Source of the DNA: Psychromonas hadalis ATCC BAA-638
GTDB lineage: Bacteria; Pseudomonadota; Gammaproteobacteria; Enterobacterales; Psychromonadaceae
Reading direction: 5' to 3'
DNA: 42,608 nucleotides
Assembly (NCBI RefSeq): GCF_000420245.1
Contig: NZ_ATUO01000009.1
Span: 1 to 42,608, forward strand
The first letter of the stretch is position 1, and each line of letters starts with the position of its first letter. Below are positions 1 through 42,608 of the stretch, piece after piece. The translations under genes were made by a program, and so were the position numbers. The notes below the pieces were generated by a model. That model saw nothing but the letters and a program-made list of their open reading frames with translations, did not search any database and had not been told where the DNA came from.

Positions 1-222
1 AATAAACGGTAAAGTGAGAGTAATAGATAAGGTTTACCACATCCAGACCGTGAACGGTGCAATAGCGCATTTTAAGGGTTGGGTTAACGGAAAAATGAAA
101 GGCGTAGCAACAAAGTATTTATCGAATTATCTTGCTTGGTTTAGGGAAAGCAACGCGAAGCTCAATAAACAAGAAATATTAGTCGCTGCCTATGGGTGAC
201 AACAGTGTTCTACAACAGAGCC
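1..222 (+). mobile_element. Right end of an IS1595-like insertion sequence
   Basis: It contains the end of the transposase frame plus a terminal sequence at about 207-222 whose reverse complement begins GGCTCTGTTGTAGAA. The first nine bases, GGCTCTGTT, are also the tips of the miniature element at 33895-34037, so the two may belong to one transposition system. IS1595 elements normally create 8-bp target duplications; the candidate here would start TATTAAAA at 223. The other end is outside the window, so this cannot be confirmed. Confidence 0.6.
2..199 (+). CDS. IS1595-family transposase, C-terminal fragment (5' end outside window)
   Basis: The frame is open to the left edge and ends at a TGA, so only about the last 65 residues are present. 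The run HIQTVNGAIAHFKGWVNG followed by GVATKYLSNYLAWF is the typical C-terminal end of the ISXO2-like DDE transposase domain of the IS1595 family, which cuts and pastes its own element. The first GTG (position 14) is only an internal codon of the truncated frame and not a real start. Just after the stop lies a sequence ending in ACAACAGAGCC that looks like the element's terminal inverted repeat. Whether the full gene is intact cannot be seen here. Confidence 0.75.
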   Translation: MNGKVRVIDKVYHIQTVNGAIAHFKGWVNGKMKGVATKYLSNYLAWFRESNAKLNKQEILVAAYG

Positions 223-234
223 TATTAAAAATAC

Positions 235-260
235 AAAAGGCCTCAAATAAGAGGCCTTTT
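235..260 (-). terminator. Rho-independent terminator of the peroxiredoxin gene
   Basis: A 10-bp perfect stem AAAAGGCCTC/GAGGCCTTTT encloses a 6-base loop. Read leftward, it is followed by a T-rich tract. It lies about 35 bases beyond the peroxiredoxin stop and could also stop transcription leaving the insertion sequence in the other direction. Confidence 0.85.
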
Positions 261-293
261 AATTTTAGCTATTGGTTTAACGTTTTTAGCTAT

Positions 294-896
294 TTATAGG
301 TCGTCAGCGTTTGCTGCTAGGTATTTTGCAACACCTTCAGGAGATGCTTCCATTGCAGGCTTGTCTTTAGCCCATTGTGCAGGACAAACTTCACCGTGCT
401 CTTCGTGGAATTGCAGTGCATCAACCATGCGTAACATCTCATCAATGTTACGGCCTAGTGGAAGATCGTTAACCACTTGGTGACGTACAACACCCTTTTT
501 GTCGATTAAGAAAGAACCACGTAACGCAACGCCTGCTTCTTCAAATTCTACGCCGTATGCTTGGCAAATTGTATGTTTCACATCAGCAACAAGTGGGTAT
601 TGAACTGCGCCGATACCACCGTCATTGATGGCAGTGTTACGCCATGCGTTATGCGAGAATTGAGAATCAATTGAAACACCAATCACTTCAACACCACGCG
701 CTTGGAATTCACCAAAGCGTTTGTCGAATGCGATTAATTCAGAAGGACATACAAAGGTAAAATCAAGTGGGTAGAAAAAGATAACCGCTTCTTTACCTTT
801 AGTGAACTCAGCAAAGTTAAAGTTATCTACGATGTCGCCATTACCTAGTACTGCGGCTGCTGTAAAGTCAGGTGCTTTTTTTGTTACTAATACCAT
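294..896 (-). CDS. Typical 2-Cys peroxiredoxin (AhpC/Prx1 type)
   Basis: This is a cytoplasmic thiol peroxidase that reduces hydrogen peroxide and organic hydroperoxides. The peroxidatic cysteine is Cys50 in FVCPSE, the resolving cysteine is Cys171 in VCPAQW, and the conserved active-site arginine is in LRGSFLID. Its 200 residues match the usual length of this class. A GGIG motif (93-96) resembles the GGLG of over-oxidation-sensitive enzymes, but the C-terminal YF motif is not seen, so the enzyme may be fairly robust; that is inference. The gene stands alone with no ahpF next to it, so its reductant (thioredoxin or AhpF) is encoded elsewhere. A possible OxyR half-site lies upstream at 1007-1023. 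Confidence 0.95.
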   Translation of the reverse strand: MVLVTKKAPDFTAAAVLGNGDIVDNFNFAEFTKGKEAVIFFYPLDFTFVCPSELIAFDKRFGEFQARGVEVIGVSIDSQFSHNAWRNTAINDGGIGAVQYPLVADVKHTICQAYGVEFEEAGVALRGSFLIDKKGVVRHQVVNDLPLGRNIDEMLRMVDALQFHEEHGEVCPAQWAKDKPAMEASPEGVAKYLAANADDL

Positions 897-1006
897 GAGA
901 ATTTCCTATTAATAAAGAATGTTACAATCAGTTGGTTCGTGTTTATTTATACACGTAGCATGCAGGAAATGATAGGTGGAATCGAATTGTTTATATCAAT
1001 TAGATT

Positions 1007-1023
1007 GATAGCTTATTCCTATC
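1007..1023 (-). promoter_or_regulatory. Possible OxyR-type dyad upstream of the peroxiredoxin gene
   Basis: GATAG-N7-CTATC is a perfect 5+5 dyad with the ATAG-N7-CTAT spacing of one OxyR half-site. It lies about 110 bases before the peroxiredoxin start, a gene type often controlled by OxyR. The second half-site expected 7 bases further is not convincing, so this is tentative. Confidence 0.3.
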
Positions 1024-1135
1024 AATTGTTGGTAATTAAAAATTAATGACGATTAAAGTATCACCCTTATTGAGAAAATACTAATGAAATTATGGATAAG
1101 GCAGCCAAAACAATGGAAAAGCTAAAACCAAAAAA

Positions 1136-1270
1136 TATCACCACGAAGTCACTACTCGACACAGAGAGCACGAAGACAATGCTGACAAAAGTCGGAAAAA
1201 TCAAAGGGTCAGAGTCATTAATTTTTAATTTTTTTAACCTTCTTTTTTCTTCGTGCCTTCGTGGTTAATT
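1136..1270. repeat. Intergenic repeat with CACGAAG/CTTCGTG ends
   Basis: The left end carries ACCACGAAG and then a second GCACGAAG. The right end carries CTTCGTGCCTTCGTGGTTAA, the inverted counterpart. The 384-base gap between the peroxiredoxin and menB genes otherwise holds only promoter-like AT-rich DNA. Sequences of the type TTCGTGnCTTCGTGGTTAA recur between genes in many environmental bacteria, so this is probably a dispersed non-coding repeat. No open frame of interest was seen. Confidence 0.5.
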
Positions 1271-1280
1271 ATTTTTTGTG

Positions 1281-2117
1281 TTATGGGTTACGCCCAAACT
1301 TGGAGAAATCAGGTTTACGTTTTTCATTAAAGGCATTGCGCCCCTCTTGCGCCTCTTCGCTCATATAAAATAGCATAGTGGTATTACCTGCAAGCTCTTG
1401 TAAGCCTGCTTGACCATCACAGTCTGCATTGAGTGCCGCTTTTAAACAGCGTAGTGCCATTGGGCTATTTTGTAGGATTTCGCGACACCATTTGACCGTC
1501 TCTTTTTCTAAATCAGCAAGTGGCACAACAGTGTTGACGAGTCCCATATCAAGGGCTTCTTGTGCATCGTACATACGACACAGAAACCAAATTTCACGTG
1601 CTTTTTTCTGACCGACAATGCGTGCCATGTAACTTGCGCCCCAGCCACCATCAAAAGATCCCACCCTTGGGCCTGTTTGACCAAATTTTGCATTGTCAGC
1701 TGCTATCGTTAAATCACACATCATATGTAAAACATGACCGCCACCCACGGCATAACCTGCGACCATCGCGATAACAGGTTTGGGGCAGGTACGAATTTGA
1801 CGTTGAAAATCAAGGACATTGAGGTGATGCCCGCCTTGTTCGTCTTTATAACCAGAATCACCACGCACACTTTGATCGCCACCTGAGCAGAAAGCAAGAT
1901 CGCCTTCACCGGTTAAAATAATGACGCCAATTTTTGCATCGTAACGTGCATCACTCATTGCTTGCATCATCTCATTCACTGTTTTTGGACGAAAAGCGTT
2001 ACGAATTTTGGGACGGTTAATGGTGATTTTAGCAATACCGTCCGCTTTAACATAAGTGATATCAGTAAATTCTAAGTCATTGTTTAACCATGTAATGGGT
2101 GCATAAAAATCGCTCAT
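1281..2117 (-). CDS. menB: 1,4-dihydroxy-2-naphthoyl-CoA synthase
   Basis: A cytoplasmic crotonase-fold enzyme that cyclises o-succinylbenzoyl-CoA to 1,4-dihydroxy-2-naphthoyl-CoA in menaquinone synthesis. The signature [12 protein letters not shown] forms part of the CoA/oxyanion site, and [26 protein letters not shown] and [11 protein letters not shown] are characteristic of MenB rather than other enoyl-CoA hydratases. The FGQTG version is the one found in bicarbonate-dependent MenB enzymes such as that of E. coli (family knowledge). At 278 residues it has the usual length. It is the last gene of menF-menD-menH-menB, 11 bases after menH. menC and menE, which supply its substrate, are absent from the window. 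Confidence 0.97.
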
Positions 2118-2128
2118 AAATCGCTCTT

Positions 2129-2908
2129 TTAGGTAAAGTTTTTTGAAATAAACGCCGCAAATTGTGTCGCGTTATATTGATGAATATTATGTCCTGCTCG
2201 TTCAAATTCGACCACGTTAATATTTGTTAGCTCATTAAGTTTACTTGAACCTTTTTTAAATTTTTTATCCTTTCCTCCATAACAGTAATGGATGGGTAAC
2301 TGTGTTTTTTGCAAGTAGCTCAGGGAGTCTACTTGTTTACCAAGACTGGTTGCTAACAACATATTTGCTAAAGGCACACCGTAATTATTTAAGCGTTTAC
2401 TGATAAGCATCTCTTTTTTTCGGTCGCTTAAATCGCTGAAAATATCTTGGTCATACCACTCAGAGAGTGTTTCGTTAATGCTTTGTATTGCAAATTTTCT
2501 TGCCCAACTATGATCCGACATAAAACGACGCTCTTTGGCCTGTTCATTGTCAAGTCCTGTGTGACTTGACTCCAGTAATAGTGCGATTAAACGCGGATCA
2601 TGTTGTGTGCGTGCGTAATCCAATGCGATGCGACCACCGAGTGAGTAACCTATTAATGTGTATTCTTGTAGATTGAGATCGTCGAGTACATCTTTAATTA
2701 AATGATGGCAATGATTAAAGCCATCATGCAATGAGCTTTCCGTGCTCACTGACTTGCCGTGACCTGGCAAGTCAATGGCAACACAATGAAAATCATCTTT
2801 GAGTAATGTGATGGTTTCGCTCCAATCACTGCTACTGCCTAAAAAACCGTGTAAGAAAACCAGAGTGGGTTTGTTGTTACAACCTTGTTCTATTTTATGG
2901 AGTGGCAT
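2129..2908 (-). CDS. menH: 2-succinyl-6-hydroxy-2,4-cyclohexadiene-1-carboxylate synthase
   Basis: An alpha/beta-hydrolase-fold lyase that removes pyruvate from SEPHCHC, the MenD product, to give SHCHC in menaquinone synthesis. The catalytic triad is visible: Ser89 in IGYSLGG, Asp214 in GGKDKKF and His240 in RAGHNIH. The N-terminal [12 protein letters not shown] is the usual oxyanion-loop region. Length (259) fits the family. Its start overlaps the end of menD by 14 bases, which indicates translational coupling and supports MenH over a generic hydrolase. Confidence 0.94.
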
Positions 2909-4634
2909 ATTTTATTTGCTCTTTTAATTGTTCAAGTTGAATTGTGGTCTGCTGATTTTCTAAGGTTATCTCAATGAGTGAATGTTTTCTCTGTAAACAT
3001 TGATTATAAATCGCTTTAAAATCGGCAAGTTGATTTGGATTGTGATAATCGATACAAAATTGATCACAACTTGCTTTAAAACTGAGACCGTGTGGAAGTT
3101 GATAAAAAGTCTGTTTTAGTTTTTCTGGCACGGGCAGTAGATTAAAAATAGCCCCCCCATCATTGTTGATAACAATAATAATAAAGGCTGTTTCAAGCTG
3201 CTTTAATAGTGCCAGTGAGTTTAAGTCATATAAAAATGAGTTATCACCAATTAACAGTGTGGTTATTTTTTTGCTGTTTTTAGCAATGCCTATGGTGGTT
3301 GCTAATAAACCATCAATGCCACTTGCACCTCGATTAGTGAAAATGTGCGCTTGGTTTGTATTCATCACCATATCAGTAAGGCGAATTGGCATACTGTTAC
3401 CAATAAACAGTGGATTATCTGCGATTAACAAGGCATCTAACTGCTTAATAATGGTTATTTCACTTAAGGGTTGTTGTGCTAAAAAAGGCTCAACGACCTG
3501 TTTGGCTAACTGCTGATATGAGTGTTGAATGTTGTCAAACCAATCGCTTTTTATGACACTAAATTGCTGTACTTCTATCCACTGCGTGGCAGTGCAATTA
3601 AAGCGTTTATCGAGTTGATGATTTGCATCTATTCGTTGTTGGCTTTCATGTACCAAGTACAACGCACCATTGGCCTCTTTAATTAATAAAAGTAAACGTT
3701 TACTGACCAGTCGTTCCCCAAACTGAATGATTACATCTGCTTGTTGTAATTGTTTGTTGAAATTATCATTAATCAGTAACAGATCGTAATAAGCGAGATT
3801 GTTCTCTGCCCCCGATTGTGACGATTGAATATCGGCAAGCAGGGGGAACTGATGTGTTTTAGCAAATTGAACAACCGCTTTTGCCTCTTCTGTACAAGGT
3901 GTTTTAGCGAGAATAATTAATACTTTTTTGTCACTTAACGAATGTTCATTTGCCAGTTTGAACGTTTGACGATTAATATACTCTGTAAAAGGAAGGTTAT
4001 TTTTTCTCCACTTTTTCAAACTGCTCAAATAATCACTGTAATCAACCATTTTCTCACTCGGATAGAGAGGCTCTGCAAAGGCAATATTAAAGTGAATGGG
4101 CGCAGGGTGGTTTTGTTGGCTATCTAAACCGTGATCAATTGTGGTGAGTAAATAATTAATATTGATCTCTGTGCTGGGTTGCACTATTTGACTGAAAAAA
4201 ATGGGATAATTTGCAAATAGCCCTTGTTGATCAATCGCTTGATTTGCACCACAGTTGATAAGATCTGCCGGTCTATCTGCTGAGATGATAATTAACGGCA
4301 GGCCACTTTGTCGTGCTTCAATGACTGCGGGGTAAAGATTAGCAACGGCAGTGCCTGAAGTGGTAATAATTACCACGGGTCTTTGGCTTGATTGACATAA
4401 ACCCAGTGCCAGAAAAGCTAATCCACGCTCATCAAAATGTAGGTGATGAGTGGCTTTTTTATGGTTAGCCACGGCAAGCGTTAAGGGCGTTGAGCGTGAA
4501 CCTGGGGCAATACAAAAATCAGTAATACCATGACGTATTAACTCTTCAATAAAAAATGAAGCCCATAATAAGTTGATATTACTGGCGACAGCAGAGACAG
4601 TTGAGTTGGCAGAGCGTGCTTTTTTTTTGTTCAT
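2895..4634 (-). CDS. menD: 2-succinyl-5-enolpyruvyl-6-hydroxy-3-cyclohexene-1-carboxylate synthase
   Basis: A thiamine-diphosphate enzyme that joins isochorismate and 2-oxoglutarate in the first committed step of menaquinone synthesis. The N-terminal region has APGSRSTPLTLA and HFDERGLAFLALG, containing the ThDP-activating glutamate region. TTSGTAVANLYPAVIEA follows. The C-terminal cofactor motif is GDNSFLYDLNSLALL...NNDGG, matching the GD...NN pattern of ThDP enzymes. The 579 residues are slightly longer than the E. coli protein, with a basic N-terminal extension (MNKKKARS). It abuts menF (the menF stop shares its start region) and overlaps menH. Confidence 0.96.
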   Translation of the reverse strand: MNKKKARSANSTVSAVASNINLLWASFFIEELIRHGITDFCIAPGSRSTPLTLAVANHKKATHHLHFDERGLAFLALGLCQSSQRPVVIITTSGTAVANLYPAVIEARQSGLPLIIISADRPADLINCGANQAIDQQGLFANYPIFFSQIVQPSTEININYLLTTIDHGLDSQQNHPAPIHFNIAFAEPLYPSEKMVDYSDYLSSLKKWRKNNLPFTEYINRQTFKLANEHSLSDKKVLIILAKTPCTEEAKAVVQFAKTHQFPLLADIQSSQSGAENNLAYYDLLLINDNFNKQLQQADVIIQFGERLVSKRLLLLIKEANGALYLVHESQQRIDANHQLDKRFNCTATQWIEVQQFSVIKSDWFDNIQHSYQQLAKQVVEPFLAQQPLSEITIIKQLDALLIADNPLFIGNSMPIRLTDMVMNTNQAHIFTNRGASGIDGLLATTIGIAKNSKKITTLLIGDNSFLYDLNSLALLKQLETAFIIIVINNDGGAIFNLLPVPEKLKQTFYQLPHGLSFKASCDQFCIDYHNPNQLADFKAIYNQCLQRKHSLIEITLENQQTTIQLEQLKEQIKYATP

Positions 4635-5902
4635 TAGTTGTCCTCTGTTTGGCTAATTATCTCTAAAACAGTATGGATTTTATTGTCAAGCTCCAGCCAC
4701 TCTTGTTCCGCAATGGAGCCAGTGACAATACCCGCACCGGCAAAAAGTTTTATTTTGTTATTACTAATCAACGCGCTACGAATAGCGACACTAAAGTCAC
4801 TTTTTTGCTCACTAATATAACCCACCGCACCTGCATACCAGCCCCGTAAATAGGGTTCATTATCATTAATAAATTGCAGAGCGGGCAATTTAGGAGAGCC
4901 ACCTACAGCGGGTGTTGGGTGTAGTTTGTAAAGAAGATCTGCATCCGTTGTTTGTGGGGTTAATTGTGCATGAATAGGCACACAAAGGTGCTGTACATTA
5001 TGCAGTTGCATTACTCTTGGCTGATCGCAAACAACATCGGCTTTTAAGCGTTTTAAGTTAGCAATAATAAATTCTTGTACCAAGTAATTTTCCCGATCAA
5101 TTTTTTTGTCGGTGAGTAAGCTCTGTAATAAGATGGCATCTTCACGTGCATTGCGACCACGGTTTACTGTGCCTGCGAGTGCTTCTGTGTGTAGCTGGTT
5201 ATTATGACGACTAAATAGACGTTCAGGAGAGCAACCGATAAAAATATAGTCTGCAGAGAATTGAAAACTAAAATGAAAGCTCGCGGGGTTGGCTATCTGC
5301 CACTGATAAAGTAGATCGCAGTGATTAATCGATTCACGGCAAACAAGTTCTGTTTGTCGTGATAGCACCACTTTAGGCAGTAGTGCTTTATATTCTATCG
5401 CGAGATCAACCAGTTCTGCCCACTGTTTTTTAGTGGGCAGATCGTGACGTGATAACAGTTCGGCATTCATATTTTGCAGTGCAACAGGGGGCTGTAGTTG
5501 GTCAATTAACGTTAAGCTTTGTGTTACCGAAAAGTGACTGTCAAAATGGCACGTTAATGTAAGTTTATTATCTTGTTCAATAAACTCAAGTGCGGGGCGA
5601 ATAAAGCGTATCGCAGGAAAGTCTGGCCACTGCTCACCTTGTTGTTGGAACGCAAGCCCCCCATAATAACGTATATCACCCTTTACCTGTGGAATAGTCT
5701 CACTATCATCAATCGCGCCAAAGCAGACAATGGTTTGTAACAACTCTTTGTCTTGCCAATAGAGTGCAGGGAAAATAGTTTTTTGTGCTTTTAATAGCGC
5801 TAATAAGGGTTGTGATTCGAGTGTGATAAGTAAATTTTTATTGGGAAACTCTCCCTCAATCTCTCTAAAGTGTTGTAATTTTTTACGAATATTTTCAATC
5901 AT
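4634..5902 (-). CDS. menF: Isochorismate synthase, menaquinone-specific
   Basis: Converts chorismate to isochorismate, the entry reaction of the menaquinone branch. It is a chorismate-binding-fold protein of 422 residues. Diagnostic pieces are LPKVVLSRQTEL with Lys177 (equivalent to the general base Lys190 of E. coli MenF), FIGCSPERLF, TEALAGTVNRGRN, LHPTPAVGGSPK, RGWYAGAVGY and LFAGAGIVTGS. It is the first gene of the men operon and touches menD. The divergent gene is menA. The sequence before the start has no strong Shine-Dalgarno site. A siderophore-type EntC is less likely given the men context. Confidence 0.93.
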   Translation of the reverse strand: MIENIRKKLQHFREIEGEFPNKNLLITLESQPLLALLKAQKTIFPALYWQDKELLQTIVCFGAIDDSETIPQVKGDIRYYGGLAFQQQGEQWPDFPAIRFIRPALEFIEQDNKLTLTCHFDSHFSVTQSLTLIDQLQPPVALQNMNAELLSRHDLPTKKQWAELVDLAIEYKALLPKVVLSRQTELVCRESINHCDLLYQWQIANPASFHFSFQFSADYIFIGCSPERLFSRHNNQLHTEALAGTVNRGRNAREDAILLQSLLTDKKIDRENYLVQEFIIANLKRLKADVVCDQPRVMQLHNVQHLCVPIHAQLTPQTTDADLLYKLHPTPAVGGSPKLPALQFINDNEPYLRGWYAGAVGYISEQKSDFSVAIRSALISNNKIKLFAGAGIVTGSIAEQEWLELDNKIHTVLEIISQTEDN

Positions 5903-6056
5903 TACATATACCCATGTACTAAACCGCTGTCTATATTTTTAAGTTAGATTTTGCTAATGTAGCGCGTAAATACCCATTAGCAATCAAGGTGCTGAGTTTT
6001 TCTCTTTGAATGATAACGGGTATATAGTCTTGTCACAATATAGAGTTGAATAATTA

Positions 6057-6977
6057 ATGAAGAACCTTTCTGTTTGGTTAACTGCCTTACGTTTACGCAC
6101 TTTACCACTTGCTACCGCTTCTATTATTGTCGCTGCTGGCATTGCTGTACATCATCAGATTTTCCAATTACCTATTTTCCTATTATCGCTTAGCACTGCT
6201 TTATTACTGCAAATCCTGTCAAATCTTGCTAATGATTATGGTGATGCAATAACAGGGGCGGATGATGAAAATCGCATTGGCCCATTGCGTGCGATGCAAA
6301 CAGGAATCATTACACCTACTGCAATGAAAAAAGCGATACTGTTTACCACGTTACTTACTCTGCTCAGTGGCATTAGTTTGTTAATGGTTGCATTGGCAGG
6401 TGATCTGTTTAGCTGGTTACTTTTTTTAGGGTTAGGTTTGACCGCCATCATCGCCGCTATCACTTATACCATGGGCAAATTGCCTTATGGTTATCGTGCG
6501 TTAGGTGATATTGCTGTTTTTCTTTTTTTTGGTTTGCTCGGCGTGGTGGGCAGTTTTTACCTTTATGATCTGAGTTTTGATTGGTTATTGCTGTTGCCTG
6601 CATCAAGTATCGGTCTCTTATCGGCCGCCGTGTTAAACATTAATAATATGCGCGATCTGGAAAACGACCGAAAATATAATAAAACCACGCTGGTGGTTTT
6701 GTTTGGTCGAGCGCATGCTTTAAAATATCACCTCTTTATTATTTTGATAGCACCACTGCTTACTGCTTATTATTTATATCGCCTGCCTGAAACACAAACA
6801 TGGCAATATATTTTTCTTTTAGCGATGAGCCCCCTGCTAAAAAGTTGTTTAGCACTTCATAATGTGATTAATGAAAAACAGCCCTCGGGTGAGCTGTTTA
6901 ATGAGCAGTTAAAAAATACGGCCATTAGCACTTTTGTCTTTTCAATGTTATTTGCCTTGGTTTTAATTCCGCAATAG
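6057..6977 (+). CDS. menA: 1,4-dihydroxy-2-naphthoate polyprenyltransferase
   Basis: An integral inner-membrane UbiA-family prenyltransferase that attaches the polyprenyl tail to 1,4-dihydroxy-2-naphthoate, giving demethylmenaquinone. The first Asp-rich motif is NDYGDAITGADD with the following R, and the second is NNMRDLENDR. Both bind Mg-diphosphate. About eight or nine hydrophobic segments span the 306 residues, for example the very hydrophobic 33-58 and 110-135 stretches. It is divergent from the menFDHB operon, across about 150 bases that must contain both promoters. Confidence 0.95.
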   Translation: MKNLSVWLTALRLRTLPLATASIIVAAGIAVHHQIFQLPIFLLSLSTALLLQILSNLANDYGDAITGADDENRIGPLRAMQTGIITPTAMKKAILFTTLLTLLSGISLLMVALAGDLFSWLLFLGLGLTAIIAAITYTMGKLPYGYRALGDIAVFLFFGLLGVVGSFYLYDLSFDWLLLLPASSIGLLSAAVLNINNMRDLENDRKYNKTTLVVLFGRAHALKYHLFIILIAPLLTAYYLYRLPETQTWQYIFLLAMSPLLKSCLALHNVINEKQPSGELFNEQLKNTAISTFVFSMLFALVLIPQ

Positions 6978-7024
6978 TCTATTTTTCAGATCTTAGCGTG
7001 AAATCCCTCATTTTTACTGAGTTC

Positions 7025-7070
7025 AACTAAAAATATGCTGAAAAAATCAACATATTTTTAGTTTTTTTCA
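7025..7070 (+). terminator. Terminator after menA
   Basis: A 13-bp stem AACTAAAAATATG/CATATTTTTAGTT is followed by a run of T. The stem is AT-rich, so its strength is uncertain. Confidence 0.65.
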
Positions 7071-7079
7071 AATTCTGTG

Positions 7080-7114
7080 TTCTGTTTAACAGAAAGATTG
7101 AGTATAATGCGCGC
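7080..7114 (+). promoter_or_regulatory. Promoter of fusA2 with GC-rich discriminator
   Basis: A perfect -10 hexamer TATAAT at 7103-7108 is followed at once by GCGCGCGG. The -35 region (around 7080-7085) is weak. GC-rich discriminators of this kind are typical of promoters of translation genes that are repressed by ppGpp (known for rRNA and ribosomal-protein genes); applying it here is inference. Confidence 0.55.
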
Positions 7115-7154
7115 GGAATATTGACTACGATTTTTTACTAACAGAGTATAAAAA

Positions 7155-9251
7155 ATGACAGAATTAAGTAAATACAGAAACATTGGTATTTTCGCGCACG
7201 TTGATGCGGGTAAAACCACAACCACAGAACGTATCCTAAAATTAACTGGCCAGATCCACAAAACTGGTGAAGTACATGACGGCGAATCTACAACTGACTT
7301 CATGGAACAGGAAGCTGAGCGCGGTATTACTATTCAGTCTGCAGCGGTAACTTGTTTCTGGAACGAGCACCGTTTAAACGTTATCGATACTCCTGGACAC
7401 GTTGACTTCACTGTTGAAGTTTACCGTTCACTTAAAGTACTTGATGGTGGTATCGGTGTATTCTGTGGTTCTGGTGGTGTTGAACCACAATCAGAAACTA
7501 ACTGGCGCTACGCGAATGACTCAAAAGTTGCACGTATTATCTTTGTAAACAAATTAGACCGTATGGGTGCTGATTTTTACCGTGTTGTTAAGCAAACTGA
7601 AACGGTTTTAGGTGCTAACCCACTTATCATGGTGCTACCAATCGGTATCGAAGATGAATTCGTAGGTGTTGTTGACTTGCTTACACGTAAAGCATGGATA
7701 TGGGATGACTCAGGCGAGCCTGAAAACTACGAAATCACTGATGTGCCTGCGGACATGGTTGATAAAGTAGAAGAGTACCGTGAGCTGTTACTTGATACTG
7801 CGCTTGAGCAAGATGATGATCTACTTGAAGCTTACATGGAAGGCGATGAGCCATCTATAGAAGATATCAAACGTTGTATCCGTGCTGGTACACGTACAAT
7901 GGACTTCTTCCCAACTTACTGTGGTTCTGCATTTAAAAACAAAGGTGTGCAAAACATTCTTAACGCTGTTGTTGATTACCTACCTTGTCCTACAGATGTT
8001 GATCCACAACCTCTTACAGACGAAGAAGGCGAGCCAAATGGTGAGTTTGCAATTGTTTCTACAGAAGAAACATTCAAAGCGTTAGCATTTAAAATCACTG
8101 ATGACCGTTTTGGCGCACTGACTTTCGTTCGTATCTACTCAGGTACACTGAAGAAAGGCGATACCATCATGAACGCTGCCACAGGTAAAACTGAGCGTAT
8201 TGGTCGTATGTGTGAAATGCAAGCGGATGAGCGTAAAGAGTTATCTTCAGCGCAAGCGGGTGACATTATCGCTATCGTTGGTATGAAAACTAACGTACAA
8301 ACGGGTCACACATTATGTGATCCAAAAAATCCTGTTGTTTTAGAAGCAATGGTATTCCCTAACCCAGTGATCTCTATCTCTGTTACACCAAAAGATAAAG
8401 GTTCTACTGAGAAAATGGGTGTTGCTATCGGTAAAATGGTTGCAGAAGATCCAACATTTAAAGTTGAAACTGACATAGATTCAGGTGAAACAATCCTCTC
8501 GGGTATGGGTGAGCTTCACTTAGACATCAAAGTAGATATCCTAAAACGTACCTACGGTGTTGAGTTAATTGTTGGTGAACCTCAAGTTGCTTACCGTGAA
8601 ACGATCACGCAAGCGGTTGAAGATTCGTACACACATAAGAAACAATCTGGTGGTTCTGGTCAATTTGGTAAAATTGATTACAACATCAAACCAGGTGAGC
8701 CAGGCACTGGTTTCGTATTCAAATCTACCGTTACTGGTGGTAACGTACCAAAAGAGTTCTTCCCAGCGATTGAGAAAGGCTTTAAAGGCATGATGGATAA
8801 CGGTGTACTAGCGGGCTTCCCTGTACTTGACGTTGAAATCGAATTGACTGATGGTGGTTTCCATGCCGTGGATTCATCTGCAGTTGCATTTGAATTAGCA
8901 GCACGTGGTGCATTCCGTCAGTCTATCCCTAAAGCGGGTGCACAACTTCTTGAGCCTATCATGGCTGTAGACGTGTTCACTCCAGATGATCACGTTGGTG
9001 ATGTTATTGGTGACCTTAGCCGTCGTCGTGGCATGATCGCTGGTCAAGAAGCGGGTGTTACAGGTGTTCGTATTAAAGCTGACGTACCTCTTTCAGAGAT
9101 GTTTGGTTACATCGGTTCTTTACGTACAATGACATCAGGCCGTGGTCAGTTCTCTATGGAGTTCAAAAACTACATGCCTTGTCCTGCTTCTGTTGCAGAA
9201 GGCGTGATTGAGAAAGTGAAAGAAGAGAAAGAAGCCGCTAGAAAGAAATAA
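7155..9251 (+). CDS. fusA2: Elongation factor G, second paralogue (EF-G2)
   Basis: A translational GTPase of five EF-G domains. The G1 loop is [11 protein letters not shown] (14-24), the G3 motif is DTPGH, and the G4 motif is [12 protein letters not shown] and [13 protein letters not shown] mark domains III to V. At 698 residues it is full length. Details such as [20 protein letters not shown] differ clearly from the E. coli str-operon EF-G and resemble the additional EF-G of Vibrio and Shewanella. The gene also stands alone rather than with rpsL, rpsG and tuf. It therefore probably shares or splits translocation and ribosome-recycling duties with a main fusA elsewhere. Codon use looks that of a highly expressed gene. 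It is followed by repeats, a terminator and a decayed copy of its own 3' end. Confidence 0.92.
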
Positions 9252-9267
9252 GTTTTCTTAACTAGCT

Positions 9268-9443
9268 AAGGATCGGCTTCAAAAGTACTTGCGCTTTTGT
9301 TTTCAAAATAACCAGTAATTTCAGGTTTCTTGAAAATAATTAAGGATCGGCTTCAAAATTACTTGTGCTTTTGTTTTCAAAATAACCAGTAATTTCAGGT
9401 TTTTTGAAAAGAATTTAGCGCAAGTTATTGTGTAACGATTCCT
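9268..9443. repeat. Palindromic repeat array (two left units, one right unit)
   Basis: A unit starting AAGGATCGGCTTCAAAA occurs at 9268 and again at 9342 (period 74). Both copies run through TTTTCAAAATAACCAGTAA. The second copy continues into an inverted right half ending TTGTGTAACGATTCCT. Left and right halves are imperfect inverted copies of one another (AGGATCG.../...CGATTCCT, both containing the core ACTTG-GCGC or its complement), so the whole could fold into a long hairpin. Other copies are at 12195-12258 and 42295-42498. Confidence 0.85.
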
Positions 9444-9453
9444 AAATCTTCTA

Positions 9454-9487
9454 AAGCCCTAACGATGAAAATTGTTAGGGCTTTTTT
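9454..9487 (+). terminator. Rho-independent terminator downstream of fusA2
   Basis: The stem AAGCCCTAAC/GTTAGGGCTT with a 10-base loop is followed by six T. It is about 200 bases after the fusA2 stop, so the repeat array would be within the fusA2 transcript. Confidence 0.85.
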
Positions 9488-9525
9488 GTACCTGAAGTTT
9501 ATTAATGTTTGGGTATTAAATTCAG

Positions 9526-9657
9526 TTTTTTACGTACAATGTTGCAGGGCGAATTAGACGGCAGTCTAGTGTTATGAGCGGAGGAACTCTGAGACTCCTT
9601 TGGTGGTCAGTTCTCTATGGCATTCAAAAATATCATGTTGTATCAGCTTGTCAATTA
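9526..9657 (+). pseudogene. Decayed duplicate of the fusA2 3' region
   Basis: Bases 9527-9541 repeat fusA2 7117-9131-type sequence, namely TACGTACAATG of fusA2 at 9121-9131. Bases 9603-9637 repeat fusA2 9142-9176 with about 5 mismatches in 35, sharing GTGGTCAGTTCTCTATGG exactly. In frame the second block reads QFSMAFKN where fusA2 has QFSMEFKN, and runs to a TAA at about 9657. About 60 unrelated bases, including a small GGAG...CTCC dyad, separate the blocks where fusA2 has 10. It is therefore a remnant rather than a gene. It may come from a tandem duplication or from recombination with another fusA copy. Confidence 0.7.
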
Positions 9658-9690
9658 AAGTAAGGTGTAAGTTTTTTGTTAGGTGAAATA

Positions 9691-10545
9691 TTAGTTTTCA
9701 TTATAGATATCAAAACTAACTGTTAATCCTGCCTCACAACGCTGAACAACCTTTTCACCTAACCTCTCTTTAAGTAACGCCTGTGCTTCTTTACCTGTGC
9801 AATGGCCGGGGTAGAGTTGTTTGAGCTGTAATGATTGTAAAAAATCAGCACTGTGTTGTAAACGTTCTGAACGGGCATTGTGTAGATGTAGCCCACCTAA
9901 AATAGTATGGATCTGTTGTGTTGAAGATTGTTTTTGAATCTTGGTTACGGTGTTTTCAATACCGGCATGACAGCAACCTGTGATGATAACGATGCCCTGT
10001 TTTGTATTTATCCATAGGCTTTGATCATCGAGTAACAGATCTTCTTTATCGGCTTGTTTATCTAAATAAAACGGACCACTGCATAATTCTAATGGTTGTT
10101 TTCTCTCTATTTGACCCGTTAAGTTAATCGCTGATGTTACCTGACTCGGCTGAGAATTTGCTTTAACTCTGCATAGCAAGGTGTTTTTAATGGCGGTAAC
10201 TGCACTTTCTGATAGTGCGATATTACGAATGCCTCTTGCATCTATTGAGTAACGGGTTTGTAGGCAATCTGGATGTAGGTGTAAATTAGCATTCGGGTTA
10301 TTTTTTAATAACCATTCAAGATTGCCTCCATGATCATAATGGCCATGACTTAAAATAATCTCATCTAGCCCAGTTAATTGAATACCTAATTTTTTTGCGT
10401 TGTAAAACAGTGCCTCATTTTGCCCTGCATCAAACAGGATACGTTGATTATTATGTTCAATTAAAACTGCAAAGCCATGCTCCGCTTGTAAGTCCCCACT
10501 TACGTTGTTATCCACTAAAACGGTAATAGTTAATCTCTCACTCAT
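9691..10545 (-). CDS. Metallo-beta-lactamase-fold hydrolase (COG1237 type)
   Basis: A 284-residue MBL-fold protein. The metal site begins with SHGHYDHGGN (His67, His69, Asp71, His72). Later ligand-region motifs are GCCHAGIENT, GGLHLHNA and YPGHCTG. This architecture fits the COG1237 branch, whose characterised relatives act in pterin-type chemistry in archaea, but the substrate here is unknown. No signal peptide is seen, so it is probably cytoplasmic. It is translationally coupled to the hotdog gene (4-base overlap ATGA) and diverges from the DUF134/zinc-ribbon/NifX-like operon. Confidence 0.85.
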   Translation of the reverse strand: MSERLTITVLVDNNVSGDLQAEHGFAVLIEHNNQRILFDAGQNEALFYNAKKLGIQLTGLDEIILSHGHYDHGGNLEWLLKNNPNANLHLHPDCLQTRYSIDARGIRNIALSESAVTAIKNTLLCRVKANSQPSQVTSAINLTGQIERKQPLELCSGPFYLDKQADKEDLLLDDQSLWINTKQGIVIITGCCHAGIENTVTKIQKQSSTQQIHTILGGLHLHNARSERLQHSADFLQSLQLKQLYPGHCTGKEAQALLKERLGEKVVQRCEAGLTVSFDIYNEN

Positions 10546-11021
10546 TTTTTGATCGCCTTTTTCATAAAACGTGCATCTGCTTTGACCATTAATTTATTTC
10601 CAACGTAGATTTCTGCTTTCACTTTATAGAGTATGAAGTAGTTTGAAATGACTTCTGCTTTGATCAGTAGTTCACTGTTAATCGGCACTTCATGTAAAAA
10701 CCGGATGTTCATATCGGCGGTGACCGCTTCAATATTTTTATTGAAAACGACCTGACACATTGCGCCATCTAAAAGAACCGATAAAAAACCACCATGAAGG
10801 ATTCCTTGGTAGCCTTGTTGATGACTATTACCTTTAAATAAAGCCCATGCATGATGATATTGATCGCTATAAAAATTAATTTTTAAACCTAATAAAGAGT
10901 GTGATCCACACACCATACAATGTTGATGACTTTGCTGTTTATTTATCGCGTTTAATCGCACCTCAGATGTTGTTTGACTTAAGTCAGTAATTTTTTGTTT
11001 TAACCTTTTTTTAGTCTGCAT
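10542..11021 (-). CDS. Hotdog-fold thioesterase-like protein (PaaI/YbgC superfamily)
   Basis: A 159-residue protein with the hotdog signature GYQGILHGGFLSVLLDGAM, where HGG and the downstream acidic residue form the usual active-site helix region of PaaI-type thioesterases. The N-terminal 30 residues are basic and polar, followed by HCMVCGSHSLLGLKI, which carries a CxxC-like pair seen in some members of this branch. A CoA-thioester substrate is likely but cannot be named. It is first in the two-gene operon with the MBL-fold gene. The inverted repeat at 11052-11077 lies 31 bases upstream of its start, a good place for an operator. Confidence 0.8.
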   Translation of the reverse strand: MQTKKRLKQKITDLSQTTSEVRLNAINKQQSHQHCMVCGSHSLLGLKINFYSDQYHHAWALFKGNSHQQGYQGILHGGFLSVLLDGAMCQVVFNKNIEAVTADMNIRFLHEVPINSELLIKAEVISNYFILYKVKAEIYVGNKLMVKADARFMKKAIKK

Positions 11022-11051
11022 TTTGATACCTATGTAAAAATAGTAGTTGGC

Positions 11052-11077
11052 ATATGCTAACTACTGGGTTAGCATAT
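11052..11077. promoter_or_regulatory. Perfect inverted repeat, candidate operator of the divergent DUF134 locus
   Basis: ATATGCTAAC and GTTAGCATAT are perfect 10-bp inverted copies separated by 6 bases. A partial extra half (TTGGCATATG) overlaps on the left. The site lies between the hotdog/MBL pair and the DUF134 operon, about 210 bases before the DUF134 start. A dimeric regulator such as the DUF134 protein would be a reasonable binder; this is inference from position and symmetry. No T-tract follows, so a terminator is unlikely. Confidence 0.5.
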
Positions 11078-11286
11078 CATTGCTACTCATAAATAGGTAA
11101 TTGAACTTGTTGTCAATCAAAGTACTTTACTCAGTTGCTCGCTCAGATACCAAGGTGAATTATCTATCGACATTGATAAAATGAAAATATTTAACAATGT
11201 GTTAGGAAGTTCGATTAACTGCCGACTGGAGCCGATTCACTTCACCACTTACTAAATTTTACACCTTAAATAATAATGAGTATTAA

Positions 11287-11571
11287 ATGAGACCAAAAAT
11301 AAAACGCCATATTTGTAAAAGTAATTGTGCAAAATTCAGGCTATTCAAACCCAATGGTATACCCGCATCTGAGCTTGAAAAAATTGAACTTGCTGAAGAT
11401 GAATTCGAAGCGATGCGCCTTGTTGATCTTGAGCTACTAGCACAACAAGATGCAGCACTTCAAATGCAGGTTTCTCGGCAAACATTTGCCAATATTTTAA
11501 AAAGTGCACGCCAGAAAGTGAGTAATGCGTTGGTCAATGGACATGCGTTAGTATTAGGAAAAAAAGAATAA
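11287..11571 (+). CDS. DUF134-family predicted DNA-binding protein
   Basis: A 94-residue protein. It begins MRPKIKRHICKSNCAKFRLFKPNG, which resembles the DUF134 (COG1342) start with two conserved cysteines. ELAEDEFEAMRLVDLELL and then the helix-turn-helix VSRQTFANILKSARQKVSNAL follow, similar to a sigma-70 region 4 fold. The DUF134 family is usually predicted to be regulatory and is often found next to NifX-like or MinD-like genes in anaerobes. Here it starts a three-gene operon, with a 1-base overlap with the zinc-ribbon gene. It may bind the inverted repeat at 11052-11077. Confidence 0.85.
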   Translation: MRPKIKRHICKSNCAKFRLFKPNGIPASELEKIELAEDEFEAMRLVDLELLAQQDAALQMQVSRQTFANILKSARQKVSNALVNGHALVLGKKE

Positions 11572-11825
11572 TGGATAAATTAGAGTGTAAAACGTGTGCT
11601 GGGAAATTGACAAAAATCGGCAAAGTAAATTTGTATTGTCCCACATGTGAAGTCCACTATGGTGTAAAGAGTAACTGTAAAGTGTGTGCTGATGAACTTG
11701 AACGATTGGTTGCCTGTGGTGCTGTCGATTTTTGGTGTAACCAGTGTAATGAGTTAAAAAGTAAATCATCGGCCAATTATCAATTAATACCGTCTACCGA
11801 TTATCAAATAACAGAGGAAAAATGA
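11571..11825 (+). CDS. YfgJ-like double zinc-ribbon protein
   Basis: An 84-residue cytoplasmic protein with four paired-cysteine knuckles: CKTC, CPTC, CKVC and CNQC, plus a single Cys in VACGAVDFWC. The segment LERLVACGAVDFWCNQCNEL closely resembles LKACGAVDYFCQHGHGL of E. coli YfgJ (DUF1407). Function is unknown; two zinc ribbons suggest a binding or adaptor role. It sits between the DUF134 regulator and the NifX-like protein, overlapping both genes by 1 and 4 bases, so the three are certainly co-expressed. Confidence 0.8.
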   Translation: MDKLECKTCAGKLTKIGKVNLYCPTCEVHYGVKSNCKVCADELERLVACGAVDFWCNQCNELKSKSSANYQLIPSTDYQITEEK

Positions 11826-12196
11826 TGACTTATGCAATTGCAATGACCGATAAAAAACTATCACACCACTTTTCAAAAGCGGAAATATTTAGTTTTTATG
11901 ATGAACAAAATAGAGAGGTTGCTGTTTATAAAAATCCAGTCTTGGCCGTGTCTGGGTATTCTGGAAAGAGATTGCTTATCAACTTATTAAAAGAGCGTCA
12001 ATGCCATACGGTGATTGTGCGCAAGATTGGTGAGAAAACCTTAGCTAAGTTACTTAATGCGGGTTTCAACGTGGTGCAAGGAAATACACGTAATAGCGTT
12101 GAACTGCTATTAAATAACGCTCGCTTAGATACACATCGTCTCACTGATCCATCACAAGGGGTAAAGAAAAAAACAAATTGTTGTGGCCATCATTAA
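11822..12196 (+). CDS. NifX/NifB-type dinitrogenase iron-molybdenum cofactor-binding domain protein
   Basis: A 124-residue single-domain protein of the COG1433 family: MTYAIAMTDKKLSHHFSKAEIFSFYD is the first strand and loop, and GKRLLINLLKERQCHTVIVRKIGEKTLAKLLNAGFNVVQG is the typical core. The C-terminal tail NCCGHH could bind metal. Relatives include NifX, NafY and the Mo/Cu orange protein of Desulfovibrio; all bind metal-sulfur clusters. No nitrogenase genes are in the window, so a nitrogen-fixation role is unlikely. It is the third gene of the DUF134 operon. Its stop codon is immediately followed by a repeat that runs into a truncated nqrM. Confidence 0.85.
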   Translation: MMTYAIAMTDKKLSHHFSKAEIFSFYDEQNREVAVYKNPVLAVSGYSGKRLLINLLKERQCHTVIVRKIGEKTLAKLLNAGFNVVQGNTRNSVELLLNNARLDTHRLTDPSQGVKKKTNCCGHH

Positions 12197-12258
12197 GAAT
12201 CGGCTTCAAAATTACTGCGCTTTTGTTTTCAAAATAACCAGTCATTTCAGGTTTTTTT
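12195..12258. repeat. Single left unit of the palindromic repeat
   Basis: AAGAATCGGCTTCAAAATTA followed by GCGCTTTTGTTTTCAAAATAACC is the same left unit as at 9268 and 9342, ending in CAGGTTTTTTT. It begins on the stop codon of the NifX-like gene and ends where homology to nqrM starts, so it appears to have replaced the 5' end of that gene. Confidence 0.8.
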
Positions 12259-12262
12259 ACTG

Positions 12263-12421
12263 ATGTCGATAGGTGTTATTTTTAGTCAGAAAAGAATAAA
12301 GGGCAGTTGTGGTGGCCTTGCGAGTGTGGGTATTGATAAAAGTTGTGACTGCGAGGATAGCTGTGAAGCATCGATTCGATTATATCAAATTCAGGAGCCT
12401 TCGCGTCAAACCAAAAAATAA
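12263..12421 (+). pseudogene. nqrM: 5'-truncated nqrM (Na+-NQR maturation protein, DUF539)
   Basis: A 52-codon frame from the ATG at 12263 reads MSIGVIFSQKRIKGSCGG then LASVGIDKSCDCEDSC. NqrM proteins have the same run of membrane-helix end, KRK/KGSCGGL..VGI.K.CDC...C, and their four cysteines are all present (16, 28, 30, 34). NqrM is a small inner-membrane protein needed to insert iron into the Na+-translocating NADH:quinone reductase. Family members are about 70-85 residues, with an N-terminal transmembrane helix. Here the first roughly 20 residues are missing, and the repeat at 12195-12258 lies where they should be. In frame upstream no ATG is found before the stop of the NifX-like gene. 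It is likely inactive, but a short form cannot be excluded. Confidence 0.7.
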
Positions 12422-12520
12422 TTTAGTGAGCTTTAATTAGTTAAGGGAGTTATTGAAGCTCTGTTAAACTCATTTTTTGTTTTTTCTTGGTAACCATTAT
12501 TAACTATTTTTTTATCCTGC

Positions 12521-12550
12521 TTTTACTGCCTTTTACTGCCTTTTACTGCT
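12521..12550. repeat. Three tandem copies of a 10-bp unit in the endA signal-peptide region
   Basis: TTTTACTGCC, TTTTACTGCC and TTTTACTGCT follow each other directly. Ten is not a multiple of three, so any gain or loss of a copy shifts the reading frame of the endA leader. With two copies the frame from the TTG at 12487 would run straight into endA. Confidence 0.9.
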
Positions 12551-12556
12551 TTTTCA

Positions 12557-13249
12557 ATGCAAGGGAATCAAACGAATCACTCATTTTATCAAGCTAAAAA
12601 GATGCTTGAGGGGGATGTTTATCAAAAGGATAAACAACGCACTACTCTCTATTGTGAAGCGCGTTTTAACGTAAACAAGCAGATACGTTTTCCTGAGGGT
12701 TTTACCACCAGTAAATATAAAAAACGTGCTAAAAAAGTAGAGTGGGAGCATGTTGTGCCTGCTGAAAACTTTGGTCGTCACTTTAAAGCGTGGCGAGAGG
12801 GGGATAAGCATTGTGTGACCAGTAAAGGAAAAGCTTATAAGGGACGACGCGGTGCAGAGAAAACCAATCAAAATTACCGTTTGATGCAAGCTGATATGTA
12901 CAATTTATATCCCGCCATTGGTGCTGTGAATGCAAAACGTAGCAACTATAACTTCGTGATGTTAAAGGGTGATAAAAATAGTTTTGCTCGTTGCGCCATG
13001 AAAATTTCCAATCGAAAAGCAGAACCGCCAAAAAATACACGTGGCATGATCGCCCGTAGTTACCTTTATATGCATGAGAGTTATAAAAGATACAGTATGA
13101 GCCACCAGCAACATCAACTGATGAGTGCTTGGAATAAACAGTTTTCTGTTACGCCGTGGGAATGTTTACGCGCACAGCGCATTGCTAAGTTACAAGGTAA
13201 TGAAAGTGCTATTTTAGTGAAAAACTGTACGTTAGCTGGTTTTAACTAA
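12557..13249 (+). CDS. endA: Endonuclease I (EndA/Dns), signal peptide apparently out of frame
   Basis: This is a non-specific DNA endonuclease of the Vibrio/E. coli EndA family, normally periplasmic or secreted. The catalytic block is VEWEHVVPAENFG (His65 counted from this ATG), with QADMYNLYPAIGAVNAKRSNYNF, GMIARSYLYM and MSAWNKQF...WEC also conserved. The ATG at 12557 lies after the expected cleavage site, so protein made from it would stay in the cytoplasm. The upstream frame from TTG 12487 reads (M)VTIINYFFILLLLPFTAF, a fine signal peptide, but is one base out of register. Deleting one 10-bp repeat copy joins them as ...LLLLPFTAFSMQGNQ. The protein has five cysteines, and KGRRGAEK has Gly where relatives I recall have Cys, so a disulfide may be lost. 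It is either phase variable or decaying. Confidence 0.88.
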   Translation: MQGNQTNHSFYQAKKMLEGDVYQKDKQRTTLYCEARFNVNKQIRFPEGFTTSKYKKRAKKVEWEHVVPAENFGRHFKAWREGDKHCVTSKGKAYKGRRGAEKTNQNYRLMQADMYNLYPAIGAVNAKRSNYNFVMLKGDKNSFARCAMKISNRKAEPPKNTRGMIARSYLYMHESYKRYSMSHQQHQLMSAWNKQFSVTPWECLRAQRIAKLQGNESAILVKNCTLAGFN

Positions 13250-14033
13250 GAATAATTTCACGCACAAATCGACTGCCAAAGTAAGCAAGTGTAAGCAGTG
13301 ACGAACCAACTATGGTGATATAAACCGTTAAGCGTCCACGCCACCCCTGTCTGAAGTGCCCCCATAATAGAACACCATAGATAACCCAAGCAATCAGTGA
13401 AAGTATTGCTTTATGTGCTTTGCCTTGTGCAAACATATCTTCTAAAAAGATAAACCCCGTTAATAGCGTACAACTGAGCAGAATAAAACCGATAAAAATA
13501 AACTGAAACAAGCTTTTTTCAAGGGTCATCATGGGGGGCATATTGATTTTAGTGAGTGGTAATTTATGGTTTTTTAAGCGGTAATCTAAGTAAGCAAGTT
13601 GTAGCGCTAGTAGGCTTGCGATACTCAGTATTGAATAAGCAAGTAGTGCAAAAATAATGTGTGCTCCGACTTGTGGATGTGTTTCTAAATGGGTCACAAA
13701 ATGGCTCGGAAGATAGCTTGCGGCAACAAAGTTCAGTGCGCTAAAACCATATACGATAGGTAACAGTACACCTGTATTTAAACGTTTACTGGCTAATGTA
13801 CTGAGTAGCGAGATAATAAAAGTGACCAAGGAAACAACATTTAAGATTTGTAGATCTTGTCCATTAACGGTAAATAGGTGCTGGTATAACCAAAACGTAT
13901 GTGTTGTTAACGCCACAACAATAAAGCTAACAAAGCTGTTTGAGAGTGTTTTTCTTGAAGAAAGTAGCTGATTGCTGGCAACCATAGCCGCCACTACATA
14001 AAAAATCCCACTTATTAATGCTAAATAATCCAT
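13242..14033 (-). CDS. YpjD/CcsA-like cytochrome c assembly family membrane protein
   Basis: An inner-membrane protein with about eight hydrophobic helices. It belongs to the CcsA/HemX superfamily, with conserved histidines in THTFWLYQHLF and HPQVGAHIIFALLAYSILSIASLLALQLAYLDY, which resembles the family's WxWD-less YpjD branch. The function of YpjD is not well established; relatives handle haem. An earlier in-frame ATG at 14078 exists, but the ATG at 14033 has a good Shine-Dalgarno site (AAAGG) and begins directly with a membrane helix, so I chose it. Its 3' end overlaps the 3' end of endA by 8 bases. It is divergent from ffh, the same arrangement as in many gammaproteobacteria. Confidence 0.82.
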   Translation of the reverse strand: MDYLALISGIFYVVAAMVASNQLLSSRKTLSNSFVSFIVVALTTHTFWLYQHLFTVNGQDLQILNVVSLVTFIISLLSTLASKRLNTGVLLPIVYGFSALNFVAASYLPSHFVTHLETHPQVGAHIIFALLAYSILSIASLLALQLAYLDYRLKNHKLPLTKINMPPMMTLEKSLFQFIFIGFILLSCTLLTGFIFLEDMFAQGKAHKAILSLIAWVIYGVLLWGHFRQGWRGRLTVYITIVGSSLLTLAYFGSRFVREIILS

Positions 14034-14102
14034 ATCTACCTTTCTACCTATTTCATATAAGTACTTAATTATATGCAAATTTGAGCAGATGAGAAGTTAA
14101 TA

Positions 14103-14131
14103 CTACTTTGAAAGTTAATGTTGAGTATAAT
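14103..14131 (+). promoter_or_regulatory. Probable ffh promoter
   Basis: A perfect TATAAT -10 box at 14126-14131 lies 42 bases before the ffh start. The -35 region is poor. A Shine-Dalgarno-like GTGAGAG precedes the ATG. Confidence 0.4.
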
Positions 14132-14172
14132 ATTGCACATTCTATTTTAATTTTTAGCAGTGAGAGCCAAGC

Positions 14173-15585
14173 ATGTTTGAGAATTTAACTGACCGATTGT
14201 CGAAAACCTTAAAAACGATCAGTGGTAAAGGCCGCTTAACAGAAGACAATATCAAAGCAACGCTACGTGAAGTGCGTATGGCGCTATTAGAAGCTGATGT
14301 TGCTTTGCCTGTGGTACGTGATTTTATTAAAGCGGTAAAAAAACGTGCTGTTGGCCGTGAAGTCACTAAAACATTAAATCCTGGTCAGGCTTTCCTAAAA
14401 ATTGTTCAAACTGAACTTGAATCGGCAATGGGTGAAGTAAATGAATCACTAAATCTTGCCATGCAGCCACCTGCTATTTTATTAATGGCGGGTTTACAAG
14501 GTGCGGGCAAAACAACCACGGTTGCAAAACTAGCGCGCTTATTAAAAAACAAAGAGAAAAAGTCGGTATTAGTTGTGAGTGCCGATATCTACCGTCCTGC
14601 TGCCATTAAACAGTTAGAAACGTTAGCGGGCGAAGTTGATGTTGAGTTTTTCCCGAGTGATATTACCCAAAAGCCGATTGATATTGCCAACGCGGCGATA
14701 GATCATGCGAAAAAGAAATTTATCGATGTGGTGATAGTCGATACCGCAGGTCGTTTACATGTAGATGGCGCAATGATGGATGAGCTTATCGACCTTCATG
14801 CTGCAATCAACCCAATTGAAACCTTGTTTGTTGTTGATGCAATGACCGGACAAGATGCTGCTAATACAGCCAAAGCCTTTAATGAAGCATTGCCGTTAAC
14901 CGGTATTATCTTAACGAAAGCCGATGGTGATGCGCGTGGTGGTGCCGCGCTTTCTATTCGCCATATTACGGGTAAACCGATTAAGTTTATCGGCATGGGC
15001 GAAAAAGTGGATGCGTTAGAAGCATTCCACCCAGACAGAATCGCTTCTCGTATTTTAGGCATGGGTGACATGCTTACTTTAATTGAAGATCTTGAGCAAA
15101 AAGTTGATAAGAAAAAAGCTGAGAAATTGGTTAAAAAACTCAAGAAAGGCAAAGGGTTTGATCTTGAAGATTTTCGTGATCAACTGGTACAAATGAAAGA
15201 TATGGGTGGCATGGCTGGCATGATGGATAAGCTGCCAGGCATGGGACAAGTCTCTGATACAATGAAAGAGCAAGTGAATGATAAAGCCACCAATCAAATG
15301 GAAGCAATTATTAACTCAATGACTAAAAAAGAGCGTAGTAAACCTGAAATCATTAAAGGCGGTCGTAAGCGTCGTATTGCCACGGGCTCTGGTACACAGA
15401 TTCAAGATGTAAATAAACTACTTAAACAGTTTACTCAGATGCAAAAAATGATGAAGAAGATGTCTGGCAAAGGCGGTATGCGTAAAATGATGTCTGGTAT
15501 GCAAGGCATGTTAGGTGGCGCTGGTGGCATGGGCGCAATGGGTGGTGCGGTGCCTCCTGGGTTGGGCGGTTTTAGAAAAAGATAG
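14173..15585 (+). CDS. ffh: Signal recognition particle GTPase Ffh
   Basis: The protein part of the bacterial signal recognition particle, which binds 4.5S RNA and signal peptides and docks with FtsY. The N domain with the RLTEDNIKATLREVRMALLEADVAL motif is followed by the G domain: GLQGAGKTTT (about 108-116), SADIYRPAAI, DTAGR, TKADGDARGG and GMGEKVDALE. The methionine-rich M domain starts at about 330, with GKGFDLEDF, KERSKPEII, GSGTQIQDVNKLLKQF and a Met/Gly-rich tail. At 470 residues it is slightly longer than E. coli Ffh because of that tail. It is monocistronic with its own terminator. Confidence 0.98.
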   Translation: MFENLTDRLSKTLKTISGKGRLTEDNIKATLREVRMALLEADVALPVVRDFIKAVKKRAVGREVTKTLNPGQAFLKIVQTELESAMGEVNESLNLAMQPPAILLMAGLQGAGKTTTVAKLARLLKNKEKKSVLVVSADIYRPAAIKQLETLAGEVDVEFFPSDITQKPIDIANAAIDHAKKKFIDVVIVDTAGRLHVDGAMMDELIDLHAAINPIETLFVVDAMTGQDAANTAKAFNEALPLTGIILTKADGDARGGAALSIRHITGKPIKFIGMGEKVDALEAFHPDRIASRILGMGDMLTLIEDLEQKVDKKKAEKLVKKLKKGKGFDLEDFRDQLVQMKDMGGMAGMMDKLPGMGQVSDTMKEQVNDKATNQMEAIINSMTKKERSKPEIIKGGRKRRIATGSGTQIQDVNKLLKQFTQMQKMMKKMSGKGGMRKMMSGMQGMLGGAGGMGAMGGAVPPGLGGFRKR

Positions 15586-15608
15586 CGTCGTTTCCACATT
15601 AATAATTT

Positions 15609-15639
15609 AAAAGCCAGATGATTTTTATCTGGCTTTTTG
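15609..15639 (+). terminator. Terminator after ffh
   Basis: A stem AGCCAGAT/ATCTGGCT flanked by A and T tracts, with a 7-base loop, lies 25 bases after the ffh stop. Confidence 0.9.
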
Positions 15640-15746
15640 TTTTATAGTACTTCGTTTTAGTGCCGATATTTTAATCAAAAGTGTGATTTTGATTGTTATT
15701 TTCGCGTAAAAGAGTATGATTCTGCAGCTTTCTACAAAAGCAGGCG

Positions 15747-15762
15747 GTCAGCATTTGCTGAC
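15747..15762 (+). other. Hairpin in the rpsP leader
   Basis: GTCAGC-ATTT-GCTGAC is a perfect 6-bp stem with a 4-base loop, about 33 bases before the rpsP start. It is not followed by a T-tract. It may be a leader structure involved in rpsP-operon control or simply a stabilising hairpin. A candidate -10 (TATGAT, 15715-15720) lies upstream. Confidence 0.4.
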
Positions 15763-15795
15763 TAATTATACGTTTAACAATATATAGAGGACGAT

Positions 15796-16047
15796 ATGGT
15801 AACTATTCGTTTAGCTCGTGGCGGCCAAAAAAAGCGCCCATTCTACCAAGTGGTAGTAACTGATAGCCGTAACGCACGTGACGGTCGCTTCATCGAGAAA
15901 GTGGGTTTCTTTAACCCAACAGCTCAAGGTAAAGCAGAAAAATTACGTTTAGATACAGATCGCATTGACCACTGGGTTGCACTTGGTGCACAGCTTAGTG
16001 ATCGTGTAGCTAAATTAGTAAAAGATAACGCAAAAGTAGCTGCATAA
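15796..16047 (+). CDS. rpsP: 30S ribosomal protein S16
   Basis: A component of the small ribosomal subunit needed for assembly. [25 protein letters not shown] is the family signature, followed by [12 protein letters not shown] and [20 protein letters not shown]. Its 83 residues match E. coli S16. It is the first gene of rpsP-rimM-trmD-rplS. A Shine-Dalgarno AGAGGA lies just before the ATG. Confidence 0.98.
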
Positions 16048-16071
16048 TTGCAGTTAGGTGAGGAGAAAAAG

Positions 16072-16599
16072 GTGAGCAACATAGCAGAGCCAATTGTAAT
16101 CGGGAAGTTTGGTGCCGTTCACGGTATTAAAGGCTGGTTAAAAATTCACTCCTACACCGATGATGCTGAAAGTATTTTTCAATATCAGCCATTGTTAATG
16201 AAATACCAAGGGCAACTTCAAGCGGTGAATATCACTGAGTGGAAACGTCATAGTGGTACTTTTGTTGCAAAGATAAAAAGCTTTGATGTACGCGAAGAGT
16301 CACAAGCCCTTGTGGGCATTGAACTTCTTGTGAGCGAAGAAGAACTTCCTGAACTGGAAGATGATTTTTATTGGCGTGATTTGATCGGGTGTCAGGTACA
16401 TACTGACCAAGGTTATCATTTAGGTGTTGTCACCGACATGATGGAAACTGGCTCTAAAGATGTGCTGGTGGTTAAAGCTAACTCGAACGATGCTTTTGGA
16501 CAAAAAGAGCGGTTAATTCCGTTTATTAAAGAGCAGGTAGTATCGAATGTCGATATTGCAGGCAAACTAATTACAGTTAATTGGGAACCTGATTTCTGA
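16072..16599 (+). CDS. rimM: Ribosome maturation factor RimM
   Basis: Binds S19 and assists 30S head maturation. The N-terminal RimM barrel is [30 protein letters not shown], and the C-terminal PRC-like barrel starts at [13 protein letters not shown] and continues with [18 protein letters not shown] and RLIPFI. The open frame extends 24 bases further upstream to a TTG directly after rpsP. The GTG at 16072 is preferred because GGAG lies 6-10 bases before it and the protein then starts like its relatives, giving 175 residues. Confidence 0.96.
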
Positions 16600-16618
16600 T
16601 TACCCTAGGAGAAAAGCG

Positions 16619-17368
16619 ATGTGGATTGGGGTTATAAGCCTCTTCCCGGAGATGTTTCGGGCCATTAGCGAAAATGGGGTAACAGGTCGAGCGATTAAAA
16701 ATAATCTGCTTTCTATTCAATGTTGGAATCCTCGTGATTTCACAGCGGATAAACATAGAACGGTCGATGATCGTCCCTATGGTGGTGGTCCGGGTATGTT
16801 GATGATGGTGCAACCTTTACGGGATGCTATCAAAGCAGCAAAACAGGCCGCTAATGAAGCAGGGCATGAGGCAAAGGTAATTTATCTTTCTCCTCAAGGT
16901 AGACGTTTAGACCATAATGGTGCACAGCAGTTATCGTCTAACGCGCAAGCGTTGATTTTAGTTGCTGGACGTTATGAAGGCATAGACGAACGCATAATTG
17001 AAAGCTTAATCGACGAAGAGTGGTCGGTAGGTGATTATGTGTTAAGTGGTGGTGAGCTACCAGCGATGGTCTTAATTGATGCTGTGGTACGTTTTGTACC
17101 GGGTGTTTTAGGTCACGCATTATCAGCTGAGCAAGACTCATTTGCGGATGGGTTGCTTGATTGTCCTCACTACACACGGCCAGAGGAATTAGACGGAAAA
17201 ACCGTACCGAGTGTTTTATTAAGTGGTGATCATGAAAAAATTCGTCTTTGGCGATTGAAACAGTCACTACAACGCACGAAACAAAGAAGACCCGATCTAT
17301 TAAATGGTCTAGCTCTGACTGACGAGCAAGTAAAACTACTTGCTGCTCTGGAAAGTGACTCCCACTGA
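16619..17368 (+). CDS. trmD: tRNA (guanine-N1-)-methyltransferase
   Basis: Methylates G37 of tRNAs that read CNN and related codons, using S-adenosylmethionine, and prevents +1 frameshifting. It is a SPOUT trefoil-knot enzyme: [50 protein letters not shown], and the knot segment [18 protein letters not shown]. The C-terminal [16 protein letters not shown] is typical. Length is 249. The Shine-Dalgarno AGGAG lies 6 bases before the ATG. It is 19 bases after rimM. Confidence 0.98.
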
Positions 17369-17409
17369 CTAGCGATGTTATTGGCTAACTAGATAAAAAA
17401 GGTATTAAA

Positions 17410-17766
17410 ATGAGCAATATTATACAAGCAATTAATGACGAACAGTTACGTACTGATATCCCTGCGTTCGCGCAAGGTGATACTGTGATTGTACGTGTTC
17501 GCGTAAAAGAGGGTGATAAAGAGCGTCTTCAAGCATTTGAAGGTGTTGTAATCGCTAAGCGTAACCGTGGTCTACACTCAAACTTCACCGTTCGTAAAAT
17601 GTCGGGCAGTGAAGGTGTTGAACGTGTATTCCAAACACATAGCCCACTTGTAGGAAGCGTTGAAGTTAAACGTCGTGGTGTGGTTCGCCAAGCTAAACTT
17701 TACTACTTACGTGAACTTACTGGTAAGGCTGCTCGTATTAAAGAGAAGCTTGGTAAAAAGAAATAA
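17410..17766 (+). CDS. rplS: 50S ribosomal protein L19
   Basis: A large-subunit protein at the 30S-50S interface. [33 protein letters not shown] followed by [23 protein letters not shown] is characteristic. Its 118 residues are the normal length. Last gene of the rpsP operon. The operon terminator comes about 170 bases later, after a 123-bp repeat element. Confidence 0.98.
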
Positions 17767-17778
17767 TCTTTTTACCTA

Positions 17779-17901
17779 ATCAATACCTTCATCAATTTTA
17801 ATTTAAGCTTTAAATTGAATTTTACACCAGTAAAAATCAACTGCTTACATGTAAAAATGTAGCCAAAATGGGTTAGTTTCCAGTTTGGCTAAGGTGTTGA
17901 T
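17779..17901. repeat. 123-bp element with inverted ends, copy 1
   Basis: The element begins ATCAATACCTTC and ends AAGGTGTTGAT, imperfect inverted repeats of each other. It contains GTAGCCAAAATGGGTTAGTT. A second copy in reverse orientation lies at 33371-33494 and shares the termini, an inner TTTAAGCTT block and CCAAAATGGGTTAGTTTCCA. No coding capacity is seen. It looks like a miniature inverted-repeat element. Confidence 0.75.
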
Positions 17902-17933
17902 AATTGTAAGTAATACCGTTTAGGTATCGAAAA

Positions 17934-17960
17934 AGGCTCGCATTTGCGGGTCTTTTTTTT
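17934..17960 (+). terminator. Terminator of the rpsP operon
   Basis: GGCTCGC and GCGGGTC pair fully if G-U pairs are allowed, around a short loop, and eight T follow. It lies 24 bases before the ybaN-like gene. Confidence 0.8.
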
Positions 17961-17983
17961 AACTATTAACGCATGAGGGAACG

Positions 17984-18352
17984 ATGCAACAGATAAAGCG
18001 TTATCTACTTATCTCTGTTGGTTTTACCAGTGTCCTGTTGGGCATTATTGGTGTTTTTTTACCGCTACTACCTACTACTCCTTTCTTTATTTTGGCACTC
18101 AGCTGTTTTGCGCGAAGCTCAACACACTTTCATCAGAAATTATTAACAACGCCCTATATCGGCCAGTTATTGGCGGATTGGGAAACAGATAAAAAAATAG
18201 ATAAACAGCGGAAAAAGCAGATTATGTTGTTGGTTATCGGTAGTTTTACTTTTTCTATTTTCATATTAACAGGGCGGATTTATCTGCAATTGATGTTGAT
18301 TTCTACACTGTTTATCTTACTTTTTTTTATTCAGCGTATTGATGAGAAGTAA
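17984..18352 (+). CDS. YbaN-like DUF454 inner-membrane protein
   Basis: A 122-residue membrane protein. It begins with a hydrophobic segment running through GFTSVLLGIIGVFLPLLPTTPF, whose LPLLPTTPFF motif is the signature of DUF454/YbaN. CFARSS follows, then GQLLADWETDKKIDKQRK in the cytoplasmic loop, and a pair of C-terminal helices. The function of this family is unknown. It stands alone after the rpsP operon terminator, with a reasonable Shine-Dalgarno GAGGGA before the ATG. Confidence 0.85.
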   Translation: MQQIKRYLLISVGFTSVLLGIIGVFLPLLPTTPFFILALSCFARSSTHFHQKLLTTPYIGQLLADWETDKKIDKQRKKQIMLLVIGSFTFSIFILTGRIYLQLMLISTLFILLFFIQRIDEK

Positions 18353-18541
18353 GCTAACTTTAATGTTTATCTATCTACTTAGGGGGTAATTTCCTCGTGT
18401 TGACGTTATGTATTATTTATTAAAATTACACTTTAAATGCACTATTGACTATTGATTTACTAATCTTTGCTAGTATGCTGTCGGCTTTGTTATGAGAAGT
18501 TAATTACTTCTTTTCCTACTGCACTTGTAAATGGAATTAAT

Positions 18542-20470
18542 ATGTTTTATCGAATAAATATTGTGTTAGGTTTAATAGCCGTTTTCTTTTTATCTGCTTG
18601 TTCATCTCCACAATTAGCAACACATCAATCCTTAATAAATACTAACTTACCAGATTTAATTACCGTCAATGATATAAATGGTAGTGATGATGCAACACAT
18701 AGCTACCAAGTCTCACCAGATGGTAAAACATTAGCTTGGATAGGGCCGTTTTATAGCTCTAACTATATTGGTGGTCACTTATCGACTCTTTTTTATAAAA
18801 ATTTAGCAACTGGAAGTGAAAATAATCTACGAGTATGGGCTGGTTATTATAATTGGATGCCAGGCAGCAAAAAAGTATATGCAGATCTTAGGCATCATAA
18901 TGAGGTTTCAACACTTTATGTAATGGATCTTGAACACCCAAGTGATGAAAATAAACCTGTATTTGAATTAGCCGATACTCGTTTGTTTATTATCGACACC
19001 TTAAAAGATGATGTTAATCACATATTATTTTCACATAATAATCGTGATAAAAAAGAGTTTGATTTATATAGACTAAATATCAATACTCAAAAAACGACTT
19101 TATTATATAAAAATACTAATAACATATCGGGTTACGTACTAGACCGAACGGTTAAAGAAGGTGCTGTATTTGCTTACATACAAGAAGGTAAAAAGATATT
19201 AGCAATTGATGGCTCTGTCTTATTTGATGCGGGTGAAAATGGAGTTGTCCAACAAGTTGAATATGATAAAAAAAGTAATGCATTATGGTTATTAGCAAAT
19301 AACAACAGTGATAAAATACAGCTGTTAAAGCTAGATATAAGCAGCATGGCAGTTCAAGTTGTTGTCGCCGATGAAAATGTTGATATCAGTTATTATGGAA
19401 TGGATGAAAAGTACCAACCTGCTGTGGTTGTTAGTCATCCTGGTTACCAAAAGTTTACTTTATTAGATAAGCGCTTTCAGCCTATTTTAGATAAGTTTAA
19501 AACTGCAGATAATGTTCGTGTAGATATAACCAGTTCTGATGATAAGAGAGAGTTATTCACTATCATCAAATATACTGATTTTGGCTCTGAAACTTATTTA
19601 TATGATCTTCGGGACGATAGTAGTGAGTTATTATCAGAAAGTCGATCACTGGCTTTTTCTGAAAAACTTTCTTTAAGAGAGCCTATCCAATTTACAAGTC
19701 GTGATGGTTTAACTGTTAATGGATACATTACTAAACCAAATGGCGTTGAAGCTAAAAATTTACCAATGGTATTATTAGTACATGGCGGTCCAATGTTTAG
19801 GGATTATTGGAGCTACAGTCAAGAAGTACAGCTGTTAGCAAATCGAGGTTATGCGGTATTACAGATTAACTATAGAGGCTCCGTAGGTTACGGAAAAAAA
19901 TTCTTTGAAGCTGGTTTTGGTGAGTTCTCAAAAGCAATGCATAATGATCTTATTGATGGTGTAGATTGGGCTATTCAGGAAGGTATTGCAGATCCGAAGA
20001 AGGTCGCAATTATGGGGGCAAGTTATGGTGGATATGCAACACTCGTGGGCATGACTAAAACGCCAGAAAAATTTGCTTGTGGCGTAGATATATTTGGAAT
20101 GTCAGATATTGAGCTTATGAGTAAAAACTTTCCTGTGCACTGGGAAGCGTACCGACCTATTTGGGATAAATATATTGGAAGCCATACTGATTCGGTGGAG
20201 CTTAAAGCAATGCGTGAAGCTTCACCAATTAATTATGTTGAAAAAATACAAGCACCTATATTAGTTATTCAAGGTAGTAAGGATATTCGTGTCATTCCTG
20301 CGCAATCACGTGAATTTGTAAAAAAAGCCATCGCAGCAGGAAAAGACATTCAATATTGGGAGATGACGGGGGTTGGGCATAATTATGGAGATCAATATAA
20401 TCAGGAAAAATTACGCAGTAAAGTAGATAATTTTTTTGCTCAATGTCTTGGCGGACAAAGTGCAGGGTAA
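18542..20470 (+). CDS. S9-family prolyl oligopeptidase-like serine peptidase, lipoprotein
   Basis: A 642-residue peptidase that probably trims short peptides outside the cytoplasm. MFYRINIVLGLIAVFFLSAC is a lipoprotein signal with lipobox LSAC, so it is likely membrane-anchored. A variable beta-propeller-like region follows (about 40-380). The alpha/beta-hydrolase domain holds the triad Ser494 in GASYGG, Asp581 in GSKDIRV and His613 in GVGHNYG, with LLVHGGPMFRDYW as oxyanion region. An in-frame ATG 75 bases upstream exists, but the chosen start gives the clean signal peptide. The gene looks more AT-rich than its neighbours and is flanked by repeats, so transfer is possible but unproven. Confidence 0.88.
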   Translation: MFYRINIVLGLIAVFFLSACSSPQLATHQSLINTNLPDLITVNDINGSDDATHSYQVSPDGKTLAWIGPFYSSNYIGGHLSTLFYKNLATGSENNLRVWAGYYNWMPGSKKVYADLRHHNEVSTLYVMDLEHPSDENKPVFELADTRLFIIDTLKDDVNHILFSHNNRDKKEFDLYRLNINTQKTTLLYKNTNNISGYVLDRTVKEGAVFAYIQEGKKILAIDGSVLFDAGENGVVQQVEYDKKSNALWLLANNNSDKIQLLKLDISSMAVQVVVADENVDISYYGMDEKYQPAVVVSHPGYQKFTLLDKRFQPILDKFKTADNVRVDITSSDDKRELFTIIKYTDFGSETYLYDLRDDSSELLSESRSLAFSEKLSLREPIQFTSRDGLTVNGYITKPNGVEAKNLPMVLLVHGGPMFRDYWSYSQEVQLLANRGYAVLQINYRGSVGYGKKFFEAGFGEFSKAMHNDLIDGVDWAIQEGIADPKKVAIMGASYGGYATLVGMTKTPEKFACGVDIFGMSDIELMSKNFPVHWEAYRPIWDKYIGSHTDSVELKAMREASPINYVEKIQAPILVIQGSKDIRVIPAQSREFVKKAIAAGKDIQYWEMTGVGHNYGDQYNQEKLRSKVDNFFAQCLGGQSAG

Positions 20471-20597
20471 TTTTATACCAACCTCAATAATTAACTGATC
20501 CTCTTTTTTAGGAAGTGTCATTTTGGCTACGCCAGTGGTAAAAATAAAATTCACTCCTCTCAAAAAAAGTAGAAATTTAATGAGAATTTATATTCTA

Positions 20598-20632
20598 TAA
20601 AAAAATCCCATATTATTTGTGGGATTTTTAAT
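20598..20632. terminator. Bidirectional terminator between the peptidase and sensor-kinase genes
   Basis: AAAAATCCCA and TGTGGGATTTTT form a stem with A and T tracts on the two sides. It lies between convergent genes and can serve both. Confidence 0.8.
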
Positions 20633-20646
20633 ATTTTAAGTTTAGG

Positions 20647-22560
20647 TTATTTTGTACTTTCAATATAAGCATTAAAAACAGGAAGAGTGATCGTAAAGCG
20701 CGTAAATTTATTTGGCTCGGATTCAACCTCTATCATGCCACCATGACGTTTGATTATTTGTGAGCAGATAGTCAGTCCAATACCTAACCCAAAATTCCCC
20801 TCTCGCTTACTGGTGTAATTAAGTTCAAATATCTTATCTAAAACTTTTTGAGGCATACCTGGGCCGTTATCTTCAATGATTACTTGTACCTTAGGCGACT
20901 CATCATAGGGTAAGTAGAGTGTGGATATTTTTAAACTCCCTTTACCTTCTGTTGCATCAATTGCATTGGCGATGATATTGGTCCATACCTGCTCTAATTC
21001 GATGGGATGACACTCTATTTGTGGGAGTTGTTGGTATTCTTTAATCACTTGGTAATTTTTGAGTTTATTTTCAAAGATGACCAGTGTTTCCTCTAATCCT
21101 TCATGGATATCCGTCGGTGCAGAAACGGCACTGTCTTGACCTGCATAATGTTTTAAGCTTTTGACCAGATCAGCGATGCGGGTTGCACAAGCATTACTGT
21201 TACGCAAAATAGTGCCTGCTTGGTGGTACTGATTAAGCAAGGTGACGGTTTGTGCAAAATCACGGCCATTTTCCAGTGGAATATCAACCCTATCAAGATG
21301 CATCTTGACCAGTTTTTTAGCCAATTTTTTATCGTTAACGCGACTTAATAGTTTCTTAGTACGTGCGCGAAGCTCTGATGTTGAAAGTGGGATCACTGTT
21401 AATCCTTGCTGTAACGTTTGTTGAGCAAGTTGAGAAAACGCACTTTTGCTATCATGGCGAAGCAATGTAGATATCAATCCAATCAGTGTATCTGAGCCTC
21501 TCAAAATAGCAGCAACGGGGTTGTTGAGTTCATGGGCGACCCCGGTAACTAATTGTCCTAATACCGCCATTTTTTCACTTTCAATCAACTGGTTGTGAGC
21601 CGCATCTAATGATTGTAGCGTTTCTTGTAGCGCTAGCTCGGTGGAGATGCTGTGTTGTAGGCGTCGGTTAAAATTACGTAATAATAAGTTGGTAAAAGGG
21701 GCAAGTAACACTGCATTAGACTGCATGATTTGCGAAAAAATAGCGTTATCAACCTTTAATACCTCTGTTTTGACTAATGTGATACCGGTGCTAAAAGCCG
21801 CCTCTTCGGTTAAAAAGGACATGCCACCTACCATGCTACCTGCTTGCATGATGGTGATATCTTGCGTTTCACCTTGGGCATTACGCTTTTTAAGCAGTAC
21901 CTCCCCTTTGCTAATGAACCACAAAAAGCGATTTTTTTCCCCTTCTCGGGTAAGGATATGGTTAGCACGGTAAACGCGACGTACCTTATGTTCATCGTTA
22001 TTTTCTAATATATTATACAAGGACTTAATCACTAAATTAGAGAGTTCAGCATCACTATACAGTGAGTAATCGAGGAATTTATCTTGAAATTCTGCACGCG
22101 ATGCAGATTCGTTATTGCCCAACAAGCAGGTTTTATTAAGGATCTGATCTTTTTTTGAAAGTTGTTTTTGCTGATGGTGGGTAATTCGATAATTGCTCAT
22201 TTGTGTTTGAACAAGCTGTTTAAGCAACTCTTTTTGATAAGGTAATTGTAAAAAATAGTCTATATGCCCTTGATTGATGCAGTCCGTTAATTGTTTCACA
22301 CAAGGATCTTGTGCATACACAACTTTGCGGATGAGCTGGCATTGAGAATGCTTGAAAAGAGCAAGCGCATCCCCATCAACAAGGTGTTGCGCAGTGAGGA
22401 TTAAGGCAAATTCTTCACTTTTTTGGAATATTAATAATTGTGCCTCTTTGAGCGTGCATGCTTCAACAATCTTGAGCGTTGCACTTAATGGCAGTAAATC
22501 TTGTTTAATCTGGGCAAGTCGTTGTATATCACTATCAACACATAACAGGGTCAACATCAC
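20647..22560 (-). CDS. Hybrid sensor histidine kinase: pseudo-receiver, cyclic-nucleotide-binding-like domain, HisKA-HATPase
   Basis: A 637-residue cytoplasmic kinase with no membrane helix. Residues 1-120 resemble a receiver (LLCVDSD acidic pair), but the phosphoacceptor position reads LILTAQ (Thr56), so it probably cannot be phosphorylated. Residues about 180-300 form a cNMP-binding-type domain with ILTREGEKNRFLWFISKGEV and GSMVGGMSFL. The kinase core has GVAHELNNPVAAIL (His343), NIIANAIDA, EDNGPGMP and GNFGLGIGLTIC. The sequence between the H-box and the N-box is unusually long. No response-regulator gene lies next to it, so its partner is encoded elsewhere. Input is unknown; cyclic nucleotides or redox are possible. 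Confidence 0.85.
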   Translation of the reverse strand: MMLTLLCVDSDIQRLAQIKQDLLPLSATLKIVEACTLKEAQLLIFQKSEEFALILTAQHLVDGDALALFKHSQCQLIRKVVYAQDPCVKQLTDCINQGHIDYFLQLPYQKELLKQLVQTQMSNYRITHHQQKQLSKKDQILNKTCLLGNNESASRAEFQDKFLDYSLYSDAELSNLVIKSLYNILENNDEHKVRRVYRANHILTREGEKNRFLWFISKGEVLLKKRNAQGETQDITIMQAGSMVGGMSFLTEEAAFSTGITLVKTEVLKVDNAIFSQIMQSNAVLLAPFTNLLLRNFNRRLQHSISTELALQETLQSLDAAHNQLIESEKMAVLGQLVTGVAHELNNPVAAILRGSDTLIGLISTLLRHDSKSAFSQLAQQTLQQGLTVIPLSTSELRARTKKLLSRVNDKKLAKKLVKMHLDRVDIPLENGRDFAQTVTLLNQYHQAGTILRNSNACATRIADLVKSLKHYAGQDSAVSAPTDIHEGLEETLVIFENKLKNYQVIKEYQQLPQIECHPIELEQVWTNIIANAIDATEGKGSLKISTLYLPYDESPKVQVIIEDNGPGMPQKVLDKIFELNYTSKREGNFGLGIGLTICSQIIKRHGGMIEVESEPNKFTRFTITLPVFNAYIESTK

Positions 22561-22697
22561 TGATACTCCATGGGTAGAAAAATAGTATAACCCGATTGTT
22601 TTATCTTCCTATGATATTTATCAATCGTTGCAATTGTTAAGCTCTAAAAGTGTGATAACCTTATTGTTTTCCAAGTTTTATAAAATAGAGAGAGTAT

Positions 22698-24128
22698 ATG
22701 AAAATAACATTACCCGAATATGAGCAAGCACAAGTATTAGTGGTTGGCGATGTTATGTTAGATCGTTATTGGCACGGTCCAACAGAGCGTATCTCTCCAG
22801 AAGCGCCCGTACCGGTGGTTAGAGTGGAACAAATTGAGGAGCGTCCCGGTGGTGCTGCCAACGTTGCTTTGAATGTGGCTGCGTTAGGTGCTAAAGCCCA
22901 TTTAATTGGTTTAGTGGGTAATGATGAAGCCGCCAGTGCATTAGTAAAAGGGCTTGAATCCGTTCATGTCACCACAGACTTTGTTCGTGTTGATAACTTC
23001 CCAACCATTACTAAATTACGTGTATTAAGTCGTCATCAACAACTATTACGTTTAGATTTTGAAGAACGTTTTCATGATGTTGACAGCGCGCCTATTTTAG
23101 AAAAGATGCAAGCGGGGTTAATGGCGAATAACAGTGTGGTTATTTTTTCTGATTATGACAAAGGTTCATTGGCTGATGTACAAAAAATGATTCAACTTGC
23201 TAAAAAACACAAGGCAAAAGTATTAGTCGATCCGAAAGGCTCTGATTTTGAAAAGTACCGCGGTGCAACATTATTAACACCTAATCTTGCTGAATTTGAG
23301 GCGGTGGTAGGTCATTGTAAAACTGATCAACAGCTTGTTGAACGCGCACTGCAAGTGGTTAAGCAGTTTGATTTAGAAGCGTTATTAGTAACACGCAGTG
23401 AAAATGGTATGACCTTAGTGCGTGAGGGTGTTGAACCTTTCCATCTAGCAACACAAGCGCAGGAGGTTTATGACGTAACAGGGGCGGGTGATACCGTTAT
23501 CTCTGTATTAGCAACCTCGTTGGCTGCCGGTAGCTCTTTTGAAGATGCGTGTACCCTTGCAAATGCAGGAGCGGGCGTGGTGGTGGGTAAAATTGGTACT
23601 TCAACAGTGAATACCATTGAGCTTGCTAATGCGGTTTATAGTCAACAAGAGATTGGTTTTGGTGTACTCACTGAAGAGCAGTTAAAACTTGCAGTGAAAT
23701 TGGCACAACATCGTGGTGAAAAAGTGGTGATGACCAATGGTTGCTTTGATATTTTACATGCGGGTCATGTTTCTTATCTGAATACGGCACGTGAACAGGG
23801 TCAACGTTTAATTGTTGCGGTTAATAGCGACCAATCAGTACGTGACTTGAAAGGCTCTGGGCGCCCTGTAAATCCTGTGGATCGTCGCATGGCAGTACTT
23901 GCAGGGTTAGGTGCTGTGGATTGGGTGATTGAATTTACCGAAGATACACCACAACGTTTAATTACTCATATTTTACCTGATATGTTAGTCAAAGGTGGTG
24001 ATTATAAAGTGGAAGAGATTGCGGGTGGTAAAGAAGTGATTGCCAATGGTGGTGAAGTGCGTGTATTGCAGTTTGAAGAGGGTTGCTCTACCACTGAAAT
24101 TATCAAAACTATTCGTAATGAGCGATAA
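22698..24128 (+). CDS. hldE: Bifunctional heptose-7-phosphate kinase / heptose-1-phosphate adenylyltransferase
   Basis: Makes ADP-D-glycero-beta-D-manno-heptose for the lipopolysaccharide inner core. The N-terminal ribokinase-like domain (about 1-318) has [27 protein letters not shown] and the [11 protein letters not shown] anion hole with catalytic Asp. The C-terminal cytidylyltransferase-like domain (about 342-476) has [17 protein letters not shown] and the later CSTTEII. At 476 residues it is full length and both domains look intact. In E. coli hldE lies near glnE and ygiF; here it is followed by a terminator and the convergent tolC-type gene. Confidence 0.97.
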
Positions 24129-24138
24129 ATAAAAACTA

Positions 24139-24164
24139 AAAAGGGGCAAATCGTTGCCCCTTAT
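24139..24164. terminator. Terminator between hldE and tolC
   Basis: AAGGGGCAA/TTGCCCCTT is a perfect 9-bp stem with a 4-base loop, sited between convergent genes. A run of A precedes it, so it works best for the leftward gene and moderately for hldE. Confidence 0.8.
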
Positions 24165-24193
24165 GTTTACTGATTTACAAGTCTAAATCTTAA

Positions 24194-25540
24194 TTATGAT
24201 TTCTTGTTATCAATTACTTCAAGCTCTGCTTTTGGATCAATCTCTACTAACCCTGCAGAAACATCCATAATATCCTGCTCAGATAACGTACCTGCTGAAT
24301 ATTTAAGCTGTAGCATGTTGATGATGTAGTCATAACGCGCATTTGCAAGCTGATTTTCAGAAGCGTATAAACTACGTGTTGCATCTAACACATCAACGAT
24401 AGTACGTGTACCCACTTCAAAACCTGCTTCAGTTGCTTCTAGTGCACTATTTGATGATTTAACTGTTTGCTCATAAGCGCTAATTGAGCTTAATGAAGCA
24501 CGTACATTGTTATAACCACTGTTAATTTGTGCTTCCGTGCTACGGAATGTTTGTACTAAATCTTCACTGGACATTACATAAGCGTACTGTGCCTGTTTAA
24601 CACGTGAAGTGATTGCACCGCCAGTATAAAGTGGCACATTTAACTCAATACCAATAGAGCCGTTGCTCATATCGGTATCACGAATATCCATATCATAATC
24701 GTTGTTGTTATATCCAATACCCGCAGTAAAATCTAGCGTGGGTAGGTGTCCCGTTTCTGCTAGCTCGATTTGCATTTTAGCGAGCTCTTTAGAGATACGT
24801 TTACCGTGTAACTGTAAGTTATGTTCGAGGGCTTTATTGCGCCAAGATTTAACATCACCTTGTAGGTCTTGAGGATCAAATGTCTTAGTATTAAGGTAGG
24901 AGATATTTAAGACATCTTTCCCGGTTAATTCACGTAATACATAATAACTATTAGCGAGCTTATTCTCTGCAAAAATAAGATCCGCATTGGTACGGTCATA
25001 TTCCGCTTGTGCTTCATGTACATCGGTAATGGCAATTAAACCCACATCAAAACGCTGTTTCGTTTGTTCAAGTTGACGTTCTACTGCACGCTTGTTGGCT
25101 TTTACCGATTTTACCGCTTCGTCTGCACGTAACACATCAAAATAAGCCGTTGATGAACGGAACAATAGGTCTTGTGCTGCATAGCCATAAATAGTGGCAT
25201 ATTGTGTTGCTTGCTTTTCTGCTAAATCAAGTTGTTGCCAATATGAACCATTGTATAATGACTGTGTTAAAGAGAGGTTTGCACCGTAATTTGAGTTACT
25301 TAAATTACTATCACTGGCCACAGTATATCCTGCGTTTAGACCAAACCCAACCTGTGGTAATAAAGCGGCATCAGCTTCATTTATCTTTTCTAAATAAAGG
25401 TCGTATTGTGCTTTGCTTTTAAGAATAATGGGATCTTTAATTTTGGCAGTTTGGTAAACTTGCAATAGATTGTCTGCGCTAACTGCAGAATGGAGGGTGC
25501 TTAAGGCGACTATTGAAGCGATAGAGAGTCGTTTGATCAT
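24194..25540 (-). CDS. tolC: TolC-family outer-membrane channel protein
   Basis: The outer-membrane exit duct of tripartite efflux pumps and type I secretion. The mature part starts DNLLQVYQTAKIKDP, as in TolC, and the two repeated halves have LLFRSSTAYFDVL..., NVPLYTGG and FEVGTRTIVDVLDATRSLY. The signal peptide is MIKRLSIASIVALSTLHSAVSA. An in-frame ATG lies 27 bases upstream; the chosen start has AGGAA about 7 bases before it and gives a clean signal peptide (448 residues). The neighbouring divergent nudF and then cpdA, yqiA and parE mirror the E. coli tolC locus, supporting this as the true TolC orthologue. Confidence 0.93.
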   Translation of the reverse strand: MIKRLSIASIVALSTLHSAVSADNLLQVYQTAKIKDPIILKSKAQYDLYLEKINEADAALLPQVGFGLNAGYTVASDSNLSNSNYGANLSLTQSLYNGSYWQQLDLAEKQATQYATIYGYAAQDLLFRSSTAYFDVLRADEAVKSVKANKRAVERQLEQTKQRFDVGLIAITDVHEAQAEYDRTNADLIFAENKLANSYYVLRELTGKDVLNISYLNTKTFDPQDLQGDVKSWRNKALEHNLQLHGKRISKELAKMQIELAETGHLPTLDFTAGIGYNNNDYDMDIRDTDMSNGSIGIELNVPLYTGGAITSRVKQAQYAYVMSSEDLVQTFRSTEAQINSGYNNVRASLSSISAYEQTVKSSNSALEATEAGFEVGTRTIVDVLDATRSLYASENQLANARYDYIINMLQLKYSAGTLSEQDIMDVSAGLVEIDPKAELEVIDNKKS

Positions 25541-25655
25541 CACAAAGGTTCCTGTTTGGCAATGCATAAGTTAGATTTAATCAGGCTATCATACAATTGC
25601 TTAAGTGTATTAAAAAATATGAAATAGTTATCTATAACAGAGAGGTTAACAGTAA

Positions 25656-26291
25656 ATGAACGAACATTCACTTTTTGAAAGCGATCAATTAATAAATTAT
25701 GGAAAAAAAGATCTACAAATTTTAGATAAACAACCTCTTTATAAAGGTTTCTTTCAATGTAATAAATACACGCTAAAACATAAGCTATTTGCGGGGGGGT
25801 GGAGCCCTGAAATTCAACGCGAGATTTTTGAACGCGGTCACGCAGCCGCCGTTCTACCTTATGATGTTAAAAATGACATGGTTGTTTTAATTGAACAATT
25901 CCGTTTTGGGGCGATTGATACAGATCAGTCTCCTTGGTTGTTAGAGTTGGTTGCTGGCATTATAGAACCGGGTGAACAGTCTGTTGATGTTATTCAGCGC
26001 GAAGCATTAGAGGAAGCGGGATTAACCATTCAATCCAGCCAGTTTATTCTTAATTGCCTGCTTAGTCCCGGCGGTTCAACCGAGCATGTTGATATCTTTA
26101 TTGGCTCTGTAGATAGTACAAAAGCGGGTGGTTTACACGGTTTAGCAGAGGAGGGGGAAGATATTCGTGTGCATGTAGTGCCAAGAGAAACGGCTTATCA
26201 ATGGGTGTTACAGGGGAAAATAAATAACTCTGCAACGGTGATTGCACTGCTATGGTTACAAATAAATAAAGATAAAGGCTTGAAATTATAA
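25656..26291 (+). CDS. nudF: ADP-ribose pyrophosphatase
   Basis: A Nudix hydrolase that splits ADP-ribose into AMP and ribose 5-phosphate. The Nudix box runs from GIIEPGEQ to REALEEAGL with the conserved REALEE residues. The upstream VLIEQFRFGA and WLLELVAGIIEPGE are typical of the ADP-ribose subfamily. At 211 residues it matches E. coli NudF. It is divergent from tolC as in E. coli. The yqiB gene that separates nudF and cpdA in E. coli is missing, and a hairpin-bearing gap of about 190 bases takes its place. Confidence 0.94.
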   Translation: MNEHSLFESDQLINYGKKDLQILDKQPLYKGFFQCNKYTLKHKLFAGGWSPEIQREIFERGHAAAVLPYDVKNDMVVLIEQFRFGAIDTDQSPWLLELVAGIIEPGEQSVDVIQREALEEAGLTIQSSQFILNCLLSPGGSTEHVDIFIGSVDSTKAGGLHGLAEEGEDIRVHVVPRETAYQWVLQGKINNSATVIALLWLQINKDKGLKL

Positions 26292-26330
26292 AATTAAATT
26301 CATTTGTACCTTAAATAAGGGGAATAAGTG

Positions 26331-26402
26331 AGGCATCACCCACATTTTTTATCATTAGTGCATATCCAACTGTTCACAAATGATAAAATTGTGGGCTTGC
26401 CT
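26331..26402. repeat. Long imperfect hairpin between nudF and cpdA
   Basis: The left arm AGGCATCACCCACATTTT (to 26357) and the right arm AAATTGTGGGCTTGCCT (from about 26378) are imperfect inverted copies of roughly 25 bases around a 20-base loop. No T-tract follows, so a simple terminator is unlikely. It could be an mRNA-stabilising hairpin or a repeat element. Confidence 0.6.
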
Positions 26403-26480
26403 GATGATAGATGAAACGTTTGATTTATAATCAGTTTGACTTTTTTTTGAATAAATTAATGAATAAATAAATTAGGTGTT

Positions 26481-27305
26481 ATGAACAGTCAGACCGTCCC
26501 ATTAAAAGCAGATACACAAGGTAATTTAGCTTTTTTACAAATAACTGATACGCATCTATTTGCTGATAGAGACAAAGCGCTACTTGGCATTAAAACGGTG
26601 CAAAGCTTTGAAGCTGTGGTGCAACATGCTGGAAAATATAAGCAGTGTCAGGCGGTTTTATCAACGGGTGATCTGTCTCAAGATCACTCCGCGCAGTCCT
26701 ATTTGGGTTTTAGCAAACACATAAAAACGTTAAACTTGCCTTGTTACTGGTTACCGGGTAACCACGATGTACAATCGGTGATGTTGCCCAATTTATTATC
26801 TGAAGGTCTGGCACAAACAACGCTGATTGAAAGTGAATATTGGCAAGTGATTTTACTTGATTCACAAGTTGAAGGTGTACCACATGGCTTCTTAAGTGCA
26901 GAGCAACTCGAATTCCTACAACAGGCACTGCAAAATAACCCGAATAAATACACGCTTATCTGTGTGCATCATCATGTGTTGCCTGTTGGTAGCGCGTGGC
27001 TTGATCAGCACATATTAAAAAACAGTCAGGCATTTTTAGAGGTGATCAAGCCCTTTGTAAATGTGCGTGCGGTCATTTCAGGTCATGTGCATCAAGAAGG
27101 TGACACCAACAAAAATGGCGTGCGTTTTATTACGACTCCTTCAACTTGTGTACAGTTCAAACCTAATAGTGATGATTTTGCACTAGACAGTGTTGCCCCT
27201 GGTTATCGTTACTTATCTTTAAAGGCAGATGGCACGCTGGAAACAGTGGTCGAAAGAATTAACCAAGATGCTTTTTCAGTGGATACAGATGCAACAGGAT
27301 ATTAA
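26481..27305 (+). CDS. cpdA: 3',5'-cyclic-AMP phosphodiesterase
   Basis: Degrades cAMP and so tempers CRP signalling. It is a class III calcineurin-like metallophosphoesterase with the motif series QITDTHLF, STGDLSQD, LPGNHD, CVHHHVLP and SGHVHQ, which provide the two metal sites. At 274 residues it matches the E. coli enzyme. It shares its stop region with yqiA (1-base overlap). No clear CRP site was seen upstream. Confidence 0.94.
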   Translation: MNSQTVPLKADTQGNLAFLQITDTHLFADRDKALLGIKTVQSFEAVVQHAGKYKQCQAVLSTGDLSQDHSAQSYLGFSKHIKTLNLPCYWLPGNHDVQSVMLPNLLSEGLAQTTLIESEYWQVILLDSQVEGVPHGFLSAEQLEFLQQALQNNPNKYTLICVHHHVLPVGSAWLDQHILKNSQAFLEVIKPFVNVRAVISGHVHQEGDTNKNGVRFITTPSTCVQFKPNSDDFALDSVAPGYRYLSLKADGTLETVVERINQDAFSVDTDATGY

Positions 27306-27883
27306 TGACAAAGGTTCTGTTATCATTGCATGGGTTTCATAGTTCTCCTGCGTCACTCAAAGCGCAACAAATGGCAGTGTATTTAACAAAACATCACCCG
27401 GAAATAACCTTTATATGTCCACAATTACCCTGTTTACCAGAGCAGATGTGGCATCTCATTGAGTCTATTTTTGATACGCATAAAGATGATGATATTGCTA
27501 TTGTCGGTAGCTCGTTAGGGGGATACCTTGCAACCAAGGTGGCCGACATCTACAAAACGCGTATTATTGTTGTTAATCCCGCCGTTACTCCTTATCTGTT
27601 ATTGCAAATCTATGCTGGTGAGCAGACCCATCCTTATACTGGGCAAAAGTACCTGATAGATGATAATTATATGGCAGAGCTAAAAGCATTGGATGTCAAA
27701 AATGTCAGTCTAACAGCGCATTGTTGGGTACTTTTACAGCAGGGTGATGAGGTTTTGGATTATCAACAAGCACTGCATAAATATCAAGGTTGCAAAATAA
27801 CCTGTGAAACAGGAGGAGACCACAGTTTTGTAGAGTTTGAGCGCTTTATTCCTGATATAATTAAATTTCTATTCTATTTTTAG
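27305..27883 (+). CDS. yqiA: YqiA-family esterase
   Basis: A 192-residue alpha/beta-hydrolase. LLSLHGFHSSPASLKAQ is the N-terminal family signature, the nucleophile elbow is VGSSLGGYLA, VNPAVTPY follows, and the acid and base are in QQGDEVLDY and GGDHSF. E. coli YqiA has esterase activity on short acyl chains; its natural substrate is not known. Coupled to cpdA, upstream of parE, as in E. coli. Confidence 0.92.
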   Translation: MTKVLLSLHGFHSSPASLKAQQMAVYLTKHHPEITFICPQLPCLPEQMWHLIESIFDTHKDDDIAIVGSSLGGYLATKVADIYKTRIIVVNPAVTPYLLLQIYAGEQTHPYTGQKYLIDDNYMAELKALDVKNVSLTAHCWVLLQQGDEVLDYQQALHKYQGCKITCETGGDHSFVEFERFIPDIIKFLFYF

Positions 27884-28050
27884 TCCATTCCGCTGAATAA
27901 AGTGGTCAGAATTTGTGTAGGAAAAATAGTTAAGAGCAAGACGCGTAATTGAGTAATAGCAGGCTATTACGATTGAGTGCAACGAAGATATTAACTTTTT
28001 TAACAAGCAAAAATGACCCAATATTTAGGCGGACTGGTATTAGTCCATTC
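27880..28050. mobile_element. 149-bp miniature element flanked by 11-bp direct repeats
   Basis: TTAGTCCATTC occurs at 27880-27890 and again at 28040-28050, flanking 149 bases. The inner ends resemble inverted copies (CCGCTGAATAAAGTGGTCA versus the complement CCGCCTAAATATTGGGTCA). Inside is a hairpin GTAATAGCAGGCTATTAC. The element covers the yqiA stop and ends 20 bases before parE. It has no coding frame of note. Confidence 0.6.
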
Positions 28051-28069
28051 ATTTTAAATAGGCATTCCC

Positions 28070-29959
28070 ATGAGCGAGCAATACAATTCCGATTCCATTG
28101 AAGTATTAAACGGACTTGATCCTGTTCGTCATCGCCCGGGCATGTACACCGAAACAAGTCGCCCTAACCACCTTGCTCAAGAGGTAATAGACAACTCAGT
28201 CGATGAAGCACTTGCAGGTCATGCAACCTCTATACAAGTCATTCTACATGAAGATCAATCCTTAGAAGTTATCGATGATGGTCGTGGTATGCCGGTCGAT
28301 ATTCACCCCGAAGAAAAAATATCAGGTGTTGAACTTATTTTTTGTAAATTACATGCGGGTGGTAAGTTTTCGGGTAAAAGTTATGAGATATCGGGGGGAC
28401 TACATGGTGTTGGTATTTCCGTAGTAAACGCACTGTCTACCCGTGTTGATGTACATATTCGCCGTGATGCGAAGGTTTATCATATCGCCTTTGAAAATGG
28501 TGATAAGGCTGAAGAGTTACACACAGTTGATACTTGTGGAAAACGTAATACGGGTACTAGTGTGCATTTTCATCCCGATCCAAAATACTTCGACAGTGCT
28601 AAATTCTCCGTTTCTCGTCTGTTACATTTACTGAAAGCCAAGGCTGTTTTATGTCCTGGTTTAATCATTAAATTCAAAGATAAAGTTAATAAGAATAGTT
28701 ATGAATGGTGTTATCACGATGGTTTAAATGATTACCTTTTGGAAGCAGTCTCTGAAAATGAACTATTGCCTAGCACCCCTTTTATTGGTCAATTTAGTGC
28801 TAACCGTGAAACGGCAGAGTGGGCAGTGGTTTGGCTACCTGACGGTGGAGATTCTATTTCTGAAAGTTATGTGAATCTTATTCCGACTACCCAAGGCGGG
28901 ACGCACGTTAATGGTTTTAGACAAGGCTTGTTAGATGCAATGCGTGAGTTTTGTGATATTCGTAATCTGCTACCGCGTGGTATTAAATTAACGCCTGAAG
29001 ATATTTGGGACAAATGTGCATATATTCTCAGCATAAAAATTAAAGAACCACAATTTGCAGGGCAAACTAAGGAACGTTTATCATCGCGCCAGTGTGCCGC
29101 CTTTGTTTCTGGTGTGGTAAAAGATGCCTTTAGTTTATGGCTTAATGCAAACGTTAATGAAGCGGAAACATTAGCTGAATTCTGCATCAGCAATGCACAA
29201 ATTCGTACTCGTAAAAGTAAAAAAGTGGCACGTAAAAAAATAACCCAAGGGCCTGCGTTACCCGGTAAATTAACCGATTGTTCTGGTAGCGATCCAACAG
29301 CGGGTGAGCTGTTTTTAGTGGAAGGTGATTCAGCGGGAGGCTCTGCAAAACAAGCGCGTGATCGTGAGTTTCAAGCTATTTTGCCGTTACGTGGGAAAAT
29401 TAAAAATACTTGGGAAGATGACTCAGATGTCATTTTAAACTCAGAGGAGATCCATAATATTTCGATTGCCATTGGTATCGACCCTGCCTCTACCGATTTG
29501 TCTGGTCTGCGTTATGGGAAAATATGTATTTTAGCTGATGCCGATTCCGATGGCCTGCATATCGCAACACTGATTTGTGCCCTGTTTGTAAGGCATTTTC
29601 GCGCCGTGGTTGATGCAGGGCATTTTTATGTGGCAATGCCGCCTTTGTATCGCATCGATGTGGGTAAAGAGGTGTTTTATGCACTGGATGAAGATGAAAA
29701 AGAGGGCATTTTAGACCGTATCGAAGCAGAAAAAAAACGCGGTAAAGTGAATGTACAACGCTTTAAAGGATTGGGTGAAATGAACCCTGATCAACTTCGT
29801 GAAACCACTATGGACCCGAATACTCGTCGCTTAGTACAATTAACCACGGGCGATGCTGATGAAATGTTAGAGATGATGGACATGTTGCTGGCGAAAAAAC
29901 GCGCGGGCGATAGAAAAGCATGGTTAGAAAGTAGTGGTGATATGCTGTCGGTAGATTAA
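28070..29959 (+). CDS. parE: DNA topoisomerase IV subunit B
   Basis: The ATPase subunit of the chromosome-decatenating type IIA topoisomerase; its partner ParC is encoded elsewhere. The GHKL ATPase has DNSVDEALAGHA, DDGRGMP and SGGLHGVGISVVNAL. The TOPRIM domain has VEGDSAGGSAKQARDREF, the metal-binding DADSDG, and RFKGLGEMNPDQL near the C-terminus. At 629 residues it matches E. coli ParE (about 630) and lacks the large GyrB insert, so it is ParE rather than GyrB. Confidence 0.97.
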   Translation: MSEQYNSDSIEVLNGLDPVRHRPGMYTETSRPNHLAQEVIDNSVDEALAGHATSIQVILHEDQSLEVIDDGRGMPVDIHPEEKISGVELIFCKLHAGGKFSGKSYEISGGLHGVGISVVNALSTRVDVHIRRDAKVYHIAFENGDKAEELHTVDTCGKRNTGTSVHFHPDPKYFDSAKFSVSRLLHLLKAKAVLCPGLIIKFKDKVNKNSYEWCYHDGLNDYLLEAVSENELLPSTPFIGQFSANRETAEWAVVWLPDGGDSISESYVNLIPTTQGGTHVNGFRQGLLDAMREFCDIRNLLPRGIKLTPEDIWDKCAYILSIKIKEPQFAGQTKERLSSRQCAAFVSGVVKDAFSLWLNANVNEAETLAEFCISNAQIRTRKSKKVARKKITQGPALPGKLTDCSGSDPTAGELFLVEGDSAGGSAKQARDREFQAILPLRGKIKNTWEDDSDVILNSEEIHNISIAIGIDPASTDLSGLRYGKICILADADSDGLHIATLICALFVRHFRAVVDAGHFYVAMPPLYRIDVGKEVFYALDEDEKEGILDRIEAEKKRGKVNVQRFKGLGEMNPDQLRETTMDPNTRRLVQLTTGDADEMLEMMDMLLAKKRAGDRKAWLESSGDMLSVD

Positions 29960-30048
29960 TATTTTCAATACAGAAATAAATGCTTTTTAAGTTTTAATAA
30001 ACGCTTTAAACTACGCCTTTTTTGTGAACTCATGAAAGGCTCTCTATT

Positions 30049-31287
30049 TTGCATACTCTCGCGCAATTAAATGCTGGTGAATTGGCTGGCATTACACGTT
30101 TATCACTCTCTGAAAAACTCACTGAATTTCCTACTGCCATTTTTACACTCGCCGATAGTCTTGAAATTTTGGACCTGTCTCATAATCAGTTATCAACACT
30201 GCCTGATGAGATAACACAGTTACACAAATTGAAAATCATTTTTGCTTCGCATAACTGTTTCGAGACATTGCCTGAAGCACTCGGTCAATGTAAAAGTTTA
30301 GAGATGGTGGGGTTTAAATCGAATCAGATTAAAGTTGTGCCAGAGCAATCTTTACCAGAAAAATTACGCTGGTTGATTTTAACCGATAACCAAATTGAAA
30401 CGCTACCAGAGAGTTTAGGTGAGCGTTCTCGTTTACAAAAATTAGCATTAGCGGGTAATCGTTTAAAGACACTACCAAGCACCCTACATCAATTGAAAAA
30501 TCTTGAGCTATTACGACTCTCTGCGAATCAGTTAACAGTATGCCCTGATCAATTATTAAATCTACCTAAGCTTGCTTGGTTTGCCTTTGCGGGTAATCCA
30601 TTTTGTCAATCAGATGTTGCTATTAAATCTGTACCTACTATTAAATCTGCAAGTTATACCCTAAAAAATGTATTAGGGCAGGGCGCTTCGGGTATTATTT
30701 ATCAGGCTAGTTGGAATGCTTCACAGTCGCAATTTCCGACTGATATTGCGGTTAAGGTTTTTAAAGGGGAAGTGACCAGTGATGGCTATCCGCAAGATGA
30801 GTTACAAGCGTGTTTGAAGGTTGGTAACCATCCTAACTTAGTGCAATCGCTCGCACAGGTAGAGAAACCCGATACGCTTTCACTGATCATGGATTTGATC
30901 CCCGCACATTATAAAAACTTAGGTTTACCGCCCTGTTTACAAAGTTGTACGCGAGATACCTTTCCTGTGGGTTTTAGCTTATCGATTAAACAGATAGATA
31001 AGATTGTAAAACAGATGCAAGCGGTGTTTGAACACCTACACAAAAATCAGGTTTGCCATGGTGATCTTTACGCACATAATACTTTAGTGGATGAGCAGGC
31101 TAATATTATTTTTGGTGATTTTGGTGCTGCCAGTATGTACCACATGTTAACGGCGGAGCAACAACATAAAGTGAAAAAGATAGAGTTTCGTGCCTTACAG
31201 TATTTTACTGATGATCTACTTTCTGTTTGTGTTATTGAGGATAAGAAAGGTGAAGTTTACCAACAGTTAAAAATGTTGTCTTATTAA
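30049..31287 (+). CDS. Leucine-rich-repeat protein kinase with a short C-lobe
   Basis: A 412-residue protein joining an LRR domain to a eukaryotic-type kinase. About seven LRRs (36-185) follow the pattern LxxLxLxxNxLxxLP of about 23 residues. The kinase has a Gly loop LGQGASG (209-215), a Lys in IAVKVF (236), HGDLYAHN (Asp339, Asn344) and DFG (357-359). After DFG only about 50 residues remain. No APE motif or later helices are seen, so the C-lobe is minimal. No ATG fits; TTG at 30049 with AAAGG 9 bases before it is the likely start. It stands alone after parE. It is cytoplasmic by absence of signal or membrane segments. The substrate is unknown. Confidence 0.85.
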   Translation: MHTLAQLNAGELAGITRLSLSEKLTEFPTAIFTLADSLEILDLSHNQLSTLPDEITQLHKLKIIFASHNCFETLPEALGQCKSLEMVGFKSNQIKVVPEQSLPEKLRWLILTDNQIETLPESLGERSRLQKLALAGNRLKTLPSTLHQLKNLELLRLSANQLTVCPDQLLNLPKLAWFAFAGNPFCQSDVAIKSVPTIKSASYTLKNVLGQGASGIIYQASWNASQSQFPTDIAVKVFKGEVTSDGYPQDELQACLKVGNHPNLVQSLAQVEKPDTLSLIMDLIPAHYKNLGLPPCLQSCTRDTFPVGFSLSIKQIDKIVKQMQAVFEHLHKNQVCHGDLYAHNTLVDEQANIIFGDFGAASMYHMLTAEQQHKVKKIEFRALQYFTDDLLSVCVIEDKKGEVYQQLKMLSY

Positions 31288-31478
31288 GTAAAAGTCACAA
31301 ATTAAACATTTTTAATGTGGTTTTTATAGCCGTTAATAATGAAAATTGCTCTAAATGTAAACAAATGCTTAGCTTGTTGTGATTACCTTTAATAAACAAT
31401 AATGTAATAAAGATAATTTCTGAATTTCTTCTATAGTCTATCTATTAAAATTATAAAAATAGGTCTATAAGGAATAGT

Positions 31479-33365
31479 ATGGCTAATTTAAGTTTCACCC
31501 AAAAAATAACAGTAACTTCTGCAATTATTATTAGCATTGGCTTAATTATATTGTCGATTGTAAATTATGAAATAGTAAAGAAAAACACCCAAAATAATTT
31601 GCAAAATAATTTAGAGGAAACGTCAAAAACGGCTTCTATTAACATTGCTAATTGGTTAAATGGAAAATTACTCGCCATTCAATCTATCGCCGATGTGAGC
31701 GTTGATATTTCTAATGGGATGGATCGCTCTTTGCTGTCTATCGTTAAAAAGGCCAATAAATTCATTTACGTCTATGTTGCCAGTGAACAGGGGGCGATGG
31801 TGATGGATGATCCCGCGGAAGTCTTACCTGCCGATTATGATCCTAGATCACGTCCTTGGTATATTACCGCTAAAAAATTAGGTTCAGGATCTTTTACTGA
31901 GCCTTATCGTGATGCAACAACAGGGGATATGGTTATTTCTGGGCTAGCGCCTATTAAAAAGAATGGTCAGTTTATCGGGGTAAGTGCAGGAGATATATCA
32001 TTAACTTACATTTCTAAAATGCTTAGTCACGTTGATTTTTCAAATACTGGACAAGTTTTTTTGGTGTCTAAAAGTGGCGATATTTTAGTTCATAATGACA
32101 GTCAAATGCAGGGTAAAAACCTCAGAGATATTTACCCTAATTATAATAATAGTTTGCTGGCTAATTTAACGGAGCAACAGCGCGCAGGAAAAGACTACCT
32201 TGTGGGTTATTATGCCATTAAAGGTGTGCCATCATTGGATTGGTACTTAGCCGTTGAAGTTGATCAAGATAAAGCCTTTGCATCGATGGATGAGATACGT
32301 AATAGCGCATTATTATTAACGCCTTTATCAGTCATTATTGCCATTATATTATTAACTTTTTTATTAAATCGTTTAACAAAACCTTTAAGAGAATTAAAAG
32401 TCGCTATGCAAGATATTGCAGAAGGTGATGCTGATTTAACGCAACGTTTAGTGCTAAATAGCCAAGACGAGCTAGGAGAATTGGCTAAATATTTTAATCG
32501 TTTTGTAGAAAATATTCACCTAATGATGCAAGACTTTAAAGTACAATCTGACGATATGAATGTTATTGCTCAGAAAATGAATGATATTTCAGAGCAAAGC
32601 AAACATGAGATGGGGCAACAACGTCAAGAAACTGAGCAGGTTGCAACTGCGGTGGCGGAAATGTCTGCTGCAGCCGCTGAGATTGCTATCAATGCACAGG
32701 GCGCAGCAGAAGCTGCTCGGGATGCAGATGAAGAAGGGTTAGTGATAAATCAGGTGGTTGAAGAGGCTATCTCTTCCATTCGAGGCTTGGCAGATAATCT
32801 TAGCTCAGCAGAAAAAGATATTGCCGATCTCGAAGTTGAGGTGGCGGGTATTAGTACCGTACTTGATGTTATTCGTGGCATTGCAGATCAAACTAACCTA
32901 TTAGCACTAAATGCAGCAATAGAAGCCGCAAGAGCGGGAGAGCAAGGGCGAGGCTTTGCGGTTGTTGCCGATGAAGTAAGAAGTTTGGCGGGTAAAACTC
33001 AGGAAAGCACCAAAGAGATTCATGCTAAAATTGAAAGCTTACAAAATGGCGCCCATCGTGCTGTTGAATCAATGAAAAAGAGCCGTATCACCAGTGATAT
33101 TAGTGTACAAAAATCGGGAGAAGCTGGTACATCGTTAGAGAAAATATCACAGTCTGTTTCACGTATTTCTGATATGAATTTACAGATTGCAACCGCTTCT
33201 GAAGAGCAAACTAACGTAACGGAAGAAATTGCGCGTAACATTACTAATATTTCTGACTCAACAGAAAGAACGTATGAAGGCGCTAACCAGACCGTACTAA
33301 CTAGTCAGCAACTTTCTGATATTGGTGAAAATATTAATAAAGAGGTTAATAAGTTTATTATTTAG
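31479..33365 (+). CDS. Methyl-accepting chemotaxis protein with dCache sensor, amino-acid-type motif
   Basis: A transmembrane chemoreceptor of 628 residues. Helix 1 is at about 10-28, then a periplasmic double-Cache sensor (about 35-275), helix 2 at about 277-299, a HAMP domain beginning [10 protein letters not shown] and the signalling hairpin tip region [34 protein letters not shown]. The sensor shows Tyr120, Arg125, Trp127, Tyr128 and Asp172 (in [10 protein letters not shown] and GVSAGDIS), the spacing reported for the amino-acid-binding dCache_1AA motif. An amino-acid ligand is therefore likely. No CheR-binding pentapeptide is seen at the C-terminus. Confidence 0.93.
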
Positions 33366-33370
33366 TGTTA

Positions 33371-33494
33371 ATCAATACCTTCGATAAAATGGAAACTAAC
33401 CCATTTTGGCTGACTTTTTTGCCTGTATATATTTGATTTGTATTGGTGTGAAATTCCATTTTAAGCTTAAATAAAAATTGGCGAAGGTATTGTT
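33371..33494. repeat. 123-bp element with inverted ends, copy 2 (reverse orientation)
   Basis: Begins ATCAATACCTTCG and ends GAAGGTATTGTT. The inner GGAAACTAACCCATTTTGGC is the reverse complement of the matching block in copy 1 at 17779-17901. It follows the chemoreceptor stop by a few bases. Confidence 0.75.
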
Positions 33495-33886
33495 AATAAC
33501 AAGCCATTATTAATTGAATAATGGTTAGCACCTCTTAGTTTCATCCATATTTTATTTCGCGTAATTAATTTTCTATAAGCCTCTTGAGGTTATTACTTAG
33601 ATTCAAAAAATCAAATGCATAACTTGAATTTTTCATGCGTAATACTTCTTCACAACATTACTGTTTTTTGCATCCATAAGCGTTAAATTTACATTAAGTA
33701 ATCTGCAAAACTGAGTATGGATTTAATGTAATTGATGCTTTCATTTAATGATGACGATAAAGCACGGATAGCTATTTAAATTCCTGACTTCTAACAGGAT
33801 TGAGCGGTCGCTTTTATTTAACCCTGCCATGCTGGAATGTCTTGGAGCATTGTGCATATACAGAGAATAAGCAGAAATTGTTATGT
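33495..33886. other. Gap with no recognised gene
   Basis: This AT-rich stretch between two repeat elements has a weak hairpin (CCATTATT...AATAATGG, about 33503-33525). A short frame ending at about 33871 reads SNRIERSLLFNP and then AMLECLGALCIYRE, preceded by stops. It could be a worn coding remnant, but I do not recognise it. Confidence 0.5.
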
Positions 33887-34045
33887 ATTTGAAAGGCTCT
33901 GTTCCATTTTGCTGTTGTCGCCACTACAACTACTTAAATTACAAAGAGTTATGGATAAAGCAAGTTAACGTAATCTCAACATTTACAAGGTGTTAGATTG
34001 AACAATAAAACCAGCAACATTGTTATGGAACAGAGCCATTTGCAA
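33887..34045. mobile_element. 143-bp MITE with IS1595-type ends and 8-bp target duplication
   Basis: The element proper is 33895-34037. It starts GGCTCTGTTCCAT and ends ATGGAACAGAGCC, a perfect 13-bp inverted repeat. The flanks are ATTTGAAA (left) and ATTTGCAA (right), an 8-bp duplication with one mismatch, the size typical of IS1595-family insertion. The tip GGCTCTGTT also occurs at the end of the insertion sequence at the left of the window. It has no transposase gene and so depends on one elsewhere. Confidence 0.85.
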
Positions 34046-34061
34046 TGAGTGATTAAAATAG

Positions 34062-34090
34062 AAAAAAACAGCTCAATTGAGCTGTTTTTT
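34062..34090 (-). terminator. Terminator of the second chemoreceptor gene
   Basis: AAAAAACAGCTCAA/TTGAGCTGTTTTTT is a near-perfect palindrome; in the leftward direction it ends in T. It lies about 18 bases after the gene's stop. Confidence 0.85.
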
Positions 34091-34107
34091 ATGTGAGAGA
34101 AAGAGAA

Positions 34108-35280
34108 TTAAGCTAAGGCTTTCGCATGAGCCGTAATGGCATCCGCCATCTCAGTAACTTCTTTAAGTACGGTGACAGAGCCTTCAACGACCTCTTTTAC
34201 TAGTTCTAAATTTTCATTAATATCGGCAGCTACTGTGGTTTGTTCCTCGGCGGCTGACGCAATTTGATAGTTCATATCAGAAATATGATGCACTTTTTCA
34301 ACGATGCCAGATAGTTTCGTGCCTGCTTGGGTTACTTGGTCAACCCCTGTATCAGCCTCTTTTACACTCTGGCCCATTAATGTTACCGCTTCTTGTGCAC
34401 TTTTTTGTAATTGCTCAATCATGCCTTGTATTTCAACCGTTGCATCTTGGGTGCGTTTCGCAAGATTACGTACTTCATCAGCAACCACTGCAAATCCTCG
34501 ACCCGCTTCACCTGCGCGCGCAGCTTCAATGGCTGCATTAAGCGCTAATAGGTTGGTTTGTTCTGAAATACTACGAATGGTATCAACGACGCTACCAATT
34601 CCCTCAACTTTAAGCTCAACATTATTTACCGCATCAGAAGAAGCGCCAATATTACTTGATAATGAATTAATGGTGGCAATCGTCGCATTAACAAATTGAC
34701 TACCCTCTTGGGCAACATCGGATGCTTCAGTTGTTGATGCAGAGGCGCTACTTGCATTAGCTGCAACCTCTCTGACTGTTGCTGTCATCTCGTTCATTGC
34801 CGTGGCAAGTTGCTCTATTTGACCAAACTCCTCTTCCATTGAGTCGTTAATAATTTCCATACAGATACCTAAATGTTCTGCTACCTCGGTTAATTCTGCA
34901 ACCTCTTTTTTCTTGATGTCAGCATCTTGTTGGTTACTGGCTACGCTATCACATAATAATCGCATCACCGCACCGGTTTCAGTCTTTGCTAAAGAGGTGG
35001 CGTAGTCGCCTAGGTTATGGTTTTTAATCGCTTCGGTAATTTGTTGTTGACTGTTTTCTAGCTGTTTCTTCTGTAAAAAAACACCAAAATATAAGATGGC
35101 AACAAAGCAGAGTAAAAAGAAGATGTCCAACCACAGAGGATCAGTGCTTGTGAATGCATTGCTCATTAAATTGTTAAAAACAAACAGTATTGCACCTAAA
35201 ACGACTAAAGTAGTGGCTTTAGCGTTGAGTGATAATTCAGATATTTTTCTACTTAGCGTTGTTGGTTTTGATTGCGACAT
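34108..35280 (-). CDS. Methyl-accepting chemotaxis protein without a sensor domain
   Basis: A 390-residue receptor. Two hydrophobic segments (about 22-43 and 49-70) are separated by only a few residues, so there is no periplasmic ligand domain. A cytoplasmic linker follows, then the signalling domain with the hairpin [37 protein letters not shown]. Without a sensor it may respond to membrane or cytoplasmic state or work inside arrays of other receptors; that is inference. A start 36 bases further up is possible, but the ATG at 35280 has AGGGA 5-9 bases before it. Confidence 0.9.
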
Positions 35281-35463
35281 GTTAGTCCCTACGTAATTAA
35301 TAAAATATTTATGCACAAAGCGTTACTGTCTTTTTTCTCTGTGCTTAAGTTGCAATAATACTCGATAAAGTCTAGAACGAGTTACTAAAAAAGGTAGTTA
35401 ACTTGACAATAAAAAACAGAACTGTGAAGTTTGCTTGAATGTGGTTTTTTTGTCATATAATTG

Positions 35464-36972
35464 TTATTTTTGTACTTGCCAATATACATCTTTAAGTAAG
35501 GCTTGTTGTTTTGATTGTTGCAGGGCGTGTAAGAGGGAATCTTCTTTGCGTTTTATCCACTTAAAATACTCATACTGTACCGTGCTATCACTCTCGTCAT
35601 GGGCTATTTCACTGATGATATTAATCATTGAAAATTCATTTAATCCTAGTTTTATATCTAGCCAAGGACGATGAAAAAGTTCACTTTTCTGTTTTGAAAG
35701 AACATGACCGAGACTCAACCCCGTTAACAAATTACTTTCCAGTAGACCTTGGTAGGAGAGGAACTGCTTAGCGCTAAGTATTTTGTCATTTTTAAGTGTA
35801 TTGCTGACGTGTCCCCAAGCCTTATCAAGATGTTTACTTGAAAAAAGGGTGATGTTGTTGCTTTCTCCATCTGAGAAACTCTGTTTTTCAAGCTGAATTA
35901 ACCACTGAGTAAAGGTTAATATAAACTGACAGTAACGGCTTGAGGTTAATAGCTCACCGATTGACTCATCGTTAGGCAGAGCTTCTTTTTGCAACGCTAT
36001 GTTTTTAATCAGTGATTTAAATTTAGGTAATTTACGCAGGTAATAAGCTTTATTTTCTAGTAGGCGTAGTTGGATAAAGTATTCATCTAACCATGAAAAT
36101 GAGCGTGCTAACCAGTGCAAATCTTCAATCCATGTGGCTTTATTCAGATCATCAAGTTCATTTTTAAACAGAATAATATTTTGATGCAGGAACTTAACTC
36201 CTTTTAAAAGTTCTTTGAGTGCCTGCCTTTCACCACTTTCAATAAAACAGTTTTCATGGTACTGAATCTGTTTTAAGCCATGTTGCATATTAATTAATAG
36301 AGCTTGTTGAATAGAATGCTTTGGGTTGATTTCTGAATGGCTGAGTTTTTTGACTTGGAAAGTGCTGTTATCAGTGAGCATGTAACCACGTTGGGCTTTG
36401 CTGACATTGCCTAAGCGAACATGAGGTAACTTTGCTATCTCGCTACCTAATATAAATAACTGTTTTTCATCACCTTTTACCAGCTCAAGTTCTACTTCGC
36501 AGAGTGATACTTTGCCTCGGTTGGTTGCAATGAAACCTACGTCATAAGCGACCTCGATTAACGTGCCTTCAGCCATTTCAATCAGCCATGTTTGGCGTTC
36601 AAAGTCAGTACTAAAAATAGGAGTAAGTTCGCTTTCCAACTGTTTTACATCACAATTATCTGGCCATATTTTACTTTTGAAACATGATAATTTCGGGCGT
36701 AATCCTTCGATTGGTTCATTATATTCTGGGCGTTGATGCAAACCGCCAATCACGCGTCCTGCTGTTTTGATGGTTTGTACTGATTTCCCCGCACAACTGC
36801 GTACTCGTAATCCCATATTAAATTGACGCAAACGACGGGTGGCTGTGTCAAAATAGACGTTATGTAAAAACTGTGTTTTATTAGAGATACAGTGGAATTT
36901 ATTCAGTGTATTGTACAGATCGTCGGCAAATTTTGCGTTAAAGATGAATTTTAACTCTATTTCTATTTCCAT
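35464..36972 (-). CDS. CYTH-CHAD protein, probable inorganic triphosphatase (YgiF-like)
   Basis: A 502-residue cytoplasmic protein. The N-terminal CYTH domain (1-200) opens with the signature EIEIELKF and contains YFDTATRRLRQ, LRVRS, TIKTAG and EVELELVKGD, the acidic and basic residues that line the triphosphate tunnel. The C-terminal CHAD region (about 215-500) is helical and rich in conserved His/Arg/Lys; CHAD domains associate with polyphosphate. E. coli YgiF has this layout and hydrolyses inorganic triphosphate. It is divergent from the DUF47-PiT phosphate-transport operon, which suits a phosphate or polyphosphate role. Close to ygiM, as in E. coli. Confidence 0.88.
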   Translation of the reverse strand: MEIEIELKFIFNAKFADDLYNTLNKFHCISNKTQFLHNVYFDTATRRLRQFNMGLRVRSCAGKSVQTIKTAGRVIGGLHQRPEYNEPIEGLRPKLSCFKSKIWPDNCDVKQLESELTPIFSTDFERQTWLIEMAEGTLIEVAYDVGFIATNRGKVSLCEVELELVKGDEKQLFILGSEIAKLPHVRLGNVSKAQRGYMLTDNSTFQVKKLSHSEINPKHSIQQALLINMQHGLKQIQYHENCFIESGERQALKELLKGVKFLHQNIILFKNELDDLNKATWIEDLHWLARSFSWLDEYFIQLRLLENKAYYLRKLPKFKSLIKNIALQKEALPNDESIGELLTSSRYCQFILTFTQWLIQLEKQSFSDGESNNITLFSSKHLDKAWGHVSNTLKNDKILSAKQFLSYQGLLESNLLTGLSLGHVLSKQKSELFHRPWLDIKLGLNEFSMINIISEIAHDESDSTVQYEYFKWIKRKEDSLLHALQQSKQQALLKDVYWQVQK

Positions 36973-37131
36973 AATTTTCTTGATAAACCTATCTACTTGG
37001 GCGTTGTATGTGATGATTACGTAATAATTTTATGAATTATACTAAATTCAGGTTCAATTGTGTTGAAAAGAAAGTTAACATGCGCCGCATATTTGTTGTT
37101 CAATTTGATCATTTAAATAAAAAGGTAAATT

Positions 37132-37812
37132 ATGCCAGTTAATTCAATATTTGGAGTGTTTGCAAAATCTCCAATTAAACCGATTCAGATGCATATCGAT
37201 AAAGTCGTTGCTTGTAGTGAGTTATTAATTCCATTTTTCCACGCCCTTGCTAAGCCTGATTGGGTTGAAGCGGAAAAAATGCGTAAAGCTATCTCTATGG
37301 CGGAAAAAGAAGCCGATGAGTTTAAACGTGAATTGCGTTTAAGCTTGCCCAAAGGTTTGTTTATGCCCATTGCGCGTGGTGATTTAATCGAGTTGGTTAA
37401 TCGCCAAGATAAAATTGCGAATACTGCTAAAGATATTGCGGGGCGTCTGTATGGTCGAAAATTACAGATTCCTGATGAAATTTTTACTGATTTTATGGCC
37501 TATGTACAACGCAGTATTGATGCGGTGAAACAGGCGAATAAAGCCATTAATGAGCTAGATGAGTTACTTGAGACGGGGTTTAAAGGCCGCGAAGTGGATA
37601 TTGTCACCAAGATGATTGCTGAGCTTGAGAGTATTGAAGATGATACAGACTCTTTGCAAATTCGTCTGCGTCGTAACTTACTGGCAATTGAACAACACTA
37701 CAATCCTGTTGATGTGATGTTCTTATATCAAATCCTTGAATGGGTTGGCCATCTTGCTGACCATTCAGAGTTAATCGGTACGCAGCTTGAACTTATTCTT
37801 GCTCGTTCATAA
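37132..37812 (+). CDS. DUF47/PhoU-like regulator of phosphate transport (TIGR00153 family)
   Basis: A 226-residue, almost all-helical cytoplasmic protein. It begins MPVNSIFGVFAKSPIKPIQ and has REL-type helices with ELVNRQDKIANTAKDIAG, the conserved acidic metal-binding pattern of the PhoU-like fold. It is 19 bases upstream of the PiT transporter with a Shine-Dalgarno AGGAG between, so the two form an operon. DUF47 proteins paired with PiT are thought to tune phosphate uptake. Confidence 0.92.
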   Translation: MPVNSIFGVFAKSPIKPIQMHIDKVVACSELLIPFFHALAKPDWVEAEKMRKAISMAEKEADEFKRELRLSLPKGLFMPIARGDLIELVNRQDKIANTAKDIAGRLYGRKLQIPDEIFTDFMAYVQRSIDAVKQANKAINELDELLETGFKGREVDIVTKMIAELESIEDDTDSLQIRLRRNLLAIEQHYNPVDVMFLYQILEWVGHLADHSELIGTQLELILARS

Positions 37813-37831
37813 TATTCACTAGGAGTTAAAC

Positions 37832-39097
37832 ATGGATATTTTAGCAGTACATGGCGAAACATTAGTTATTTTTGCCGCTCTTGTTGGTTTTTTAATGGCA
37901 TGGGGTATCGGTGCAAATGACGTTGCTAATGCAATGGGCACCTCGGTTGGCTCAAAAGCATTAACCATTAAACAAGCAATTATTATCGCCATGATCTTTG
38001 AGTTTGCAGGTGCTTACTTAGCGGGTGGTGAAGTTACGTCTACTATCCGTAACGGTATTATTGATGCAAGCTTTTATGTTGAGCAACCAGAACTACTGGT
38101 ATTTGGTATGACGGCAGCATTATTAGCCGCGGGTACATGGCTTATTGTCGCTTCCTATTATGGCTGGCCTGTTTCAACCACTCACTCTATTGTTGGTGCG
38201 ATTGTGGGCTTCTCAGCGGTCGGTGTGGGTATGGACAGTGTCATTTGGACAAAAGTAGGTGGCATCATTGGTAGTTGGATCATTACACCACTGATCTCGG
38301 GTATTATCGCTTACCTTATTTTTATGAGTTCACAAAAGCTTATTTTTAATACTAAAGATCCCATCGCTAATGCGAAAAAATATGTACCTCTGTACATGTT
38401 TATGGCGGGTTTCATGTTGTCGTTAGTGACCATTGTGAAAGGGCTAAAACACGTTGGTTTACACTTTTCAACGAGTGATGCGTTTCTTTTAGCTGCGCTT
38501 GTTGGTGCGATTGTTGCAATTATAGGTAAATTTTTTATAAGTCGCGTTAAGATTGATCCACAAGCAGATAAGAAGATGCACTTTGCGAATGTTGAAAAAA
38601 TATTTGCGGTGTTGATGATCATAACCGCTTGTGCAATGGCGTTTGCTCATGGTTCAAACGATGTTGCAAATGCAATTGGGCCTTTGGCAGCCGTGGTTAG
38701 CATTGTTGGCCATAATGGTGAAATTGGCGCTACAGCAGATCTTGCATGGTGGATATTGCCATTAGGTGGCGTCGGTATTGTCTTAGGTTTGGCTATCTTT
38801 GGTAAGCGTGTCATGGCAACGATTGGTACAGGCATTACTCACTTAACACCAAGTCGTGGTTTTGCTGCAGAGCTTGCAGCTGCTTCTACCGTGGTCATTG
38901 CATCGGGTACGGGTTTACCTATCTCTACCACCCAAACGCTTGTTGGTGCGGTATTAGGTGTTGGTATGGCGCGTGGCATTGCCGCATTAAACTTAGGAGT
39001 CGTACGAAATATCGTTATCTCTTGGGTCGTCACTTTACCTATTGGTGCGGGTCTTTCGATAATATTCTTCTACATATTAAAAGCGATTTTCAGTTAA
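37832..39097 (+). CDS. PiT-family inorganic phosphate transporter
   Basis: A 421-residue inner-membrane permease with about ten helices and two inverted PHO4 signatures: GANDVANAMGTSVGSKALT near the N-terminus and HGSNDVANAIGPLAAV near residue 270. VSTTHSIVGAIVGF and PISTTQTLVGAVLGVG are the second matching pair. It carries metal-phosphate with protons or sodium. The coupled DUF47 gene upstream and the terminator downstream define a two-gene operon. Confidence 0.95.
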   Translation: MDILAVHGETLVIFAALVGFLMAWGIGANDVANAMGTSVGSKALTIKQAIIIAMIFEFAGAYLAGGEVTSTIRNGIIDASFYVEQPELLVFGMTAALLAAGTWLIVASYYGWPVSTTHSIVGAIVGFSAVGVGMDSVIWTKVGGIIGSWIITPLISGIIAYLIFMSSQKLIFNTKDPIANAKKYVPLYMFMAGFMLSLVTIVKGLKHVGLHFSTSDAFLLAALVGAIVAIIGKFFISRVKIDPQADKKMHFANVEKIFAVLMIITACAMAFAHGSNDVANAIGPLAAVVSIVGHNGEIGATADLAWWILPLGGVGIVLGLAIFGKRVMATIGTGITHLTPSRGFAAELAAASTVVIASGTGLPISTTQTLVGAVLGVGMARGIAALNLGVVRNIVISWVVTLPIGAGLSIIFFYILKAIFS

Positions 39098-39118
39098 ATT
39101 TTTTCGCTGATTAAATCA

Positions 39119-39146
39119 AAAAGAGAGCTTCGGCTCTCTTTTTTGT
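39119..39146 (+). terminator. Terminator after the PiT gene
   Basis: AGAGAGC-TTCG-GCTCTCT with a UUCG tetraloop and a following run of T is a textbook strong terminator. Confidence 0.95.
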
Positions 39147-39181
39147 TATTAGCGCTTTTTCTTATGTAAAAAAACGTTAGA

Positions 39182-39829
39182 ATGAGCGCTTACTTTATTT
39201 TCAAGAACAGGGCAACGCCGTTGAAAACAATTAAATATCTACTTACAAGTTTCGTTTTGACGCTTTCTATGAACAGTTTTTCAGAAACACGTTATATCAG
39301 TGATGATGTCTTTATTTATCTGCATTCAGGACCAAGTTTAGAGTATCGTATTATCGGTACGCTAAAAGTAGGCAGTAAAATTAGTACCTTGAAGTATGAT
39401 AAAACCACTAAATTTATGCAGATAAAAACAGCAACGGGTAAAGTTGCTTGGATGAAAAATACAGAATTACAGAAAACACTGCCAGCAAAAAACTTATTAC
39501 CTGTTGTGCAAAAAGAGTTACAAGCTTCACAGCAAAAATTAGCTAATATTATTTCTGAAAATAGTGAAAATTTAGCAACTAAAGAGCAACTTTTTCAACA
39601 GCAAATTATATTGGTTGATAATATAAATCAGGAAAAGTCTCTGCTACAGCAAGAAATTTTGGATCTAAAAGCACGTAATTTAGAGTTAGATTTATTACAA
39701 GAGACAAAAGACTCTAGTGTGCAAATGCAGTGGTTACTTAATGGCGGAGGAGTGCTGTTTTTGGGTTTGTTAATTGGGTTAGTGATCCCATTTTTACCAC
39801 GGCGTAAAAAACGCACCAATAACTGGTAA
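39182..39829 (+). CDS. ygiM: YgiM-like SH3-domain envelope protein (TIGR04211 family)
   Basis: An envelope protein of about 200 residues. The signal segment is LKTIKYLLTSFVLTLSMNSFS, then a bacterial SH3 domain (YISDDVFIYLHSGPSLEYRIIGTLKVGSKI, LKYDKTTKFMQI), a coiled coil (about 110-175) and a C-terminal transmembrane helix LLIGLVIPFLPRRKKR with basic end. The TTG at 39221 may be the true start, since it gives the cleaner signal peptide; the ATG at 39182 adds 13 residues. E. coli ygiM is next to ygiF and cca; here the phosphate genes lie between. Function unknown. Confidence 0.85.
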   Translation: MSAYFIFKNRATPLKTIKYLLTSFVLTLSMNSFSETRYISDDVFIYLHSGPSLEYRIIGTLKVGSKISTLKYDKTTKFMQIKTATGKVAWMKNTELQKTLPAKNLLPVVQKELQASQQKLANIISENSENLATKEQLFQQQIILVDNINQEKSLLQQEILDLKARNLELDLLQETKDSSVQMQWLLNGGGVLFLGLLIGLVIPFLPRRKKRTNNW

Positions 39830-39836
39830 AAATAGC

Positions 39837-39877
39837 GCTAAAAGGTGGGAAGGATTAGTATCTTCAAACCTTTTAGC
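39837..39877. terminator. Possible weak hairpin between ygiM and gspB
   Basis: GCTAAAAGGT and ACCTTTTAGC form a 10-bp stem with a 21-base loop between convergent genes. No clear T-tract follows, so its role as a terminator is uncertain. Confidence 0.4.
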
Positions 39878-39884
39878 TAATTGC

Positions 39885-40640
39885 CTAATAACCCTTCCAA
39901 TCAACCAATGATTCAAGAGTAAAGCTTTGTCGTCCCAAGCGAAACACACTACGTTGTGGTTGTACCTCAATCAGTTCAAGTTGTCCTGTCTCATCAAATT
40001 CACCCTCTTTTAATGTTTCACCATTAATGCGTATCCAACGATCTGCAACGACTGACGAATACATATGTGAGTCATAACGAATAAGTGGCACTTTATCTTG
40101 GAAATTGTTGCTCATATCATGAATGTCGCTGCCATCATTGATGTCTTCTTCATGAGTAAAATCATCTTCTATTTCGTCATCTTTTTCAATATCACTGAGC
40201 AACAGTGCCAGTTCAAAACGTTTTTTTAGGTCGCTGGAGGTCTCGCCATAGTTAACCGTCTGTTGTTGTTTCTTGTCATTTTCAACTAATATTTTTTGTG
40301 GCGCTATTTTTTTAGGGGCCGTGACTACTTTCACTGGTGTTACTTTAATGGGTTTAGGGGGCGCTGTGGGTAACGGTTTAGTTTCAAAGGTAACCTTTAC
40401 TAAAGGGAGGCTTGGCTGTGATTGTGTTATTGCACTGCTGGCGCTTATTGGGCTCTGTTGTTGATGGCGAGGATTAAGTAGTAGGTAAATAAGTGTTATT
40501 AACAGAACAATAATAATAAACAGTGCAAAAAAGATAGCGATTTTCCAGTTTAATAGTCTATTTTCTTGCTGTATGACAGGTGGTGGTCCGCCTGCTTGGT
40601 CAAATTTGTTTTTTTGTAAGGCTTGTAAAATTGTCGACAT
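39885..40640 (-). CDS. gspB: Type II secretion assembly protein GspB
   Basis: An inner-membrane bitopic protein of 251 residues. A short cytoplasmic N-terminus (MSTILQALQKNKFDQAG) is followed by one helix (about 32-55), a Pro/Lys-rich periplasmic linker and the conserved C-terminal T2SSB domain from about 190: VPLIRYDSHMYSS, RWIRINGE, and RQSFTLESLVDWKGY. GspB works with GspA to let the secretin GspD pass the peptidoglycan. Coupled to gspA by a 1-base overlap. Other gsp genes are outside the window. Confidence 0.88.
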   Translation of the reverse strand: MSTILQALQKNKFDQAGGPPPVIQQENRLLNWKIAIFFALFIIIVLLITLIYLLLNPRHQQQSPISASSAITQSQPSLPLVKVTFETKPLPTAPPKPIKVTPVKVVTAPKKIAPQKILVENDKKQQQTVNYGETSSDLKKRFELALLLSDIEKDDEIEDDFTHEEDINDGSDIHDMSNNFQDKVPLIRYDSHMYSSVVADRWIRINGETLKEGEFDETGQLELIEVQPQRSVFRLGRQSFTLESLVDWKGY

Positions 40641-42232
40641 TAGTTTGCTTCCTGCAATAATCGAGGTGAATTTGGATCCGCTAGTTGCATCAGTGGCATC
40701 AATGTCCGCGGGCCTACCATACCATCGTCCATTAATCCTTGCTCACGTTGAAATGCACTCACTTGCTCCAGTAAACGTAGGTCAAAGCGTGTTTTATGCT
40801 CGCTTGGCCACCCCTGCTCTCTGTTTAATTGGTTCGCAAGCCATGTCACTTGTTTACCTTGTTGGCCGAATTTAATCGCCCCTTTCAATGGGAACGGCAT
40901 TTTCCACAACAGTGTTGCTTCGCCATTCCAATATGTTTTAAACCATGCTTCTGTGACAGAAATTAACTGATCATTGATAAGCAACTGGTAGTTATCTGTG
41001 ATTTTATAAACGACCGCATATAAAGCGTTGTTACTTTCTTTTTCTAAACGTACCACGCTTGGATAGTTTAACTGTTTTAGTTTTTTCAAATCTATTTTTT
41101 TTGAGTAACAATGAAGTAATACGGCACTGCCTTGCTCACAGTTGGCATTACTGCTTTCCACTTGATAACCCCATACTGCGTAAAGATTAGCGAGTGCATG
41201 CTCATATGTGCTATGGGTCAAATCTAAATTTGGGGTTGCATCAAACCACTGTTTATTTAATTGTGCCGTTGTTATAGGAGATGAAAATTTATTTTTAACC
41301 TCATTAAAGAGTGTGTCCGCACCTATATATTTGGATATCTGTGGTGCTTGTAACAGGGTAAAAGCGACTAATATTGTCAGTGTCGCTAAGCGCCAGTGTG
41401 TGGCCATGAAATTTCTGGGGTTATTGTAGTGGTTAAAATTGACCTCTTTGCTCACCTGTTTGACCATTTTAAGCGTGACGATATGACTATCTTGCGTGTA
41501 GGCAATCAGCAGACTTCTATCACAAAGGATATTGGTTAAACGCGGGATACCAGCACAGTTTTTAAATATCTCTTGCAGTGCTGATTTATCGAAAATAGCG
41601 TGGATAGAGCCAGCCACATTTAAGCGATGCTGAATATAGAAACTACTCTCCTGCTGGGTTAAAGCAAGTAGGTGGTAGCGTGCGGTAATGCGCTGTGCTA
41701 ATTGGCGAAATTCACGCTGTTTTAACTTCTCTTGCAGCTCTGTTTGTCCAATTAAAATAACTTGTAGCAATTTTTTATCGTTACTTTCAATGTTGGTCAG
41801 CAAGCGCAATTGCTCTAAGGCTGCAAAATTAAGGTGTTGTGCCTCATCAATTAATACCACTGCGTGGCGGTTTTGTAGATGGTTTTTAATCAGCCAGTTA
41901 CTGAGTTCATTAAAGAGTTGTCTTAAATTGTTTTTTTGAATGTGAATATTGAAGCTCTCGCAGATAGTCGTCAGTAACTCCACCTCATTCATGGCAGGAT
42001 TTAAGATAAAAGCGATATCAGTATTCGCACTCATATCTTTAACTAAAGAACGACAAATGGTTGTTTTTCCTGTGCCCACTTCCCCTGTTAATAGGGCGAA
42101 TCCGCCATGACCTTGTAAGCCTTCTTGCAGATGGGTGATCGCTTCTTTGTGGCGCACACTTAAAAACAGAAAGTCAGGGTCGGGCGAAATTGAAAAAGGT
42201 TTCGCTTTTAATGAAAAGAACGCTTGGTACAT
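40640..42232 (-). CDS. gspA: Type II secretion ATPase GspA (ExeA family)
   Basis: An AAA+ ATPase of 530 residues with a periplasmic part. Walker A is GEVGTGKT (50-57), Walker B is VVLIDEAQ (about 133-140), and the QRITARYHL region follows. One helix lies at about 283-300. The C-terminal part ends in a peptidoglycan-binding domain with GKQVTWLANQLN and GLMDDGMVGPRTL (about 440-515). With GspB it remodels peptidoglycan for secretin assembly. First gene of the gspA-gspB pair. The start MYQAFFSLKAKPFSISPDP is the usual family start. Confidence 0.93.
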   Translation of the reverse strand: MYQAFFSLKAKPFSISPDPDFLFLSVRHKEAITHLQEGLQGHGGFALLTGEVGTGKTTICRSLVKDMSANTDIAFILNPAMNEVELLTTICESFNIHIQKNNLRQLFNELSNWLIKNHLQNRHAVVLIDEAQHLNFAALEQLRLLTNIESNDKKLLQVILIGQTELQEKLKQREFRQLAQRITARYHLLALTQQESSFYIQHRLNVAGSIHAIFDKSALQEIFKNCAGIPRLTNILCDRSLLIAYTQDSHIVTLKMVKQVSKEVNFNHYNNPRNFMATHWRLATLTILVAFTLLQAPQISKYIGADTLFNEVKNKFSSPITTAQLNKQWFDATPNLDLTHSTYEHALANLYAVWGYQVESSNANCEQGSAVLLHCYSKKIDLKKLKQLNYPSVVRLEKESNNALYAVVYKITDNYQLLINDQLISVTEAWFKTYWNGEATLLWKMPFPLKGAIKFGQQGKQVTWLANQLNREQGWPSEHKTRFDLRLLEQVSAFQREQGLMDDGMVGPRTLMPLMQLADPNSPRLLQEAN

Positions 42233-42294
42233 AAATAACCTAAATAAATAAAAATATCGTCCATGATGTGAGTATTTTAACCTAATTTTTCATC

Positions 42295-42498
42295 AGGAAT
42301 CGTTACACAATAACTTGCGCTAAATTGTTTTCAAAAATCCTGAAGGAATCGTTACAAAATAACTTGCGCTAAATTGTTTCCAAAAAGCCTTAAGTGACTG
42401 GCTATTTTAAAAACAAAATCGCAAGTAATGTTGAAGCCAATCCTAAATGACGGGTTATTTTGAAAACAAAAGCGCAAGTAATTTTGAAGCCAATTCTA
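42295..42498. repeat. Palindromic repeat array, right-end copy (two right units, two left units)
   Basis: AGGAATCGTTACA begins at 42295 and again at 42344 (period 49). Two inverted left units end AAGCCAATCCTA and AAGCCAATTCTA (period 53). The middle contains GTTATTTTGAAAACAAAAGC. Read on the minus strand the order is left-left-right-right, against left-left-right at 9268-9443. The array lies upstream of gspA, whose start is about 60 bases away. Confidence 0.85.
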
Positions 42499-42525
42499 AA
42501 CAGGTAAAAACAATAATTCAACTTG

Positions 42526-42608
42526 CTAGGTTTTAAGATCGCTGTGTATTGTTTTGTAATCCTTTATCCATGGTGAAATTTTAGGAAAACGCTTTTTTAG
42601 TTCTTTGC
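42526..42608 (-). CDS. Possible 3' end of an unknown gene cut by the window edge
   Basis: Read leftward from the right edge, one frame stays open and reads KELKKRFPKISPWIKDYK and on to a TAG at 42526. The residue mix looks like protein, but only about 26 residues are visible and I do not recognise the family. It may be chance. Confidence 0.3.
   Translation of the reverse strand, partial: KELKKRFPKISPWIKDYKTIHSDLKT

Follow-up and report, generated by a model that had tools for sequence, protein, structure and literature searches.

How can a nuclease be secreted when its export signal is encoded in a different reading frame from the nuclease itself? This question is raised by an endonuclease I gene (endA) in the window, which is the whole stretch of 42,608 nucleotides analyzed here, from a draft Psychromonas genome of 3.98 Mb in 351 contigs. 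The initial annotation described a 10-bp triplication in the endA leader and offered two interpretations: that changes in unit number switch secretion of the nuclease on and off, or that this strain has simply lost secretion. We searched 23 further Psychromonas genomes and compared the locus with the 15 counterparts found there; a recent allele that is weak or has lost its function seems to us likelier than a phase switch. The same comparison suggests that the orthologs share an unusual start codon, AUC or AUU, which is the greater surprise of the two.

The 10-bp array and the frame break

The features of the leader that define the frame break are:

12499..12501, + strand: ATT, the near-cognate codon proposed as the ancestral start from codon counts and from the leader alignment, in which 14 orthologs have ATC and one has ATT
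12499..12597, + strand: dead-end frame of 32 residues (INYFFILLLLPFTAFYCFFNARESNESLILSS) followed by TAA, from translation
12506..12508, + strand: ATT in the nuclease frame with the leader IFLSCFYCLLLPFTAFS, a possible weak fallback start, approximately 15 nt from the SD-like GG; its use is putative
12520..12554, + strand: tandem array with a 10-bp unit, with three perfect copies at 12521-12550 and a further incomplete copy, within the sequence that encodes the signal peptide, from TRF and the leader alignment
12557..13249, + strand: endonuclease I domain (PF04231), open to the stop codon, from a profile match and alignment with PDB 1ouo

The triplication is perfect, as had been described. TRF reports the array with the consensus CTTTTACTGC, 3.5 copies, a 96% match, and a score of 63; it is the sole array in the window with at least three near-perfect copies of a unit of at least 10 bp, and chance is no serious explanation for it. 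A good hydrophobic leader is encoded from ATT12499 or from TTG12487, which share phase 1 (mod 3), out of register with the nuclease ATG12557 in phase 2, and a 10-bp change converts one phase to the other. The triplication thus breaks the continuity between signal peptide and nuclease: translation begun at ATT12499 reads across the hydrophobic core before it terminates at TAA 12595-12597. In the nuclease frame, neither ATG, GTG, nor TTG occurs downstream of the stop at 12491 until ATG12557, the in-frame ATG that had been placed after the cleavage site. ATG12557 was rejected as the true start, as it lies 3' of the region encoding the signal-peptide core and the orthologs have no equivalent codon.

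An endA gene occupies the same locus in 16 Psychromonas genomes, including that of the window, with ccsA convergent to it and ffh beyond; of the orthologs in named records, those of Psychromonas sp. Urea-02u-13 and P. marina are the closest. When the 16 leaders are aligned, a single 10-nt insertion appears, present in the window genome only, and no 10-bp array was found in the 15 ccsA/ffh-locus orthologs, all of which join the export signal to the domain in frame, a join that is absent from the window gene. From the conserved ATC to the mature part, the leader measures 51 nt in genomes G014, G010, and G008, which is exactly the length of the window leader minus 10 nt, so that removal of one unit restores the frame, as the initial annotation had predicted. 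Judging from this alignment, the frame break is real and private to the window genome as assembled. A run of seven T at 12507-12513, immediately 5' of the array, is a second possible site of frame-changing slippage, and transcript slippage there is conceivable, though the run is short.

A conserved near-cognate codon at the proposed start site

Two further elements of the leader bear on where translation begins:

12462..12470, + strand: extended -10-like box TGtTAAACT, proposed from the leader alignment
12487..12491, + strand: SD-like TTGGT, whose first three bases are TTG12487, with an anti-SD pairing of -2.9 kcal/mol

One aligned site in 16/16 orthologs reads ATC (14 genes) or ATT (the window, at ATT12499, and G002), and is followed by a Lys, Asn, or Arg residue. 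From the -10-like box to the hydrophobic signal-peptide core, 12/16 genes lack any in-frame ATG, GTG, or TTG; in G014 none of the three occurs in the 43 codons of the upstream frame. The exceptions are G012, whose ATG at -6 lies two codons before the ATC, plus three genes with a TTG at -12 (four codons before), those of the window, G003, and G007, in which it overlaps the SD-like GG. These four genes with a nearby canonical codon could start there, which is a point against a shared AUC/AUU start. Leaders L015 (G012), L014 (G003), and L018 (G007), with an in-frame ATG or TTG two to four codons 5' of the conserved ATC, are potential natural tests, and could reveal the effect of a canonical start on endA.

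An SD-like element precedes the ATC/ATT at normal spacing in 16/16 orthologs, with a mean anti-SD pairing of -3.47 kcal/mol; shuffled leaders gave -0.74 ± 0.50, none of 300 being as low, and for 16 related endA genes that begin with ATG the value at the start was similar (-3.75). The -10-like box lies approximately 32–38 nt 5' of the ATC/ATT in most orthologs. A strict sigma-70 promoter scan of the leader returned zero matches, the proposed promoter being drawn from the alignment alone, and the leader has no Rfam match to an RNA element.

Codon usage also sets the site apart. ATC is the rarest Ile codon within these genes (18/141, compared with 93 ATT and 30 ATA), and at four conserved internal Ile columns it occurs in 1–2 of the 16 sequences, versus 14/16 at the proposed start site. 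The excess corresponds to p ~3e-11 on the assumption of independent sequences, which they are not. Decay of the whole ortholog group was rejected as the cause of the missing starts, as the 15 orthologs have an open domain, six Cys, and a hydrophobic leader. Taken together, the alignments suggest that Psychromonas endA at the ccsA/ffh locus probably initiates at a conserved near-cognate AUC/AUU, like infC and pcnB.

The initial annotation, made without sight of the orthologs and of the lack of a canonical start in most of them, had read the window leader from TTG12487, a choice that the orthologs do not bear out. If TTG12487 were the real start, the aligned ATC/ATT would be an Ile codon retained for the signal peptide; TTG12487 is in frame with ATT12499, and TTG at -12 recurs in two of the 15 orthologs, but 12/16 orthologs lack such a codon, the TTG itself overlaps the SD-like TTGG and has only a T-run upstream in place of an SD of its own, and the rarest Ile codon occupies 14/16 sites. 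It also lies 16 nt after the -10-like box, with the codon aligned in 16/16 orthologs just 12 nt downstream. We regard this reading as very unlikely, and TTG12487 is most likely, from its position in these alignments, mainly a part of the SD-like element.

Paralogs, relatives in the wider order, and infC

At other loci in the genus, endonuclease I genes have an ATG 57–90 nt before the mature part, with the exception of a gene of G017 on a short contig, which has TTG only. In the wider order, 26/29 endA leaders have an upstream ATG and 3/29 only GTG or TTG (two of the 29 being re-reads), and none of the 29 is adjacent to ccsA.

The infC gene served as a positive control:

L068 (G000:C21:17820) and L112-L132: infC start position reading ATA

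ATA, not ATT, follows the SD in 21/21 readable Psychromonas genomes, and the infC leaders of the genus also carry a TTG overlapping their SD. Elsewhere, infC starts with AUU in E. coli and with ATC in Streptomyces (PMC5472188), and the E. coli genes with AUU starts are infC and pcnB (PMC9410913). IF3 represses near-cognate starts, and a well-studied case besides infC is Streptomyces sigR, whose conserved GTC start is repressed by IF3 (PMC5472188). In E. coli reporters with one context, AUU, AUA, CUG, and AUC yielded 0.1–0.3% of AUG activity (PMC9680021).

The nuclease domain and other copies of the gene

The window nuclease matches PF04231 with 94.4 bits (curated cut-off 25) and PDB 1ouo with E=3.8e-44, and the catalytic-region motif (EWEH...) is present as EWEHVVPAENFG, aligned with PDB 1ouo. 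Three codons depart from residues that are invariant in the 33 other aligned sequences:

12851..12853, + strand: GGT (Gly) replacing the invariant Cys (KGRRCAEK in orthologs)
12986..12988, + strand: GCT (Ala) replacing the invariant Gly (FGSC in orthologs)
13145..13147, + strand: TCT (Ser) replacing an invariant Pro

The Gly in KGRRGAEK and the odd Cys count, both of which had been noted previously, are real: the window has five Cys, compared with six in all 33 other family members. There is some sign of the relaxed selection that they had been said to fit. In addition to the Cys, Gly, and Pro changes, the window branch is longer than that of its sister G014 (0.45 vs 0.16), and Tajima counts, window versus G014, were 27:9 and 23:10 with two outgroups, although weaker (21:17) with G010; ccsA showed no clear excess in the same comparison. 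The three changes at invariant positions are equaled or exceeded in G021 (3), G006 (3), and G024 (4). Since the domain has no stop codon, inactivation would be recent or incomplete.

The genome contains five PF04231 matches, two of which are close paralogs with normal ATG starts, and with these other endonuclease I genes present, loss of the ccsA-locus copy would be tolerable. Further endonuclease I gene fragments, several of them with stops, were observed at G014:C289, G014:C275, G014:C21, G019:C1:1384300-1384754, and G001:C234. Judging from the genomes compared, the family often gains and loses copies in Psychromonas.

How the window allele may have arisen

The explanation that we consider reasonably probable is that a secreted endA with a near-cognate start acquired a private 10-bp insertion, which would have produced a recent loss-of-function or strongly reduced allele. 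In the ancestral state, endonuclease I would have been translated from AUC/AUU, with a modest SD-like element at normal spacing in a short 5' leader. Slippage or unequal exchange may then have added one 10-bp unit to a signal-peptide stretch that was already repeat-like. Ribosomes starting at ATT12499 would now make a hydrophobic dead-end peptide of 32 residues, and the nuclease, separated from its export signal, would not be exported and would be made little or not at all, the sole expected sources of residual product being ATT12506, whose spacing is poor, and ATG12557, the product of which would not be exported. The allele would be tolerated through the other endonuclease I genes of the genome. 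We infer both low expression and a recent event.

A loss-of-function or weak allele is preferred to a phase switch because an invariant Cys has been lost, the protein has evolved moderately faster, and intact paralogs exist. Against it stand the Tajima count with outgroup G010, the three genomes in which changes at invariant positions are equally or more numerous, and the open domain, since the gene may still be used. Loss of secretion was the better half of the earlier interpretation, as compared with switching.

It is unlikely, to our reading, that the three-unit allele still yields a low level of secreted nuclease from ATT12506. The array is hydrophobic in this frame too, the frame joins its leader to a domain that is open to the stop, and the gene would already be tolerant of near-cognate starts; however, the distance from the SD-like GG is poor, no ortholog uses this position, and change in the domain is accelerated.

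A phase-variation switch, in which slippage alters the unit number and endA alternates between an in-frame, secreting state and an out-of-frame, silent one, is an improbable explanation. The repeat is perfect, its unit is not a multiple of three, it lies inside the signal-peptide stretch, and one unit fewer gives the ortholog leader length. Yet the array has only three units, and domain residues that are invariant elsewhere have changed. Comparison of the repeat copy number among relatives, from which support for switching could have come, supplied none, with the array in 0/15 orthologs and a single allele visible in one assembly.

Misassembly of a true two-unit repeat, which a draft in 351 contigs might suggest, is highly improbable, as ordinary reads are longer than the 35-bp array, arrays of this size usually assemble correctly, and other changes in endA likewise indicate relaxed selection.

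Comparison with known systems

The frameshift itself is ordinary. Compared with the EndA/Vvn endonuclease I proteins (PF04231; PDB 1ouo, 1oup), the window gene encodes the same domain with the EWEHVVPA motif retained, and its orthologs have a signal-peptide leader; it differs in having lost a Cys, one of six that are otherwise invariant, and in being frameshifted from its leader, and 12/16 ccsA-locus orthologs differ in having no canonical start. The leader resembles simple-repeat contingency loci in that the unit is not a multiple of three and lies close to the 5' end of a gene whose product is exported, and the unit number in the window endA sets the reading frame, the frames differing by one. 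Unlike contingency loci, it has three copies only, the array is not conserved, and one allele is visible.

The proposed start has closer parallels. As in infC, which encodes IF3, a conserved near-cognate codon that is never AUG would follow an SD at normal spacing; endA encodes a secreted nuclease rather than a translation factor, and its SD-like element is weaker. The pcnB gene of E. coli, like endA a gene unrelated to translation, has a weak AUU start, but differs in function and in that its start was experimentally shown, that of endA being putative. Streptomyces sigR likewise has a non-canonical start conserved across its genus, but differs in its extensive SD and experimental proof. For endA, we infer initiation at AUC/AUU and discrimination by IF3. 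A further step, which we put forward tentatively and at slightly less than even confidence, is that the AUC/AUU start has been selected across the genus so that weak, IF3-discriminated initiation would make nuclease synthesis depend on the condition of the translation machinery, as in infC and sigR, and that the window strain has lost this control through repeat expansion.

Our literature searches, the coverage of which was incomplete, found no earlier report of an endA with a near-cognate start. If true, a secreted nuclease with a conserved AUC/AUU start would be an addition to a small known group, and its occurrence in 16 Psychromonas genomes would be unexpected. It would also suggest that gene callers, by disallowing starts other than ATG/GTG/TTG, cause such starts to be overlooked. 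A gene with no start codon can pass for a pseudogene; here, comparison alone separates a conserved odd start from a private frameshift. To our knowledge, few bacterial genes retain a near-cognate start across species.

A dispersed repeat in the window

A dispersed intergenic repeat with the core CTTGCGCTTTTGTTTTCAAAATAACC was observed at positions 9267-9415, 12190-12260, and 42295-42500 of the window. The core has 122 matches in the genome at up to three mismatches, often at contig ends, compared with 0 for the reversed control. The repeat resembles REP-type elements, and its presence may be a cause of the fragmented assembly.
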